From an uncultured Clostridia bacterium (lineage in GTDB: Bacteria; Bacillota; Clostridia; UBA1212; UBA1255): a stretch of 64,000 bases of DNA. This document shows, piece after piece, positions 1-64,000 of the stretch. The stretch covers positions 1 to 64,000 of the forward strand of contig CAJFUB010000026.1 in NCBI GenBank assembly GCA_904420095.1, written 5' to 3'. Under the pieces are notes generated by a model. It did not search any database and was not told where the DNA came from. It saw nothing but the letters and a program-made list of their open reading frames with translations. The position numbers and the translations under genes are program-made. Numbering within the stretch: position 1 is the stretch's first letter; every line of letters starts with the position of its first letter.

Positions 1-45
1 GCCATGGCAAACGCCCTCCCCCCCTTGGCTTGCTCTGTCCTTCAT
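1..45 (-). CDS. possible 5' end of a divergent gene leaving the window
   Basis: On the minus strand an ATG at 45 follows a GGAGGGG ribosome-binding-like sequence at 52-58, and the reading frame is open to the left edge (15 codons, beginning MKDRASQGGE). Only the start is visible, so no family can be named. It could be a chance reading frame. The only support is the ribosome-binding site and the absence of any other gene in positions 1-395. Confidence 0.22.
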   Translation of the reverse strand, partial: MKDRASQGGEGVCHG

Positions 46-164
46 TTTACCCCTCCGGCCTCCCGCCGTCCGTCGAATTTTGACGAACCGATAAAAAATA
101 CGCTCGAAAACAAATTTGCCTTATCCATGCGGATTGAAATAGAAAAGAGAAACTTGAAAAATGT

Positions 165-193
165 TTGACATCTTGACATAAATGTGATATAGT
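165..193 (+). promoter_or_regulatory. sigma-A promoter of rpoBC
   Basis: A perfect -35 box TTGACA (165-170), a 17-bp spacer and a -10 box TATAGT (188-193) preceded by an extended -10 TGa. Transcription should begin near 200, leaving a leader of about 195 nt before rpoB. rpoB therefore has its own promoter here, with no rplJ-rplL visible immediately upstream. Confidence 0.85.
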
Positions 194-203
194 AACAAAC
201 TGC

Positions 204-228
204 GTTGTAATCTCCAATGGATTACAAC
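204..228 (+). promoter_or_regulatory. perfect hairpin at the 5' end of the rpoB leader
   Basis: GTTGTAATC (204-212) and GATTACAAC (220-228) form a perfect 9-bp inverted repeat with a 7-nt loop, just downstream of the predicted start of the rpoB transcript. It has no U tract, so it is not a terminator. It could be a 5'-end stabiliser or an operator. The rest of 229-380 shows no gene. Confidence 0.5.
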
Positions 229-395
229 CATATCTTGGCGTCTTATAATTTCATACACCAGATGTAGTGTATATGACGTATATATGAACTATTACGGGTG
301 GAATTATAACACGGATTCGTACAGTGTGCAATAGGTTTGCGGACAAGCTTCCGGAAGCGGCGGCCGCGGGAAAAAAGCATGAGGTGATTATCAAT

Positions 396-3300
396 ATGGT
401 GCATTCGGTAATGTACGGTCAGAACGAGAGGAAAAGCTATTCAAAGATTCAGGAAATTCTCGAGATGCCGAATCTGATAGCCGTTCAGAAAAGCTCCTAT
501 AAGCAGTTCCTGGACGAAGGTCTGAAAGAAGTTTTCAAGGATATTTCCCCAATCACCGATTACTCGGGAAATCTAATGTTGGAATTCGTAGATTATTATC
601 TCGAAAATAAGACAAATTATTCAATCGAAGAGTGTAAAGAAAGAGATGCGACCTATGCGTCTCCCCTGAAAGTACGTGTACGTGTTGTGGATAAAGAAAC
701 GGGCCTGATGAAAGAGGATGTGATTTATTTCGGAGAATTTCCTCTCATGACCGATAACGGCACCTTTATCATGAACGGCGCGGAGCGGGTAATCGTCAGC
801 CAGCTCGTTCGCTCACCCGGCGCCTATTTTGAAAAAAACTACGATAAGACAAAAGGAAAATACATTACCGCATCCACGCTGATCCCCAACAGAGGCGCAT
901 GGCTGGAAACGGAAATCGATTTCAGCGACGTAATTTATGTCAGGATAGACAGAAACAGAAAAATACCTGCCACAATCCTGCTCCGCGCCTTCGGGTTCAG
1001 CGACGACGCGAGCATATTGAATCTTTTTTCCGTATCCAGAGACGAGCTTGCACCCGAATACGCGGATGAAAACGACGACAGCATCGTCGACGAGCGTCTG
1101 CTGAACACGCTGCAGAAGGACGCCACGCAAAATACGGACGAGGCGTTGATTGAGATCTACAAAAAGCTTCGCCCGGGCGAGCCGGCTCTCGTGGAAAACG
1201 CGCGCTCGCTTTTGTACGGCATGTTTTTTGACGCAAAAAGATATGATCTTGCCAAGGTCGGCCGATATAAATTCAACAAGAAGCTTTCGCTTTCCTCTCA
1301 GATTGCGGGAAAAACGCTCGCGGCCGACGTAATCGACACGGCTACCGGAGAAATCCTTGCAAAAGCCGGCGAAGCCGTATCCGAGGAAAAAGCGCTCGAG
1401 ATCCAGAACAGCGGCATAAATACGGTAATCATTAACACGCCGTACCGCCCGGTCAAAATCATCGGAAACAACACCGTCGATATCACGAAATACGTGACGT
1501 TTGACGTCAAGGAATACGGCATTACCGAAAAAGTAAATTTTACGGTTCTCAGTGAAATTCTCGAAAAAGCAGAGGGCGACGAGGACGTTTTAAAGAAGGA
1601 AATTAAAGATCGCGCCAATGAATTGCAGCCTAAGCATTTGACGCTTGACGATATTCTGGCGTCGTTCAGCTATATTTTAAATCTCCAGTATGATCTGGGC
1701 GCTACCGACGATATTGACCATCTCGGCAACAGAAGAATCCGGTCGGTAGGAGAGCTTCTGCAAAACCAGTTCCGAATTGGGCTGTCCAGAATGGAACGGA
1801 TTGTACGGGAACGTATGGCGATGCAGGAGAAAGACGTCATCACGCCGCAGGCGCTGATCAACACGCGGCCCGTGACGGCGGCGATTAAGGAGTTTTTCGG
1901 ATCCAGCCAGCTTTCTCAATTTATGGATCAGACGAACCCCCTCGCCGAGCTGGCAAACAAAAGAAGACTCAGCGCGCTCGGCCCGGGAGGCCTTAATCGG
2001 GAACGCGCCACCTTTGACGTCCGCGACGTGCATTATTCTCATTACGGACGAATGTGTCCGATAGAAACACCGGAAGGTCCAAACATCGGTTTGATCGGCT
2101 CGCTAAGTACATATGCGAGAATCAACGAATACGGATTCATTGAGGCTCCATATAGAAAATACGATCCCAAAACAAAAACCGTTACGGACCAGATCGACTA
2201 TCTCATGGCGGATGAGGAAGACAAGTATATCGTTGCGCAGGCGAACGAGCCGCTGGACGAGGAAGGCCATTTTGTCAACCGGAAGGTCGTCTGCCGTTAT
2301 CGCGACGAGTTTATAGAGATCGAAAGCGACCGCGTTCATTATATGGACGTATCGCCCAAGCAGGTCGTTTCCGTCGCTGCGGCAATGATTCCGTTCCTGG
2401 AAAACGACGACGCCAGCCGCGCTCTGATGGGCTCGAACATGCAGCGTCAGGCTGTGCCGCTGCTTTGCGCAGAATCGCCGATTGTTGCAACGGGAATAGA
2501 ATATAAAGCGGCAAAGGACTCGGGCGCCGTCGTACTTGCGAAGCATTCCGGTACCGTTAAAGACGTAACCGGCAAATATATCACGATCGTACGCGAAGAC
2601 GGTACGGAGGACAAATACAATCTGCTGAAATACCTGCGCTCCAACCAGGGGACCTGTATCAACCAGAGACCGGTCGTGACCTTTGGGCAGAGCGTGAACG
2701 AAGGAGACGTCATTGCAGACGGTCCATCCACGGACAAAGGCGAAATCGCACTCGGGCGCAATGCGCTGATCGGCTTCATGACATGGGAAGGCTATAACTA
2801 CGAAGACGCCGTACTGATCAGCGAGAAGCTGGTGAAGGAAGACATTTACACCTCGATCCATATCGAGGAATACGAATGCGAGGCCAGGGATACCAAGCTC
2901 GGTCCGGAAGAAATCACCGCCGAGATCCCGCACGTCGGAGAAGACGCGCTTCGGATGCTTGATCCGAACGGCGTCGTTATCGTAGGTTCCGAGGTTCATG
3001 CCGGCGACATCCTGGTCGGTAAAGTAACGCCGAAGGGCGAAACCGAGCTGACCGCGGAAGAACGGCTGCTGCGCGCGATTTTCGGAGAAAAATCAAGAGA
3101 CGTTCGGGATACGTCGCTCAAGGTACCGCACGGAGAATCGGGAATCGTCGTCGACGTCAAAGAATTTACCAGAGAAAACGACGACGAGCTGGCGCCCGGC
3201 GTCAACCGCATGGTTCGCGTTTACATCGCGCAGAAGAGAAAGCTCTCGGTAGGAGATAAAATGGCGGGACGCCACGGAAACAAAGGCGTTATTTCCAGAA

Positions 3301-4211
3301 TTTTACCGGAAGAGGATATGCCGTTCCTGCCGGACGGTACTCCGCTTGAAATCGTATTGAACCCGCTCGGCGTTCCGTCGCGAATGAATATCGGGCAGGT
3401 GCTCGAGGTCCATCTGGGATACGCGGCAAAAGCGCTTGGCTGGAAAATTGCCACGCCTGTATTTGACGGCGCTTCCGAACACGACATCATAGAAACGTTG
3501 AAACTTGCCGGCAAAAGCCCGGACGGAAAGACGATCCTATACGACGGACGCACGGGAGAACCCTTTGATAACCCCGTTACGGTAGGTTATATGTATTACC
3601 TCAAGCTGCACCATCTTGTCGACGACAAAATCCATGCGCGTTCTACGGGACCGTACTCGCTCGTAACACAGCAGCCGCTGGGCGGAAAAGCGCAATTCGG
3701 CGGTCAGCGGTTCGGAGAGATGGAGGTCTGGGCGCTGGAGGCATATGGCGCGGCGTATACGCTCCAGGAAATTCTGACGATTAAGTCGGACGATACGATC
3801 GGACGCGTTAAGACGTACGAGGCGATCGTCAAGGGCGAGAACGTTCCGGAGCCGGGCATCCCCGAATCCTTCAAGGTTCTTGTAAAAGAGCTCCAGAGCC
3901 TGGCGCTTGACGTACGGATCTTCATGGAAGACAATACGGAAATCCCGCTTAAGGAAGCGGAAGAGGATTATATCAAAAATCCGGATAAATACAGAACGAA
4001 AAAAGACGTATATAATCCGGACTTCCAGAATTTTACGGATGAATCTGGAGAAATCTTCATGTCCGGCGATATGGACTCGCAGGACGACGTTCTTCATGAC
4101 GACGAATTTGAAGATGCCGCCGATGCGGAAATAGAAGATTTCGAGGAAGGAGAAGCAAATCTCGACGCAGATGTGTTCGACGCCATTTCGGATGATACCG
4201 ATCTGGAATAA
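396..4211 (+). CDS. rpoB: DNA-directed RNA polymerase subunit beta
   Basis: Catalytic beta subunit of RNA polymerase, about 1271 residues, the usual size in Clostridia. I chose ATG 396 because GAGGTGAT (381-388) lies 7 nt upstream and the protein then starts [19 protein letters not shown], matching the family; the frame is open to a GTG at 324, but the added residues look non-conserved. The rifampicin-binding segment (about residues 505-545), fork loop and C-terminal clamp sequences ([18 protein letters not shown]) are present. In the rifampicin segment the residue equivalent to E. coli His526 is Asn521 (codon AAC 1956-1958), while Asp516 and Ser531 equivalents are kept. The C-terminus is an acidic tail. 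rpoC follows after 15 nt and the two are surely cotranscribed. Confidence 0.98.
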
Positions 4212-4226
4212 TTCGGAGTAAGGAGC

Positions 4227-7200
4227 GTGCAGTTAGAAATGATAGATTTTAATAATTTCGATTCCATACAGATCGGGCTGGCCTCGCCGGAGACGATACT
4301 CAAATGGTCTCACGGAGAGGTAAAAAAGCCCGAAACCATTAACTACAGGACGCTGAAGCCCGAAAAGGACGGATTGTTCTGCGAAAGGATTTTCGGACCG
4401 ACAAAGGATGGAGAATGCCACTGCGGCAAATACAAAAAGAACCGCTACAGGGGGATCGTATGCGATAAATGCGGCGTGGAGGTTACGAGCTCTAAGGTGC
4501 GGCGTACCCGCATGGGGCATATCGAGCTTGCCGCTCCGGTGTCACATATCTGGTTTTTCCGGGGAATCCCGAGCAGAATGGGTTTGATTCTGGATATGGC
4601 GCCTCGCGCGCTTGAGAAGGTTCTTTATTTTGCGGCATACGTCGTAATCGATCCGGGCACGACCGCCCTTGCCTATAAACAGGTATTGACCGAGAGAGAA
4701 TACAGAGAAGCGATCGAAACGTACGGCTATCAGCGTTTCCAGGCGCAGATGGGCGCCGAAGCGATCCAGAAGCTGCTGCATGACGTTAACCTCGACGAGC
4801 TTTCCGAGGAACTCCGGGCGGAAGTCGATCGGCTTACGGAAAACGAAAAGGAAAAAGGCGGCCAGACGGTCAGTCAGAAAAAAATGCGCCTGATCAAGAG
4901 GCTGGAGGTAGTCGAGGCCTTTCGCCAGTCCCATAATAAACCGGAATGGATGATTCTTTCCGTGATTCCTGTCATTCCTCCGGATCTGCGCCCTATGGTG
5001 CAGCTGGATGGCGGCAGGTTTGCCACCTCGGATCTGAACGATCTTTACCGGCGCGTTATCAACAGAAATAACAGATTAAGAAGGCTCCAGGAGCTCCGGG
5101 CGCCTGATATCATCGTCCGAAATGAAAAGAGAATGCTTCAGGAGGCCGTAGACGCCCTTCTGGACAACGGACGCAGAGGCAGACCTGTAACGGGCCCCAA
5201 TACGCGGCCTCTGAAATCGCTATCCGATATGCTGCGCGGAAAGCAGGGCAGATTCCGTCAGAATCTGCTGGGAAAACGCGTCGATTACTCCGGCCGAAGC
5301 GTTATCGTCGTAGGACCGGAGCTGAAGATCTATCAGTGCGGCCTTCCGAAAGAAATGGCGCTCGAGCTGTTTAAGCCGTTTGTAATGAGAAAGCTCGTCA
5401 ATGATGGGAAAGCGCAGAATATCAAGAGCGCGCGGAAAATGGTAGATCGCGTGCGGCCGGAGGTCTGGGATATTCTGGAGGATATTATCAAAGAGCATCC
5501 CGTTTTGCTGAACAGAGCGCCGACGCTTCACCGGCTGGGAATTCAAGCGTTTGAGCCTGTGCTCGTGGAGGGCCGCGCGCTGCGTCTTCATCCGCTTGTT
5601 TGTACGGCGTACAATGCGGACTTTGACGGAGACCAGATGGCCGTCCATGTTCCTCTGTCTGCAGAAGCGCAGGCCGAGGCCAGAATCCTTATGCTGTCTG
5701 CAAACAATCTGCTTGCACCGAAAGACGGCAAGCCGATCACGGTTCCCACGCAGGATATGGTTCTGGGCAGCTACTACCTGACGCTCGAGAAAAATAAAGA
5801 TTATACGAACGCTCCTGTGTTCGCGTCGTATGACGAGGCGAAAATGGCGTACGATACAGGCAGAATCGATCTTCACACCGCCATTATCGTAAGACGGTTC
5901 GGCGAGTTTGAGGGCCGCCCGATTACGCAGCGGCTCAACACGACGATCGGAAAGCTGATTTTCAACGACGCCATCCCGCAGGATCTCGGCTTTGTTGACC
6001 GGACAAAGCGGGAAAACGTGCTTTCGCTTGAAATTGATAAGCTCGTAAAGAAGAGCACGCTCGGGGAAATCCTCGACAAATGCATCAAGGTTCACGGTCT
6101 TACGGAAACGGCCGTCGTACTCGACAAAATCAAAGCGCTGGGTTATAAATACTCTACAAAGGGCGCGATTACCGTAGGAATCGAGGATATTATCGTTCCG
6201 CCGGAGAAACAGCAGCTCATCGAAGAAACCGATAAGCTTGTTGACAAAATCGTGAAGCAGTACAGAAGAGGCCTGATCACGGAGGAGGAGCGCTATAACA
6301 ACGTCATTAAAGCGTGGACTGAAACGATTGAAAAGCTCACTGCAATCCTGAAGAAGAACATGGGCGAATACAATCCTATTAACATGATGAGCGACTCCGG
6401 AGCCCGAGGCAACATCAACCAGATCAAACAGCTCGCCGGAATGCGCGGACTGATGACGGATACCTCGGGAAAATCGATTGAAATCCCGATCAAGGCAAAT
6501 TTCCGTGAGGGACTTGACGTTCTGGAGTTTTTCATTTCCAGCCACGGCACCAGAAAGACGCTTTCGGATACGGCTCTGAGAACGGCCGACTCTGGTTATC
6601 TGACAAGGCGTCTTGTCGACGTCAGCCAGGAAGTCATTATCCGGGAACGCGACTGCGGCACGGAGGACTATATTGAAATTTCCGCTATTGAAAACAGCGA
6701 TGCAAAAGAGCAGGGGCCGATCGTTCCGCTGGAAGCACGGATTTCCGGACGTTACCCCGCGGAAGAAATCAGAGATCCCAAAACGGGCGAGCTGCTTGCG
6801 GATCGCGACACGCTGATTACAGAAGAGCTTGCCGAAAAAATCGTAGCCGCCGGATACACCAGCGTCAAGATCCGTTCGGTACTGACCTGCCGCTGCCAGC
6901 ACGGCGTCTGCGCAAAATGCTACGGCTCAAATCTCGCAACGAACGAGGAATGCAACGTTGGAGACGCGGTCGGAATCATTGCGGCACAGTCGATCGGAGA
7001 GCCCGGTACGCAGCTTACCATGCGTACGTTCCACACGGGCGGCGTCGCAACGGCAGATGACATTACACAAGGTCTCCCGAGAGTAGAGGAACTGTTCGAA
7101 GCTAGGAAGCCGAAAGGAAATGCTACGATATCCGAGCTCGACGGCGTCGTTTCGATCGGAGAATCCGGTAAAAAGAAAGAAGTAACCGTAACGGCTGAGG

Positions 7201-8000
7201 ACGGAACCTCCGCATCCTATACGTTTGTAACGGGAACGAATCTCCGGGTACAGGAGGGCGATACCGTCCGGAAGGGCGACATGCTGGTCGGCGGATCGAT
7301 CAATCCGCATGATATTCTGCGTATCGTAGGCATTACAGGCGTACAGAACTATATTATCGAAGAGGTACAAAAGGTATATAATATGCAGGGCGTTAAAATC
7401 AACGACCGTCATATCGAAGTCATTGTGCGGCAAATGCTCCGCAAGGTAAAAATCGATGACGCCGGAGACACGACGCTTCTGCCCGGCAGCATGGTCGACC
7501 TTTCTGTCTTTAATGCCGAAAACGAGAAAATGAGAGAGGAAGGGAAAAAGGAAGCTGTTGGAAGCAGAGCGCTCCTCGGAATTACAAAAGCGTCTCTTGC
7601 CACGGAATCGTTCCTTTCTGCCGCGTCCTTCCAGGAAACAACGCGCGTCCTTACCGAAGCCGCGATCAAGAGCAAGCGCGATCCGCTTCTCGGCCTGAAG
7701 GAAAATGTCATTATCGGAAAACTCATTCCGGCCGGTACAGGTATGAGCCGCTACAAAGATATTGATATTGAGGTAGAGGCGCTCCAAAGAAAGCCGGGAG
7801 AAGAATTGCCGTATCAGGGAGGAGAAAAGGCGGCGCGTGTATATGCTTCGGGAGAAGAACTGTTTCAGGATGAATCCGGAGAGCAGGATGCCGCGGAGCA
7901 TACGGTTCTAGTGCGTGACGCGGAGGATAAGACGTATTTTGACACAATCGACGGCGATATTTATCTGGACGATGACAATGATCCCGACGATGAGACGTAA
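4227..8000 (+). CDS. rpoC: DNA-directed RNA polymerase subunit beta'
   Basis: Largest subunit of RNA polymerase, 1257 residues. Visible landmarks are the N-terminal zinc-binding motif (CHCGKYKK...CDKCG, about residues 66-85), the catalytic magnesium site [14 protein letters not shown] (about 465), the trigger-loop/bridge-helix segment, and the second cysteine cluster [13 protein letters not shown] (about 890). The start is uncertain: GTG 4227 has GGAG 8 nt upstream, while ATG 4239 (4 codons later) has AAGGAG 13 nt upstream. The C-terminus is acidic, like that of RpoB. It ends 17 nt before the -35 box of the rpsL promoter. Confidence 0.98.
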
Positions 8001-8017
8001 AATTCCCCAAAACAGTG

Positions 8018-8046
8018 TTGACAAGCTTACAGCACTGATGTAGAAT
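8018..8046 (+). promoter_or_regulatory. sigma-A promoter of the rpsL-rpsG-fusA operon
   Basis: TTGACA (8018-8023), a 17-bp spacer and TAGAAT (8041-8046), just behind the rpoC stop. It would give the ribosomal protein operon a start of its own, about 80 nt before rpsL. Confidence 0.75.
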
Positions 8047-8132
8047 AACAAGGCTTATGCGATTTGGACGAATGATTCGTTCAAATCGTGTTTGCGTGTT
8101 ATACAATGAATCTGAACGGAGGTGAAAGAGAA

Positions 8133-8555
8133 ATGCCGACATTTAACCAATTGGTTCGGAAAGGCCGACAGACGATCGAGAAAAAATCCACTTCTCCCGC
8201 GCTGCAGAAGGGTTTCAACAGCTTGACCAAAAGAAGCACTGACATCAGCAGCCCTCAGAAAAGAGGCGTATGCTCCGTCGTGAGAACGGTCACGCCGAAA
8301 AAACCGAATTCCGCTTTGAGAAAGATTGCAAGAGTTCGTCTTACGAACGGTATGGAAGTGACCGCGTATATTCCCGGTATTGGACATAATCTGCAGGAGC
8401 ACAGCGTTGTTCTGATCAGAGGCGGAAGAGTCAAGGACCTGCCGGGCGTCAGATACCATATCATCAGAGGCACGCTCGATACGGCCGGTGTAAATAACCG
8501 GATGCAGGGCAGATCAAAATACGGTGCAAAAGTACCGAAAGCTGCGAAAAAATAA
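8133..8555 (+). CDS. rpsL: 30S ribosomal protein S12
   Basis: S12 of the small subunit decoding centre, 140 residues. ATG 8133 follows a strong ribosome-binding site GGAGGTGAAAG (8118-8128) and gives the expected start [13 protein letters not shown]; the longer upstream frame is rejected. The decoding loop [11 protein letters not shown] carries the wild-type Lys of streptomycin-sensitive bacteria, and the second site GRVKDLPGV is also wild type, including the Asp that RimO methylthiolates in some species. First gene of the str operon. Confidence 0.98.
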
Positions 8556-8635
8556 TATTTTACCGGATCGCCGGTGATTCATATAGATTTTTCATCTTAC
8601 AGCGTGATATATCTTATGAACGGTGCCGGCATGAA

Positions 8636-8655
8636 CTGCTTCGAAAGAGAAGCAG
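8636..8655 (+). promoter_or_regulatory. intercistronic hairpin between rpsL and rpsG
   Basis: CTGCTTC (8636-8642) and GAAGCAG (8649-8655) form a perfect 7-bp stem closed by a GAAAGA loop, about 40 nt before rpsG. In E. coli, S7 represses the str operon by binding the rpsL-rpsG gap. This structure is in the same place, but I have no evidence that it has the same role. Confidence 0.4.
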
Positions 8656-8696
8656 AGTACCAGATGATTATTTATCATTAAAAGGAGGGAAGTTAA

Positions 8697-9167
8697 ATGC
8701 CTAGAAAGGGATATATTGCGAAGCGAGAGGTTCTGCCTGACCCGATCTACAACGATCAGGTCGTAACGAAGCTTATTAACAATATCATGCTCGACGGCAA
8801 AAAAGGCGTCGCCCAGAGAATTTGCTATGATGCGTTTGATATCATACGAGAGAAAACGGGCAAAGAACCGCTCGAGGTTTTTAAGGAAGCGCTCAATAAT
8901 ATTATGCCCCAGCTGGAAGTCAAGGCCAGGCGTGTAGGCGGTGCTACGTACCAGGTTCCGATGGAGGTCCGTCCGGAACGCCGTCAGGCGCTCGGACTGA
9001 GATGGATCGTAGCTTTCGCACGGAAGAGAAGCGAAAGAACGATGGCGGAACGTCTGGCAGCGGAGCTGCTGGATGCGCTCAACAATGCAGGCGGGGCAGT
9101 CAGAAGAAAAGAAGACATGCACAAAATGGCGGAAGCAAACCGTGCTTTTGCCCATTATCGCTGGTAA
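8697..9167 (+). CDS. rpsG: 30S ribosomal protein S7
   Basis: S7 nucleates assembly of the 30S head by binding 16S rRNA. 156 residues, the normal length. It starts [18 protein letters not shown] after an AAAGGAGG ribosome-binding site ending near 8689, and ends with the family-typical RAFAHYRW. It lies 141 nt after rpsL and 117 nt before fusA, in the standard str order. Confidence 0.98.
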
Positions 9168-9230
9168 TTTCTACCTGCCGTACGATTGGCCTTAAGAGGC
9201 GCCGGCCTTGCAGAGACCACGCGTACGAGC

Positions 9231-9244
9231 GGCGGCGCGCCGCC
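9231..9244 (+). repeat. GC-only palindrome in the rpsG-fusA gap
   Basis: GGCGGCGCGCCGCC is a perfect 14-bp palindrome 40 bp before the fusA start. Without a following T run it cannot be a standard terminator. It may fold into an RNA hairpin between rpsG and fusA that alters read-through or mRNA processing. Confidence 0.4.
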
Positions 9245-9284
9245 TGAGGGAAGGTTAGTTTTAAACGAAGGAATGGAGAAAATA

Positions 9285-11369
9285 ATGCCTAGAAAGTTTA
9301 GTTTGGAGAATACCAGAAATATAGGAATTATGGCTCATATTGACGCCGGCAAGACGACGACGACAGAAAGAATCCTGTTCTATACCGGGCGGACACACAA
9401 GATCGGAGAGGTTCACGACGGAGCAGCGACCATGGATTATATGGTTCAGGAGCAGGAAAGGGGAATCACAATCACTTCGGCCGCCACGACCGCGCAGTGG
9501 AAGAATACGAGGATTAACATCATCGATACTCCCGGGCACGTGGATTTTACCGTCGAGGTGGAGCGTTCGCTGCGTGTCCTTGACGGAAGCGTCACGCTGT
9601 TCTGCGCGAAAGGCGGTGTGGAACCCCAGTCTGAAACGGTTTGGAGGCAGGCCGACAAGTATGGTGTTCCCCGCATGGGCTATGTAAACAAAATGGATAT
9701 TATGGGCGCCGATTTCTTCCGCTGTGTGGATATGATTCGGAACCGGCTGGGAGCAAACGCCGTTCCCATTCAGCTGCCGATCGGCAAGGAGGATTCGTTT
9801 ACCGGAATCATCGATCTGGTAAACATGGACGCGCATATCTATAAGGATGAGCTGGGCACGAAAGTCGATATCGAGCCGATCCCTGCCGATATGGCGGAGC
9901 TTGCGGCGGAATACCGCGAACAGCTTCTTGAGGCTGTTGCGGATCAGGACGACGAAGTGATGGCCAAATATCTCGAGGGTGAGGAAATTACGGTGGAAGA
10001 GCTCAAAAGAGTAATCCGGAAGGCGACGATCGCTGTAAAAATGATTCCGGTCCTCTGCGGATCTTCCTACAGGAACAAAGGTGTTCAGCAGCTGCTGGAT
10101 GCAATTGTGGACTATATGCCTGCGCCCACGGATATTCCTTCCATTAAAGGTGTCATACCGGGAACGGAGACGGAAGAATTCCGCCATTCCAGTGACGAAG
10201 AGCCGTTTTCGGCGCTCGCGTTTAAAATTGTGACGGATCCTTTCGTGGGTAAGCTTTGCTTCTTCCGCGTATATTCCGGTACTCTTGAGGCCGGCTCCTA
10301 CGTGTATAACGCGACAAAGGGCAAAAAAGAACGGATCGGCCGAATCGTGCAGATGCACGCGAACCACAGAGAAGAGATTTCCAGCGTCTATGCCGGAGAT
10401 ATTGCGGCTGCGGTCGGGCTGAAGGACACGACTACGGGAGACACGCTTTGCGATGAGACACAGCCCATCGTACTGGAAACGATGGAATTCCCTGAGCCGG
10501 TTATCTCGGTAGCGGTTGAACCGAAAACGAAGGCCGGGCAGGAGAAAATGAGCATAGCGCTTCAGAAGCTCTCCGAGGAGGATCCTACCTTCAAAGTCCG
10601 TACCGATCACGAAACGGGGCAGACGATTATATCCGGAATGGGAGAGCTGCATCTTGAGATCATCGTAGACAGACTGCTGCGAGAGTTCAAGGTAGAGGCA
10701 AACGTAGGCAATCCGCAGGTTGCGTATAAAGAAGGGATCCGCAAGGCGGTACGCCAGGAAGGAAAATTCGTCCGTCAGTCCGGAGGCCGCGGCCAGTACG
10801 GTCACTGCGTTATCGAAGTGGAACCGCTTGAAAGAGGCAAGGGCTATGAGTTTGTCAACAAGATCGTGGGCGGCGTAATTCCGAAGGAATATATCGGCCC
10901 TGTTGATCAGGGAATCCAGGAAGCGCTCCAGAGCGGGATTCTCGGCGGCTATCCCGTCGTAGACGTCAAGGTAACGCTTGTAGACGGTTCTTATCATGAG
11001 GTCGACTCTTCGGAAATGGCCTTTAAGATCGCCGGCTCCATGGCTATTAAGGAAGCCTGCAAAAAGGCGGATCCAGTTCTGCTTGAGCCTATCATGAAGG
11101 TAAGCGTAAACGTACCGGAGGAATATCTCGGAGACATCATTGGTTCTATCAGTTCCAAACGCGGCAAGATTGAAGGAATGGAAGACGTTGCGGGCAATAA
11201 AGTTATTTCGGCGCTGTGTCCGCTGGCGGAAATGTTCGGATATACGACTTCGCTTCGCTCCATCACGCAGGGAAGAGGTTCGTTCATTATGGAACCAAGT
11301 CATTATGAGGAAGTTCCGAAGAGCGTACAGGAAGCGGTTATCAAGCAGAGAAACGCCGAGAACGCCTGA
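9285..11369 (+). CDS. fusA: elongation factor G
   Basis: GTPase that drives ribosomal translocation and, with RRF, recycling. 694 residues. ATG 9285 has GGAG 6 nt upstream and gives the expected [20 protein letters not shown]; the 33 codons upstream in frame are not family-like. G1 [11 protein letters not shown]2 RGITI, G3 DTPGHVDF and G4 NKMD are all present in the first 150 residues, followed by the four downstream domains with no break. Third gene of the str operon, with tuf next under an added promoter. Confidence 0.98.
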
Positions 11370-11388
11370 TTCGGGCCGAAATTTATAC

Positions 11389-11417
11389 TTGCAAAACAAG
11401 GGGAAAAAGTGTAATAT
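11389..11417 (+). promoter_or_regulatory. promoter of tuf
   Basis: TTGCAA (11389-11394), 17-bp spacer, TAATAT (11412-11417), in the 108-nt gap between fusA and tuf. An extra promoter for tuf fits the high demand for EF-Tu. Confidence 0.65.
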
Positions 11418-11477
11418 ACCATAAGGACACGTTTTTTCTCATATTGATTAGGATATCTATTTAAGGAGGATTTAAAA

Positions 11478-12686
11478 ATGGCAAAAGCTAAGTTCGTAAG
11501 AACAAAACCACACGTAAATATTGGTACAATCGGTCACGTTGACCATGGCAAGACGACATTGACCGCTGCCATTACAAAAGTGCTTTCTCTGAAGGGCGAT
11601 GCAGTCGCAAAAGCATATGACGAAATTGACGGCGCTCCCGAGGAGAAGGCCAGAGGAATCACGATCAACACGGCGCATGTTGAGTATGAAACGGACAAGA
11701 GACACTATGCGCACGTTGACTGCCCTGGCCACGCCGACTATGTTAAGAACATGATCACCGGCGCAGCTCAGATGGATGGTGCAATCCTGCTCGTATCCGG
11801 TCCGGATGGCCCGCAGGCGCAGACGAGAGAGCATATCCTTCTTGCACGTCAGGTTGGTGTTCCTTACATTGTAGTATTCATGAACAAATGTGATATGATC
11901 GATCCAGGCGACGAGGAGCTTCTTGACCTTGCCGAAATGGAAATCAGAGAGCTGCTCAGCTCTTATGAGTTCCCGGGCGACGAAATCCCGATTATCAGAG
12001 GCTCTGCGCTCAAGGCGCTGGAAAGCACCTCCGAGGATCCGAATGCTCCGGAATATGAGTGCATCAACGCGCTGATGGATGCCGTTGACAGCTACATTCC
12101 TACACCGGAAAGACCGATCGACAAGCCGTTCCTGATGCCTGTTGAAGACGTATTCACGATCACCGGACGCGGTACGGTTGCGACGGGCCGTCTTGAAAGA
12201 GGCGTAATCAAGGTCGGTGATCCCGCGGAGATCGTAGGACTCAGCGAGGAAAAGAAGAACACGGTTGTTACGGGCGTTGAAATGTTCAGAAAGCAGCTGG
12301 ATCAGGCGGAAGCCGGAGATAACATCGGCGTTCTGTTAAGAGGTATTCAGAGAACCGAAGTGGAAAGAGGCCAGGTTCTTGTTAAACCGGGAACGATTCA
12401 CCCGCACACACACTTCAAGGGTCAGGTTTACGTACTGACGAAGGAAGAGGGCGGACGTCACTCACCGTTCTTCAGCAACTACAGACCGCAGTTCTATTTC
12501 AGAACGACGGACGTTACCGGCGTTATTACGCTTCCCGAGGGTACCGAGATGGTAATGCCGGGAGACCATATCGATATGGACGTTAAGCTGATCACGCCGA
12601 TCGCAATGGAGGAAGGTCTGCGCTTCGCGATTCGTGAGGGTGGCAGAACGGTAGGAGCCGGTACGGTTTCCAAGATTATTGAATAA
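11478..12686 (+). CDS. tuf: elongation factor Tu
   Basis: GTPase that delivers aminoacyl-tRNA to the ribosome. 402 residues, start supported by AAGGAGGAT at 11463-11471. GHVDHGKTT (G1), [13 protein letters not shown] and NKCD (G4) are intact. One small oddity is the switch II neighbour, where the common DGPMPQT reads DGPQAQT. Domains 2 and 3 look normal. A strong terminator follows directly, so tuf ends the block. Codon use is strongly biased, as expected for a highly expressed gene. Confidence 0.98.
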
Positions 12687-12733
12687 AAATTTACGCTCGC
12701 TGCTTCCCTTTGAGGAGCACGTGGAAACGTCAG

Positions 12734-12775
12734 CCGCCTCGCCTTGTCTTTTCGACAGGGGCGAGGCGGTTTTTT
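12734..12775 (+). terminator. intrinsic terminator after tuf
   Basis: CCGCCTCGCC (12734-12743) pairs with GGCGAGGCGG (12760-12769) and is followed by six T residues (12770-12775). Confidence 0.92.
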
Positions 12776-12791
12776 GCGCGCCGAAGCGTAC

Positions 12792-12826
12792 AAAAAAGAC
12801 TGTCTTTGAGCGGAGACAGTCTTTTT
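12792..12826. terminator. bidirectional terminator between tuf and abrB
   Basis: GACTGTCT (12798-12805) and AGACAGTC (12814-12821) form a stem flanked by A6 on the left and T5 on the right, so it works as a terminator on both strands. It is the natural terminator for abrB on the minus strand and a back-up for tuf. Confidence 0.85.
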
Positions 12827-12860
12827 CGATAACAGGATGTATTGCAGACAGGCGTCCGGC

Positions 12861-13118
12861 TTATTGAGCGATGCCGAGATCGTCCTGCATATGAGCGATA
12901 CACTCGGGACAAATATTTCTGCCCTTATAGTTCACAACGTTTGTGGCGCTTCCGCAGAAAATACAGGAGGGCTCATATTTTCTGAGCACAACCATATTGT
13001 TGTCGGTAAATATTTCAAGAGAATCCTTATATGAAATATTCAGCGTCCTTCTGAGCTCGATGGGGAGTACGACGCGTCCCAGCTCATCAACTTTTCTTAC
13101 GATACCTGTGGATTTCAT
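12861..13118 (-). CDS. abrB: AbrB-family transition-state regulator
   Basis: DNA-binding regulator of the switch from growth to stationary phase and sporulation. About 85 residues. The N-terminal swapped-hairpin DNA-binding domain is nearly identical to Bacillus AbrB (MKSTGIVRKVDELGRVVLP, then IELRRTL). The C-terminal half differs from Bacillus and has two CxxC pairs (CIFC and CPEC), which suggests a zinc-binding tail as in clostridial homologues. Start: AAGGAG sits 3 nt from an ATG at 13130 and 11 nt from the ATG at 13118. I chose 13118 by homology, but MYEKMKST is possible. It is transcribed away from spmA. Confidence 0.93.
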   Translation of the reverse strand: MKSTGIVRKVDELGRVVLPIELRRTLNISYKDSLEIFTDNNMVVLRKYEPSCIFCGSATNVVNYKGRNICPECIAHMQDDLGIAQ

Positions 13119-13146
13119 TTTTTCATACACTCCTTTATGTTCGATA

Positions 13147-13158
13147 TCATTCGAATGA
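13147..13158. promoter_or_regulatory. 12-bp palindrome in the abrB leader
   Basis: TCATTCGAATGA is a perfect palindrome between the abrB promoter and its start codon, a typical place for an autorepression site. Confidence 0.45.
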
Positions 13159-13168
13159 ATGTGAAAAT

Positions 13169-13197
13169 ATAATACTACATAAATGGGATAAAGTCAA
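13169..13197 (-). promoter_or_regulatory. sigma-A promoter of abrB
   Basis: Read on the minus strand: TTGACT (13197-13192), 17-bp spacer, TATTAT (13174-13169). It would place the RNA start near 13162. Confidence 0.8.
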
Positions 13198-13217
13198 ATA
13201 TTTGGGAAATATTTCCC
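13196..13217. promoter_or_regulatory. tandem AT palindromes overlapping the abrB -35 box
   Basis: AAATATTT occurs at 13196-13203 and again at 13207-13214, exactly 11 bp apart (one helical turn). The second copy is the core of the perfect 14-bp palindrome GGGAAATATTTCCC (13204-13217). The first copy overlaps the abrB -35 box. TGGGA within it fits the TGGNA element described for AbrB sites, so autoregulation is a reasonable inference. Confidence 0.5.
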
Positions 13218-13266
13218 GGAAAATTTATGGGGCTCGAAAAAAGCGGACATACCCTAAAAAAACGTG

Positions 13267-13274
13267 CATATAAT
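13267..13274 (+). promoter_or_regulatory. candidate -10 element of spmA (sporulation sigma factor?)
   Basis: CATATAAT lies 43 bp before the spmA start. It is one base from the sigma-E -10 consensus CATACAAT but also contains a sigma-A TATAAT. No sigma-A -35 box is present at 17 bp, and the upstream GACATACCC is only a loose sigma-E -35 match. In Bacillus subtilis spmA is expressed in the mother cell under sigma-E. Confidence 0.35.
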
Positions 13275-13316
13275 AGTAAAAACGCAATGCTTCCGTTTCG
13301 GAGGGGGTTCCGCACC

Positions 13317-13898
13317 ATGTTAAATATTATTTGGGTACTTCTGTTTCTGGCGGGATTGATCACAGGAATTTTAACCGGGAGAATCAACGAAGTCGCGCAA
13401 AGCATTCTGACCTCCGCAGATGAGGCCGTAAAATTTTCGATCGGCCTGCTCGGCGTGGTGGCGCTTTGGTGCGGTCTGATACAAATCCTTGAGGATGCAG
13501 GCGGCGTGCGCGCCGCGTCGAAACTTCTGCGGCCGCTGATTACAAAGCTTTTCCCGGGCACGGCCGGAAACGAAAAGGCGCAGTCCAGTATTATAACAAA
13601 TATTACCGCAAATTTTTTCGGGCTCGGCAACGGCGCGACACCCTCGGGGATCGAAGCGGTTGGGGAAATGAAAAACAATATAAAAGACGTCTGTCTGTTT
13701 CTCGTGATCAACGCGGCCGGAATCCAGCTGATTCCCTCTACGGTCATTGCCATGCGTTCCGAGCTCGGAGCGTCGGATCCTGCGGATATCCTTTTGCCCA
13801 CCTGGATTGTCTCGCTGATTTCTTTGGCATCCGCCCTGCTGATTTATTTCATTTACAGCAAAATTTATTACGGACTTCGGTCCGCAAAACGAAAATAA
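13317..13898 (+). CDS. spmA: spore maturation protein A
   Basis: Membrane protein of the nucleoside recognition/gate family needed for full dehydration of the spore core in Bacillus. 193 residues. ATG 13317 follows GGAGGGGG (ending near 13307); the in-frame upstream extension of 30 residues is charged and not family-like. The hydrophobic N-terminus (IIWVLLFLAGLITGILTG), the conserved GLGNGATPSGIEA segment and a C-terminal membrane helix are visible. spmB follows after 15 nt, as in most sporulating Firmicutes. Confidence 0.95.
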   Translation: MLNIIWVLLFLAGLITGILTGRINEVAQSILTSADEAVKFSIGLLGVVALWCGLIQILEDAGGVRAASKLLRPLITKLFPGTAGNEKAQSSIITNITANFFGLGNGATPSGIEAVGEMKNNIKDVCLFLVINAAGIQLIPSTVIAMRSELGASDPADILLPTWIVSLISLASALLIYFIYSKIYYGLRSAKRK

Positions 13899-13913
13899 AA
13901 AGGAGCGTCAGAA

Positions 13914-14417
13914 ATGGTCTACATATTGCCTGTATTTATCCTGCTGATTCTTGCAGTCGGCTTCATAAAGGGAGTCCCTTGCTTTGACAGCTTTGTGAAG
14001 GGTGCGCAGAATGGTGCGATGACAATCGTACGTCTGGTCCCGGCGCTGATCGGACTGATCGTTGCCATCGGAGTATTCCGCGCATCCGGCGCGCTGGAAA
14101 TGATTGTCGAATTTTGCCGCCCGTTTATGGAAAAAATCGGCGCCGACAGCGAAATTTTACCGCTTGTGCTGATTCGGCCGGTCTCCGGAAGCGCCTCTCT
14201 TGCAACGCTGCGGGACATCATTGCAGAATGCGGCGCAGACTCCCACGCCGCGCGTGCGGCCTGCGTCATGATGGGATCGACGGAAACGATTTTTTACACG
14301 ATGGCGGTATATACGGAGCGTACAAAAATACGCCGGCTGCCCGGCGTACTGCCTGCAGCGCTGGCGTCTAACCTGATTTCCGCCGTGGCCGCAGGGATTG
14401 TGTGTTCGTTCCTATGA
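13914..14417 (+). CDS. spmB: spore maturation protein B
   Basis: Partner of SpmA in spore core dehydration. 167 residues, membrane protein with several hydrophobic stretches and the family motifs RPVSGSASLATL and GSTETIFYT. AAGGAGCG is 8 nt upstream of ATG 13914. Its stop codon is only 4 bp from the stop of the convergent gene at 14422. Confidence 0.95.
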   Translation: MVYILPVFILLILAVGFIKGVPCFDSFVKGAQNGAMTIVRLVPALIGLIVAIGVFRASGALEMIVEFCRPFMEKIGADSEILPLVLIRPVSGSASLATLRDIIAECGADSHAARAACVMMGSTETIFYTMAVYTERTKIRRLPGVLPAALASNLISAVAAGIVCSFL

Positions 14418-14421
14418 TAAA

Positions 14422-15489
14422 TCATTCGGATTTCATGGTTGCTTTAACAGGCATCCCGCTTTCCGCATCAAAATAATAGAGCCAGTAGCCGTTGTAATTC
14501 CGATTATAGCTGCACGGCGGTTTTCTTTTTGCCGTTAACCATCTGGAGCATTCCCGGATCGTACGCGTCGTACCGGAGGAGGCCTGCTGCGGCGCCCGTC
14601 CGGATCTGCCGCTGCGTCCGCGGGCAGAGGCGGTGGAATTTGGCGCAGCGTTCTGCGCGTTCCAGCCGGGCAGGCCGATGATCGTAAACCTTCTTCCATT
14701 TTCAGGATCCGTATATTCTCCCCGAAGGACATGCCCCGCGATCTGGACGGCATAATAGGACATTTTTAAAAAGGTATCGGTATACGGCGCATTTCCTGTG
14801 CCGTTCATACGGGAAAACAAATCATATTGCACGTTGAAATAACGCAGCATTTTATCGAGCTCCTGAATATTTTTGATGGAATCGGCGCTGTCCGTGCGAT
14901 TATCGTATATGTACCATTTATAAAAGGAGTTGGTCGTTTCAAACGGATCGAATTCCTGGCCGCGGAAGGCGGGGCGGGCTGCGTCGCCGGGCTGCTGCTG
15001 ATTTGCCTGCTGCTGCGGCCGTCCCGACTGCTGAGCGGGCTGCCGCGGGGCAGCCGAGGCCTGGATGGCGGCCGAGGCCTGGATGGACGCTTCCGGCTGG
15101 GCGTCCGCTTCCGTCTTTTCCGAAGGCTTCTTTTCCAGAACAGAATAGAAAAGCGTGCGCCCGTTTGCCGATACGACTGCATACTGATCGGGGCCAATGC
15201 TTTCCGCGCCTGCTGCGGGCAAAGAAGCGTCGATGAAAAGACGCGCCTTTGGCGCCAGGCGGATTCTTCCGATTAAGATAGACTGCTCGTCGATGTAGCT
15301 GGAAGCGCTTAAATGAATCTCTACCGTTCCCTGCACGCCGAGCGCCGCCGCCGCATCCCGGCTGAGACTGCATTGCATGGAATAAGACGCGCGCCGGGGA
15401 TATTTTGTCACGCAGACATAACCAAGCGATTTATCCACATCCGTTTTACCGGCGACAGCCGGAATAAAATAATAATATCCGTCCTTCAT
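14422..15489 (-). CDS. hypothetical protein with a Pro/Gln/Ala-rich linker
   Basis: 355 residues, not recognised. I chose ATG 15489 because GGAGG is 9 nt upstream; an in-frame GTG at 15516 has no ribosome-binding site. The N-terminal part (about 1-120) looks like a compact beta-rich domain beginning MKDGYYYFIPAVAGKTD. A low-complexity linker (about 125-180) is rich in A, Q, P and contains a near repeat of QASAA. A second folded part follows (about 185-275), then a Ser/Arg/Gly-rich stretch and a C-terminal segment ending GYWLYYFDAESGMPVKA. There is no signal peptide or membrane helix, so a cytoplasmic or spore-associated protein is likely. Its place beside spmAB suggests, but does not show, a sporulation link. 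Confidence 0.8.
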   Translation of the reverse strand: MKDGYYYFIPAVAGKTDVDKSLGYVCVTKYPRRASYSMQCSLSRDAAAALGVQGTVEIHLSASSYIDEQSILIGRIRLAPKARLFIDASLPAAGAESIGPDQYAVVSANGRTLFYSVLEKKPSEKTEADAQPEASIQASAAIQASAAPRQPAQQSGRPQQQANQQQPGDAARPAFRGQEFDPFETTNSFYKWYIYDNRTDSADSIKNIQELDKMLRYFNVQYDLFSRMNGTGNAPYTDTFLKMSYYAVQIAGHVLRGEYTDPENGRRFTIIGLPGWNAQNAAPNSTASARGRSGRSGRAPQQASSGTTRTIRECSRWLTAKRKPPCSYNRNYNGYWLYYFDAESGMPVKATMKSE

Positions 15490-15591
15490 GGATGATAGCC
15501 TCCGTCCTGTTTTCACTTAAATATCTATGCCGCGCTCACCGATGAAATTACAAATTTATTCCTCTGCGGGCGGACAAAACGTGATTTTCCA

Positions 15592-15620
15592 TTGAATTTT
15601 ATCAGGCGGACGTGTATAAT
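15592..15620 (+). promoter_or_regulatory. sigma-A promoter of rpiB
   Basis: TTGAAT (15592-15597), 17-bp spacer, perfect TATAAT (15615-15620). It could also drive the transketolase and PFOR genes that follow on the same strand. Confidence 0.8.
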
Positions 15621-15693
15621 AATTCATTGGGAGTCATTTTTATATACTCCGAAATACAGAAGCTATTTTTAATACAGGAGGTCTGAGGAAAGA

Positions 15694-16134
15694 ATGTACG
15701 CAATCGGAAATGATCATACCGCTGTTGCGCTCAAGCAGATCATTAAAGAACATCTCGAGGCAAAAGGGATCGAGGTCCGGGATTTTGGAACGGATTCTAC
15801 GACGGCAAGCAATTATGCGGCAAAAGCAGAGGAAGTTGCAAACGCGGTGGCATCCGGGGAGTGCGAACGCGGAATCCTGATCTGCGGAACGGGCGTCGGA
15901 ATCTCGATCGCAGCAAACAAAGTCAACGGGATCAGAGCAGCCTGCTGTTCGGAGCCGTTTTCAGCAAAGCTTTCCAAGCTTCATAATAATTCCAATATTC
16001 TTTGCTTCGGCGCACGCGTCGTCGGCTCTGAGCTCGCAAAAATGATTGTAGACGAATGGGTGAACGCGGAATACGAGGGAGGCAGGCATCAGCCGCGGGT
16101 AGACTTTATATCCGAAATCGAAAAGCGGAATTGA
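15694..16134 (+). CDS. rpiB: ribose-5-phosphate isomerase B
   Basis: Interconverts ribose 5-phosphate and ribulose 5-phosphate in the non-oxidative pentose phosphate pathway. 146 residues, the normal RpiB/LacA length. The catalytic cysteine motif ICGTGVGISIAANK and the phosphate-binding NDHTAVALK are present. An ACAGGAGG ribosome-binding site precedes ATG 15694. The split transketolase follows within 80 nt, giving a small pentose phosphate cluster. The fold is shared with allose and galactose 6-phosphate isomerases, but the neighbours favour ribose 5-phosphate. Confidence 0.93.
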   Translation: MYAIGNDHTAVALKQIIKEHLEAKGIEVRDFGTDSTTASNYAAKAEEVANAVASGECERGILICGTGVGISIAANKVNGIRAACCSEPFSAKLSKLHNNSNILCFGARVVGSELAKMIVDEWVNAEYEGGRHQPRVDFISEIEKRN

Positions 16135-16212
16135 TGCATCGGGGCGTTAATAATTGCTTCGGCAGTTAACTGTATAAATACGTAATATTGACGATATGGA
16201 GGAGATCAAATC

Positions 16213-17073
16213 ATGGACAAGCGCAAAGAGCTTGATTTACAGAAAAAAGCGACGCAGATCAGAAAATACATTATAGAAGAAGTATTTTCTGCCAAATCCG
16301 GACATCCGGGCGGATCCCTGTCATGCACGGATATATTGACCGTGTTATATTTTGACGAAATGAACGTCGATCCGAAAAATCCGAAAAGCCCTGACCGGGA
16401 CCGTTTCGTGCTTTCCAAAGGGCACTGCGCTCCGGCGCTTTATGCGACGCTCGCCGTAAGAGGCTTCTTCCCGGAGAAAGATCTGTATACGTTCCGTAAG
16501 GCGGACAGTTATCTGGAGGGCCATCCCAGCATGCGCTATGTACCCGGCGTGGACATGTCGACCGGCTCGCTCGGGCAGGGGATTTCCACGGCCGTCGGAA
16601 TGGCGCTTGCCGGAAAAATTGACCAGAAGGATTACAGAGTGTACTCCATTTTAGGAGACGGAGAGCTGGAGGAAGGCCAGGTATGGGAGGCTTCCATGGC
16701 GGCCGCGCATTATAAGCTGGATAATCTCACGGCCTTCGTGGACTATAACGGCCTGCAGATCGACGGAAAGATCACGGATGTCATGAATCCCGAACCGATT
16801 GCCGACAAATTCGCGGCTTTTGGATGGAACGTAATTACCGTAGACGGTCACAGCTATAAGCAGATCGAGGACGCCATTGAAACGGCCAAGACGGTTAAGG
16901 GAAAGCCTACGATGGTGATCTGCAACTGTACGAAGGGCAAGGGCGTTTCCTTCATGGAGAATAACTATTCCTGGCACGGCACGGCGCCGAACCAGGAGCA
17001 GAGGGACAAGGCGATCGAAGAGCTTGACGCCCTGATGGCCAAAATTGATAAAGAAATCGCAGAGGAGGCTTAA
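16213..17073 (+). CDS. transketolase, N-terminal subunit
   Basis: Thiamine diphosphate-binding half of a two-subunit transketolase that moves two-carbon units between sugar phosphates. 286 residues. Typical motifs are KSGHPGGSL (start of the active site), SKGHCAPALYATLA, and the TPP/magnesium motif GDGELEEGQVWEA...N. A GGAGG ribosome-binding site precedes ATG 16213. The partner subunit starts 4 nt after the stop. Split transketolases are common in Clostridia and archaea. Confidence 0.95.
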   Translation: MDKRKELDLQKKATQIRKYIIEEVFSAKSGHPGGSLSCTDILTVLYFDEMNVDPKNPKSPDRDRFVLSKGHCAPALYATLAVRGFFPEKDLYTFRKADSYLEGHPSMRYVPGVDMSTGSLGQGISTAVGMALAGKIDQKDYRVYSILGDGELEEGQVWEASMAAAHYKLDNLTAFVDYNGLQIDGKITDVMNPEPIADKFAAFGWNVITVDGHSYKQIEDAIETAKTVKGKPTMVICNCTKGKGVSFMENNYSWHGTAPNQEQRDKAIEELDALMAKIDKEIAEEA

Positions 17074-17077
17074 GAAC

Positions 17078-18013
17078 ATGGGTAAGGTAGCAACAAGAGA
17101 GGCTTACGGAGCAGCATTGGCACAATATGGCGCGGATGAAAGGATCATCGTTCTTGACGCCGACTTATCGAAATCGACGAAAACAGATACCTTCAAAAAG
17201 GTATATCCCGAAAGACATTTCAATATGGGCATCGCGGAGGCGAATATGATGTGCGTCGCAGCGGGACTTGCGACGACGGGAAAAATCGTTTTCGCCAGCA
17301 CGTTTGCGATTTTTGCATCGGAACGTGCCTGCGAACAGATTCGGAATTCCATTTGCTATCCGAAGCTGAACGTCAAAGTATGCGCAACGCACGCAGGACT
17401 TACGGTAGGCGAGGACGGCGCTTCCCATCAGTGCCTGGAGGATCTGGCGGTCATGCGGGCGCTCCCGAACATGATCGTGCTCAGTCCCTGCGATGAAATC
17501 GAAACGAAGCTTGCGATAAAGGCTGCGATCGACCACGATGGACCGGTCTACGTCCGCCTTGGCAGGCTTGCCGTAGAAGCCGTACACAACCCGGAAACCT
17601 TCCGCTTCGAGATCGGAAAGGGCGTCCAGGTCAAAGAAGGCGGCGATCTTACGATCGTAGCCACCGGTCTGATGGTGCAGGAATCTCTGAAGGCTGCGGA
17701 AATTCTGGCAGCAAAGGGTGTTTCTGCAAGAGTCATCGATATGCACACGGTAAAGCCCATTGACACCGAAATTCTTGTCAAAGCGGCGAAAGAGACGGGC
17801 TTCATCGTAACGGTGGAAGAACACAACATTACCGGAGGACTTGGCGGCGCGGTCTGCGAGGCGCTTTCCCAAAATTATCCCTGCAGGGTAAAACTCATCG
17901 GCGTAGAAGAAAAATTCGGAAAATCCGGAACGCCGGCGGCTCTGCTGGAAAAATACGGCCTGACGGCTGAAGCGATCGCCGAAAAGATCCTGCTTGCGAA
18001 GGAGGAAAAATAA
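17078..18013 (+). CDS. transketolase, C-terminal subunit
   Basis: Pyrimidine-binding and C-terminal domains of the split transketolase, 311 residues. ATG 17078 has AGAGGAGG (17061-17068) at 9 nt; the 11-codon upstream extension overlaps the first subunit and is rejected. Visible motifs are FNMGIAEANMM (the conserved Glu that activates TPP), ASTFAIFASERA and the C-terminal VTVEEHNITGGLGGAV. Its stop (18011-18013) is 1 nt from the PFOR start, so the two are translationally close. Confidence 0.95.
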   Translation: MGKVATREAYGAALAQYGADERIIVLDADLSKSTKTDTFKKVYPERHFNMGIAEANMMCVAAGLATTGKIVFASTFAIFASERACEQIRNSICYPKLNVKVCATHAGLTVGEDGASHQCLEDLAVMRALPNMIVLSPCDEIETKLAIKAAIDHDGPVYVRLGRLAVEAVHNPETFRFEIGKGVQVKEGGDLTIVATGLMVQESLKAAEILAAKGVSARVIDMHTVKPIDTEILVKAAKETGFIVTVEEHNITGGLGGAVCEALSQNYPCRVKLIGVEEKFGKSGTPAALLEKYGLTAEAIAEKILLAKEEK

Positions 18014-18014
18014 T

Positions 18015-21000
18015 ATGGCAAGAAAGAAAATTTCAATGGACGGGAATACAGCCGCCGCACACGTCAGCTATGCGTTTACGGAAGTAGCGAGTATTTACCC
18101 GATCACGCCGTCCAGCGTAATGGCTGAGCTGACGGACTCCTGGTCCGCGACGGGCCTGAAAAACATTTTCGGGGATCAAGTAAAAGTGATCGAAATGCAG
18201 TCTGAGGCGGGCGCGGCCGGCACTGTACACGGCAGCCTTGCAGCCGGTGCGCTTACGACGACGTATACGGCCTCTCAGGGCCTGCTGCTGATGATCCCAA
18301 ACATGTATAAGATCGCCGGAGAGCTGCTTCCGTGCGTCATTCATGTGTCCGCAAGATGCGTCGCATCGCACGCGCTGAATATTTTCGGCGATCATTCCGA
18401 CGTCTATGCCTGCCGTCAGACGGGCTTTGCCATGATGGCGTGCACCAATCCGCAGGAGGTTATGGATCTTGGCGCCGTCGCCCATCTTTCCGCAATCAAG
18501 GGAAGAGTTCCGTTCCTGAATTTCTTCGACGGCTTCCGGACTTCTCACGAGATTCAGAAGATCGAAGCCTGGGATTACGACGAGCTGGCTTCGATGATCG
18601 ACCAGGATGCGCTTGCTGCCTTCCGCGCCAGAGCGCTGAATCCCGAGCATCCGGTACTGCGCGGAAGCGCGGAAAACGGCGATATTTTCTTCCAGCACAG
18701 AGAAGCCTGCAATAAATATTATGAAGCGCTTCCTGCGATCGTGGAAGACTATATGAACCAAATCAACGCCAGGATCGGAACGGATTATAAACTGTTCAAT
18801 TATTACGGCGCGCCGGATGCCGACCGCGTCATCATCGCAATGGGCTCCATCTGCGACGTAGCCGAAGAGGTGATCGACTATCTGTGCGCCCAAGGCGAGA
18901 AGGTCGGGCTCGTTAAGGTTCGTCTTTACAGGCCCTTCCGTGCGGACAAGCTGGTGGAAGCGATCCCCGCTACGGCGAAAAAGATCGCCGTACTGGATCG
19001 GACGAAGGAACCCGGCTCGCTCGGAGAGCCGCTTTACCTTGACGTAGTAGCCGCGCTTGCATCAAAAGGCGTTTCCGCAAAGGTCGTTGGAGGACGTTAC
19101 GGCCTGGGCTCAAAGGATACGCCTCCGCAGAGCATTTTCGCAGTATATGAGAACCTTAAGGCGGAGGAACCGAAAGCGAACTTTACCATCGGAATCGTAG
19201 ACGACGTTACCAATCATTCGCTGGAGGAAAAGCCCGCTCCGGATACGGCTCCGCAGGGAACGATCAGCTGCAAGTTCTGGGGACTTGGCGGAGACGGAAC
19301 GGTCGGCGCCAATAAAAACTCCATCAAAATCATCGGCGATCACACGGATAAATTTATTCAGGCGTACTTCCAGTACGACTCGAAGAAAACAGGCGGCGTT
19401 ACCATATCGCACCTGCGCTTCGGAGATAAGCCGATCAAATCTTCCTATTATATAACAAAGGCAGACTTTGTGGCATGTCATAATCCGTCCTATATGGTAA
19501 AAGGCTATAAAATCGTAAACGATGTCAAGCCGGGCGGAACATTCCTGCTGAACTGCCAGTGGACCCCCGCAGAGGTGGAAAAGCATCTGCCAGCGGAGGC
19601 CAAAAAATACATTGCGGAGAATCATATTAAATTCTATACCGTGAACGCCATCGACAAGGCCAGAGAAATCGGTATGGGCAAACGGACGAACACGATTCTG
19701 CAATCGGCTTTCTTCGCTCTTGCCAACATCATGCCGATCGATAAAGCGGTAGAATATATGAAAGCCGCTGCGAAAAAATCTTATTTGAAGAAGGGCGAAG
19801 CCGTCGTCGAGATGAACTATAAAGCAATTGACGCCGGCGTAGATGCGATTGTTAAAATCGACGTTCCGGAAGCGTGGAAAACGCTCTCGGCCGTTGCTGA
19901 AGAGCAGGAGGTCAAAAGCAGCCGCCCCGAAATGGTAAAATTCGTAAAAGAAGTGCTCCGCCCGGTCGGCATGATGCAGGGAGATTCTCTGCCGGTATCC
20001 GTATTTGAGGACCGCGCAGACGGAACCTTCCCGCAGGGCTCTTCCGCCTTTGAAAAACGCGGCGTTGCGGTCGACGTTCCGGAATGGCTGCCGGAAAACT
20101 GCATTCAGTGCAACCAGTGCGCATATGTCTGCCCGCATGCTACGATCCGTCCGTTTGCAATGGATTCCAAGGAAGCCGAAGCGGCCCCGGCGGCAATGAA
20201 AAAAGTTCCGATGAAGGGCAAGGGCTGCGAGGAATATCAGTTTGCCATGACGATCAGCCCGCTTGACTGTATGGGCTGCGGACTTTGCGTCAACGTCTGT
20301 CCGGCGAAAGAAAAAGCGCTGCGGATGGTGCCGCAGGAGTCGCAGGCAGAGCAGCAGGAGGTATTCGATTACGCCGTTGCAAACGTTACAAAGAAACCCA
20401 CCTCTTTCAGCGATTTTTCGGTAAAGGGAAGTCAGTTCAATCAGCCGCTTCTTGAATTCTCGGGATCCTGCGCAGGCTGTGCGGAAACATCATATGCCCG
20501 CCTGATCACGCAGCTGTTCGGGGAACGTATGTATATTTCGAACGCCACGGGATGCTCTTCGATTTGGGGCGGCTCGGCGCCTGCTACGCCGTACACCATC
20601 AACCGCGTCTCGGGACACGGACCTGCCTGGGCGAACAGCCTTTTTGAAGATAACGCGGAGCACGGTCTGGGAATGTTCCTGGGACAAAAGGCCATTCGCG
20701 ACAGACTCATCGCCTGCGTGGAGCGGATCGCGGAAAGAACGGATTCCGAAGAGCTCAAAGCGCTTTGCACGGCGTTCCTCGATACGAAGGACGACGGCCA
20801 GGCAAACGCGACGGCGTCCGAAAAGCTGATTGCAAAGCTGGAAGCCATTGATTGCGATTGTGAGGAGCGCAAAGAAATTCTTGCGCACAAAGAATATCTT
20901 GCCAAAAAATCCGTGTGGATCTTCGGCGGCGATGGCTGGGCGTACGACATTGGCTTCGGCGGCTTGGATCACGTCATTGCTTCGGGAGAAGACGTCAATA

Positions 21001-21566
21001 TCATGGTATTTGATACCGAGGTTTATTCCAATACGGGCGGTCAGGCCTCAAAAGCAAGCCAGCTTGGCCAGGTCGCGCAGTTTGCTGCGGCCGGTAAATC
21101 GATCGGAAAGAAAAACCTTGCCGAAATCGCAATGTCCTACGGCTATGTTTATGTCGCACAGATTGCGATGGGCGCCGATATGAATCAGACCATCAAAGCG
21201 CTGACGGAGGCAGAGGCTTATCATGGACCTTCCATCGTCATCGGCTATGCACCGTGTGAGATGCATGGCGTAAAAGGCGGTATGACGAATTGCCAGTCCG
21301 AAATGAAGAAAGCTGTTGCGGCCGGATATTGGCAGACCTTCCGCTTCAATCCTGCGCTGAAGGCAGAGGGGAAAAATCCGCTGACGATCGACTGCAAGGC
21401 TCCTACGGAAAGCTACATCGCGTTCATCGAGAGCGAAACGCGCTACAGCCGCCTGAAGCAGGCCTTCCCGGAAAGGGCGGAAAAGCTCTTTGCGGAGGCG
21501 GCCGAGGAAGCCAAGGCGCGGTATGAGCGTCTGCTGAAGCTGAAAACACTTTACGAGGTTCAGTAA
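18015..21566 (+). CDS. nifJ: pyruvate:ferredoxin oxidoreductase
   Basis: Homodimeric enzyme that oxidises pyruvate to acetyl-CoA and CO2 and passes electrons to ferredoxin; the central step of anaerobic sugar catabolism. 1183 residues, full length. The N-terminal domain has YPITPSSVMAEL. The internal ferredoxin domain has CIQCNQCAYVCP and CMGCGLCVNVCP (about residues 695-765). The proximal cluster and TPP domain follow (GSCAGCAETSY, then GDGWAYDIGFGG and SNTGGQ). The start ATG 18015 has GGAGG 9 nt upstream. Coupling to transketolase is unusual and suggests one transcript that feeds pentose carbon towards acetyl-CoA. Confidence 0.97.
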   Translation: MARKKISMDGNTAAAHVSYAFTEVASIYPITPSSVMAELTDSWSATGLKNIFGDQVKVIEMQSEAGAAGTVHGSLAAGALTTTYTASQGLLLMIPNMYKIAGELLPCVIHVSARCVASHALNIFGDHSDVYACRQTGFAMMACTNPQEVMDLGAVAHLSAIKGRVPFLNFFDGFRTSHEIQKIEAWDYDELASMIDQDALAAFRARALNPEHPVLRGSAENGDIFFQHREACNKYYEALPAIVEDYMNQINARIGTDYKLFNYYGAPDADRVIIAMGSICDVAEEVIDYLCAQGEKVGLVKVRLYRPFRADKLVEAIPATAKKIAVLDRTKEPGSLGEPLYLDVVAALASKGVSAKVVGGRYGLGSKDTPPQSIFAVYENLKAEEPKANFTIGIVDDVTNHSLEEKPAPDTAPQGTISCKFWGLGGDGTVGANKNSIKIIGDHTDKFIQAYFQYDSKKTGGVTISHLRFGDKPIKSSYYITKADFVACHNPSYMVKGYKIVNDVKPGGTFLLNCQWTPAEVEKHLPAEAKKYIAENHIKFYTVNAIDKAREIGMGKRTNTILQSAFFALANIMPIDKAVEYMKAAAKKSYLKKGEAVVEMNYKAIDAGVDAIVKIDVPEAWKTLSAVAEEQEVKSSRPEMVKFVKEVLRPVGMMQGDSLPVSVFEDRADGTFPQGSSAFEKRGVAVDVPEWLPENCIQCNQCAYVCPHATIRPFAMDSKEAEAAPAAMKKVPMKGKGCEEYQFAMTISPLDCMGCGLCVNVCPAKEKALRMVPQESQAEQQEVFDYAVANVTKKPTSFSDFSVKGSQFNQPLLEFSGSCAGCAETSYARLITQLFGERMYISNATGCSSIWGGSAPATPYTINRVSGHGPAWANSLFEDNAEHGLGMFLGQKAIRDRLIACVERIAERTDSEELKALCTAFLDTKDDGQANATASEKLIAKLEAIDCDCEERKEILAHKEYLAKKSVWIFGGDGWAYDIGFGGLDHVIASGEDVNIMVFDTEVYSNTGGQASKASQLGQVAQFAAAGKSIGKKNLAEIAMSYGYVYVAQIAMGADMNQTIKALTEAEAYHGPSIVIGYAPCEMHGVKGGMTNCQSEMKKAVAAGYWQTFRFNPALKAEGKNPLTIDCKAPTESYIAFIESETRYSRLKQAFPERAEKLFAEAAEEAKARYERLLKLKTLYEVQ

Positions 21567-21610
21567 GAAGAAGCAAAACTTTTTCCGCTATCTGAATGAA
21601 ACGGACAACG

Positions 21611-21655
21611 CAGCCGGTTTCTGTTATACAGCAGAATCCGGCTGTTTTTTTTTTT
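21611..21655 (+). terminator. intrinsic terminator after the PFOR gene
   Basis: A 14-bp stem with one mismatch (21611-21624 with 21631-21644) followed by eleven T residues (21645-21655). Confidence 0.92.
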
Positions 21656-21664
21656 GTAAAACGA

Positions 21665-21700
21665 TTGAAGCTCCTACCGGCCGCGTGATATAATTCACGC
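21665..21700 (+). promoter_or_regulatory. promoter of the GH78-type gene with an operator centred on the -10 box
   Basis: TTGAAG (21665-21670), 18-bp spacer and TATAAT (21689-21694) with an extended TGa. The -10 box is framed exactly by GCGTGA (21683-21688) and TCACGC (21695-21700), a perfect 6-bp inverted repeat. A repressor bound here would cover the melting region. The regulator is not in the window. Confidence 0.7.
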
Positions 21701-21730
21701 AAATCTACAAAAAAGAATTGGGAGGAAAAT

Positions 21731-24214
21731 ATGGAACTGTTTCAGAAGGCGAAAGCCGTATTTGTCCCGGGGCTTGCAGATCAAAAAAATGTCCTGGGTG
21801 CATTTCGCAAGAATTTTCACACGAAGGGCGAACAAAAAACGGAACTGATCATTGCCGCTCATACGTTTTACAGAGTGTATTTGAACGGAGCTTGGCTGGG
21901 AACCGGCCCTGCGACTGCGCCGTTTGGTTATCTGAAGGCGGACCGCTATGACCTGACGGAGCTGATCCGACCGGAGGCAGCGGAAAATCAGCTCGCAATA
22001 GAGGTAATCGGTTATATTCCGGAGCAGAATTTTGCCACAAATGAAACATCCTGTCTGATTGCGGAGGTCCGCTCCGGAGACGATGTCCTCTGCGCTACGG
22101 ACGGGAGCTGGGAATGCGGAGTGTTGCGTCAGAAGGACTGCTTCGTGGAGACACTGTCATTCGGCAGGCGCGTCCCGCTGGAGGCATATTCGCTGGATGC
22201 TTCCTATACCGCCTGGAGAATCGGCACGATTCCGGACGGCACGGCATGCGAGGAGCTCGTGACGGATCGAGTGATTCTGGAGCGAGGCGTCTGCGCTCCG
22301 GATACGTCCGTTCTCCGGACGCTTCGAATGACGGGCATATACAGTATGAATCAGAAGCCGTATGACGGACGCGAACGAAGCTGGTGGGAAACCGACGAAT
22401 ATATCGCGCGCTGCGGCGGCGCACAGCTCAGCCGGCCCTCCGTTGACTGTCTGTCTCTTGAGGACTGCGCCTTTGACGGGGAAAGCGAGGAAGCCCCGGA
22501 CGGAAAAGGAAATCAAAACTGCCGCATTTTCAATTATCATAAGCCCGCAGCGCTGGAATTTAAACTGGAGGCCGCAGAGACCGGATTCATTGGAATAGAA
22601 TTTTTCTCGAAAGAACCGGTTGTGATCGATATTACCTGGAATGACTATCTGGATGACAGGGGCAGGCTTCCGGTGCGGGCGGACAGCGTGAACCGTGTGA
22701 TCCGCCTGAAAACGCAAGGAGGGAGCTTTCAATTTGAAAGCATGGAGCCGCATTATGTAAAATATATCAAAGTCATCGTACGGGGCGGCGGAATAGTCGA
22801 ATTGAAAAATTTGTATTTGCGTACTTACCGCTTTCCGGATCCGTGCGCGGCGGAATTTGTATGCAGCGATATGGCGCTGAACCGGATTTACGACAGCGCG
22901 CGGAGGACGCTTTTGACAAATATGCTCGGCTTTTTCTTTGACTCTCCCGAGCGCGAGCGCGGCGGCTGGGCAGGAGACAGTTACTGGACGGGACGCGCGG
23001 CCTTTCTAATGCTTTCGGATACTACCGTAGAGCGGGCCATGCTTTTCGACTTCCTCCTCTCCGGAGATTCTCAGATGCTTGAGGGCTCTTTCCCTTCCTG
23101 CTGCAGCGGCAATCTGAAAAACGATCCGGTTATCATGTACTCCTGGAATCTGTTCGTATTGCTGGAGCTGACGGATTATTGCCGCAGAACGGGAGACGAA
23201 GCGCTGAAGACCGCCTATCGCGCAAGAGTAGAAACGTTTATGAAGGCCTCTCGCGCTTTGAAAAACGAACTGGGGGTGTTGGAAAATATTCCGGGATCGA
23301 TGTTTATCGACTGGTCCGTATCGAATGACGCGCCGTATACGCAGCCGATCTGCACGGCGGCCAATGCGCTTTACGCAATGGTAGCGGAGCGTCTTGCAGA
23401 GCTGTATGGCAGAGAGGATTACCGCGCGGAAGCGGAACAAATCCGTTCGGTTTTCCGGGGCGTATACAAAGAGCTCAAAACGACAAAAAACGATCTGTTT
23501 ACGATGTATCCTTTCCTGGCGGATTCTATGACGCTGGAAAACGGAAGGCTGCGCGGAAACGGCGTCTACAGTGAAGCTGCACAGTATTATTATTTCTGGA
23601 CGGGGCTTCTGACACGGGAATCCGCGCCGGAGCTGTGGCAGATCTTAAAAGAGCAATTTGGCCCTGCACCGGCAAAATATCGCGGAACGGCTCATTTAAA
23701 GGTTGCAAACTGCGGCGTGTTCTTTGGGCATATGCTTCGCTTCGAGCTGCTTGGCCGTTTCGGTGAAACGCAGCTGCTGGAGAAGGAGATGAAGGCCTTC
23801 TGCGGCTATATGGCGGATCAGGATCCGGGCACCTTCTGGGAAACAATGAGCGGGGAGGACAGCAGAAATCACGGCTTTGGCGCGCATTTTGGCGCACAGC
23901 TGGTACAGAATTTCCTGGGGGCGGAGATACCGGATCGAATCCGGAAGCGCATTCGCTTCGCACCGCAGCCCGGAACGCTGAAATGGGCCAAGGGAAGCTT
24001 CCGAAACGAAGACGGGAGGTTCTGCGCGGCCTGGAACAGAAATCGGGACGGCTTTGAATTGCACATATCCGTTCCGTCCGGATATACGGCGGAGGTAGTC
24101 TTGCCGGAAGCGTTTTGTGCATACGAAGAAATGACTGTGAACGGAGCCTGCCGGCCCTTTGCAAGGCGGCTTCAGGGCGAAGGACGGCTGGACGTACGGC
24201 TGGCGCGTTCCTGA
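21731..24214 (+). CDS. alpha-L-rhamnosidase-like glycoside hydrolase (GH78-type)
   Basis: Likely removes terminal alpha-L-rhamnose from oligosaccharides or glycosides. 827 residues. The N-terminal beta-sandwich contains the pattern typical of these enzymes (VYLNGAWLGTGPATAPFGYL, then a YDLTELI segment). The (alpha/alpha)6 barrel begins near 370 and has the family signature DSPERERGGWAGDSYW, which includes the acid residue region. A C-terminal beta domain closes the protein. No signal peptide is seen, so it should act in the cytoplasm on imported substrate. It is a single gene between two terminators. Some GH78 relatives have other activities, so the exact substrate is open. Confidence 0.82.
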   Translation: MELFQKAKAVFVPGLADQKNVLGAFRKNFHTKGEQKTELIIAAHTFYRVYLNGAWLGTGPATAPFGYLKADRYDLTELIRPEAAENQLAIEVIGYIPEQNFATNETSCLIAEVRSGDDVLCATDGSWECGVLRQKDCFVETLSFGRRVPLEAYSLDASYTAWRIGTIPDGTACEELVTDRVILERGVCAPDTSVLRTLRMTGIYSMNQKPYDGRERSWWETDEYIARCGGAQLSRPSVDCLSLEDCAFDGESEEAPDGKGNQNCRIFNYHKPAALEFKLEAAETGFIGIEFFSKEPVVIDITWNDYLDDRGRLPVRADSVNRVIRLKTQGGSFQFESMEPHYVKYIKVIVRGGGIVELKNLYLRTYRFPDPCAAEFVCSDMALNRIYDSARRTLLTNMLGFFFDSPERERGGWAGDSYWTGRAAFLMLSDTTVERAMLFDFLLSGDSQMLEGSFPSCCSGNLKNDPVIMYSWNLFVLLELTDYCRRTGDEALKTAYRARVETFMKASRALKNELGVLENIPGSMFIDWSVSNDAPYTQPICTAANALYAMVAERLAELYGREDYRAEAEQIRSVFRGVYKELKTTKNDLFTMYPFLADSMTLENGRLRGNGVYSEAAQYYYFWTGLLTRESAPELWQILKEQFGPAPAKYRGTAHLKVANCGVFFGHMLRFELLGRFGETQLLEKEMKAFCGYMADQDPGTFWETMSGEDSRNHGFGAHFGAQLVQNFLGAEIPDRIRKRIRFAPQPGTLKWAKGSFRNEDGRFCAAWNRNRDGFELHISVPSGYTAEVVLPEAFCAYEEMTVNGACRPFARRLQGEGRLDVRLARS

Positions 24215-24220
24215 AAAAAA

Positions 24221-24246
24221 GCGGCGCTTCGGTTTCGAAGCGCCGC
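24221..24246. terminator. bidirectional terminator between the glycosidase and mecA
   Basis: GCGGCGCTTCG (24221-24231) pairs with CGAAGCGCCGC (24236-24246) around a 4-nt loop. A7 lies directly to the left (24214-24220), making it a very strong terminator for mecA on the minus strand. A T5 run to the right (24252-24256) gives weaker termination on the plus strand. Confidence 0.88.
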
Positions 24247-24273
24247 GCCGGTTTTTCCGATCGCCTGCCGCGA

Positions 24274-25302
24274 TTACAGCCCGAAATGGTTTATCAGCTT
24301 GGAAATGGCTCCGTGCTCCATGAGAACCGTACCGCGCTCTTTTAAAAGCGGCAGAAAAGATTCCGCGGGAAGATACGTCGCATTATAGTCGATTACCAGG
24401 GCCTCGAGACGGTTCAGCATATTCAGGTTTTTGCTGTTGGGCTTGAGGACAAGGTAGTAAGCGCCTCTGTAAGTATACAGGGAAGAGGCGATCGTTTTAA
24501 AGGCTTTGTTTCTGGAGAAGAACTCCAGCATATCGTTGAACTCCGGAAAAATCAGGACATCCCAGTCGGAGAGGATAGAATGCTTTCTCGCCGGCTGAAT
24601 GAATTTAATCGGAGAGGCGTTGCTCCCTGAAGCCTGATTCTGCTTTCCCTGCTTCTTTCCGGAAGTGTGCTGCTGCGCCACCTTCTGATTCCTGTTCTGA
24701 ACGCGGATCTTATGAAACAGACTCCGGAAGGCCTCGGGGGGGATATTGGCCATGTCAAACGTTGTGGATTCCTGCTGCTCAGGGGAAGCGGAATCCGCAT
24801 GGTCTTCTTCGTCTTCCTCCTCTTCGTCCTCGTCCTCCTCGTCGTATTCTTCCTCATCGTATTCGTCGGCGTCCGCGGAATCCTCCTCTTCCTCTTCTTC
24901 AGAATCGTCCTCCTGCTCCTGTCCTGCGGAAACGGATTCCTGACTGCTTATGTTCTCGCTGCGGACGCTTTTGGCCGCGTTTCTTAAAATTTTATTGAAT
25001 CGATTCAGAAGCTCTTCATTCTCGTCGTCATAATAAAAATTGTCTTCATAATCCTCGTCGATATCGTGGGAGATCATGAGAATCAGCCCGCCTTTTCCAT
25101 CCGGCTTGTTTACAACATTCAGCTGGCGGTCTTCAAATTCATGGCCAAATTCTATATTTGCATGATCAATAGCGTCCCAGATTAATTTGTCGAGGTCGTG
25201 CGTTCCTTCTTTTAATGCGGATACTTCCAGATTGCGGGAAGCCAGGTCTTTGCTGCTGATATATATGTTGATCGCATTATCGGCGATTCGTTCTATTTTC
25301 AT
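24274..25302 (-). CDS. mecA: MecA-type ClpC adaptor with an acidic linker
   Basis: Adaptor that delivers substrates (ComK in Bacillus) to the ClpCP protease. 342 residues, clearly longer than the 220-250 usual for MecA. The N-terminal domain (about 1-85, MKIERIADNAINIYISSKDL) and the C-terminal ClpC-binding domain (about 240-342, with WDVLIFPEFNDMLEF and SSLYTYRGAYYLVL) match the family. Between them lies an expanded linker with a nearly pure Asp/Glu tract at residues 129-170 and a Gln/Lys-rich stretch at 200-225. GGGGG precedes ATG 25302. ClpC is not in the window. Confidence 0.9.
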   Translation of the reverse strand: MKIERIADNAINIYISSKDLASRNLEVSALKEGTHDLDKLIWDAIDHANIEFGHEFEDRQLNVVNKPDGKGGLILMISHDIDEDYEDNFYYDDENEELLNRFNKILRNAAKSVRSENISSQESVSAGQEQEDDSEEEEEEDSADADEYDEEEYDEEDEDEEEEDEEDHADSASPEQQESTTFDMANIPPEAFRSLFHKIRVQNRNQKVAQQHTSGKKQGKQNQASGSNASPIKFIQPARKHSILSDWDVLIFPEFNDMLEFFSRNKAFKTIASSLYTYRGAYYLVLKPNSKNLNMLNRLEALVIDYNATYLPAESFLPLLKERGTVLMEHGAISKLINHFGL

Positions 25303-25332
25303 ATTACATGCCCCCTTTCAAAGACCACTTAT

Positions 25333-25353
25333 ATTATACTTGAAAATTTTCAA
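25333..25353 (-). promoter_or_regulatory. mecA -10 box with an adjacent 14-bp palindrome
   Basis: On the minus strand TATAAT lies at 25338-25333, about 30 nt before mecA. Directly upstream is the perfect palindrome TTGAAAATTTTCAA (25340-25353), in the spacer where a regulator could bind. The -35 box is weak (TTCTCA at 17 bp). Confidence 0.5.
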
Positions 25354-25385
25354 AATGAGAAGAGTAAAATAAAACCATCAAATGT

Positions 25386-25414
25386 TTGACACGGTCCGCA
25401 AATTATAGTAGAGT
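25386..25414 (+). promoter_or_regulatory. promoter of the DUF308 gene
   Basis: TTGACA (25386-25391), 17-bp spacer, TAGAGT (25409-25414). The RNA start would be about 30 nt before the gene. Confidence 0.6.
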
Positions 25415-25451
25415 AAAAAAATGAACGTTAAGAGTTAAGGGTGATTTATGC

Positions 25452-26009
25452 ATGTCTGATTTATTTAAACGGATCAAATGGAGTACATTGCTGTCCGCCG
25501 TTCTCACGCTGGTAATCGGAATTTTTTTGCTGGCGCGGCCTGATGCCGCCGTGGTGACGATCAGCCTGATCGTAGGCTGGATGCTTCTGATCAGCGGAGT
25601 GGTCTCCGCGGTGCTGTTTTTTGCCGGAAAAACCTTCGGATTTGCCTATCTGAATATCATTCTGGGCGTGATCGGAATTGCGCTCGGACTGTGGATCGTA
25701 ATTGATCCTGCCTTTATCGCGAATTTTATCATGGTACTGCTCGGTATTTTGATGCTGGTACACGGGGCGGTAGATCTCCAGTCCTCTTTTGAGCTCAAAA
25801 AAATCGGAGGCCGCAGATGGGGGCTCGATATGGTGTTTGCACTTATCACGATGGCGCTTGGCGTACTGGTGATCTTCCTCCATTTTAAAGCGGCGGAGCT
25901 GATCATGGTTTTGTGCGGGATCAGCCTGATTCTGGACTCCGTTACGGATTTTATTATTGTGATCCGCCTGGCGCGCGCGCAGCGGGCGGCCCGGAAGCTG
26001 GAGCAATAA
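25452..26009 (+). CDS. DUF308 (HdeD-family) membrane protein
   Basis: 185 residues with six predicted membrane helices in three pairs, the layout of the HdeD/DUF308 family. HdeD has been linked to acid resistance in E. coli, but the role in Firmicutes is not known. It starts MSDLFKRIKWSTLLSAVLTL after an AGGGTGAT ribosome-binding site. Its stop TAA (26007-26009) abuts the stop of the convergent regulator gene with no base between them. Confidence 0.88.
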   Translation: MSDLFKRIKWSTLLSAVLTLVIGIFLLARPDAAVVTISLIVGWMLLISGVVSAVLFFAGKTFGFAYLNIILGVIGIALGLWIVIDPAFIANFIMVLLGILMLVHGAVDLQSSFELKKIGGRRWGLDMVFALITMALGVLVIFLHFKAAELIMVLCGISLILDSVTDFIIVIRLARAQRAARKLEQ

Positions 26010-26387
26010 TTATTTGCCGCTGTAGGCCTGATAGTGCAGCTTGATTTTTTCGAATGTGATCGGACTCAGATCATGCTCGATTTTGCATGCGTCCGCATAT
26101 GCGGTTTCCTCGGGGACGCCGAGCTTCAGCAGCATATGCGCGATGATCTCGTGGCGTTCATAAATGCTTTCCGCGATCTTTTGGCCCTTCTCTGTCAGTG
26201 TAATATCGTTGCCGGCGTCGATTTCGATATAGCCGTTTTCGCGGAGATCCCGCATCATGATGCTTACGGACGGCTTGGAAAAGCCGAGCTCCCGCGCGAC
26301 GTCCACGGAACGGCAGCCCCCGGTCCGCTTCCGGATCATCAGAATTGCTTCGAGGTAGTTTTCTCCTGATTCATGTATATTTATCAT
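26010..26387 (-). CDS. DtxR/MntR-family metal-dependent regulator
   Basis: Likely a metal-sensing repressor of Mn or Fe uptake. 125 residues, with a winged helix (SVDVARELGFSKPSVSIMMRDL) and a dimerisation/metal domain. By alignment from memory, the metal ligands are mixed. Cys101, Glu104 and His105 (ACKIEH) match the DtxR/IdeR pattern rather than the Glu of MntR, and His79 is kept. Asn10 replaces the Asp8 of Bacillus MntR or the Met10 of DtxR. The metal is therefore uncertain. It lacks the SH3-like domain of DtxR. Its ATG overlaps the stop of ybaK (ATGA), so the two are one operon. Confidence 0.88.
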   Translation of the reverse strand: MINIHESGENYLEAILMIRKRTGGCRSVDVARELGFSKPSVSIMMRDLRENGYIEIDAGNDITLTEKGQKIAESIYERHEIIAHMLLKLGVPEETAYADACKIEHDLSPITFEKIKLHYQAYSGK

Positions 26388-26869
26388 TTTGTATCTTCCT
26401 CCTCTGCTGTAAGCTCCGCATAGGAAAAGCGGAGCACTTTCTTCAGGTCTTCCGGAGAGAGCTCCACCTGATGGCCGATTTTTCCGGCGCTGAAAAGGAT
26501 CGTGCTTTGTTTTTCTGCGGAGGCATGCAGAAATGTGGGGAACGGCTTCTTCATTCCGATCGGCGAACAGCCTCCGTGTACATAGCCCGTAAGCGGAAGG
26601 AGTTCCTTTTGCGGAATCATATGAACGCTTTTTTCTCCCGCGGCTGCGGCGGCCTTTTTCAGATCGAGCTCGCAGCAGACGGGAATTACGAATACATAAT
26701 ACTTTTGAGATTTTCCTTCTGTTACAAGCGTTTTATAGACTGCCTCGCACGGCTTTCCGATGCTTTCTGCAACGTCCTTCCCGCTCAGAGCGCCGCCTTC
26801 ATAGGTATACCGGCCGTAATTGATTCTGTTTTTGTCTAAAATCCGCATCACGTTTGTTTTAAGCTCCAT
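26384..26869 (-). CDS. ybaK: Cys-tRNA(Pro)/Cys-tRNA(Cys) deacylase, YbaK/EbsC type
   Basis: Editing enzyme that hydrolyses mischarged Cys-tRNA(Pro). About 162 residues from ATG 26869 (MELKTNVMRILDKNRINYG), preceded by AGGAAAGG. The 19 residues upstream in frame are not family-like. The YbaK core with a conserved Lys in YKTLVTEG, the GGCSPIGMKKPFPTF substrate loop and ILFSAGKIGHQVELSPEDL is intact. It is cotranscribed with the metal regulator downstream; I see no functional reason for that. Confidence 0.92.
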   Translation of the reverse strand: MELKTNVMRILDKNRINYGRYTYEGGALSGKDVAESIGKPCEAVYKTLVTEGKSQKYYVFVIPVCCELDLKKAAAAAGEKSVHMIPQKELLPLTGYVHGGCSPIGMKKPFPTFLHASAEKQSTILFSAGKIGHQVELSPEDLKKVLRFSYAELTAEEEDTK

Positions 26870-26970
26870 GCGTTTCGGCCCTTTCCTGCTGATTCTGGTA
26901 TACCTTAGCAGTATATCACGAATCATACGGAATTACATTAAAATTTTTGAAAACGTGACCTTTTATATAG

Positions 26971-26988
26971 AAAACGCCCCATAGGGCG
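26971..26988. terminator. small hairpin after the XRE gene, possible terminator
   Basis: AACGCCC and GGGCGTT form a 7-bp stem around a short loop, 15 bp beyond the XRE stop (minus strand), followed on that strand by TTTTC. The T run is short, so it may be a weak terminator. Confidence 0.45.
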
Positions 26989-27002
26989 TTTAAAAGATAA
27001 AT

Positions 27003-27338
27003 CTAATCTTCGCTGTCCTCGGCCACCAGAGAGGTGAGATCCTCCGTTTTCGGCATCTGCCGCATGGTTCCCTCGTAAAGGAAGGAGATTGGAACGTTCA
27101 GGGCTTCGGCGAAAAAAACGACTTCAATATCAGAAAGCGCTCTGCGGCCCGTTTCGATGCGGCTGAGGGAGGAACGCTTCATCATCAGCCCTTTTACCTG
27201 CAGTCTGGCAATCAGCATATCCTGGGACATTTTCGGATGGGCTTTGTCGTATTTCCCGTCGCGTACATACCGGATCCATTTTCCGCAGATATTAACTTTG
27301 CTTTTTTTGGCATTGTTTTCGCTGATTTTTCTGCCCAT
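27003..27338 (-). CDS. small XRE-family DNA-binding protein
   Basis: 111 residues with one helix-turn-helix domain (about 37-90: SQDMLIARLQVKGLMMKRSSLSRIETG is its core, followed by ALSDIEVVFFAEALNVP). A basic N-terminal arm and an acidic C-terminus flank it. AGAAGGAT precedes ATG 27338. It is transcribed away from the YfhO-type gene, and the gap holds repeated GCACA elements. It may repress itself or its neighbour. It resembles phage-type repressors, but no phage genes are near. Confidence 0.85.
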   Translation of the reverse strand: MGRKISENNAKKSKVNICGKWIRYVRDGKYDKAHPKMSQDMLIARLQVKGLMMKRSSLSRIETGRRALSDIEVVFFAEALNVPISFLYEGTMRQMPKTEDLTSLVAEDSED

Positions 27339-27368
27339 TTTGATCCCTTCTGTCTTTTGTCGATATTA

Positions 27369-27411
27369 TGCACAAAAAACGGGCAAAAATTGTGCGATTT
27401 AAGCACATGTG
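27369..27411. promoter_or_regulatory. cluster of GCACA inverted repeats between the XRE and YfhO-type genes
   Basis: GCACAA (27370-27375) is mirrored by TTGTGC (27390-27395), and a further palindrome CACATGTG lies at 27404-27411 as part of another GCACA (27403-27407). Three GCACA-type half-sites or more within 43 bp of a regulator gene look like operators for that regulator. Confidence 0.5.
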
Positions 27412-27473
27412 AAAAATTTCCACGAATTTTTTTGAAAAACGTGTTATGAAGAAGGGAAAAGCTTTTGATTTTA

Positions 27474-27482
27474 TGTTATACT
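27474..27482 (+). promoter_or_regulatory. extended -10 promoter of the YfhO-type gene
   Basis: TGt plus TATACT (27477-27482), with no good -35 box. The RNA start near 27489 lies after the first possible ATG (27446), which supports the later start codon at 27512. Confidence 0.5.
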
Positions 27483-27511
27483 ATGGCAATAAAATACCTA
27501 CGGAGCTCCTG

Positions 27512-30172
27512 ATGCGCCACATTAAGCTGAAATCTGAAACTTCAAACCGGCTGCGTACCTCTGCACTGCTGCTTGCCTGCTTTGCAGTGCCCTGCGCGAT
27601 TTTACTTCTCGTATATTGGGGCTACGGGATTGCGCCGTTTGGCGAGAAATCGCTTTTGATTATGGATATGTCGGCGCAGTATTCGGAATTTTTTTGCGGG
27701 CTGAAGAACATCGGCGCGCAAAACGGCGGGATTTTGTTTTCCTGGTCGAAGGTTTTTGGAAGCAATTACGCGGGGGTTTTCGCATATTATTTAGCCAGTC
27801 CGCTTTCTTTCCTGACGCTGCTTTGCCCGAACGAGGCGATGCCCGTGGGCCTTGCGTATCTGACCGTGCTGAAGATCGGCCTCTGCGGCCTGACCTTTGG
27901 AATCCTGTTGAACGAGCTGCAGAAAAAGGCGCGCGTCTCCGGTGCACATCTGTGCTCGAATCGGATCTGGATTGCGGTGTTTTCCGTCTTTTATGCGCTG
28001 ATGTCGTATAACATAGTATATTCGATGTGCCTGATGTGGCTGGACGCCGTAATCTGGCTTCCGATCGTGATCCTCGGAATCGAGAAAATCACGGACGGCG
28101 GAACGCCGGTTCTGCTTGGCGTCTCGTACACGGTTCTGTTTCTTTCCACATATTACATTTCATACATGGTCGGCCTTTTTTCCTGTATTTATTTCCTGTT
28201 TGCGCTGATCCGGAAAAAAGGGAACGGCCTGCGCGGCGTTCTTGCGGCCTGCGGGAAATTCGTCGGCAGCGCGGCCGCGGCGGCCTGCGCGGGCGCATGG
28301 CTTCTGCTTCCGACATTGTATTCGCTGTTTGAGGGGAAAATCGGCGGCGCGTCTTCCTCGGCCGGCAGCGCGAATCTGTACGAATTTTCTGACGTGCTGA
28401 AAAAGTTTTTTCTGGGAACGTATGACAGCATTACAAATAGCGGCGCGCCGTTTTTTTATTGTGGGATTATTGTTTTCGCATTTTACTTTGCTTTTTATTT
28501 TACAAAAACGATTTCGCGCACGGAAAAACTAATGACGGCTGCCATCACGGTGTTCCTGGGGATCAGTACATATTTTTACAAATTGGATCTTATGTGGCAT
28601 GTTTTTCAAAAGCCGAATTGGTTTCCGTATCGCTATTCGTTTATTTTGACATTTTTTATAATTTTTACTGCTGCTAAGGCGTTTCTCCGATTCCGGGAGG
28701 TGCCGTATGCGGTGTACCCCGTATTTTTCCTGCTTGCGGCGGGCTTTTACCTGTATGTGAAGAACCTGCCGCAGGGCGGCGTGGGAGAGGAATCGTTCCG
28801 CTGGAGCGTTCTCTTTCTGCTGGTGAACGCGTGTCTTGTTTTTGCTGCGGTGATTTTGCGCCGCGTTCGTCCGAACCGCGTCGGAAACAGCGTGCTCCTG
28901 CTTCTGCTGCTCTTTGCGTCGGCTGGAGAGGCGTATGCAAACGCGCGGCTGCTGACGGAGGGCCTGGACCGCGCGCACGGATATGAATCGTATGAGAAGT
29001 ACCGCCAATACAAGCTGCTGACGCAGGAGCTGACGGAGCAGGCCAACCTCCGGGCCGATGGAACGTTCTACCGGATGGGAGCGGATTTCCAGAGGAATTT
29101 CAATGAGGCGATTGGCCTCGGTTATGCGGGAATCAGCCATTACAGCTCTTCCTACAACAAAAACATCAATTCGTTCCTCTATAAAATGGGGCTGGCACAG
29201 ATTTATTTCTGGAGCTCGTATGCGGGCTCTACTACGGTGACCGACACGCTTTTTTCCGTTCGGTATGTGATGAGTGATCCGGAAATCTCCCGGCTGGACG
29301 ACGATGGTAAAATTATTTCCTGGTGCAGCGTCCCGTATTCCCATTATATTACTGCCGCGCAGGTAGATACGGCTGTTTTGTATGAAAACCCGTATGTATT
29401 GCCGCCGTGCTTTGCTGTCAGCTCCCGGCTGAAGGATTTTGCATGGCAGGCAAACGGGGTGGAATCGCAGAATCATCTGCTCAACTGCATGCTGGATACG
29501 GACGCATCTTATTTTATAAAATTAAATGAGGATTCGTACGGCGCGGTCTCTCTGGAGAAGGACGCCGCGTTCATTGAATATACCGTTACGGCGCCGGAAT
29601 CGGGGCCGCTATACGCTTATTTTCCGAAAAACGGAAACGCCGTGAGCAGAATGAGTATAAACGGCGGCTATGAAATTCGCTTGTACACGGGAGAAACGGA
29701 CTGCATACAATATCTTGGAAGTTATACCGCGGGAGAACAGGTGCGGATCAGAATTTACGGGAGCCGCCTTGAAACAAGCGGAAACACATTTTACCAGCTG
29801 GATCTGGCGCGTTTCTCGGAGGCGGCCGCCGCTCTGGGGGAGGGCTCGCTCCAGATTTCGGAGTGGTCCTCGGGATATCTGAAGGGCAGCGCAGAGCTGT
29901 CGGAAGACGGCGTGATGTTTACAAGTCTTGTGTATGATCCGGCGTGGCGGGTTTTGGTGGATGGCGTGCCGGCGGAAACCTGGGCGCTGCAGGATGGCCT
30001 GCTCTGCTTTGATCTTACGGCGGGGTACCATGAAATCGAAATCCGGTATCATGTCCCGGGGTTTGCCGCGGGGATTACGCTGACCGGCGCCGCGCTTGTC
30101 GCGGCCGCGGCGCTGCTTACGGCGCGCGTCTTACGGAACCGCGCTGGAAAGCGTTCAAAAGCAAACGGCTAA
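27512..30172 (+). CDS. YfhO-family multi-membrane protein
   Basis: About 886 residues with some 11-13 membrane helices in the first two thirds and an outside-facing C-terminal domain before a last helix (about 855-880). The family includes Bacillus YfhO, implicated in glycosylation of lipoteichoic acid with a GT-C-like fold. The first loop, LIMDMSAQYSEFFCGLKNI, matches the family's Asp-rich loop. I prefer ATG 27512 (MRHIKLKSETS) because GGAG lies 6 nt upstream and a promoter lies between it and ATG 27446. The gene ends in a 4-bp convergent overlap with the flavodoxin gene. It could add sugars to a wall polymer; the substrate is unknown. Confidence 0.85.
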   Translation: MRHIKLKSETSNRLRTSALLLACFAVPCAILLLVYWGYGIAPFGEKSLLIMDMSAQYSEFFCGLKNIGAQNGGILFSWSKVFGSNYAGVFAYYLASPLSFLTLLCPNEAMPVGLAYLTVLKIGLCGLTFGILLNELQKKARVSGAHLCSNRIWIAVFSVFYALMSYNIVYSMCLMWLDAVIWLPIVILGIEKITDGGTPVLLGVSYTVLFLSTYYISYMVGLFSCIYFLFALIRKKGNGLRGVLAACGKFVGSAAAAACAGAWLLLPTLYSLFEGKIGGASSSAGSANLYEFSDVLKKFFLGTYDSITNSGAPFFYCGIIVFAFYFAFYFTKTISRTEKLMTAAITVFLGISTYFYKLDLMWHVFQKPNWFPYRYSFILTFFIIFTAAKAFLRFREVPYAVYPVFFLLAAGFYLYVKNLPQGGVGEESFRWSVLFLLVNACLVFAAVILRRVRPNRVGNSVLLLLLLFASAGEAYANARLLTEGLDRAHGYESYEKYRQYKLLTQELTEQANLRADGTFYRMGADFQRNFNEAIGLGYAGISHYSSSYNKNINSFLYKMGLAQIYFWSSYAGSTTVTDTLFSVRYVMSDPEISRLDDDGKIISWCSVPYSHYITAAQVDTAVLYENPYVLPPCFAVSSRLKDFAWQANGVESQNHLLNCMLDTDASYFIKLNEDSYGAVSLEKDAAFIEYTVTAPESGPLYAYFPKNGNAVSRMSINGGYEIRLYTGETDCIQYLGSYTAGEQVRIRIYGSRLETSGNTFYQLDLARFSEAAAALGEGSLQISEWSSGYLKGSAELSEDGVMFTSLVYDPAWRVLVDGVPAETWALQDGLLCFDLTAGYHEIEIRYHVPGFAAGITLTGAALVAAAALLTARVLRNRAGKRSKANG

Positions 30173-30717
30173 AGCGCGCGGTTTTCTTTCTGTATTTCGC
30201 GGATGATCGGCTCTAGACTGTTGAAATCCGTAAAATCCACATGCCTACCGTAGGTTTCTATCAGCGCCCGGTTTTCGGCCGTTTGTTTTTCGGCGGGAAT
30301 GCTGCGCAGGGAACGATACAGCAGCGCCATGACCGTCCGGTGGCTGAAGGAAAGCTTGCGGTAATCGATCCCGCCCCGCAGATGAAAAAGCTTCGACTGG
30401 CCGAGCAGTCCGGCGGGCAGCTGCCTTTGCAGGGAGGCACGGAGATTTTCACGATTCTCTGTTTCGGACGGATCGGCTAGACCTACCGTAACAAGCATCA
30501 GCCGCTGACCGTCTCGCAGAGAAAAGCCCCGCAGGGTTTTTGTAAGACCTAAAATGCCGCCGGCATACAGGCCGCCCAGATAAACGATGATTTTCTTATT
30601 GGAAAGATCTGGCGCATCGCTGCAGGCGACGGCAGGAATACCGGTTCGTTTCGACAGCTCTTCTGCGTACCGGCGCGTACTGCCGTATTTGCTACCGTAA
30701 ATAAGGATGCTTTCCAT
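30169..30717 (-). CDS. flavodoxin-domain protein
   Basis: 182 residues. The N-terminus SILIYGSKYGSTRRYAEEL is an FMN phosphate-binding loop of the flavodoxin type, and the following pattern (IIVYLGGLYAGGILGLTK, then LMLVTVGLADPSE) fits the flavodoxin_5/HemG-like group rather than small redox flavodoxins. Function not known; perhaps a menaquinone- or thiol-linked reductase. An AAAGAGG ribosome-binding site is 9 nt before ATG 30717. Confidence 0.82.
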   Translation of the reverse strand: MESILIYGSKYGSTRRYAEELSKRTGIPAVACSDAPDLSNKKIIVYLGGLYAGGILGLTKTLRGFSLRDGQRLMLVTVGLADPSETENRENLRASLQRQLPAGLLGQSKLFHLRGGIDYRKLSFSHRTVMALLYRSLRSIPAEKQTAENRALIETYGRHVDFTDFNSLEPIIREIQKENRAL

Positions 30718-30738
30718 ATGAAGCGGCCTCTTTTCTTT

Positions 30739-30772
30739 AAAAAACTGCTCCGCCTTTCCTGTTTGCGCGGAG
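30739..30772 (-). terminator. terminator-like hairpin upstream of the flavodoxin gene
   Basis: On the minus strand CTCCGC (30772-30767) pairs with GCGGAG (30753-30748), followed by CAG and six T residues (30744-30739). It precedes the flavodoxin start by about 20 nt, so it is either the terminator of a lost upstream gene or a leader attenuator. Confidence 0.45.
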
Positions 30773-30796
30773 TGGGGAGCGCGGCGGGAACGATAA

Positions 30797-30961
30797 TATT
30801 ATAACCAAAGCATCCGCCTCCGGGCAGCCGCTTTGGAGTTAAGCTGCGGTGAAACGTACGTTAAAGGCGCTTTCGTTTCCCGCGCCGCCGTGCTGCTCCT
30901 GCCGGGTGAGGTGCATACCGATCTATACGATAAAACAGATGTGATCGTATTTGAAAAATAA
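30797..30961 (+). pseudogene. decayed C-terminal gene fragment
   Basis: An open frame without a start codon encodes about 54 residues that read like real protein (for example AAVLLLPGEVHTDLYDKTD) and end in a TAA at 30959-30961. There is no ribosome-binding site, and a stop precedes it at 30794. I do not recognise the family. It is best seen as the remnant of a lost gene. Confidence 0.35.
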
Positions 30962-31222
30962 CGGAAATTTTTCGTAAATTCATGCAATAAGCAGCCCGCC
31001 GGGTTTTCCGGAGATTCATCTTCCGGGTATATTTCGGAGGGCTTCTGGCTTAAATGGACGGCGGGAGGCGCAGGGATTCTGCGTCCGCTGAGATGCTCTG
31101 CTCTCCTGCCGCCGCGAGAAAATAATGTAAGACGTGTAATTCCAGCTTTGCCGCTTCCCTATGGCTATAATAACAGATTTCTCCATAAGATAAAGTTATA
31201 AAATACCATTGTTAATAAGTAT
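30962..31222. other. gene-free stretch with possible RNA structure
   Basis: No convincing reading frame on either strand. Between 31060 and 31113 an outer stem (GGCGG 31060-31064 with CCGCC 31109-31113, continued by AGG with CCT) encloses a hairpin CGCAG/CTGCG (31069-31083). I could not match it to a known RNA family. Confidence 0.35.
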
Positions 31223-31251
31223 TTGATATATAATTATCTATTTAATATACT
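31223..31251 (+). promoter_or_regulatory. strong sigma-A promoter ahead of a long leader
   Basis: TTGATA (31223-31228), 17-bp spacer, TATACT (31246-31251), inside an AT-rich stretch. It points at the aldo/keto reductase operon with a leader of about 330 nt. Confidence 0.75.
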
Positions 31252-31328
31252 GAACGTATGCGGGCCGGAGGAGGTTTTTCCGGGAGCATAAGCTCTGGCA
31301 AAACGGTTAACGTGTCCCGCAAAGCCAA

Positions 31329-31344
31329 AGAAGAGGTGTCTTCT
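31329..31344 (+). promoter_or_regulatory. hairpin masking a ribosome-binding site in the leader
   Basis: AGAAGA (31329-31334) and TCTTCT (31339-31344) form a perfect 6-bp stem with the loop GGTG. The GAGGTG that would serve the short reading frame at 31345 is held in this hairpin. Confidence 0.4.
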
Positions 31345-31458
31345 GTGAGAAAAAGCGCAATTTGGATTCTGGGCTGGCTTAGGGCTGCGGCGCTGCCGCT
31401 GACGGTGACCGTGGAAAATTTCGGCGGGGCAACGAGAATGCATTCCAGGATTTCTTAA
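31345..31458 (+). CDS. possible 37-residue leader peptide
   Basis: GTG 31345 follows GAGGTG at about 6 nt and opens a frame of 37 codons, beginning MRKSAIWILGWLRAAALPL, a charged start followed by a hydrophobic run. It lies in the leader of the reductase-lipoprotein-permease operon. It may be a regulatory leader peptide, a small membrane protein or chance. Confidence 0.3.
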   Translation: MRKSAIWILGWLRAAALPLTVTVENFGGATRMHSRIS

Positions 31459-31535
31459 CTTATTTGAGCAGCGGCAGGCGCAGGAATAAATTTTGCAGGT
31501 AAGACCGGAAAGGGATAGGATCGATATTATAGATA

Positions 31536-31544
31536 TGATATAAT
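31536..31544 (+). promoter_or_regulatory. second promoter of the reductase operon, extended -10 type
   Basis: TGa plus perfect TATAAT (31539-31544) with a poor -35 (TAGGAT at 17 bp). The RNA start near 31551 would give a short leader of about 36 nt, so the operon may have two alternative starts. Confidence 0.55.
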
Positions 31545-31586
31545 AAAGAAAAATTTACATTGCAGCAGAAAGGGAGTGCGGAAACC

Positions 31587-32720
31587 ATGATTTACAAAAA
31601 TTTTCAGGGCATACGGCTGTCAGCGCTTGGTATGGGCGCAATGCGCTTGCCTGTTGTGAACGGGAACGATTCAGAAATCGATGAAAAAGCGGCCGCCGCT
31701 ATGGTGGATTACGCCATGGAGCACGGGATTAATTATTACGACACGGCCTGGGGCTACCATGGCGGGCAATCGGAGCTTGTTATGGGACGGGCTCTGGGAA
31801 AATATCCGCGTGAACGCTATTATTTGGCCGATAAATTTCCGGGATATGATCTTTCCAACATGGATAAGGTGGAACCGATTTTTGAAAAGCAGCTGGAAAA
31901 GTGCGGCGTTTCCTATTTTGATTTCTACCTCTTCCATAATGTCTGTGAAATGAACATCGATGCTTATCTGAATCCGAAATACGGAATTTACGACTATCTG
32001 ATGAAGCAGAAAAAGGCCGGTCGCATCCGTCATCTTGGATTTTCTGCACATGGCGGCTATGACGTGATGAAGCGTTTTCTGGAGGCGTATGGAGAGAATA
32101 TGGAATTCTGCCAGATCCAGCTGAACTTCCTGGACTGGAGCTTCCAGGATGCGAAGGGAAAAGTCGCGCTGCTGAAGGAGTATGGGATTCCGGTCTGGGT
32201 GATGGAGCCGCTGCGGGGCGGAAAGCTGGCGCATTTGGCGGAAGAGGATGAAGAAAAGCTTAAAAAGCTGCGGCCGCAGGAAGCGATTCCGGCTTGGGCA
32301 TTCCGTTTTCTGCAGAGTATTCCCGGCGTGACCGTTACCCTTTCGGGTATGTCCAGCATGGAGCAGCTGCAGGCGAATCTTCGTACCTATGAAGAAGAAC
32401 GGCCGCTCGATAGCCGGGAGATGGACATGCTGCTTGCGATTGCGGATGGAATGGTGGGGAAAATCGCGCTGCCCTGCACGGCCTGCCGTTATTGCGTCAG
32501 CCATTGTCCGCAGGGCTTGGATATTCCGTTTCTGCTGTCGCTGTATAACGAGCATTGCTTTACGGGCGGCGGCTTTATCGCGCCAATGGCCCTGGCCTCC
32601 GTTCCGGAAGACAAGCAGCCGGGGGCCTGCATCGGCTGCCGCAGTTGTGAGGCGGTATGTCCGCAGCAAATCAAGATTTCAGAGGCTATGGCGGATTTCT
32701 CCGAAAAGCTGAACGGATAA
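31587..32720 (+). CDS. aldo/keto reductase with a C-terminal 2x[4Fe-4S] ferredoxin domain
   Basis: 377 residues. ATG 31587 follows AAAGGGAG; an in-frame TTG at 31560 lacks a site. The (beta/alpha)8 reductase domain has the catalytic tetrad residues in context: Asp and Tyr in YYDTAWGY, Lys in ADKFPG and His in YLFHNV. From about 300 on, the tail has CTACRYCVSHCP and CIGCRSCEAVCP, two four-iron clusters. Such fused enzymes are common in anaerobes, but substrates are mostly unknown. The tail suggests ferredoxin-type electron transfer in place of or besides NADPH. First gene of a three-gene operon with an exported DUF362 protein and a permease. Confidence 0.92.
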   Translation: MIYKNFQGIRLSALGMGAMRLPVVNGNDSEIDEKAAAAMVDYAMEHGINYYDTAWGYHGGQSELVMGRALGKYPRERYYLADKFPGYDLSNMDKVEPIFEKQLEKCGVSYFDFYLFHNVCEMNIDAYLNPKYGIYDYLMKQKKAGRIRHLGFSAHGGYDVMKRFLEAYGENMEFCQIQLNFLDWSFQDAKGKVALLKEYGIPVWVMEPLRGGKLAHLAEEDEEKLKKLRPQEAIPAWAFRFLQSIPGVTVTLSGMSSMEQLQANLRTYEEERPLDSREMDMLLAIADGMVGKIALPCTACRYCVSHCPQGLDIPFLLSLYNEHCFTGGGFIAPMALASVPEDKQPGACIGCRSCEAVCPQQIKISEAMADFSEKLNG

Positions 32721-32746
32721 AAGTACGTTAGGGGGATATCAGAAGC

Positions 32747-33754
32747 ATGAGAAAATGGATTTCTGTCCTGCTCGGAATGGGGATGCTTTTTTCTATGACG
32801 GCCTGCGGCAGCCTGTACACCTCCGAACCCGGAGGCGGAACGTCCGGCGGCGGCCAGAGAACGCCGGCTGCGCCCGGAAATTATCCGGGAAACAGCGTCG
32901 TCTATATGACTACGGAGATCAGCCCGGAGGGACTGATGGCGGTATACGAGGCGCTGAACTGGACGCCCTCTGGGAATGTAGCGGTAAAGCTTTCCACCGG
33001 AGAGCCTCCGGCCAGTAATTATCTGCGCCCGGAACTCATTGCGGACCTGGTGCAGGCGGTAGACGGCACCATCGTGGAATGCAATACAGCCTACGGCGGC
33101 TCCCGTGCAGAAACGGCTATGCATTATCAGGTTGCGGAGGATCATGGCTTTACGGCGATCGCCGATTTCCAGATCTTGGATGAAGACGGCTCTATGACAC
33201 TGCCCGTGGAGGGCGGGATCCGATTAACGGAAAACTATGTAGGAGCGGCTTTCGCGGATTACGACTCTTATCTGATCTTATCTCACTTTAAAGGCCATTC
33301 CATGGCGGGGTTCGGCGGAGCCATTAAAAACATTTCCATCGGACTGGGCTCGAGCGAGGGCAAGTGCTGGATCCACAGCGGAGGGACCAGCCGTACCAAC
33401 GCGTGGGGCGGAGAGCAGGACGCTTTCCTGGAAAGCATGGCCGAGGCGGGAAAATCGGTAGCGGATGCTCTGGGGGACCGGATTATCTATATCAATGTGA
33501 TGAACCGCCTTTCCGTAGACTGCGACTGCGACGGAAACCCTGCGGAGCCGGACATGCACGACATCGGAATTTTGGCCTCCGCCGATCCGGTGGCGCTGGA
33601 CCAGGCCTGCATTGATCTTGTATATGCCGCGGAGGATGGGCAGTCTCTCATAAACCGCATTGAAAGCCGCAACGGTCTGCATACGCTGGAGCATGCCGCA
33701 GAAGTCGGCCTTGGCAGCCGCGGCTATGAACTGATCCGCCTCGAGACAGAATAA
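32747..33754 (+). CDS. DUF362-domain lipoprotein
   Basis: 335 residues. A signal peptide ends in a lipobox (SMTAC, lipidated Cys20), followed by a Gly/Ser/Pro linker, so the protein should be anchored outside the membrane. The rest matches DUF362, with the patterns SHFKGHSMAGFGGAIKNISI and DPVALDQACIDLV. DUF362 proteins are often cytoplasmic and fused to ferredoxin domains; here there is none, but a Cys/Asp-rich VDCDCDG motif stands out and could bind metal. It lies 26 nt after the reductase gene and 1 bp before the permease gene. Function not known. Confidence 0.88.
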   Translation: MRKWISVLLGMGMLFSMTACGSLYTSEPGGGTSGGGQRTPAAPGNYPGNSVVYMTTEISPEGLMAVYEALNWTPSGNVAVKLSTGEPPASNYLRPELIADLVQAVDGTIVECNTAYGGSRAETAMHYQVAEDHGFTAIADFQILDEDGSMTLPVEGGIRLTENYVGAAFADYDSYLILSHFKGHSMAGFGGAIKNISIGLGSSEGKCWIHSGGTSRTNAWGGEQDAFLESMAEAGKSVADALGDRIIYINVMNRLSVDCDCDGNPAEPDMHDIGILASADPVALDQACIDLVYAAEDGQSLINRIESRNGLHTLEHAAEVGLGSRGYELIRLETE

Positions 33755-33755
33755 A

Positions 33756-34661
33756 ATGCTGAAAATCCTGCGGCGGGAATCAATCTATTTATGGTACTAT
33801 TTTGAACTGCAGCTCCGTCAGATTCTTCCTTACTGGCTTCTGGGTATTTTGATCGGTTCGGTTATTTCTGTATTTGCAGGGGACAGGATTCACCGCATGG
33901 TACGGTCCTTGGGCGAGAAAAAGCTGGGCCTGCTGGGCGTTGTTCCGGCAAGCGTGCTGGGAATTGCCTCGCCTCTTTGCATGTATGGCACCATTCCTCT
34001 GGCGGCCTCTCTTTCTAAAAGCGGGATGCGGGATGACTGGCTGGCGGCTTTTATGATGAGCTCCATCCTTCTTAATCCACAGCTCATCATTTACAGTACC
34101 GCGCTGGGAGCCGCCGCGCTGACCGTGCGCCTTGTTTCCTGTTTCTTCTGCGGCGTTGCGGCCGGACTCCTGATTCGTTTTTGCTACCGGAACAAGCCCT
34201 TTTTTGATTTTTCCGGCTTTGAGGAGCGCAAAAGCAGAGATGTCCATCCGAATCCGCTGATCCGCCTGCTGAAAAATATCGGACGGAATTTCAAGGCCAC
34301 CGGGCCGTGGTTTCTGCTGGGCGTCGTTTTATCGGTGCTGTTCCAGCGGTATGTGCCGGCGCAGGCTTTTTCCAGGCTCTTTGGAGAAAACGAAGGATTT
34401 GGGGTGTTGATGGCCGCTACCGTCGGCGTCCCCTTATACGCCTGCGGAGGGGGAACGATTCCGCTTTTGCAGCAGTGGCTCTGGAACGGAATGAGCATGG
34501 GCAGCGCGGCGGCCTTTATGATTACCGGTCCGGCGACAAAGATTACCAATCTCGGCGCATTGAAAATCGTGCTTGGGATCAGGCGGTTTGCGCTCTACCT
34601 GGTTTTTGTAATTCTTTTTTCTCTGTTAACGGGGCTGTTTGTGGATCTTGTGTGCTTTTGA
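33756..34661 (+). CDS. DUF318/ArsP-type permease
   Basis: 301 residues with about eight membrane helices in two related halves. Each half has the signature region of this permease family: SPLCMYGTIPLAASLSKSG (about 72-90) with SSILLNPQL, and VPLYACGGGTIPLL (about 225-238) with MITGPATKITNLGAL. The family includes ArsP, which exports trivalent organoarsenicals, and uncharacterised members with a Cys near a Gly-rich turn. It starts 1 bp after the DUF362 stop, so the two are surely co-translated. No arsR or other arsenic gene is near, so the substrate is open. Confidence 0.87.
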   Translation: MLKILRRESIYLWYYFELQLRQILPYWLLGILIGSVISVFAGDRIHRMVRSLGEKKLGLLGVVPASVLGIASPLCMYGTIPLAASLSKSGMRDDWLAAFMMSSILLNPQLIIYSTALGAAALTVRLVSCFFCGVAAGLLIRFCYRNKPFFDFSGFEERKSRDVHPNPLIRLLKNIGRNFKATGPWFLLGVVLSVLFQRYVPAQAFSRLFGENEGFGVLMAATVGVPLYACGGGTIPLLQQWLWNGMSMGSAAAFMITGPATKITNLGALKIVLGIRRFALYLVFVILFSLLTGLFVDLVCF

Positions 34662-34749
34662 ATGCCTTGCTGCCGGAAATCATTCCCATGTTGAAAGAAA
34701 CATGAAATATATTGAATATGTTAAACTAACTTCCGTTGTTTTTATAAAA

Positions 34750-35186
34750 ATGTCTGAAAAAGCCTTGACTGTTGCCTGACGGTTCTTTACGAAGAAAGTA
34801 AACGTGGGGATGCCGTTCTCAGCAGAATGGCAGAAATTCCCGTGGGAAGGAATTATTTTTCTTACATATACATTAATCTGTGGCAGACTGGCTAAACGCC
34901 GATTCTCAAAAAAAGCTGGCCTGCTGCAGGCAGCGCTGCTTTTGCCGGGAAAGATGCCTTATGGGCTCTTACTATGCTGTCGCTGACGGCTTACTTTCCC
35001 GTTATCGTTTGCCTGCATTTTTTTCGAAATCCGGATTCTTTCGGACTATGGCGATTTGGAATACGGGGCATGCGCCGCGCCGATTCTCTCCTGTTTGTGC
35101 TGGCTGCGGGGTTGCTGCTTTTTCTTGCTTTCCGGTTCCGCCCAAGACCGTTTCAGACCTGCGTTTTAAATAATCAAATGAATTGA
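34750..35186 (+). pseudogene. decayed membrane-protein gene
   Basis: No intact reading frame covers this 500-bp gap, but protein-like pieces do. ATG 34750 opens MSEKALTVA and stops. A shifted frame continues with YEESKRGDAVLSRMAEIPVG to a TAA at 34893-34895. The same frame resumes with AFAGKDALWALTMLSLTAYF and a second hydrophobic stretch up to TGA 35184-35186. An A7 run at 34908-34914 is another likely slip point. I read this as a gene broken by at least one frameshift and one stop, unless the sequence has errors. The family is not recognised. Confidence 0.38.
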
Positions 35187-35192
35187 CTTTTG

Positions 35193-35480
35193 ATGATTCT
35201 TTTTTTGCTTTCGTATTTCAGCGGCACCACAAATTTTACATTGCTGGTGGTTCTGGTCTTGACTTCTTTTTCGGTATTTCTCATATTGCTCCGTATGCTG
35301 ATGTCGGCGGCGTCCATTGTCCGAATGAAGGAATCGGAAAAGGCGGTTGCCCTTCAGAGGATGCTGCAGCGGGACGAGGCTGTATGCAAAAAATGGAGCC
35401 GTGGCGTCTTTGATAAATATGTACGAAATATTAACGAACCCCGAGTTGCCGCATATGCATATTATGTTATCCTGTTATAG
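35193..35480 (+). CDS. small hypothetical membrane protein
   Basis: 95 residues from ATG 35193 (a TTG precedes it in frame). The N-terminal half is a strong membrane stretch (LLVVLVLTSFSVFLILLRML) and the C-terminal half is charged and helical (MKESEKAVALQRMLQRDEAV). No clear ribosome-binding site is present, and it begins 6 nt after the end of the broken gene upstream. It may itself be a fragment. Not recognised. Confidence 0.45.
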   Translation: MILFLLSYFSGTTNFTLLVVLVLTSFSVFLILLRMLMSAASIVRMKESEKAVALQRMLQRDEAVCKKWSRGVFDKYVRNINEPRVAAYAYYVILL

Positions 35481-35481
35481 T
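35473..35481 (+). promoter_or_regulatory. candidate extended -10 promoter of the pilus cluster
   Basis: TGt plus TATAGT (35476-35481), with no -35 box at 17 bp (TTGCCG lies 24 bp upstream). It lies 90 bp before the first gene of the cluster. Confidence 0.4.
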
Positions 35482-35573
35482 ATTGAAAACGGCTTGCTGG
35501 AGAGAATTCTCCCTGGCCTGTCTTTTTCTCTTGTAAAGAACAGAAAAAATGCCGGAGGAGGCGCGGCAGCATT

Positions 35574-36032
35574 ATGACGGAGCGAGAACTGCGTCGTTTG
35601 AGCAGAAAAGACCTTTTGGAAATGATGATTGAACAGAAAAAAGAACTGGAGGCCCTGAAGCTTGAATTAGAGGAGGCGAGAAAAGCCCTACAGAACAGAG
35701 AAATCATGCTTAACGAGGCGGGCTCCATCGCGATTGCCGCTCTGCAGATCAACGGAATTTTCGAGGCCGCGCAGGCGGCCGGCCAGCAATATTTAGAAAA
35801 TATTCAAAAGCTCAATGAGCGGCAGGCGGCGATCTGCGCAAAAAGGGATGCGGACAGTAAGGCGGAAGCCGACAGACTATTAAAAGAAACCGCGGAAAGA
35901 TGCCGTGAGCTGGAAGAAGAGGCGAAGCAAAAATCGGATGCATACTGGCTGGAGGTTTCCAGGCGTCTGCAGTCCTTTTATGATACGCATCAGGAGCTGA
36001 AGCAATTGCTGAGCTTCAGCTCCCGGGCATAA
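35574..36032 (+). CDS. coiled-coil protein at the head of the pilus cluster
   Basis: 152 residues, almost all helical. It begins MTERELRRLSRKDLLEMMIE, followed by heptad-like segments (about 15-45 and 85-125) around a conserved-looking middle (EAGSIAIAALQINGIFEAAQ). No membrane helix or signal is present, so it is cytoplasmic. Similar proteins occur beside signal peptidases and sortases in clostridial surface clusters, but I know of no assigned role. GGAGGAGG is 11 nt before ATG 35574. Signal peptidase starts 19 nt downstream. Confidence 0.8.
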   Translation: MTERELRRLSRKDLLEMMIEQKKELEALKLELEEARKALQNREIMLNEAGSIAIAALQINGIFEAAQAAGQQYLENIQKLNERQAAICAKRDADSKAEADRLLKETAERCRELEEEAKQKSDAYWLEVSRRLQSFYDTHQELKQLLSFSSRA

Positions 36033-36051
36033 ATAAAACGGGGCATTCAGG

Positions 36052-36636
36052 ATGAAACGGAACCAAAACATCTCTCCGCCTACGATACAGCAGCTGGAGG
36101 CAGAGCTGAAACGAGAGAATTACCGAAGAAAATACAGAAGGATGCTGCGCAGTACGCTTTCCGTGCTGGTCGTAGTAGCCGCAGCCGCAGTGCTGGTCTC
36201 CAGTCTTCTGCTGCCGGTCCTGAAAGTTTACGGCTCGTCTATGACGCCAAATCTGACTAACGGTGATATCGTTGTTGCACTGAGGAGAGGCTCCTTTGAA
36301 CGCGGCGATGTGATTGCATTCTATTATAATAATAAAATTTTAGTCAAACGTATTGTCGGCTTGCCGGGAGAATGGATTGACATTGACAGCGAAGGCGGCG
36401 TACTGATTGATGGCGTACCGCTGGAAGAGCCCTATCTGACGGAAAAGACTTTAGGGGAATGCAGCATAGAGCTGCCGTATCAGGTTCCGGACGGAAGGTA
36501 TTTTGTCATGGGAGACAACCGAACCGTTTCCAGTGATTCAAGAAGCATTGCTGTGGGATGCGCTGCAGAGGAACAGATCGTAGGAAAGCTTATTTTCCGT
36601 ATATGGCCTTTCCGTGCGTTCGGAACCATAGCATGA
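36052..36636 (+). CDS. lepB: signal peptidase I
   Basis: Cleaves signal peptides of exported proteins, probably of the pilins next door. 194 residues. One N-terminal membrane helix (about 34-57) is followed by the catalytic serine in YGSSMTP (Ser63) and the general base lysine in ILVKRIVGLPGE (Lys99), with the conserved box MGDNR...SSDSR. It has the prokaryotic Ser-Lys dyad, not the archaeal/ER Ser-His SipW pattern. A dedicated signal peptidase is a regular part of sortase pilus clusters in Gram-positives. Confidence 0.93.
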   Translation: MKRNQNISPPTIQQLEAELKRENYRRKYRRMLRSTLSVLVVVAAAAVLVSSLLLPVLKVYGSSMTPNLTNGDIVVALRRGSFERGDVIAFYYNNKILVKRIVGLPGEWIDIDSEGGVLIDGVPLEEPYLTEKTLGECSIELPYQVPDGRYFVMGDNRTVSSDSRSIAVGCAAEEQIVGKLIFRIWPFRAFGTIA

Positions 36637-36755
36637 GGGGGAAGGAAGGTTCTGCCGTGAAACAGATACTGCGAAAAATCTGCATACCAAAAGCGCCGGG
36701 ATAAAGACAACGAGGCGTTGATACACCAAATTAACATCGAAAGGAGATACATGTT

Positions 36756-38465
36756 ATGAAAAACACAAAAAAAGCAGCAGTCCTGCTGCTGTCCCTGTTC
36801 CTGGCTTTGATAACGGCCGTGCCGGTGTTTGCGCAGGAAGGAACTTATTCCATCACTATTGAAAATGAGGCATCGGGCCATATCTACGAGGCATACCAGA
36901 TTTTCGCCGGCCGTTTGTCAACCGATGATGAAGGAAATGTGATTTTGTCCGACATCACCTGGGGTACTGGCGTAAATGGAGAAGCGCTGCTGACTGCACT
37001 GCAGGCGGCAGATGCTGAGAAATATGGCAGCTGCGCGACCGCTGCAGAAGCGGCGGAATCTATTGGAGCTACATCTGCCGACGCAGAGGCGTTTGCGGAC
37101 ATCGCTGAAAACTACCTTACCGGAACAAAGGCTGAAAGCACGGCAGGAGACGGCAGCTATGTCATCTCCGGTCTGGATGCCGGTTACTATCTTGTGATGG
37201 ATCAGGAAGACAGCTTAGAAGGCGCCGGCTCCTCCTATACTGCTTACATCCTCCAGGTGCTGGGCAATGTAACCATGCAGCCCAAGGATACTGATATCCC
37301 TACCCTTGAGAAGAAGGTTTGGGAGGATGACGATGCCGATAGCAGCAGCGGATACGGAAACGGCTATTACGAAGCGGCCGACCATACCATCGGCGATGTG
37401 ATTCCTTTTAAGCTTATCGGATCCATCCCTGATATGACGGACTATGACTCCTATACTTACCGCTTCCATGACACCCAGTCCGCCGGACTGACCTTACATG
37501 GAAATTCCTTTGAGGTCTATCTGGTTGATGACCTGAATGCTGAGTTAGATGCGCTGACGCCTTTAAATAATGAGGGAAATCGGTACTATACCGTAAACAC
37601 GGATCCCGGCAATGGAGAGACGTTTACCGTCAGCTTTTCAAACCTGAAAACCGTTCCTGATGTTGCAGACTACACTCATATTGTAGTAGCTTACACCGCC
37701 GAGCTGAACGAAAACGCGAAAACCGGTCAAAAAGAAGGGAATCCTAACGAGGTTTATCTGGAGTTTTCCAATAACCCTAACGGCGAAGGCTTTGGCAGGA
37801 CCGAAAAACAGTACGTTGTTGTATTTACTTACACGCTGAACGGCCTGAAGTACGACGGCAATTTTGATTCCTATGAAAAGGAAGCTCGTTTGGCAGGGGC
37901 TAAGTTTGTTTTGCTGAACAGTACACAAAATAAGGCGGCCCTTGTTGCATTTGGCGGGACCTTTATAGAGTGGGTTGACCTCCCAGGGAACGCTGAAAGC
38001 TATGCAGACGTGACACTTGAAGAGTGGAACAACATGTATGCGGATGCCGGCCGGGATGTGGTCCTGACTTCTTCCAGTATCGGCATTGTCAGAATCTCCG
38101 GGCTTGACGATGACGAATACTACCTTTTGGAGATCGAGGCGCCTGCCGGCTACAATATGCTAAAAGCTCCGGTTAAGGTTTCGATTACCAGCGTACTCCA
38201 GCACGTGAATTTCTATGGAAGCAATCAGGATCAGATCCTGACTGATCTGTACGCCATTGTAAATGACGACGCCGAGAATCCTATGCACTGCACGATGCTT
38301 GGAGGCGGTACGGTTACTGTCCCCCTCGCAAACTTTTCCGGCACCACGCTGCCCGAAACGGGCGGAATCGGCACGACGTTTTTCTTTGCGGCAGGCGGTG
38401 TCCTGGCTGTCGGCGCAGGAATCCTGCTGGTGGTCAGGAAGCGTGTGAAAAGCGAAAATAAATAA
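36756..38465 (+). CDS. major pilin, LPXTG-anchored, isopeptide-forming
   Basis: 569 residues. The signal peptide ends at about VFA26. Residues 30-185 form the N-terminal pilin domain. The sequence TMQPKDTDIPTLEKKVW around 178-193 is the region expected to hold the pilin-motif lysine used for polymerisation. Middle and C-terminal Cna-B-like domains follow, with a classical E-box (YYLLEIEAPAGY, about 456). The sorting signal LPETG (532-536) is followed by a hydrophobic helix and a basic tail (RKRVK). This is the expected backbone of a covalent pilus. An AAAGGAG site precedes ATG 36756. Confidence 0.93.
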   Translation: MKNTKKAAVLLLSLFLALITAVPVFAQEGTYSITIENEASGHIYEAYQIFAGRLSTDDEGNVILSDITWGTGVNGEALLTALQAADAEKYGSCATAAEAAESIGATSADAEAFADIAENYLTGTKAESTAGDGSYVISGLDAGYYLVMDQEDSLEGAGSSYTAYILQVLGNVTMQPKDTDIPTLEKKVWEDDDADSSSGYGNGYYEAADHTIGDVIPFKLIGSIPDMTDYDSYTYRFHDTQSAGLTLHGNSFEVYLVDDLNAELDALTPLNNEGNRYYTVNTDPGNGETFTVSFSNLKTVPDVADYTHIVVAYTAELNENAKTGQKEGNPNEVYLEFSNNPNGEGFGRTEKQYVVVFTYTLNGLKYDGNFDSYEKEARLAGAKFVLLNSTQNKAALVAFGGTFIEWVDLPGNAESYADVTLEEWNNMYADAGRDVVLTSSSIGIVRISGLDDDEYYLLEIEAPAGYNMLKAPVKVSITSVLQHVNFYGSNQDQILTDLYAIVNDDAENPMHCTMLGGGTVTVPLANFSGTTLPETGGIGTTFFFAAGGVLAVGAGILLVVRKRVKSENK

Positions 38466-38478
38466 CGCTTTTACAGAT

Positions 38479-38517
38479 CGCTGCGGCGGAGAAGGGCTTT
38501 TCTTCCCCGCCGCAGCG
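38479..38517 (+). promoter_or_regulatory. long hairpin between the main pilin and sortase C genes
   Basis: CGCTGCGGCGG (38479-38489) pairs perfectly with CCGCCGCAGCG (38507-38517), and the inner GAAG/CTTC can extend it. No T run follows (the next bases are GTAAGG), so full termination is unlikely. It could protect the 3' end of pilin mRNA or cause partial termination, so that pilin is made in excess over sortase. Confidence 0.7.
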
Positions 38518-38530
38518 GTAAGGAAGCCGC

Positions 38531-39370
38531 ATGAAGAATGAACACGCCAAGAGGAACAAAATGATTTCCATCCTTCTGCTTCTCGTCCTGCTCGGAGGGC
38601 TGTCTTTACTGCTGTATCCGCTTGTCAGCGATTATTGGAATTCGTTCCACCAATCTCGGGCGATTGCGACCTATGTAGAAGCCGTGGCAGAATTAGACGA
38701 TGCATCCTACGAAGAATGGCGGGAGGCGGCGCAGGCCTATAACACCGCGCTGCAAGAGGATCAAACACGCTTCCAGCCCAATGAGGAAGAGAACAGTGCC
38801 TACAAACAGCTGCTGGATGTATCGGGTAAGGGGATCATGGGATATCTTGAAATCCCCTGTATAAATGTTTCCCTGCCAATCTATCATGGGACGGATGAGG
38901 AGATCCTTCAGATTGCGATCGGCCATATCGAGGGCTCCTCTCTCCCGGTCGGCGGCACCGGAACTCACTGCGTGATCTCCGGACACAGAGGCCTCCCGTC
39001 CGCAAAGCTGTTCACGGATCTGGACCAGCTGACAGAGGGTGATCTCTTTACCCTTCGGGTGCTGGATGAAACGCTGACCTATGAAGTAGATCAAATCCGC
39101 ATTGTAGAACCGGAGGATGTATCCCTGCTGAGCATTGAGGCAGGAAAGGATCTTTGCACGCTGATGACCTGCACTCCTTACGGGATCAACTCCCACCGTC
39201 TTCTGGTACGGGGGCATCGTATCGAGAATCAGGAGGCCGCAGGCTCCGTCCGCATCACGGCGGATGCCATACAGCTTGATCCCAGACTGGCGGCTCCGAT
39301 TCTTGCAGCTCCGGTGCTGCTGAGCCTTTTGCTTTGGACGCTGTTTAATCCGTTTAATAAAAGAAAATAA
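38531..39370 (+). CDS. class C (pilin-polymerising) sortase
   Basis: Membrane transpeptidase that links pilin subunits. 279 residues with an N-terminal helix (about 11-31) and a second C-terminal helix (about 258-275), the class C layout. Catalytic His152 (VISGHRGLPSAKLF), Cys214 (TLMTCTPYG) and Arg223 are present. The DPW/DPF lid motif that covers the active site in many class C enzymes is not visible; the equivalent stretch reads ENSAYKQLLDVSG. AAGGAAG precedes ATG 38531. Confidence 0.93.
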   Translation: MKNEHAKRNKMISILLLLVLLGGLSLLLYPLVSDYWNSFHQSRAIATYVEAVAELDDASYEEWREAAQAYNTALQEDQTRFQPNEEENSAYKQLLDVSGKGIMGYLEIPCINVSLPIYHGTDEEILQIAIGHIEGSSLPVGGTGTHCVISGHRGLPSAKLFTDLDQLTEGDLFTLRVLDETLTYEVDQIRIVEPEDVSLLSIEAGKDLCTLMTCTPYGINSHRLLVRGHRIENQEAAGSVRITADAIQLDPRLAAPILAAPVLLSLLLWTLFNPFNKRK

Positions 39371-39385
39371 GGGGATGGAGAAGGG

Positions 39386-40360
39386 ATGAGCAGAGATGAA
39401 AAAAATAAACTCTGGAAGCGCATTACGGCAGCGTTGCTTTCTTTTCTGGCCTGCATGGCCTGCGGCACTGCGGCTGTGTTTGCCGATGAGAAGATTGATA
39501 CGGAAGCGACCGCGTCCCTGACTGTTTTTTTCGGAAAAGACGGGGAAGGCTTTTCTAACGTGGAATTTCGTATCTATCGCGTAGCCGGCGGATCGGAAAC
39601 AGGCGGCTATACCTTGTCGGGCGTTTTTCAGGATTATCCCGTCGTTCTGGAGGGACTGGACAGCTCCGGCTGGAGAGCCCTGGCGCAAACCCTGGACGCA
39701 TATGCTGCGCGAGACGGCCTGCCGCCGCTCCAAACGAAAAGAACCGGCCGGGACGGACAGGCAGAATTCACGGGCTTAGCTGCCGGCCTGTATCTGATAA
39801 GGGGAGACCGGTATGTCGCGGGGGGAAAAACTTATACGCCGGAGCCGATGCTTGTAACGCTTCCCGTTCTTACACAAGAAAATGAGTGGAATTATAATGT
39901 TGAGGTTTCCTGTAAATTTGAAAGCGAGGATTCTTCTTCGGATCGCGTTCAGCGCAGCGTCCTGAAAATCTGGGAGGATGACGGGAATGAAAAAAATCGT
40001 CCGAAGGAGATTTCTGTACAGCTCTTGGAAAACGGTACGGTTGTGGATACTGTGACTTTGCATGCGGAAAACAATTGGGAACATACATGGGAAAGCTTAA
40101 CCGCCGATTCCAAATGGCAGGTCGCAGAAGCCGAGACTCCCGCGGGGTATACGGTTTCTGTGGCACAGGAGGGAACCGTCTTTGTGATGACTAATACCTA
40201 TTCCGCCGGTCCGTCTTCCCCTCCGCCGAGCACGCCGCCGACGGCGCCGCAGACGGGAATGCTTTGGTGGCCGGTACCGCTGCTTGTCTGCGGCGGCCTG
40301 TTCCTTCTGGCGACAGGCTGTCTGATCCGGAGCCGGCGCGGTGAGCAGGATGATGAATAA
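39386..40360 (+). CDS. second pilin / Cna-B surface protein with an APQTG sorting signal
   Basis: 324 residues. The signal peptide ends near AVFA32. A first domain (about 40-175) looks like the N-terminal domain of minor pilins. A Cna-B domain follows (about 193-272), with Lys in LKIWEDDGNEKNRP and Glu in VAEAETPAGY, which would form the isopeptide bond. A Pro/Ser-rich stem leads to APQTG (287-291), a hydrophobic helix and an Arg-rich tail. The usual Leu of LPXTG is replaced by Ala and the following position is Pro, so it may need its own sortase, and one is encoded next. Confidence 0.88.
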   Translation: MSRDEKNKLWKRITAALLSFLACMACGTAAVFADEKIDTEATASLTVFFGKDGEGFSNVEFRIYRVAGGSETGGYTLSGVFQDYPVVLEGLDSSGWRALAQTLDAYAARDGLPPLQTKRTGRDGQAEFTGLAAGLYLIRGDRYVAGGKTYTPEPMLVTLPVLTQENEWNYNVEVSCKFESEDSSSDRVQRSVLKIWEDDGNEKNRPKEISVQLLENGTVVDTVTLHAENNWEHTWESLTADSKWQVAEAETPAGYTVSVAQEGTVFVMTNTYSAGPSSPPPSTPPTAPQTGMLWWPVPLLVCGGLFLLATGCLIRSRRGEQDDE

Positions 40361-41048
40361 GAGTAAAAGGGGCGGAACCGTCCTCATCGCCTTAGGGCTG
40401 CTGTTGTTTGCGGCAGCCCTTCTTTTGATCGCCTATAATCTATTTGAGGAACGGCGCGCCGGGGATGAGGCGCATAATGTGCTTAAGCAGCTGCAGCAGC
40501 AAATACAGAGTCCGGAGGCGTCTTCTGCGCCAGACAGAAATTCGGGCGCGGAAGCTCAACCGCCCGAGCCGGATCCCGACGGCGCAGCGCCTTCTGCGCC
40601 ATCGGCCCCCCTGGAAAGTCCAGATTATATTTTAAATCCGAACAAGGAAATGCCTGAAGCAGAAATAGAGGGGAATGGCTATATCGGCATTTTGGAAATT
40701 CCGGCGCTTGCGCTGTCCCTGCCGGTGATGAGCAAATGGAGCTATCCGAAGCTGAAAATTGCTCCGTGCCGTTACAGCGGCTCCGCTTATACAGGCAATT
40801 TGGTGATCGCCGCACATAATTACCGCACCCATTTCGGTCTGCTTGAGAGTCTTGAACCCGGCGCACAGGTAAAATTCACCGATGTGGAGGGAAACGTATT
40901 TTCCTACGAAATCGCGGAAACCGAAATCCTCGAACCGACCGCGATTGAAGAGCTGCTGAGCGACGAATGGAATTTAACGCTTTTTACCTGCACCTATGGC
41001 GGGCAGGCGCGCGTTGCGGTTCGGTGCAGAGCGATCGGTCTGAAGTAG
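40341..41048 (+). CDS. second sortase of the pilus cluster
   Basis: 235 residues from GTG 40341 (GGAG at 8 nt); ATG 40350 or 40353 are also possible, and all overlap the preceding gene by up to 20 nt. One N-terminal membrane helix (about 12-32), a long Pro/Ala/Ser-rich stalk (about 55-100), then the sortase fold starting GYIGILEIPALALSLPV. Catalytic His159 (VIAAHNYRTHF), Cys217 (LTLFTCTYGG) and Arg224 are present. It lacks the C-terminal helix of class C and looks closer to the class B/D and housekeeping types. Translational coupling to the APQTG protein suggests that this is its substrate. Confidence 0.85.
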   Translation: MSRMMNKSKRGGTVLIALGLLLFAAALLLIAYNLFEERRAGDEAHNVLKQLQQQIQSPEASSAPDRNSGAEAQPPEPDPDGAAPSAPSAPLESPDYILNPNKEMPEAEIEGNGYIGILEIPALALSLPVMSKWSYPKLKIAPCRYSGSAYTGNLVIAAHNYRTHFGLLESLEPGAQVKFTDVEGNVFSYEIAETEILEPTAIEELLSDEWNLTLFTCTYGGQARVAVRCRAIGLK

Positions 41049-41072
41049 ACGGGCCGGCTCCGCGCGCATTTG

Positions 41073-41101
41073 TTGCGCTTGCAGGCGCGGTGTGTTAAAA
41101 T
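41073..41101 (+). promoter_or_regulatory. promoter of the dapF-dapL-purine operon
   Basis: TTGCGC (41073-41078), 17-bp spacer, TAAAAT (41096-41101) with an extended TGt. Confidence 0.6.
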
Positions 41102-41138
41102 TTACCTTGATTCACACAGCAAGGAGCGGAGTGAGTGT

Positions 41139-41960
41139 ATGAGACTGGTAAAAATGCACGGCATCGGAAACGACTACGTTTTTGCAGACTGCATCAAAGA
41201 AAAAATGGAAAACCCCGCCGAGCTTGCCGTTCGGATATCAGACCGCCATTTCGGCGTCGGATCGGACGGACTCATTTTGATTTGTCCATCGGAACGGGCG
41301 GATTACGAAATGCGGGTATATAACGCAGACGGCTCTTATGCCCGGATGTGCGGCAACGGAATCCGCTGCGTGGGAAAATATTTATACGATAACGGCTATG
41401 TCCGAGGGGATACTGTTGCGATCGAATCGGGAGGAAGCGTAAAGCGGCTCCGGCTTCTGATCGAAAACGGGACCTGCACGGGCGCAAGAGTCGATATGGG
41501 AAAGCCGGAAAGCCCCTGCATTGCGGGGAGAAACGATTCTCATGCCGTATTAAAAATCGGAGCCGAGGAGCATCGGCTGACGCTGGTTTCTGTCGGAAAT
41601 CCCCATGCGGTGGAATTTGTAGAGGACACGGACCGCGTGGCGCTCGAGCAGATCGGGCCCCTGATCGAGCATCATGAGCTTTTCCCGGATCGGACAAACG
41701 TAGAGTTTGTACAGTGTATCGACGCGCATACGATCAAAATGCGCGTTTGGGAACGCGGCTCCGGAGAAACCTTTGCCTGTGGGACAGGAGCGGTAGCTTC
41801 TGCTGTTGCTTCGATTCTCGACGGTCGCTGCGAGGCGGGAGAAATTACGGTTCATTTGAAGGGCGGGGACCTTCGCATTGCTTGGGACGGAAAGGACGGT
41901 CCGGCGTTTATGGAGGGCCCGGCGTCTTATGTTTTTGAAATTAAAGATCTGCGGTTATAA
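41139..41960 (+). CDS. dapF: diaminopimelate epimerase
   Basis: Converts LL- to meso-diaminopimelate for lysine and peptidoglycan. 273 residues. ATG 41139 gives the family start MRLVKMHGIGNDYVF, with GGAG 7 nt upstream; the longer upstream frame is rejected. The two catalytic cysteines are in RMCGNGIRC and ETFACGTGAVAS. The LL-DAP aminotransferase that makes its substrate follows 29 nt downstream. Confidence 0.97.
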   Translation: MRLVKMHGIGNDYVFADCIKEKMENPAELAVRISDRHFGVGSDGLILICPSERADYEMRVYNADGSYARMCGNGIRCVGKYLYDNGYVRGDTVAIESGGSVKRLRLLIENGTCTGARVDMGKPESPCIAGRNDSHAVLKIGAEEHRLTLVSVGNPHAVEFVEDTDRVALEQIGPLIEHHELFPDRTNVEFVQCIDAHTIKMRVWERGSGETFACGTGAVASAVASILDGRCEAGEITVHLKGGDLRIAWDGKDGPAFMEGPASYVFEIKDLRL

Positions 41961-41989
41961 TATGAAAAGAAACGGGAGGATCGGATATT

Positions 41990-43216
41990 GTGGTTAAAAT
42001 CAATGCAAATTATTTAAAACTGCCGGGGAGCTATCTGTTCAGCGATATCGCAAAGAAGGTCGGCGCGTATACCGCCGCCCACCCGGAAAAACCGATTATC
42101 AGGCTCGGCATCGGCGATGTTACACAGCCGCTTCCGCCTGCTGTGATCGATGCGCTGCATAAGGCTGCGGATGAAATGGGCGCGGCGGAGACGTTCCGCG
42201 GCTACGGGCCGGAGCAGGGATATGCGTTTCTGCGGGAGCTGATTGCGGAAAACGATTATAAAGCGCGCGGGATCGCAATAGAAGCGGACGAGATTTTTAT
42301 CAGCGACGGGTCAAAAAGCGATACAGGCAACATCGGTGATATTTTTTCGGTAGAGAATCGTGTTGCGGTATGCGATCCGGTTTACCCCGTATACGTGGAC
42401 ACAAACGCTATGGCGGGCCGCGCGGGAGAGTATCTTGCCGCGTCGGGAAAGTGGACCAATCTGATCTATATGCCGGGTACAGCCGAAAATCATTTCATAC
42501 CGGAGCTTCCTTCCGGGGATCCGGCGCCCGATCTGATTTATCTGTGCTATCCGAATAATCCGACCGGAACGATGATTTCGAAGGAAGCGCTCGGACGCTG
42601 GGTGGATTACGCGCTTGCAAACGGCGCCGTGATTCTTTACGATGCCGCATATGAGGCATATATTACGGAGCCCGGCCTTCCGCACAGCATTTACGAGATC
42701 GAGGGAGCGGACCGGTGCGCCATTGAGTTCCGAAGCTTTTCGAAGAACGCCGGATTTACGGGAACGCGGTGCGCCTTTACGGTCGTACCGAAGCGGCTTT
42801 GCGTAGACGGAACGCAGCTTCATTCGCTCTGGAACAGGCGTCAGACGACGAAGTTCAACGGCGTTCCGTACGTGATCCAGAGAGCCGCCGCCGCCGTTTA
42901 TTCGCCGGAGGGAAAACAGCAGACGCAGCGGCTTGTTGCGTATTATCTCAACAACGCGCGTCTGATTCGCGAGGGCCTGCAGAAAGCCGGCTACCGTGTG
43001 TGGGGCGGCGTCAACGCCCCGTACGTCTGGCTCAAGACGCCCGACGGCATGAGCTCGTGGCAGTTCTTTGATTACCTGCTAGAAACGCTTGGCATTGTGG
43101 GAACGCCTGGCTGCGGCTTCGGACCAAGCGGAGAAGGATATTTCCGCCTGACCGGCTTCGGCAGCACGGAGCTTACAAGGCAGGCAGTCGAGCGCATTAT
43201 AAACGGAAAAATATAA
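41990..43216 (+). CDS. dapL: LL-diaminopimelate aminotransferase
   Basis: PLP enzyme that makes LL-diaminopimelate from tetrahydrodipicolinate in one step, bypassing the succinylase and acetylase routes. 408 residues. The start is GTG 41990 with GGGAGG 9-10 nt upstream. Family patterns are [21 protein letters not shown] and the PLP lysine in [16 protein letters not shown]. With dapF it gives the complete end of the lysine route in one operon. Confidence 0.96.
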
Positions 43217-43230
43217 AGGAGGATCAGGAA

Positions 43231-43941
43231 ATGAGAGATTCGTTGGAACGGGAGCTGAAAGAAAATTCATATCCCGGAAGAGGCATCGTGATCGGAAGGT
43301 CGGAAGACGGAAAGAATGCCGTTGCCGCTTATTTCATTATGGGCAGGAGCGTCAACAGCAGAAATCGTATTTTTGTGGAGGACGGAGAGGGAATCCGTAC
43401 ACAGGCGTTTGATCCCTCGAAGCTGAGCGACCCGAGCCTGATCATTTATGCGCCGGTTCGCGTGATGGGCAATAAAACCATCGTAACAAACGGAGACCAG
43501 ACCGATACGATCTATGAACTGATGGATCGGCAGCAGACCTTTGAACAGGCGCTGCGCACGAGAGAATTTGAGCCGGACGCGCCGAATTATACGCCGAGAA
43601 TTTCAGGAATTCTGCATGTAGGGGACGGAAAATATAATTTTGCAATGTCGATCCTTAAAACAAACTGCGGAAATCCGGAGAGCTGCTGCCGCTACACGTT
43701 CGCTTATGAAAATCCTGCGCCCGGTGCCGGGAGACTGATCCACACATATCGGGGGGACGGCGATCCGCTTCCGAGCTTCGAAGGCGAGCCGAAGCCGGTC
43801 CGGATCGAAGGGACAATCGACGATTTCACCGCAATGCTTTGGAGCAGTCTAAACGAAGAAAATAAAGTGTCTTTATTTGTGCGGTATATCGATATTCTAA
43901 CGGGAGGCTACGAAACCCGCATTGTCAATAAGAACTGCTAG
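43231..43941 (+). CDS. IMP cyclohydrolase, PurO-like (stand-alone)
   Basis: Closes the purine ring, FAICAR to IMP. 236 residues of the IMP_cyclohyd fold first known from archaeal PurO, with the start SYPGRGIVIGRSEDGKNAVAAY and the pattern YFIMGRSVNSRNR. It replaces the N-terminal domain of the bifunctional PurH of most bacteria. The gene beside it supplies the transformylase half. AAAGGAGGAT precedes ATG 43231. Confidence 0.9.
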   Translation: MRDSLERELKENSYPGRGIVIGRSEDGKNAVAAYFIMGRSVNSRNRIFVEDGEGIRTQAFDPSKLSDPSLIIYAPVRVMGNKTIVTNGDQTDTIYELMDRQQTFEQALRTREFEPDAPNYTPRISGILHVGDGKYNFAMSILKTNCGNPESCCRYTFAYENPAPGAGRLIHTYRGDGDPLPSFEGEPKPVRIEGTIDDFTAMLWSSLNEENKVSLFVRYIDILTGGYETRIVNKNC

Positions 43942-43952
43942 GAGGGCGCGTT

Positions 43953-45134
43953 ATGAAAGAGCTGGAACTGAAATACGGCTGTAATCCGAATCAGAAGCCG
44001 TCGCGGATTTTTATGAAAAACGGAGGAGAACTGCCGGTCAAAGTCTTGTCCGGACGACCGGGCTATATCAATTTATTGGACGCTTTAAACGGCTGGCAGC
44101 TCGTAAAGGAGCTGAAGCAGGCCACAGGAATTGCTGCGGCGACGTCCTTTAAGCATGTTTCTCCGGCGGGAGCTGCAATCGGACTTCCGCTCTCTGACAT
44201 CGAACGGAAAATTTATTGGGCGGATGATTTGAATATGGATTTTACGCCGCTTGCCAATGCTTACGCGCGGGCGAGAGGCGCGGACCGCATGTCTTCCTTC
44301 GGTGATTTTATTTCCCTGTCCGATCCATGCGACAAAGAGACGGCGACGCTGATCCGGCGGGAGGTCTCTGACGGCGTAATTGCGCCGGGCTATGAACCCG
44401 AAGCGCTTGCGATTCTGAAGGAAAAGAAGAACGGCGCTTATACCGTTCTTGAGATCGATCCGAATTATGCTCCTGCGCCGGTCGAGCAGAAGGATGTGTT
44501 CGGCATTACGTTTGAACAGGGCCGGAACGAGCTGAAAATCGACGACTCACTTTTTTCAAATATCGTGACGAAAAACCGGGAGCTTCCGGAAAACGCGAAA
44601 ACCGATCTGACAATCGCGCTGATTACCTTAAAATATACGCAGTCCAATTCCGTATGCTATGTGAAGGGCGGACAGGCAATCGGGATCGGCGCGGGGCAGC
44701 AGTCCCGCATTCACTGCACGCGTCTGGCGGGCAGCAAGGCGGATAACTGGTTCCTGCGGCAGTCGCCCCAGGTGCTCGAACTCCGGTTTGTGGATCATAT
44801 TAAACGCGCCGACCGGGACAACGCCATCGATTTGTATATTGGAGAGGATTATATGGATGTGCTTGCCGAGGGCAAGTGGCAGAATATTTTCAAAGTCCGT
44901 CCGGAGGTATTCACGCAGGAAGAAAAGCGCGCGTGGCTGGCGCAGAACTCGAATGTGGCGCTTGGCTCGGATGCGTTCTTCCCGTTTGGAGACAATATAG
45001 AACGGGCCCACAGAAGCGGCGTCCGATATGTAGCGGAGCCGGGCGGCTCCATTCGAGACGATCATGTGATCGAAACGTGTAATCAATACGGAATGGTGAT
45101 GTGCTTCACCGGAATCCGTCTGTTCCATCATTAA
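43953..45134 (+). CDS. AICAR transformylase (stand-alone PurH C-terminal domain)
   Basis: Transfers a formyl group from 10-formyl-tetrahydrofolate to AICAR. 393 residues, matching only the transformylase domain of PurH: LKYGCNPNQKPS at the start, SFKHVSPAGAAIG (the catalytic Lys-His region), KYTQSNSVCYVKGGQAIGIG and the C-terminal DHVIETCNQYGMVMCFTG. The cyclohydrolase domain (MGS-like) is absent and its job is done by the neighbour upstream, 11 nt away. fhs, some 10 kb downstream, makes the cofactor. Confidence 0.95.
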   Translation: MKELELKYGCNPNQKPSRIFMKNGGELPVKVLSGRPGYINLLDALNGWQLVKELKQATGIAAATSFKHVSPAGAAIGLPLSDIERKIYWADDLNMDFTPLANAYARARGADRMSSFGDFISLSDPCDKETATLIRREVSDGVIAPGYEPEALAILKEKKNGAYTVLEIDPNYAPAPVEQKDVFGITFEQGRNELKIDDSLFSNIVTKNRELPENAKTDLTIALITLKYTQSNSVCYVKGGQAIGIGAGQQSRIHCTRLAGSKADNWFLRQSPQVLELRFVDHIKRADRDNAIDLYIGEDYMDVLAEGKWQNIFKVRPEVFTQEEKRAWLAQNSNVALGSDAFFPFGDNIERAHRSGVRYVAEPGGSIRDDHVIETCNQYGMVMCFTGIRLFHH

Positions 45135-45154
45135 AATGAGCTTGTCGGGAGCAA

Positions 45155-45907
45155 TCAGGTTCCTTTGCAGAATACGTGATTTCCGATTGTGACAGAGATC
45201 GGCAGGGATTTGATCCATTGGTTGGTTGCAGTTCTGGGATTGTAATAATACAGGCAGCCATACGTCGGATCCCAGCCGTTCATTGCATCCTGGGCAGCCT
45301 GATATGCCGTGGAATCCGGCGTCAGATTGATCTGACCGTCGGATACGACGTCGAACGCACCGGCCTGATACACCACGCCCGCTACGGTTTTCGGGAAGCG
45401 AGAGTCGCGGACACGGTTCAGAATAACAGCGCCTACTGCGACCTGGCCGGCATACGGTTCTCCCCGGGCCTCTCCGTAGATCGCCCTTGCCAGAAGGTTC
45501 AGATCGCTGGAAGAGCTGGAAGAGGAGGAACTCGAAGTGCTTGCAATGCCCATTGCGGCAAGCGTGTTTTTCCCTGCAATCCCGTCGACGGTCAGGCCGT
45601 TCGTCCTTTGAAAATACCGGACGGCCTCCTCCGTCAATTTTCCGTAGATGCCGTCGACAGAACCGGTATAATATCCCCAATTTTTCAGCTTTTTCTGAAT
45701 ATTAATAACTTCCGTACCCGTGGAGCCGCGTTTGGACAATACCTCTGAAATCCCTTCCGCCGCATATTCGGAAGCAACAGCGGTTTTGATATTCAAACGA
45801 TACAGCCCGACCGCAGAGAGCGACAGCACGAGCGCCGAGGCGAATACGGCCGCGAGATACGTCAGATCGCGTTTGGGTTTTTCTCTATTTATGGATTTAT
45901 TTTTCAA
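45155..45907 (-). CDS. sleB: spore cortex-lytic enzyme SleB
   Basis: Hydrolyses the cortex during germination. About 250 residues. The start is probably TTG 45907 with GAGGTG 6 nt upstream; a GTG at 45916 lies inside that site. An N-terminal membrane anchor or signal (about 20-40) is followed by a peptidoglycan-binding domain (about 65-118: RGSTGTEVINIQKKL), a linker of ten or more serines, and the hydrolase_2 domain with the catalytic glutamate in AIYGEARGEPYAGQ. No ypeB partner is near. It is convergent with the AICAR transformylase gene with a 20-bp gap. Confidence 0.92.
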   Translation of the reverse strand: MKNKSINREKPKRDLTYLAAVFASALVLSLSAVGLYRLNIKTAVASEYAAEGISEVLSKRGSTGTEVINIQKKLKNWGYYTGSVDGIYGKLTEEAVRYFQRTNGLTVDGIAGKNTLAAMGIASTSSSSSSSSSSDLNLLARAIYGEARGEPYAGQVAVGAVILNRVRDSRFPKTVAGVVYQAGAFDVVSDGQINLTPDSTAYQAAQDAMNGWDPTYGCLYYYNPRTATNQWIKSLPISVTIGNHVFCKGT

Positions 45908-45928
45908 TTTTAACACCTCAAATCAATG

Positions 45929-45946
45929 AAATATCCTTTGATATTT
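45929..45946. promoter_or_regulatory. inverted repeat upstream of sleB
   Basis: AAATATC (45929-45935) and GATATTT (45940-45946) are a perfect 7-bp inverted repeat about 22 bp before sleB, a likely place for an operator (sleB is a forespore gene in Bacillus). I could not identify a convincing sigma-G promoter. Confidence 0.35.
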
Positions 45947-46116
45947 ACGTCGTTATTCTGCGCTTCCGGGAATTGATCCATACAAGAAAAATCTGGTGAT
46001 TTTTTGCGGATTTTTATATAAAATCAAAATGAGGTTATAATACGGACAGGCAGTATTCCATTTTCAAGGGATCTATGGTAAACTTTGCTACGTACAAAAT
46101 GCTGAAGGAGTCTGTT

Positions 46117-47226
46117 ATGCGGGAATATGATTATCTGATCGTGGGCAGCGGTCTGTTCGGAGCGGTTTTTGCGCACGAAGCGTCCAAAAAAGGGAAAAAG
46201 TGCCTGGTAATCGAAAAGCGCGATCATACCGGAGGAAATATATATTGTGAAGAAATCAACGGCATCACGGTACACAAATACGGTGCGCACATTTTTCATA
46301 CGAACAGCCGCAGGGTATGGAATTACGTAAACGATCTATGCGAATTTAACAGATACACAAATTCCCCTATTGCGAATTATCATGGCGAGCTTTACAATAT
46401 GCCGTTTAACATGAACACTTTTAACAAATTGTGGGGTGTTGTTACGCCTGCGGAGGCGCAGCGAAAAATCGCAGAGCAACGGACTGCGGTGAGCGGGGAA
46501 CCGTCGAATCTCGAGGAACAGGCGATTCGTCTCGTCGGAACAGATCTGTACGAGAAGCTCGTTAAAGGCTATACCGAAAAACAGTGGGGCAGGGATTGTA
46601 AAGATCTGCCTGCCTTCATCATCAAAAGGCTTCCGGTCCGCTTTACGTATGATAACAATTATTTTAACGATCCGTTCCAGGGAATCCCGGAGGGCGGATA
46701 CAACCGAATCACGGACAAGCTGCTGGACGGCGCGGAGGTCCGGCTCCGCGTGGATTTCAACGTTACGCCGGAAAATCGCGCGTATTATAAAAGCCTTGCC
46801 GAAAAAACAGTGTATACCGGTACGATCGACTCCTATTTCGATTATCGGTTCGGCGCGCTGGAATACCGAAGTCTGAGATTTGAAACGGAGGCCCTGGATG
46901 AGGAAAATTACCAGGGTGTTGCGGTAATGAATTTTACCGATCGCCAGACGCCGTATACGCGGATTATCGAGCATAAGCATTTTGCCTTTGGCACGCAGCC
47001 GGGGACGGTGATTACCAAAGAATATCCGGCGGACTGGGCTCCTGGGAAGGAACCGTACTATCCCGTCAACGATGCGAAAAATCAGGAGCTATACCAAAAG
47101 TACGCGGAGGCGGCGGCGCAGGAGCCGGATGTGATCTTCGGAGGACGGCTCGCCGAATACAAATATTACGATATGGACAAGGTCATAGCGTCCGCACTGG
47201 ACGCCGCGGCGGCGGAGGGACTTTGA
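46117..47226 (+). CDS. glf: UDP-galactopyranose mutase
   Basis: FAD enzyme that converts UDP-galactopyranose to UDP-galactofuranose. 369 residues. ATG 46117 has AAGGAG at 6 nt; the in-frame ATG at 46075 has none. The FAD-binding N-terminus is YDYLIVGSGLFGAVFAHEAS followed by KRDHTGGN, and the substrate region has YGAHIFHTNS and GYTEKQWG. It heads the polysaccharide cluster and shows that the product should contain galactofuranose. A TATAAT at 46036-46041 may be its -10 box. Confidence 0.96.
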   Translation: MREYDYLIVGSGLFGAVFAHEASKKGKKCLVIEKRDHTGGNIYCEEINGITVHKYGAHIFHTNSRRVWNYVNDLCEFNRYTNSPIANYHGELYNMPFNMNTFNKLWGVVTPAEAQRKIAEQRTAVSGEPSNLEEQAIRLVGTDLYEKLVKGYTEKQWGRDCKDLPAFIIKRLPVRFTYDNNYFNDPFQGIPEGGYNRITDKLLDGAEVRLRVDFNVTPENRAYYKSLAEKTVYTGTIDSYFDYRFGALEYRSLRFETEALDEENYQGVAVMNFTDRQTPYTRIIEHKHFAFGTQPGTVITKEYPADWAPGKEPYYPVNDAKNQELYQKYAEAAAQEPDVIFGGRLAEYKYYDMDKVIASALDAAAAEGL

Positions 47227-48311
47227 TGGAAGCGGTGCGGGAACCCGGCATCAGCGTGATCATGCCGGTATATAAAGTGGAAAAATACGTGGGGAAAGCA
47301 ATCGAGAGCATTCTTTCCCAAACGATGAGCGATTTCGAATTCATTATCGTAGACGACGGAACTCCTGACAGAAGCGGTGAAATCTGTGACGAGTATGCTG
47401 CAAAGGACAGCAGAATCCAGGTCATTCACAAAGAAAACGGAGGCGCGCCGAGCGCGCGGAACCGCGCGATTGATATCGCAAGGGGAAAATATTTTTATTT
47501 TATGGATTCCGATGATTGGGCGGAACCGTCCATGCTCGAAGACATGTACCGTCTGGCGGAGGAACACGGCGCGCAGCTCGTTGTAACGGGTTATTATATC
47601 GATACGTATTACGGCGACGGCGATACGGAAAAATATACGCAGCTCCAAACGGCGGAGGACGCCGTTTACGAAACGCAGGAGGCCTTTCGGGAAAGCGCAT
47701 ACACGCTTTTCGACCGGAATCTTCTTTATACGCCGTGGAATAAGCTCTACCGTTCCTCATATCTTCAGGAGAACGGGCTGCGCTTCCCCGAAACCTGGAT
47801 GGACGATTTCCCGTTTAATCTTTCTGTTGTAAGGGAGGTTGAAAGCGTCGTGGTTTCTTCCAAAGCCTACTATCACTTTATGCGTGCCAGAGCCGAGAGC
47901 GAAACGGCAAAATATAGAAGCAATCTGTATGAAAAACGGGAAGAAGAACACGACTGGATGTTGGACCTTTATCGGTACTGGAACATCCGGAATGACGCCG
48001 CCCGCGCCGCAAGCATGGAAATGGTCTTCCGGCGCTACGCAGAACGCATCGTTGGCTGCATTGAAAATGTAACAAATCCAAATTGTACGCTTTCTTCGAA
48101 GGAACGAAAAGCAGAAATTCGCAGGATCCTCGAAAATCCGCGCGTTTCAGAGGCGCTCTCCCACGCGCGTCCTAAATCGGCCTATATGCGGCTGATGCTT
48201 CTTCCAGTAAAATGGAAAAACGTGACGCTCTGTTATGCCGAAGGCATTTTTATTTCCGCCGTCAAACGAAGGCATGTCAAAACATTTGCAAAATTGAAGG
48301 CAAATCGCTGA
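47226..48311 (+). CDS. glycosyltransferase family 2 (first)
   Basis: Membrane-associated transferase of sugar to the polysaccharide repeat unit. 361 residues. The GT-A domain begins ISVIMPVYKVEKYVGKAIES and has the nucleotide-sugar/metal motif FMDSDDW (DxD type) at about residue 95; the acceptor-binding C-terminal half is variable. ATG 47226 overlaps the glf stop (TGATG) with GGAGGG upstream. The sugar and linkage cannot be told from sequence. Confidence 0.92.
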   Translation: MEAVREPGISVIMPVYKVEKYVGKAIESILSQTMSDFEFIIVDDGTPDRSGEICDEYAAKDSRIQVIHKENGGAPSARNRAIDIARGKYFYFMDSDDWAEPSMLEDMYRLAEEHGAQLVVTGYYIDTYYGDGDTEKYTQLQTAEDAVYETQEAFRESAYTLFDRNLLYTPWNKLYRSSYLQENGLRFPETWMDDFPFNLSVVREVESVVVSSKAYYHFMRARAESETAKYRSNLYEKREEEHDWMLDLYRYWNIRNDAARAASMEMVFRRYAERIVGCIENVTNPNCTLSSKERKAEIRRILENPRVSEALSHARPKSAYMRLMLLPVKWKNVTLCYAEGIFISAVKRRHVKTFAKLKANR

Positions 48312-48324
48312 AGGAGAGGAAGGA

Positions 48325-49413
48325 ATGGCACAGGAAGCAGGGCGCGCGCCCTTTATAACCCTTATCATGCCGGTATACAATGCGGAAAAATATCTCCGCG
48401 CAGCGATCGACAGCGTGCTGGCTCAGACCTTTTCTGATTTCGAGCTGCTTTTGGTGGACGACTGCTCTCCCGACGGCAGCGGCGCCATCTGCGACGAATT
48501 TGCGCGGAACGCTCCGGAGAAAATCCGCGTGCTCCATCTGGAAAAAAACGGCGGTCCGAGCAACGCCAGAAACATGGCGCTGCAGCATGCGCGCGGCACC
48601 TATGTCTGCTTTATGGATTCGGATGATACGATCGATCCAGATCTGTTTGAAAGAGCCGCTGCCGCGGCAAAGGAATACGGTGTCAGCGCCGTCATTTACG
48701 GGATGGTGGAGGAATATTATGATCAGAAGGGCAAGCTGAAATATACAAAATGCATTGCTCCTGAGCAAAACAGGCTTCTTTCCGACCAAACGGAGCTTCG
48801 GAAAGAAATCATCCATCTTGAAGAACGAACGCTGTACGGCTATGCCTCCAATAAACTGTACGACCTTGCCAGAATCCGCCAGACGGGCCTGTGCTTTGAA
48901 AATTTAACGCTGAATGAAGATACCGTATTCAATATTCGATATTTTACGGAAGCGCCAAGTGCGTATCTTTTGGCAATGGCGCCGTATCATTACGGCAAGC
49001 GGCTTGAGAGCAGCGTGACCTCCAGGTTCGTTCCGGATTATTATGAGCTGCAGATGCTGCGCGTCCGGATGATCTATGAACAGTATCTTTCCTGGAATTT
49101 ATGCACTGCGGAGGTTCGAAAAATTTTGGGTAATCTCTATATTCGATATACTGTATCAGCGCTTCAGCGAAACTGTGATCCGCGCGCGGGAATGGATCAC
49201 GCGGCGCGGAGGGCCTGGCTCCAAGCGCAGTTCTCCTCTGAGATGTATGCTGCGCTTTGTGCGGACTGGGCGCCGGAAAACAGGCTTTTGAGGGTGTTCG
49301 CGCCTTTGTTTCGGAAAAAACGCGTCGGACCTTCTCTGTTCTGCGGACGTGTGGTATACGTCGTCAAGAATAAAATGCCGATCGTATTTGCCCGCCTGAA
49401 GCAGAAGAATTAA
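48325..49413 (+). CDS. glycosyltransferase family 2 (second)
   Basis: 362 residues, the same type as its upstream neighbour (ITLIMPVYNAEKYLRAAIDS, then FMDSDDT). The N-terminal domains of the two are clearly alike, while the C-terminal halves diverge, so an old duplication with new acceptor specificity is likely. A GAAGGAGAGG site precedes ATG 48325. Confidence 0.92.
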   Translation: MAQEAGRAPFITLIMPVYNAEKYLRAAIDSVLAQTFSDFELLLVDDCSPDGSGAICDEFARNAPEKIRVLHLEKNGGPSNARNMALQHARGTYVCFMDSDDTIDPDLFERAAAAAKEYGVSAVIYGMVEEYYDQKGKLKYTKCIAPEQNRLLSDQTELRKEIIHLEERTLYGYASNKLYDLARIRQTGLCFENLTLNEDTVFNIRYFTEAPSAYLLAMAPYHYGKRLESSVTSRFVPDYYELQMLRVRMIYEQYLSWNLCTAEVRKILGNLYIRYTVSALQRNCDPRAGMDHAARRAWLQAQFSSEMYAALCADWAPENRLLRVFAPLFRKKRVGPSLFCGRVVYVVKNKMPIVFARLKQKN

Positions 49414-49444
49414 CGGATCAAACAAGAAAGGATTTACATTAAAG

Positions 49445-50584
49445 ATGCTGAATATCTTGATTGTCGGAATGATGGATGTAAAAGGCGGAATCGAGCAGCT
49501 CGTCATCCAGATCTTCCGCCGCCTGGACAAGAGCAGGATCCACTGTGATTTTTTATGTTACTGCCGTGAGTGCGCCTATGAGGAAGAGCTTCTGGCCGCA
49601 GGCAGCAGCGTCTATCATGTCACGCGGCGCGGCGAAAATCCGCTCCGGTGCAGGCGGGAGCTGAAGGCGTTTTTTCGAGCGCACAGCGAATATGATTACA
49701 TCTGGATTCATACAAGCTCGGCCAGCAATTGCATGGGCCACATCTATGCCAGAAAGTATACAAAAGCAAAAATCATCAGTCACAGCCACGGAACGCATTT
49801 TGACAGCCGGCGCGGACTGATTCATGCGCTGCATGTTTTCCTGCATCGGAGTCACCGAAAGCGCTTTCTGGCGTGTACGGACTTTTGCTTCGCCTGCTCT
49901 CGGGCCGCGGGCGAATGGCTGTTCGGCGCGGACTGCCCCGTAACGATTGTGAGAAACGGGGTGGATACGCAGCGCTTCCGCTTTGATTCGGCGGAGCGAG
50001 CCCGTGTCAGAGAGGCGTTTTCTCTTGGAGCTCAGAAAGTAATCGGGCACGCGGGCCGTTTCTGCACTGCGAAAAACCATGCCTTTTTATTGGAAATTTT
50101 TGCGGCAGTGATTCGGAAATCGGACGAGTACCGTCTCTTTCTGGCAGGCGAGGGGGAACTGCTTCAGACGGCTAAGCAGAAGGCTGCGGAATTGGGCATC
50201 GCGGACAAAGTGATTTTTGCGGGATACCGGGATGATCTGCATTGCATTTTCCAGGCGTTTGATGTATTATTGTTACCTTCTTTATACGAAGGCTTTCCCA
50301 TTGTCGCAGTGGAAGCGCAGGCATGCGGCCTGCCGTGTCTGCTTGCGGATACGATTACGAGGGAGGTTTCCGTAACGGATCTCGTAGCTTATCGGAGCCT
50401 TACAGAGCCTGCGGAACGCTGGGCAGAAGAGGTCTGCGCCCTTGCGGAGGGACATACAAATAATGACAGGGCCCATTACTGCAATATCATAGCGGAAAAC
50501 GGTTATGATATCAATGAAACGGTGAGAGAAGTGGAACGCTTCTTGCTTTCACACCAGAGATCGGGCTTGGGAGGAGAATCATGA
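49445..50584 (+). CDS. glycosyltransferase family 4
   Basis: 379 residues of the GT-B fold. The N-terminus MLNILIVGMMDVKGGIEQLV is the acceptor-side loop of EpsF/GT4 enzymes, and EGFPIVAVEAQACGLPCLL (about 279-297) holds the EX7E donor motif. Retaining transfer from a UDP sugar is expected. Its TGA overlaps the next start (ATGA). Confidence 0.92.
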   Translation: MLNILIVGMMDVKGGIEQLVIQIFRRLDKSRIHCDFLCYCRECAYEEELLAAGSSVYHVTRRGENPLRCRRELKAFFRAHSEYDYIWIHTSSASNCMGHIYARKYTKAKIISHSHGTHFDSRRGLIHALHVFLHRSHRKRFLACTDFCFACSRAAGEWLFGADCPVTIVRNGVDTQRFRFDSAERARVREAFSLGAQKVIGHAGRFCTAKNHAFLLEIFAAVIRKSDEYRLFLAGEGELLQTAKQKAAELGIADKVIFAGYRDDLHCIFQAFDVLLLPSLYEGFPIVAVEAQACGLPCLLADTITREVSVTDLVAYRSLTEPAERWAEEVCALAEGHTNNDRAHYCNIIAENGYDINETVREVERFLLSHQRSGLGGES

Positions 50585-52014
50585 AAGAGAACAATAAGAT
50601 CCGAGGGATTTTCGAAGGCTTTACGTCCGGATTCCTGTTTAAAATCGTATATCTGGCATTAGTTCTGATTTCTTTTAACACGTTTGCGCTGGACGTACCG
50701 TATCTGAAAACCGTTTTTGTCGCGCTTTCCGTCGCGCTGGGCGGAATCGTTCTGGTTTACCGTCTGATCCATTTTAAGCGTTTTATTAAAATGAAATACA
50801 TATGGATTCTTGTCGCCTTTCTGGCCAGCTATCTGCTTTCGCTGCTCTTGAATCTGCGGTACGGTTTTCTGGAGCCGATTCAGGCGATGGTGTGGATGAC
50901 GTTTCAGTATTTCATTTTATTTCTGAAGGATCCGGCGCGTCCGTGCGAGAAGTCCCAGAGGGAATTCCGTGTCCTTTCGTGGATTTTCTGCGTCTATCAG
51001 TTCTGCTGCTCCGCCGCCAGCCTGGTTCTGCTGTTTTTGAATTATACGGAACTCAATTTCGAACGGCAGCCTATCAAACTGGCGGGACTTGTATGGGGCC
51101 GTCTCTGGGGCGTATATACGGATCCGAATTATGCGGCTGTGCTTGCGGTCGCTGCCGCTTTTTTGGGGATTTATCTGGTAAAATGCCATAAAAGTGTATT
51201 TTTAAAGATTTTCTGTGGAATCAACGTGGTGCTTCAGCTGCTGTACGTTGCCTTTTCCGATTCCCGCACCGGTCTTGTCTGCCTCGCAGTGGCAGGCGCG
51301 TGCTACGCGTATCTCCGCCTGGTGAAGCTGCCGAAGCTCGACCGGAAAAGACTTGTTCGTCAGACAGTATCCTGCATCACGGCGCTTTGCATTCTGTGCG
51401 TGCTGCTGATCGTTCCGAAGGGCATCACATATACGTATAATAAAGTGATCGAGCTCACTTCTTCCGATATTACGGAGCCCGGAGAAACGCCGCAGACACC
51501 GCAGGAGCCGCCGGAGCCTACAATCGGGCGCGAACAGGATATCGAGAGCGACGTCAGCAATCGGAGATTTGACCTCTGGAAAAGCGGCCTTGAAATTTAC
51601 CGTCTGAAGCCGATTTTTGGTGTTTCTATTTTCAATGCAGTGGCATTTGCTCAGGAGCAGCTTCCGACTACCTATCTGATCAATAATGACGCGGGAATTT
51701 TTGACAGCCTGCATAACGCGTTCCTGAACGTGCTCATGGGACAGGGAATCGTAGGATTTGTCATTTTTATGATTTTCATCGTATTATGCGTCGTTCTGAT
51801 CTTAAAGGGATATTTGAAAACGAAGAAGGAGGAGTACTGCCGGACAAACGTCAGAAATGCGATCCTGATCGCAGTTCTGGCCGCTCTTGGCGCGTCGATG
51901 ATGTTTGTAGGCGATATCGTGTATCTAAACTCAGGTGCATCCTTTTTGTTCTGGAATATTCTGGGCTGCCTTGTATTTTATTATTCTGGAGAGGAGCAGG
52001 ACGCGCTTGCCTGA
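50581..52014 (+). CDS. polysaccharide polymerase, Wzy / O-antigen ligase family
   Basis: 477 residues with about 10-12 membrane helices and one large outside loop (about 290-385, with a Pro/Glu-rich start PGETPQTPQEPPEP). The Wzy_C-like patterns FSDSRTGLVCLA and SLHNAFLNVLMGQGIVGF are visible. It should join lipid-linked repeat units outside the membrane after flipping by the protein encoded at 53997. Confidence 0.87.
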   Translation: MKENNKIRGIFEGFTSGFLFKIVYLALVLISFNTFALDVPYLKTVFVALSVALGGIVLVYRLIHFKRFIKMKYIWILVAFLASYLLSLLLNLRYGFLEPIQAMVWMTFQYFILFLKDPARPCEKSQREFRVLSWIFCVYQFCCSAASLVLLFLNYTELNFERQPIKLAGLVWGRLWGVYTDPNYAAVLAVAAAFLGIYLVKCHKSVFLKIFCGINVVLQLLYVAFSDSRTGLVCLAVAGACYAYLRLVKLPKLDRKRLVRQTVSCITALCILCVLLIVPKGITYTYNKVIELTSSDITEPGETPQTPQEPPEPTIGREQDIESDVSNRRFDLWKSGLEIYRLKPIFGVSIFNAVAFAQEQLPTTYLINNDAGIFDSLHNAFLNVLMGQGIVGFVIFMIFIVLCVVLILKGYLKTKKEEYCRTNVRNAILIAVLAALGASMMFVGDIVYLNSGASFLFWNILGCLVFYYSGEEQDALA

Positions 52015-52999
52015 GGTCAGTATCATCATTCCCGTATACAACGTAATAAAGTATTTCGAAAAGTGCATGGAATCCGTGCTTTCTCAGAAAATGCAGGATT
52101 TCGAGGTGATTTTGATCGACGACGGCAGCACCGACGGAAGCGGCGCGCTCTGCGACCGTTATGCGGCGGAGGATAAACGGGTTTTGACGGTGCACCAAAG
52201 CAACGCGGGGCCGGCCGCCGCACGGAATGCCGGGATCGCACATGCTGCTGGAAATTATGTGTGCTTTGTCGACAGCGATGATCGTGTGCCGGAGGATTGT
52301 CTTGAAAAAAGCCTGGCGGCCGCAAAACGCCATCAGGCGGATCTTGTGATTTTCGATTATGATTTTGTTGACGAAACGGGAGAAGCACTGTTCCGATACC
52401 ACGCCGGGCTGGAGCCGGACCGCCTGCTGACGCTGAAAACGACGCCGGAGCTCATAAATGTTTCTCCGTCTCCCTGCAACAAGCTGTACCGGAAAGCGCT
52501 TTTCGAACGCAGGGAGATTTGTTTCCCGGAGGGCCGCCTTTATGAGGATCTGGCCACAATGCCCAAGCTGTTTTTCGACGCTTCGGCGGTATACCTGCCG
52601 GAAACCCTGTATTATTATGTAAATCATCAGGACTCTATTATGCGGATGGCTTTTCCGGATCCCGAGCGGCGCTACCGGGACCGGGTTTTTGCGGTGGACA
52701 GCGTCAGAGCGTATTACGCCGAAAAAGGCTTGGCCGACGCGTTCAGGGAAAATCTGGAATTCCTTGCAATTTACCATATCTATTTTATGCTTTCAATTGA
52801 AACGCTCGCGGAGGATCCTGGGAGCGCATATTTGAAAAAATACCGTGAATATATTCGCCGCGAATATCCCGCTTACAAAAAAAATCCATGGATTCCGATC
52901 CTTTTTACGAAACGGGAACGCATTAAATTCCGGCTCCTGAATGGGAGACATTATCGGCTGATTGTTTTTTTGGGTAAAATAAAGGGGGCATTGCGTTGA
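52007..52999 (+). CDS. glycosyltransferase family 2 (third)
   Basis: 330 residues. The likely start is TTG 52007 (LPEVSIIIPVYN), which overlaps the stop of the polymerase (TTGCCTGA) and has GAGGAG about 10 nt upstream; a longer frame inside the polymerase gene is not credible. The metal motif is CFVDSDDR. The UUG start fits the low-level coupled translation of the cluster. Confidence 0.9.
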   Translation: MPEVSIIIPVYNVIKYFEKCMESVLSQKMQDFEVILIDDGSTDGSGALCDRYAAEDKRVLTVHQSNAGPAAARNAGIAHAAGNYVCFVDSDDRVPEDCLEKSLAAAKRHQADLVIFDYDFVDETGEALFRYHAGLEPDRLLTLKTTPELINVSPSPCNKLYRKALFERREICFPEGRLYEDLATMPKLFFDASAVYLPETLYYYVNHQDSIMRMAFPDPERRYRDRVFAVDSVRAYYAEKGLADAFRENLEFLAIYHIYFMLSIETLAEDPGSAYLKKYREYIRREYPAYKKNPWIPILFTKRERIKFRLLNGRHYRLIVFLGKIKGALR

Positions 53000-54000
53000 T
53001 TCTGACTGTGGTTGTTCCGGCGTATAACGTAGAACGATTCTTGGAGAAAACACTTTCTTCGTTTGTTTTCGACAAAATTTCCGGCAGAGTGGAGATTATA
53101 ACGGTCGACGACGGATCGAGCGACCGGACTGCGGAAATCGCACGTTCTTACGAGGAAAAATATCCCGGCGTATTCCGGACCATTTCAAAAGAAAACGGCG
53201 GACACGGCTCTACCATCAACCGCGGCGCGGAGGCTGCGCGCGGAAAATATTTTAAAGTCGTGGATGGAGACGACTGGGTGGATTCGGAGGCCTTCGAAAA
53301 GCTGACGGATTTTCTTGAAGCGTCCGATGCCGACTGCGTCGTTTCAAATTACTGTGAGGTAAACGATGCAACGGGAGAAATGACGCCAGTTGAATACAAC
53401 AGATTTTTCCCGGAACGGCGGGACATGCAGTTTTCGGAGCTCGCGGGCAGCGTTTCTCTTGCGCTGCACAGCATGACGCTGCGAACGGAAATTCTGAAGA
53501 ATAACCCGAGACGGCTGGATGAGCATTGCTTTTACGTTGATGTGGAATATATTCTGTTTCAGGTTCCGTATCTCCGCAGTGTGGCGTTCTGTGATGCAAA
53601 CGTTTATCGCTACCGAATTGCGCAGCAGGCGCAGAGCGTAAGCCTGCAGGGGTTTCGGAAGCATGCTGACGAGCATGCCTTTGTTTCTCTGCGGCTGGCG
53701 GAATTCGCCCGGGAATATGAATGCTCCGAAGAGGCGGAACGTGTGAAATCCGCTTATATTACTGAAAGAACGGCGCAGATGGCCGTGAGTCAGGCCATGA
53801 TTTTTCAAAGCTTTCCGCACGGCGACAGGAAGGTTCTGGAAAAGTTCAAAAAATATGATTCGGATTTGAAAAGGACCAATGAAGCCGTTTATCTCCGCTC
53901 TTCCGCGCTGAGCCCTACGCTTCGGCTCCTGAGGAAATTCCATTTTCGATTTTACCGTCCGATTCTCTGGGCGAGAGGGAAGGTCCTCCGGAAATCATGA
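52996..54000 (+). CDS. glycosyltransferase family 2 (fourth)
   Basis: 334 residues, start TTG 52996 overlapping the preceding stop (TTGA). The N-terminus LTVVVPAYNVERFLEKTLSS and KVVDGDDWVDSEAFEKL identify the family; here the Asp motif reads DGDDW rather than DSDDW. It forms a separate branch from the other three by its C-terminal half (SLALHSMTLRTEIL). Confidence 0.9.
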   Translation: MILTVVVPAYNVERFLEKTLSSFVFDKISGRVEIITVDDGSSDRTAEIARSYEEKYPGVFRTISKENGGHGSTINRGAEAARGKYFKVVDGDDWVDSEAFEKLTDFLEASDADCVVSNYCEVNDATGEMTPVEYNRFFPERRDMQFSELAGSVSLALHSMTLRTEILKNNPRRLDEHCFYVDVEYILFQVPYLRSVAFCDANVYRYRIAQQAQSVSLQGFRKHADEHAFVSLRLAEFAREYECSEEAERVKSAYITERTAQMAVSQAMIFQSFPHGDRKVLEKFKKYDSDLKRTNEAVYLRSSALSPTLRLLRKFHFRFYRPILWARGKVLRKS

Positions 54001-55454
54001 AAATCCGTTCCGTTAAGTTCAATGTGATCATGAATTTTATCTATACGGTTTCTTCGATCATTTTTCCGATGATTACGTTTCCGTATGTGACGCGGGTGCT
54101 TCTTGTCGAGGGAAACGGGAAGGTTGCCGCCGCAACTTCCGTGATCACGTATTTGACGATGATCGCTTCCCTTGGCATTCCGACCTACGGGATCCGGGCG
54201 TGCGCAAAGGTCCGGGAGGATGATCGTAAGCTTTCGAAAACTGTGCAGGAGCTCCTGCTGATCAATACGGTGACTACGGTGATCACCTACGCCGTGTTCC
54301 TGCTGCTGCTTTTTACAGTGCCGCAGTTTCAGGAAGAACAGTCCTTGTATGCGGTTATGAGTATAAATATGCTCCTGAATGTAGTCGGCGTAAGCTGGCT
54401 CTACAGCGCGCTGGAGCAATACGCATATATAACCGTGCGCTCGCTTGTTTTTAAAATTCTTTCCATCATTTTGATGTTTCTTTTTGTCAAGGAGCCGGCG
54501 GATTATGTCGTTTACGGCGGGATTACTGTGTTTGCCACGAGCGCATCCAACATATTGAACTTTATCAATATCAGAAAATTCGTATCTTTGAAGCCGATGC
54601 GCGGCGAGTACGATTTCCGCCAGCATTGGAAGCCGATCATGATTTTTTTTGCGTCTTCTGCAGCAACGAGCGTCTATACGAACCTGGACACGATTCTCCT
54701 GAAATTTATCCAGAACGATACGGAGGTTGGCTATTACAACGCAGGGATCAAAATTAAAACGATTTTAATTACGCTTGTGACGTCAATCGGCACGGTGCTG
54801 CTTCCGCGCCTTTCTCACTATGTTCAGAAAAAAAACATGGAGGAATTTCGCAAAATCATACTCATAACGGTTCACTTCGTAATCATTTTTGCAAGTGCAA
54901 TCACCGTTTATTTTATGATTTATGCGCGCGAGTCCATTCTGTTTTTATCCGGGGAGGCGTATGAAAAAGCAGCGCTGCCCATGTTTTTATTGATGCCTAC
55001 GGTTCTTTTTGTAGGATTATCAAATATTACGGGAATCCAGATCCTGACGCCGATGGGACAGGAAAAGAAGGTTCTTGTCTCTATCGTCTGGGGCGCCGCA
55101 GCGGACATCCTGCTGAATGTTTCGCTTTGTCCGTTTTTTGGAGCTGCGGGGACGGCCTTTGCGGGGCTGGCGGCAGAGCTTACGGTGCTTCTTGTTCAAT
55201 GCTGGTATTTGAGGGAGAAGATCCGGGCGCGTATCCGGGAATTCAACATCGGAAAGATTCTGCTTTCCCTGCTGCTTGCTTCCGCCGTGGGTATATTTAT
55301 AAAAATTTTCTTGCCTTTTTCGCCATTCCCTGTCCTTTGCTGCTCGGCAGTAGCTTTCTTCGGGAGCTATGCGGGGATGCTGATACTCCTTAAGGAACCT
55401 TTTGTTAGGGGACTCCTGAAAAGCGTGGTGGCTAGATTCCTAGACGAAAAATAA
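53997..55454 (+). CDS. polysaccharide flippase, Wzx type
   Basis: 485 residues with 14 or so membrane helices, MOP superfamily. It starts MKIRSVKFNVIMNFIYTVSS and has the family hallmark FPYVTRVLLVEGNGKVAAA. It would move lipid-linked repeat units across the membrane. It overlaps the preceding gene by 4 nt (ATGA) and ends the polysaccharide cluster. No initiating phosphoglycosyltransferase or chain-length regulator is in this cluster. Confidence 0.92.
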   Translation: MKIRSVKFNVIMNFIYTVSSIIFPMITFPYVTRVLLVEGNGKVAAATSVITYLTMIASLGIPTYGIRACAKVREDDRKLSKTVQELLLINTVTTVITYAVFLLLLFTVPQFQEEQSLYAVMSINMLLNVVGVSWLYSALEQYAYITVRSLVFKILSIILMFLFVKEPADYVVYGGITVFATSASNILNFINIRKFVSLKPMRGEYDFRQHWKPIMIFFASSAATSVYTNLDTILLKFIQNDTEVGYYNAGIKIKTILITLVTSIGTVLLPRLSHYVQKKNMEEFRKIILITVHFVIIFASAITVYFMIYARESILFLSGEAYEKAALPMFLLMPTVLFVGLSNITGIQILTPMGQEKKVLVSIVWGAAADILLNVSLCPFFGAAGTAFAGLAAELTVLLVQCWYLREKIRARIREFNIGKILLSLLLASAVGIFIKIFLPFSPFPVLCCSAVAFFGSYAGMLILLKEPFVRGLLKSVVARFLDEK

Positions 55455-55487
55455 AATATCTTATAGAGAAAGAGAGCTGTTTCAACC

Positions 55488-57188
55488 ATGGAAAACAACG
55501 AAAGACCATATCAGAGCGATATCGAAATTGCCAGGTCTGCGCCGATCCGGCCGATCTCCGAAATCGCACAGGCTGCGGGGATTCCGGAGGCTTGTCTGGA
55601 GCATTATGGAAAATATAAAGCGAAAATCGATTCGTTTTCTCTGCCGAAGCGTTCGGAGGCAGAAGGGGGAAAGCTTGTGCTGGTAACCGCCATTACGCCG
55701 ACGCCTGCCGGAGAAGGAAAAACGACGACGACCATCGGACTGGCAGATGGACTTCGCAAGCTTGGGAAGCGTTCCGTGGTTGCGCTCCGGGAACCGTCTC
55801 TGGGCCCTGTGTTCGGAATAAAAGGCGGAGCCGCGGGAGGCGGATATGCCCAGGTTATTCCCATGGAAGAGATCAACCTGCATTTTACGGGGGATTTTCA
55901 TGCGATCGGCGCCGCAAATAATTTGCTTGCGGCAATGCTTGACAATCATATTTATCAGGGAAACGCGCTGCGGATTGATCCGCGGAGGATTACGTGGAGA
56001 CGCTGCGTCGATATGAATGACCGCCAGCTGCGGTATATTACGGATGGCTTGGGCGGCCGCGTCAACGGGGTGCCGCGGGAGGATGGCTTTGACATCACGG
56101 TAGCGTCTGAGGTGATGGCGGTGCTGTGTCTTTCTTCCTCTCTGCGCGATCTGAAGGAGCGCCTCGGGAAAATGATCGTCGGCTATACCTATGATGGGGA
56201 GCCCGTGACGGCTTCCATGCTGAAGGCGGAGGGCGCGATGGCGGCGCTTCTGAAGGATGCGCTGAAGCCGAATCTGGTACAGACGCTGGAAGGAACGCCG
56301 GCGCTTGTCCACGGTGGTCCGTTCGCAAATATCGCGCACGGCTGCAACTCGTACATCGCGACGAAAACGGCGCTGGAGCTTGGCGAATATGCCGTCACGG
56401 AGGCAGGCTTCGGCGCGGATCTCGGCGCGGAAAAATTTTTGGATATTAAATGCCGCTCCGCGGGGCTCTGTCCCTCTGCGGTCGTTATCGTTGCTACCGT
56501 ACGCGCCTTGAAAATGCACGGAGGCGTTCCAAAGGACGCGCTCGATTCCGAGAATCTTCCTGCGCTTGCGCGCGGCATTCCGAATCTGCTGCGCCACGTT
56601 TCGAATATCAGAGAGGTATTCGGACTTCCCTGCGTTGTTGCGATAAATCGCTTTCTGCGGGACAGCGAAGCGGAGCTTGCGCTTGTCGAAACGCAATGCA
56701 AGGCAATGGGTGTGCGCGCCGTGGTTTCCGACGTATGGGCCAGCGGCGGAGACGGCGCAATGGATTTGGCACGCGAGGTCGTCCGGCTCTGCGAGGATCC
56801 GGTCGAGCGCGGCGCATTCCGATACTGTTACGAAGCCTCCGCGCCGCTTGACGATAAGCTGAATGCAATCGTACGTAAAATTTACCACGGTAAAGGCTTT
56901 CAATATACGGCTGAAGCACAAAAGCAGAAAAAACAGCTTGAAGCGGCGGGCTTTGCGGATCTGCCGGTCTGCGTAGCGAAAACGCAGTACAGCTTTTCCG
57001 ACGACGCCGCAAAGCTGGGCGCTCCGGAGGACTTTGAAATCACGGTGCGTTCTCTGCGGCTTTCTGCCGGCGCCGGATTTATCGTGGCGCTTACGGGATC
57101 GGTCATGACGATGCCGGGCCTTCCGAAGTCTCCTGCCGCCGAACGGATCGATATCGACGAAAACGGAAACATCAGCGGATTATTTTAA
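55488..57188 (+). CDS. fhs: formate-tetrahydrofolate ligase
   Basis: Makes 10-formyl-tetrahydrofolate from formate and ATP, for purine synthesis and, in acetogens, the methyl branch of the Wood-Ljungdahl pathway. 566 residues, full length. The nucleotide-binding loop [13 protein letters not shown] (about residue 69), [20 protein letters not shown] and the C-terminal [13 protein letters not shown] are intact. The ribosome-binding site is weak (AAAGAGAG). It lies 33 nt after the flippase and could be read from the same transcript. No other Wood-Ljungdahl gene is in the window. Confidence 0.97.
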
Positions 57189-57286
57189 ACGGCAGGGCAG
57201 AGGAAAGCGCGCTGCGGAGCCCGGAGCCGGGCGGCAAGGAACTCCTCTTTGCTTCCCGCTGAGGCAGAACAAAAACACAAAGCCGG

Positions 57287-57315
57287 TTGACGAAACGGAG
57301 CGTATGATTTATACT
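57287..57315 (+). promoter_or_regulatory. sigma-A promoter of the thioredoxin-cdaAR operon
   Basis: TTGACG (57287-57292), 17-bp spacer, TATACT (57310-57315), about 42 nt before the thioredoxin start. The preceding 57189-57286 has no clear terminator. Confidence 0.75.
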
Positions 57316-57357
57316 AAATCGGTGAGACTAATCATGAAATTTCCCGGGTGAGAATGG

Positions 57358-57729
57358 ATGGCTTCCGATAAAATCATACGTTTCAGCGACGAAAATTTTA
57401 ATCCGTTTCTTCTGAAGAGCAGGGTTCCGGTGCTTGTCGATTTCTGGGCGCCGAGCTGCGGTCCCTGCAGAACGCTTGCGCCGATGCTTAAGCGGCTGGC
57501 CGAGGAATACGACGGACGGATTGCGTTCGGCGCGGTGAACGTAGAGGAATGTCCAAGAACCGTAAAAGAATTCCGGATCTCGAGCGTTCCTACGCTGACG
57601 CTTCTGGTGGACGGAATTACAGAGCAGCGTCTGATCGGGCTTCGCCCGATTGAAGAGCTGCGCAGTCTGCTCGGCAACTACGCAAGGAGGAATGACCGTG
57701 GAGAATCAGTTTCAAATCAAGACTCTTGA
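57358..57729 (+). CDS. thioredoxin-family protein
   Basis: 123 residues. The active site is WAPSCGPCRTLAPML (CGPC, the classical thioredoxin motif) and the cis-proline loop is SVPTLTLLVDG. No signal peptide, so cytoplasmic. It has a short C-terminal extension (NYARRNDRGESVSNQDS) that overlaps the next gene. Thioredoxin reductase is not in the window. Confidence 0.92.
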   Translation: MASDKIIRFSDENFNPFLLKSRVPVLVDFWAPSCGPCRTLAPMLKRLAEEYDGRIAFGAVNVEECPRTVKEFRISSVPTLTLLVDGITEQRLIGLRPIEELRSLLGNYARRNDRGESVSNQDS

Positions 57730-58360
57730 ACCGGTGCAGCCCCTCGACCGGGAGACGATCCTGGCCGAAGGAAAATGCGAGCCGAAAACATTTGACGTTC
57801 CTCTGAAGAAGTATCGAAAAAAATATGTTACGCAATACGTGGAAGCGCTGAGCCGCCATTATAACGAAATTATTGAGGCCAATGCGAATGAGATCATCAA
57901 GCTGGGAGAGGCTTACGCAGAGCTTGCGGACGGCTACAACAGCCTGCTGGCGCAGTATAATCAGCTTTCCGCCTCCTATATCGTTCTGCAGGATGAAAAA
58001 ACGAAGGTCGCCGACGCGCTGATCAATGCGGAAAATGCGGCAAAGGAAATCGTAGAACGAGCCAAAACGGAAGCGGAACAGGAGCGGCGGGCACTGGAGG
58101 AAAAATCGGAGCTCCTTCGCGTCAATATTGTAGATAAGAACAAGCATTTACGAAATATGCGCCTGGAGGTTACGCAGATGTGCAACAGCGTAAAAGCGCA
58201 GATGGAAGCAGCGCTGCAGGCGATTACGAATAAAATGGACGAAGAAATCAAATCCTTTAATTACACGGTCGCCTCCGTGGAGATCAAATACTCTTCTGCA
58301 CAGAGCGACGCGGCCGCCCAGGATACGCCCGAGACTCCCGGAGGTGCGGCGGCCGGATGA
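57698..58360 (+). CDS. coiled-coil protein of unknown function
   Basis: About 221 residues. GTG 57698 is favoured, as AAGGAGG (57684-57690) is 7 nt away from it but only 1 nt from ATG 57692. The N-terminal 35 residues look extended, and residues about 45-205 are a long helix with coiled-coil pattern (for example ENAAKEIVERAKTEAEQERR), reminiscent of DivIVA/GpsB-like scaffolds without the family signature. The C-terminus is Ala/Pro-rich. No signal. It overlaps thioredoxin by 32 nt and couples to the next small gene by ATGA. Confidence 0.78.
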   Translation: MENQFQIKTLEPVQPLDRETILAEGKCEPKTFDVPLKKYRKKYVTQYVEALSRHYNEIIEANANEIIKLGEAYAELADGYNSLLAQYNQLSASYIVLQDEKTKVADALINAENAAKEIVERAKTEAEQERRALEEKSELLRVNIVDKNKHLRNMRLEVTQMCNSVKAQMEAALQAITNKMDEEIKSFNYTVASVEIKYSSAQSDAAAQDTPETPGGAAAG

Positions 58361-58491
58361 GCGGAAAGAGGAATAACAAAAGACAAAACTTTAATAAAAT
58401 GATCATCAGGATCATATGCTTCGTATTAGCCATATCCATGGCGGCTACGACGCTGTTTCTATTGATACAGTATCTGGTGTATTATATTTAA
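58357..58491 (+). CDS. 44-residue single-pass membrane protein
   Basis: ATG 58357 overlaps the preceding stop (ATGA) and opens 44 codons ending at TAA 58489-58491. A basic N-terminus (MSGKRNNKRQNFNKMIIRII) is followed by one membrane helix (FVLAISMAATTLFLLIQYLV). Tight coupling on the left and a 15-nt gap to cdaA on the right support a real gene. Possibly a small partner of CdaA; its function is unknown. Confidence 0.72.
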   Translation: MSGKRNNKRQNFNKMIIRIICFVLAISMAATTLFLLIQYLVYYI

Positions 58492-58506
58492 AGGCGGGTT
58501 GAATCT

Positions 58507-59445
58507 ATGCGGTTGGCGTCGTCGGAGTTCGACAGGATCACGACCTTTTTGGTGGAATATTTCGGGATTCGAAGCGTGTGGGACGTTTTCAGGATCATCA
58601 TCGATATCCTGATGATTTCCTATGTGTTTTACCTGCTGATCACGCTGCTTCGCGATTCAAGAGCCTTCCAGCTGATCAAGGGCGTTATTCTGATTCTTCT
58701 TGCTGCGTTTGTTTCCGATCTGCTGCGGCTCTCTACCGTTTCCTTCGTGCTGAAAATGGTAATCGAGGTTCTGCCGGTCATGCTGATCGTGCTGTTCCAG
58801 CCGGAGCTGCGAAGGATTTTAGAGAACATCGGGAAAAGCCCGATCCGAGAGCTTTTTACCGCGAGCAACCAGAATACGGCGGATCTCAGCATTATGGTAG
58901 AGGAAGTTGTAAAGGCCGCTTCCGCCATGGCGGAGGAGAAAACCGGGGCGCTGATTATTTTTGAGCGCGAAACGAATCTGAGCGAGGTGATCCGGACGGG
59001 AACCATTGTGGATTCCAATGTATCGGCGCAGCTGCTTCGGCTGCTGTTTGTGAAAAACACACCGCTCCATGACGGCGCCGTAATCATCCGCGGAAATAAA
59101 ATCTACGCGGCGGCCTGTTATTTGCCGCTTTCCAATAATTTACATCTGAATAAAGATCTCGGGACGCGCCACCGTGCGGGAATCGGAATCAGTGAAAGTA
59201 CGGACTGCATCTCCGTCATCGTTTCGGAAGAAACCGGCTACATCTCTATGGCGCGCGGCGGCGTGCTGACCAGAAACATAACGCCGGATATTCTGCGGAA
59301 GCTGCTGAGAGAGGGCCTCGCGCCGCAGGATAAGGGAAAGAAAGCGGGAAGCAAGGTCGCGGGCCTGTTCCGGCTGGCGGACCGCGTGTCGAAAAAGAGA
59401 AAAGATAAAAAGAAACGGGACGGTGACGGAAATGGCAAAACTTGA
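58507..59445 (+). CDS. cdaA: diadenylate cyclase CdaA
   Basis: Makes the second messenger c-di-AMP from two ATP. 312 residues. Three N-terminal membrane helices (about 28-95), then the DAC domain with the catalytic DGA (LHDGAVIIRGN, about 190) and RHR (GTRHRAGIGISE, about 222) motifs. Compared with the usual 270-280 residues it has a Lys/Arg-rich C-terminal extension (about 278-312). cdaR overlaps its end by 14 nt. Confidence 0.96.
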   Translation: MRLASSEFDRITTFLVEYFGIRSVWDVFRIIIDILMISYVFYLLITLLRDSRAFQLIKGVILILLAAFVSDLLRLSTVSFVLKMVIEVLPVMLIVLFQPELRRILENIGKSPIRELFTASNQNTADLSIMVEEVVKAASAMAEEKTGALIIFERETNLSEVIRTGTIVDSNVSAQLLRLLFVKNTPLHDGAVIIRGNKIYAAACYLPLSNNLHLNKDLGTRHRAGIGISESTDCISVIVSEETGYISMARGGVLTRNITPDILRKLLREGLAPQDKGKKAGSKVAGLFRLADRVSKKRKDKKKRDGDGNGKT

Positions 59446-60808
59446 CAGAATTTTAAAAAGCAAGAGCTTTTATGTCGTCGTATCCGTCCTGCTCGGGATC
59501 GTGTCGTGGCTGCTCGTGCTGAATTATACGAATCCAAACGAAACGCGCTCGCTTGAAATTCCTCTGACGATTCTGAATCCGAACGCGCCTTCGTCCTACG
59601 GCCTCAGCAACAGAACGTCGTCGTATCCGGAAAATATTACGGTGAAAGCTTCCGGACGCTCCGACATTATCGGGAATCTTACGGTATCCGATCTTTACGC
59701 TGCCGTGGATTTTTCCGAAATTACGGAGCCCGGCACTGCGACCTTGCAGGTGAGCGAGCCGGAATGCGCGCGGCTTGGCATAAAAATTGAGGATTACTAC
59801 CCAAAAACAATCGATTTTACCTTCGACCAGCTGACGCAGCGCAATGTGGACGTCGTGGTGGAATACGATAACAGCCTGCTCCGGGAGGGGTACGAGTTTC
59901 TTTCCGTGACGGCTGAACCGAGCAGCATACAGATTTCTGGCTTTGCTTCTGAAATTGACGAGATCGATTGTATTAAAGTGATTCTTTCTGACAGCCTTGC
60001 GGAGGATTCCATCGATTCCGACAGAACCGGTTCGTTCATCGGACGCTATTTCCTGACGAACGGGGAGGACGTGACAGCGAGATACGATACGGAGAAGGTC
60101 ACCGTTAAAATTGAGGTTGGAAAGCGCGTGCCGGTTTCTTATCAGGTAACGGGGACGCCGCATGATGACTATTATCTCAACGAAGATGCCATTGAACCGG
60201 AAACGCTGCTTCTGCGCGGTACTGCCGCGGAGCTCCGGAATATCAATGAGATCCAGGTGGGAAATATAGATATAACGGGCGCTTCGGAGAATGTGGTGAG
60301 GACGTTCGCGGTCTCTGATTATCTCCCGGAGGGGATCACCGCATATCGGACGACGGAAATTATGGTTACGGCCGAAATTTTACGCTATGAGGTAAAATCC
60401 TTTTCGGTGGATGTCAATTCTTCGATCAGCACGCCGGGCAAGGATACGGCGTCGTATGTGTACGAATTTAATCCAGAACAATTTTCGATTCGGGTGAAGG
60501 GAAAAGCATCTGATCTGAATACGCTTTCCGCGGCGTCGCTGGGCCTTACGCTCGATCTTACAGGTCTTGGCGTCGGGGAGTATAGAATTCCGCTGGAGTT
60601 TACGAGCATCGATTCGGAAAAATTTACTGTAATCGGGGAATATGTTTACAGCGTGACGATCTCTGCCAATACTACGCCTACGCCGGATATCACGGCAACG
60701 CCGGAACCGCCGACGCCTACGCCGGAGCCGCCGTCTCCTACGGAGGAGCCGTCCCCGGAACCGACCGTTTCACAGGAGCCCGCGGAAACGCCGGCCGCAG
60801 AATCATGA
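59432..60808 (+). CDS. cdaR: CdaA regulator, YbbR-domain protein
   Basis: Extracellular regulator of CdaA. ATG 59432 (MAKLDRILKSKSFYVVV), with GGTGA upstream, gives about 458 residues. One N-terminal membrane helix (about 12-32) is followed by several YbbR repeats (about four, to 415) outside the cell and a low-complexity tail rich in Pro, Thr and Glu (repeats of TPEPP type, about 418-458). The tail could span part of the wall. glmM, the usual third gene of this operon, does not follow; a convergent gene does. Confidence 0.93.
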   Translation: MAKLDRILKSKSFYVVVSVLLGIVSWLLVLNYTNPNETRSLEIPLTILNPNAPSSYGLSNRTSSYPENITVKASGRSDIIGNLTVSDLYAAVDFSEITEPGTATLQVSEPECARLGIKIEDYYPKTIDFTFDQLTQRNVDVVVEYDNSLLREGYEFLSVTAEPSSIQISGFASEIDEIDCIKVILSDSLAEDSIDSDRTGSFIGRYFLTNGEDVTARYDTEKVTVKIEVGKRVPVSYQVTGTPHDDYYLNEDAIEPETLLLRGTAAELRNINEIQVGNIDITGASENVVRTFAVSDYLPEGITAYRTTEIMVTAEILRYEVKSFSVDVNSSISTPGKDTASYVYEFNPEQFSIRVKGKASDLNTLSAASLGLTLDLTGLGVGEYRIPLEFTSIDSEKFTVIGEYVYSVTISANTTPTPDITATPEPPTPTPEPPSPTEEPSPEPTVSQEPAETPAAES

Positions 60809-60839
60809 GCGGCTTCGGCGGCCGGATGAATCGGAGCGA

Positions 60840-62048
60840 TTATTGTATTGTACCCTTTTGCTTTTCCTCGGCAAGGATCAGATCGATCATTCTTCCGTAG
60901 CTGTGGACGCCGTCGTCGACATCCATGACGGTGAGATATGTATCGTTCACGCTGCCGGTGAATTCGCTGCTGACCGTCTGGTATTGCTGCCAGAAATTGT
61001 TTTCCTCCAGACTGTCGAGCCAGATTCCGCTTGCGGTAGCGGTGGAAATTTCTCTCCAGCTTTTCTGATCATATAGATAAAGCTGATCCATGGCATATGT
61101 AAACGCCGTATAATAGCCCGAATAGACAAACAGCGGATTGTCGCTGTGAATGCACGCCAGATACGCGATATAATTGGCTTCGTCTTCTCTGGCAAAGCCG
61201 CGCTGATGCGCCATTTCATGACAAATCGTGTGCGGCAGGCTCATAATGGGCGTCTGCGCATTTACAATTGCCTCGGGTATAATATATGGATAAATCCCCG
61301 TGATATGAATATTGGACATAACGGAGGAGCTGACCGCCAGCTTGACGCGCGGATAATCGCGCTTCAGATAAGCGTACTCCTCCGGCAGATTCTGATAGGC
61401 ATCGAGCGCGTCGTCGATCAGCCGGAACGGATTATAATCCGCATAATTGTCGTTGATGGTGCCGTCGGCTTCCAGCGCAAGCGGCCGGCGCGCCGCGGCT
61501 GCTCTTGCAGCCAGCAATCTGCAGAGCTGACTGAGCTGCCCGACATCGGCCTCTTCCAATTCATACCCGGCTTTCTCCGAGAAGGTGAGGCTGGTATAGT
61601 TGATTCCCCCAAACAGCACAAACGCCGACACAACGACGCAAATAAAGCTTGACAGCCTGAGAACGAGCTGCACAAGAGGCCGCAGCAGGGAAAAGCCTCC
61701 GATCGGGACGTTCTGCTTTTTCCGTATGTAGCATCTGCGGCCGGCGCATACCGTTCCGACAAGCATTTTTATAAACCAGAACAGGATTGCCGCAATGCTT
61801 GCATAAAGCGCGATTTCCGCGACCGAAAAAGGAAAATAGGCGATTGCTTTCTTGATCGGCCAGGAGATATAGTAAAAAAGCTTGTCCGTGTAGATTTCGG
61901 ATATCTTATCCGAAGGAAAGACATATCTGCAAAGCAGGTAAACGCCGACGGAGAAGAGTGCGAGCCCGCCGCAGACGGCCGCCGCGACGACGGTCCGCCA
62001 GAATTTTCTGCGTTCTCTATATTCTGCGATGTCATGGCTTGGTTCCAT
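60840..62048 (-). CDS. DUF3810-type membrane protein with an HExxH motif
   Basis: 402 residues. Three membrane helices in the first 140 residues, then a long domain with HEMAHQRGFAREDEANYIAYL (about 285-305), a zinc metallopeptidase-type HExxH with a downstream Glu-rich helix. This fits DUF3810, whose activity is not established. The active site should face outside the membrane if the N-terminus is cytoplasmic. GAGGGG precedes ATG 62048. It converges on cdaR. Confidence 0.87.
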   Translation of the reverse strand: MEPSHDIAEYRERRKFWRTVVAAAVCGGLALFSVGVYLLCRYVFPSDKISEIYTDKLFYYISWPIKKAIAYFPFSVAEIALYASIAAILFWFIKMLVGTVCAGRRCYIRKKQNVPIGGFSLLRPLVQLVLRLSSFICVVVSAFVLFGGINYTSLTFSEKAGYELEEADVGQLSQLCRLLAARAAAARRPLALEADGTINDNYADYNPFRLIDDALDAYQNLPEEYAYLKRDYPRVKLAVSSSVMSNIHITGIYPYIIPEAIVNAQTPIMSLPHTICHEMAHQRGFAREDEANYIAYLACIHSDNPLFVYSGYYTAFTYAMDQLYLYDQKSWREISTATASGIWLDSLEENNFWQQYQTVSSEFTGSVNDTYLTVMDVDDGVHSYGRMIDLILAEEKQKGTIQ

Positions 62049-62093
62049 ATTTTTGCGCCCCTCGCTGTGCGGACTGACAGATCCGCAAATCCC

Positions 62094-62122
62094 ATTATAG
62101 CTGATATTAGGATACCATTAAA
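62094..62122 (-). promoter_or_regulatory. promoter of the DUF3810 gene
   Basis: On the minus strand TTTAAT (62122-62117), 17-bp spacer and a perfect TATAAT (62099-62094). Confidence 0.6.
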
Positions 62123-62401
62123 ATGAGGCAAGTGCAATGGGAAAATGAGGGAAGGAGAGGGAGATGAAGAAAAGTAAATAGAGGCTTATTTGATAAGAAC
62201 GCGCGCTAAGCTTGAAAATTTGACAAAACGCGCCTGATTGAAAATTTTTGTGCGATGAGAACTCGCTTCCAAAAGTCAGATGTCCGAGAAGTGGAAATTT
62301 TCATATGTGAGTTTACTTGCGTAAGTTTTTTTCTAATCTATAGGACCTCATGCGTTGTGATATATCATATTTGCCATTAATGCTTGTGATCGTTGATTAT
62401 T
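62123..62401. other. AT-rich gene-free stretch with an orphan ribosome-binding site
   Basis: No gene is visible. GGAGAGGGAG directly precedes ATG 62164, but that frame stops after five codons (MKKSK, TAG 62179-62181), like the stub of a deleted gene. A palindrome TGATATATCA lies at 62358-62367, 35 bp before the next gene. TTGACA at 62220-62225 has no partner -10 box. Confidence 0.4.
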
Positions 62402-63004
62402 ATGGAAAGAATGCAACATTATTATACCGTGAAATACGTCGGCTTCCAAATCATTGCCGGGTATGTGATTGCAGTATTTTTATTGATCGGTATTTCATTG
62501 CATTCCGCTGTTCTTGTAAAAGAGAAACGAAAGCGCATGAGTGCGGTCATCGGGACGGCTGCGATCGTTTTTTTTGCTGCGGCCTACTTTGGCGTCTGTG
62601 CTTTGGGAAACGGCAGGGATGCAGATCTGAAATATTTTTCGTTTTCTTCCCCAAGCGGCGAATATTCCATTGTGACTTCGGAAGCGCGGGATTTTTTAGG
62701 AAACGGAAGAATCAGCGCTTTTCAGAGGATCAACGCGTTCCTGATGCGGGAAAAAGGACACATTCAGACCATAGACAGATGGAATTCTCCGTTTTCTGAC
62801 AATCTGTATTCGATTGAATGGGGCGATGGTCAGGTCACGGTCCATTATTGGGAAGAGGAATGGGAAGAGAAGATCGCTCTGTTCCTTGCCGCTACCAGTT
62901 CACGAAACGGCTCGGCAGGCAAGGATGCCGGTCAGCCTTGTTGGATGCAGCTCGGTCAGGTTTTCCAGATAATCCCGGTTCAGATGTCAGGCTATAAATA
63001 CTGA
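62402..63004 (+). CDS. hypothetical two-helix membrane protein
   Basis: About 200 residues from ATG 62402. Two membrane helices (about 15-36 and 47-68) are followed by an outside domain (about 75-200) beginning FSFSSPSGEYSIVTSEARDF. Upstream there is no clear ribosome-binding site. The domain resembles small secreted beta domains that follow two helices in other Firmicutes, but I cannot assign a family. The codon and base use are more AT-rich than in the genes to the left. Confidence 0.7.
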   Translation: MERMQHYYTVKYVGFQIIAGYVIAVFLLIGISLHSAVLVKEKRKRMSAVIGTAAIVFFAAAYFGVCALGNGRDADLKYFSFSSPSGEYSIVTSEARDFLGNGRISAFQRINAFLMREKGHIQTIDRWNSPFSDNLYSIEWGDGQVTVHYWEEEWEEKIALFLAATSSRNGSAGKDAGQPCWMQLGQVFQIIPVQMSGYKY

Positions 63005-63037
63005 AAGGTCAAAGGCTTCGAAATAGCCCCAAAGCTT

Positions 63038-63565
63038 TTATTTGCCTTTTTCTTTTTTTCTATCTTGAAATTTCTCCCTCAAGTTTTTCGAAAGCATATA
63101 CAGCATTACCCCAATCACTGCGCCAAGAACATTGTGGATAATATCATCAAATTCAAATAGGCCCCTATGGGTTATCAGTTGCGTCACTTCAAGAGCTGCT
63201 GACAGAATTAAGCTCAGAATAATTGAAAACCAGGCATTCTTCTGAGAAATCAGAACAGAGAGCAGTATCCCTATCGGAATAAACAATATAATATTCCAGA
63301 AGTTCTCCGCTATCAACCTTGTCATACCGTTTATAATCGCTCTATACGACCAAAACAGCGTAAGCTCATAGCGCGGATTCTGCGTGGGTACACGTTCAAA
63401 AATAGTGATAGTAAGAACAAAAGAGAGGTAGAAGATGAAGACGGGCAGAGCAATAGCCTTAGACATCTTCAGCCTTCCGCTTCTATAAAGTAGAAAACAT
63501 ACTATTCCAAAAAACGCAGTAACAGCACTCCATACTATTACATTTTCGGGCGTGGCTTTCGACAA
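63038..63565 (-). CDS. VanZ-like membrane protein
   Basis: 175 residues with five to six membrane helices and the VanZ core patterns NIILFIPIGILLSVL, a conserved Glu/Gln (AALEVTQLI) and FEFDDIIHNVLGAVIG. VanZ gives low-level teicoplanin resistance in enterococci, but most VanZ-like proteins are uncharacterised and no van genes are near. The gene is AT-rich compared with the rest of the window. Confidence 0.88.
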   Translation of the reverse strand: MSKATPENVIVWSAVTAFFGIVCFLLYRSGRLKMSKAIALPVFIFYLSFVLTITIFERVPTQNPRYELTLFWSYRAIINGMTRLIAENFWNIILFIPIGILLSVLISQKNAWFSIILSLILSAALEVTQLITHRGLFEFDDIIHNVLGAVIGVMLYMLSKNLREKFQDRKKEKGK

Positions 63566-63626
63566 AGCAGAATTAAAATAATAGTCGATGGAAAATCAGC
63601 GTCCCTTCAAAATAGTGTTAAATACT

Positions 63627-63635
63627 ATTATATCA
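63627..63635 (-). promoter_or_regulatory. extended -10 promoter of the VanZ-like gene
   Basis: On the minus strand TGa plus TATAAT (63632-63627), 60 bp before the start. The -35 region is weak. Confidence 0.45.
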
Positions 63636-63684
63636 CTTAAAATTTTGTCTGTACGAGAGATATCAAGTTTTTGGCAATTTTATT

Positions 63685-64000
63685 TTATAGCTCTACGGTT
63701 GCAATTCTCGGCTCAAAGCAACATGTAGGATGAACACATACGATACGAACCCCAGATGCCCTCTGCGGACCAACCTTCATGAATGTGGCGAGCACCGATG
63801 TATTTCCGCCAAGTCCAAGAGGCCCGATATTAGCCTCATTTACTCTCTTGGTGATCTCATTCTCCATCTCAGATTGGACGTCATACCTTCCATCCACCTG
63901 CGCTTGGAGCATCATGGAGGTTGCCTCAAAGTGAGAGCGACCAACTCCTACAGCAAGCGTGCATGGAGAGCATCCAAGCTGCGCTACGCCTTCCTTTGCC
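63685..64000 (-). CDS. fumarate hydratase class I, alpha subunit (C-terminal part, cut by the window edge)
   Basis: Fe-S hydratase subunit interconverting fumarate and malate (or tartrate dehydratase). The frame is open to the right edge; about 104 C-terminal residues are seen, ending at a stop at 63685. Cys-bearing GCSPCTLAVGVGRS and the NIGPLGLGGNTSVL signature are typical of the alpha subunit. The C-terminus ends CCFEPRIATVEL. No beta subunit follows downstream; the next gene on this strand is the VanZ-like one after a 119-bp gap with its own promoter. Confidence 0.83.
   Translation of the reverse strand, partial: AKEGVAQLGCSPCTLAVGVGRSHFEATSMMLQAQVDGRYDVQSEMENEITKRVNEANIGPLGLGGNTSVLATFMKVGPQRASGVRIVCVHPTCCFEPRIATVEL

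Follow-up and report, generated by a model that had tools for sequence, protein, structure and literature searches.

Two sortases and two distinct sorting signals in a predicted pilus operon of an uncultured Clostridia bacterium

Gram-positive cells that build pili must distinguish the pilins of shaft, tip and base, and how they do so is an open question; only recently, in Actinomyces, was an element next to LPXTG in the sorting signal shown to decide tip assembly (PMC11389406). In the window, a 64,000-nucleotide stretch of DNA from an uncultured Clostridia bacterium, one operon holds two clearly separable signals and two sortases, so that its sorting code can be tested with peptides.

Six genes of a predicted covalent pilus

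All six open reading frames of the pilus system that an earlier note had placed at 35574-41048 were found on the plus strand at the positions it gave, and family matches in Pfam and NCBIfam agree with that assignment. With LPXTG pilins bearing isopeptide-type domains clustered beside a class C sortase, the genes are, as judged from sequence, a covalent-pilus operon. The arrangement is widespread among related bacteria, and the host of the window is a gut-type bacterium.

The first gene (35574-36032, +) encodes a coiled-coil protein of 152 residues, with no signal peptide or transmembrane segment seen and no Pfam or NCBIfam family above cut-off. It does lead the operon, as the earlier note had said, but it is no stray leader: among 27 open reading frames for its relatives, 21 lie directly upstream of a signal peptidase gene, its recurrent partner, and two directly upstream of srt2. 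The SipA/Lep-like signal peptidase I that follows (36052-36636, +; Pfam Peptidase_S26) scores 122.8 bits against TIGR02227 (cut-off 47), and both motifs of its Ser-Lys dyad, GSSM and KRIVG, are retained. Between this gene and that of the shaft pilin most relatives carry a large tip adhesin, which is absent in 12 of 37 relatives and from the same interval of the window. The gap between the two genes measures at least 2 kb in 25 of 38 loci and less than 400 bases, leaving no adhesin, in 13, the window included; adhesin loss is thus common. An adhesin remnant in the spacer 36637-36758 was considered and rejected, as alignments to relatives gave short, weak matches only. Since the adhesin of most relatives is missing, to call the module 'complete', as had been done, is too strong.

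The shaft (major) pilin (36756-38465, +) comprises GramPos_pilinBB, SpaA and LPXTG anchor regions. It matches RrgB_K2N_iso_D2 at 73.6 bits (cut-off 30) and the anchor model at 25.3 (cut-off 15.9), and reaches 78.1 bits with the SpaH/EbpB model, under its cut-off of 95. The LPETG pentapeptide (38349-38363, +) is followed by GIGTT, in line with a class-wide LPxTGG.GT pattern. The gap to the next gene contains a predicted intercistronic RNA hairpin (38466-38530, +) with a minimum free energy of -38 kcal/mol (z -5.3; 0 of 200 shuffles); of the corresponding gaps in 75 loci, 52 fall below z = -3, compared with 2 of the 53 gaps that precede the shaft pilin gene.

The class C sortase (38531-39370, +), the putative pilus polymerase, scores 282.4 bits with NCBIfam NF033745 (cut-off 160) and matches PDB entries 8gr6 (E 5e-76) and 4d7w (E 1.5e-65). 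It has no DP[FWY] lid motif, which bears out the remark that no lid is visible; the motif is typical of class C sortases but stands outside the NCBIfam definition. Across the surveyed loci 102 of the 111 class C sortases are without its strict form, and the lack of a lid, as read from this motif, is the rule there.

Two sorting signals and the partner of Srt2

The fifth gene (39386-40360, +; GramPos_pilinD1 and Cna_B) encodes a minor pilin built of a D1-like domain, a CnaB domain, a proline-rich stalk and a sorting signal, its C-terminal region reading ...PPPSTPPTAPQTGMLWWPVPLLVCGG.... The second sortase, Srt2 (40341-41048, +), has one transmembrane segment and is a candidate for wall anchoring. 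The overlap that had been described between the two genes amounts to 20 bases if GTG 40341 is the start and to less with the ATGs at 40350 or 40353. In 91 of 98 loci the CnaB gene overlaps srt2 or ends no more than 20 bases from it.

The signals of these CnaB partners extend well past the pentapeptide. Among the 91 distinct partners of catalytically complete Srt2 (the comparison had 101 partners, of which 9 did not match the CnaB model and were excluded from this count), the motif is LPQTG in 72, IPQTG in 5, LIQTG in 4 and another in 10, and WP stands at +4/+5 in 87, as WWP in 73. The extended signal reads xPQTG-x-L-W-W-P-V-P, with the window's version, APQTGMLWWPVP, at 40244-40279 (+), whereas shaft and tip pilins of the same operons carry LPxTGG-x-GT. 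In 148 other LPXTG open reading frames from the same loci, each of at least 300 residues and made distinct by signal sequence, glycine occupies +1 in 136 and +3 in 135 and threonine +4 in 108, and WP occurs in only 2. So compared, the CnaB signal stands clearly apart from the one borne by shaft and tip pilins. Substrate and sortase form a conserved pair. The pattern PQTGxxWWP is encoded once in the window's own genome. A dedicated substrate/sortase channel, as the earlier note had proposed, is in keeping with the adjacency of the genes, the distinct signal and this single copy. The extended signal also allows anchored proteins of uncultured gut Clostridia to be assigned to a sortase from their sequence alone.

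The APQTG pentapeptide that had been taken for the recognition motif fares differently. It occurs in one of the 91 distinct partners, that of the window, and was rejected as a separate motif class; the conserved element is longer than the pentapeptide. Rarity of APQTG even among close relatives, named beforehand as a point against the proposal, was indeed found for the motif, and the pairing is unaffected. The window signal departs from the canonical one at a single residue, with alanine in place of leucine. As no other CnaB partner has a motif starting with alanine, this copy may be cut poorly.

The position of the CnaB protein within the pilus is suggested by two features. A lysine, K177 in the window, is shared by 92 of 96 CnaB partners, and the 25 residues preceding the window signal include 6 prolines; a lysine of this kind is present in major and basal pilins, the latter being small proteins whose tail is rich in proline (PMC5817068). 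The near-invariant lysine and the stalk suggest that the CnaB protein is the base pilin, which narrows the tip-or-anchor role first offered for it to that of an anchor; as a base pilin, it would make Srt2 most likely the enzyme that anchors the finished pilus to peptidoglycan. With a median of 4 prolines before the signal, and at least 5 in only 36 of the 96 partners, the stalk is not a constant feature. Foldseek searches with the CnaB protein gave low TM-scores and did not separate base from other pilins.

We consider it likely that the operon encodes a covalent pilus served by two sortase channels that are orthogonal to each other: polymerisation by the class C sortase, and anchoring by Srt2 via the CnaB protein. 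In such a pilus, the class C sortase would read LPxTGG-type signals and polymerise the shaft pilin, together with the tip adhesin in most relatives. Srt2 would read only the extended xPQTG-x-LWWP signal of the small CnaB protein, the alanine-for-leucine change being tolerated. We infer that K177 accepts the last shaft subunit, ending polymerisation, and that Srt2 then joins the CnaB protein to peptidoglycan, standing in for a housekeeping class A sortase. The host genome encodes five sortases, namely three of class C, one of class B and Srt2. No class A sortase was found in this genome, which is 94.9% complete, so one could be missing from the assembly.

That apparent absence, and a partner pentapeptide close to LPXTG, would also fit a Srt2 that serves as the general sortase for all LPXTG proteins of the cell and merely happens to be located in a pilus operon. 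The extended signal, however, is confined to the neighbour of Srt2, with its one copy in the genome, and in some genomes (G299, for example) two or more separate loci each hold a Srt2; we regard a general role as very improbable.

Srt2 within and beyond the pilus

Srt2 contains a sortase domain (60.2 bits; cut-off 26.6) with a complete catalytic triad, H159, C217 and R224. It exceeds no NCBIfam class cut-off, scoring 39.5 (class C), 34.3 (class E) and 31.7 and 23.9 (class D) against thresholds of 140-165, and passes only the general model TIGR01076 (41.5 versus 39.35). An AF2 model of pLDDT 90.9 matches PDB sortases at E values of about 1e-9, with classes A, C, D and E matched about equally in Foldseek. 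The predicted sortase fold with its His-Cys-Arg residues places Srt2 in the sortase superfamily. Only one of 72,556 plasmid records held a Srt2 match, a weak one, and there is thus no sign of plasmid carriage.

Before loci were counted, 13 of 136 Srt2-model matches were dropped as better fits to the SrtC model. SrtC is lacking from 18 of the 126 loci that have Srt2, and in each of these 18 the upstream sequence covers at least 4.5 kb; in some of them Srt2 adjoins one large protein whose signal is of the same kind (L118, L121) or TasA-like proteins (L033, L183, L242). The signal thus follows Srt2 and not the pilus. These loci bear on whether Srt2 could instead be a second, accessory polymerase, by which the CnaB protein is added to the tip or the length of the shaft, while the anchoring falls to a different sortase, for which the genome's class B enzyme is a candidate. 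Other operons do have one class C sortase per minor pilin, as in GBS 2a (PMC2821406). Yet a minority of loci have Srt2 and its signal but no SrtC or shaft pilin, the tip adhesins of the same operons bear the SrtC-type signal, a conserved K177 is needless for a tip pilin, and Srt2 has no C-terminal hydrophobic segment like that of the class C enzyme. We judge this alternative rather unlikely and favour anchoring by Srt2.

In eight relatives Srt2 belongs to a conserved clade that lacks the catalytic His, Cys and Arg; its partners there are PPxTGD-type CnaB proteins. The clade was unexpected, and the enzyme is still retained in the same gene position. Because eight relatives keep a non-catalytic Srt2, transpeptidation may not account for all that Srt2 does, and the clade raises the question of a sortase function besides that activity. 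In the orders of two of these genomes no further dead Srt2 was found, none in 2 genomes and none in 67; the extra matches in the 67-genome search, in G420 and G410, keep the triad. Loci L032 and L123 represent the same genes, as do L118 and L170, and the catalytic-residue survey counted both members of each pair; a quick tree left out L123, L134, L136, L170, rows below 150 bits and the odd-numbered loci L097-L137. A literature text search, with subscription papers mostly outside it, found neither a described pseudosortase nor a description of the Clostridial arrangement.

The dead enzymes invite a further reading of the window itself, in which its anchor channel is decaying: the adhesin lost, the signal leucine turned to alanine, and the pilus retained solely through the membrane anchor of the CnaB protein, which may also be the case in the dead-Srt2 relatives. 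The solitary APQTG, the absent adhesin and the PPxTGD-type signals beside dead Srt2 would agree with it. The window's Srt2 nevertheless keeps its triad, its partner keeps PQTG-x-LWWPVP, the six frames are all intact and adhesin loss is common at such loci; we regard decay as quite improbable.

More tentatively, and with some doubt, we speculate that Srt2 forms a sortase class of its own and takes its specificity from beyond the pentapeptide, by reading the Trp-rich LWWPVP on the membrane side of the cleavage site. It would be a portable fibre-anchoring module, at work in sortase pili, in TasA-like fibres and with single giant surface proteins, and in one lineage it would have become a conserved pseudosortase, keeping its PPxTGD partner in the membrane but leaving it uncut.

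Relation to known pilus systems

In gene content the operon resembles GBS PI-2b, listed as orf, lep, AP1, Spb1/BP, AP2, SrtC1 and Srt2 in PMC5249243. As far as that list goes, both have a signal peptidase, a shaft pilin, a small ancillary pilin, a class C sortase, a second sortase and a small leading orf. The 4d7w match of the window's class C sortase is to S. agalactiae SrtC1; the likeness of Srt2 and of the leading orf to their GBS counterparts is one of gene content. Unlike PI-2b, the window has no AP1 or tip adhesin; its minor pilin bears xPQTG-x-LWWP (a comparison made without the GBS AP2 signal), and no class A sortase was found in its genome. Lazzarin and colleagues reportedly found in 2015 that SrtC1-2b, its lid displaced, polymerises alone, and Srt2-2b is said to anchor the pilus through the minor pilin and to fit no canonical class.

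Pilus islet 2 of pneumococci and the mitis group, given as pitA, sipA, pitB, srtG1 and srtG2 in PMC3178606, likewise combines sipA with a shaft pilin and a pair of sortases, but that gene list has no CnaB base pilin of the window kind. By the same account most pneumococci have srtG2 and pitA only as pseudogenes; that islet decays by pseudogenisation, whereas the eight relatives noted above keep an intact, catalytically dead enzyme.

The best PDB sequence match of Srt2 is 4d70, C. perfringens sortase D (E 9.5e-5). That enzyme, of solved structure, prefers LPQTGS, shares an operon with an LPQTGS protein and has a proposed role in sporulation (PMC4498605). Its similarity to Srt2 is weak, however, and Srt2 lies far under the NCBIfam class D cut-offs. 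A reading of 4d70 and 4d7w as pneumococcal SrtG2 and SrtG1 was rejected, these entries being C. perfringens sortase D and S. agalactiae SrtC1.

For a catalytically dead enzyme retained in pilus assembly there is a precedent in S. pyogenes SipA, described in PMC4049620 as a pilus-operon protein with the signal-peptidase fold but no Ser-Lys dyad; the window SipA differs from it in keeping the Ser-Lys motifs.

The pilus operon and its relatives

The operon at 35574-41048 is filled by six plus-strand ORFs, which encode, in order, a coiled-coil protein of 152 aa, a signal peptidase I, a shaft pilin of 569 aa carrying LPETGG, a class C sortase of 279 aa, a CnaB protein of 324 aa (39386-40360) and a second sortase, Srt2, of 235 aa (40341-41048). 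The six-gene pilus module described in the earlier note is thereby borne out, with all six ORFs present, except in two details: the place of the tip adhesin is empty, and the sorting signal extends beyond a pentapeptide. The note's interpretation is supported in part. At the usual tip adhesin site the window has a bare spacer (36637-36755); across 38 loci, the gap at this site measured at least 2 kb, room for a tip adhesin, in 25 and less than 400 bases in 13, the window among them.

The window's signal peptidase retains GSSM and KRIVG, the Ser-Lys motifs. The coiled-coil gene had 27 matches, lying immediately before the signal peptidase gene in 21 and before srt2 in two. In L105 (8466-9609) and L114 (8454-9612) it is next to and overlaps srt2, and neither pilin nor class C sortase is present. 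This layout suggests that the coiled-coil protein is tied to Srt2 and the signal peptidase rather than to the pilus. Between the shaft pilin and class C sortase genes lies a strong hairpin (38466-38530; MFE -38, z -5.3), and z is below -3 for this gap in 52 of 75 loci, compared with 2 of 53 for the gap upstream of the shaft pilin. Since the window's hairpin gap contains no T-run, the hairpin may serve in mRNA processing or stabilisation, setting pilin levels over those of sortase. Upstream of the operon are a DUF362 gene (32747-33754) and an ArsP-type permease gene, and downstream of srt2 are two ORFs resembling, by eye, dapF and dapL. An ORF at the same place in locus L084 (2697-3668) has, also by eye, a C-terminal sequence similar to that of the DUF362 protein.

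Relatives of Srt2 were found in 14 of 58 whole genomes by protein search and, by alignment search, in 9 of the 31 genomes searched in the window's order, 48 of 391 in the class (E 1e-15, weaker matches being sortases further removed) and 32 of 398 in the phylum (E 1e-12, again with many weak matches). A scan of species genomes (genome_contigs) gave at least 579 confirmed stretches; the best 80 were retained, and the labelled stretches among these best 80 of at least 579 are from Bacillota. Because its query required the peptide [VI]I[AC][AG]HNYxxH, the scan is blind to Srt2 proteins lacking the catalytic His. In all, 141 loci were surveyed (20 from relatives, 80 from the scan, 40 from the class survey and the window), containing 123 Srt2 ORFs.

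The extended sorting signal of the CnaB partner

The earlier note took APQTG as the recognition motif, a reading that is not supported. Among 92 CnaB partners of catalytically complete Srt2 proteins (91 distinct), APQTG occurs once, in the window, and LPQTG 72 times, followed by IPQTG (5), LIQTG (4), LPYTG (3), LPPTG (2) and single cases of IPVTG, LPKTG, LPNTG and IPNTG. The first residue is L in 83, I in 7 and A in 1; the window is one of many such loci, and the Ala of its signal is rare. Conservation continues past the pentapeptide as xPQTG-x-LWWPVP: WP occupies positions +4/+5 after it in 87 of the 91 distinct partners, and WWP is present in 73. When the 101 partners that have a signal are taken together, the residue at +1 is Q in 55, M in 18, L in 13 and V in 7, and +3, +4 and +5 are W (82), W (94) and P (98), respectively, whereas the other LPXTG ORFs of at least 300 aa in the same loci (n = 148) have G at +1 (136) and +3 (135) and T at +4 (108). 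Only two of these 148 have WP (L167 and L177), both as LPQTGQL(W/K)WPV and both away from srt2, the L167 protein (11471-12460) with LPQTGQLWWPV. In the window's own genome PQTGxxWWP is encoded once, and a control pattern gave 0. With partner and other LPXTG signals thus distinct, each operon would carry two addresses, one per sortase. In L117, the ORF preceding srt2 (8995-9639) encodes a protein of 909 aa that has KAPQTGGGG and lacks a CnaB match.

The CnaB protein comprises a D1-like pilin domain, a CnaB domain and a short proline-rich stalk ahead of the sorting signal. Lysine K177, conserved in 92 of 96 partners, lies where the D1-like domain ends; its surroundings, Y-x-V-x-x-x-x-K, are reminiscent of the pilin motif. 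The stalk is variable, with at least five prolines within 25 residues in 36 of 96 partners. The CnaB protein is a putative base pilin: a lysine of this kind is found in major and basal pilins, the basal ones being small, their tail rich in proline (PMC5817068).

Srt2 as a putative anchoring sortase

Srt2 has one N-terminal transmembrane segment, followed by a linker rich in proline and a sortase domain containing H159, C217 and R224. It passed the cut-off of the general sortase model only (41.5 versus 39.35 bits), falling below that of every class model in the libraries searched, and its AlphaFold2 model, of good quality (mean pLDDT 90.9), matched classes A, C, D and E to a similar degree in Foldseek; Srt2 is therefore a sortase without an assigned class in these libraries. 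The sortases encoded elsewhere in the genome are one of class B and two of class C, the latter both in a second pilus locus; an anchoring sortase of class A was thus not found in this assembly, which is 94.9% complete. That second locus (G000:C28 13000-32000; L029 625-9674) encodes a 1897-aa adhesin ending in IPSSGG, an LPVTGG shaft pilin and the two class C sortases, with no CnaB/Srt2 pair.

A class C sortase accompanies Srt2 in 95 of 126 loci and is absent from 18, each with at least 4.5 kb upstream; in the other 13 the upstream flank is too short to judge. Among loci with no class C sortase, L118 and L121 each encode one large protein (2176 and 2259 aa, respectively) with LPQTGMVWWP, and L033, L183 and L242 have Srt2 beside proteins with a GTLAYF/GTMAYL-type N-terminus, a TasA-like motif. 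On these sequence patterns, the signal travels with Srt2, a better fit to an anchoring enzyme than to a shaft polymerase. In L033 (8778-18001, minus strand), L183 (261-9254) and L242, where Srt2 and a CnaB protein lie beside the TasA/camelysin-like proteins, the CnaB signals are of the LIxTGQ(L/V)xWP type (LIDAGQMNWP in L242), and the pair is possibly an anchor for another type of fibre.

The nearest described system is PI-2b of group B Streptococcus, which comprises orf, lep, three pilins, SrtC1 and Srt2 (PMC5249243). The window lacks AP1, the tip/major ancillary pilin of PI-2b. Its class C sortase matches the S. agalactiae SrtC1 structure 4d7w (E 1.5e-65), which we take to be the PI-2b enzyme. 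Srt2-2b reportedly belongs to none of the canonical classes and anchors the pilus via the minor pilin; should that be right, a mechanism of the kind we propose is already known. With AP1 missing and the two Srt2 proteins only putative homologues, we do not class the operon as PI-2b, although it would work like it. As far as our literature searches could tell, which found no earlier description of them, the LWWPVP signal, the wide spread in Clostridia, use beyond sortase pili and a dead Srt2 clade are new.

A clade of Srt2 without the catalytic triad

The His-Cys-Arg triad is intact in 114 of the 123 Srt2 ORFs and lost in eight, the remaining one (L136) being truncated by a contig end. All eight occupy the srt2 position of a pilus operon, on the minus strand in L037 (9480-10073), L038 (1513-2118), L041 (7573-8163), L042 (332-943), L162 (8040-8708) and L188 (378-953), and also in L039 (8724-9332) and L040 (9717-10307). 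They are full-length ORFs of 191-222 aa. Within the window's own order, the alignment search turned up 11 Srt2 genes, 6 of which are of this triad-less type. His/Cys/Arg are replaced by C/R/Y, S/E/Y, S/Q/Y, S/R/Y, T/K/Y (three times) and Y/R/Y; around the lost His the alignment is loose, and no triad-less row has a His there.

A CnaB partner is present for seven of the eight, with signals PPPTGE, QPPTGD, EPPTGD, PPHTGD, DTPTGD, PPKTGD and SPETGE, and only one of the seven retains WP. A quick tree of 104 rows, 98 of Srt2 and 6 of SrtC, placed the eight in one clade nested among complete Srt2 proteins (SH-aLRT 100, stem 2.2), a grouping that long branches may assist. Being one clade, they represent one event, and the pairing of a dead enzyme with an altered signal counts as one evolutionary coincidence, not eight. 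Enzyme and signal may have changed together, and the base protein would now be held in the membrane. A dead enzyme retained in pilus assembly has a precedent in S. pyogenes SipA (PMC4049620).
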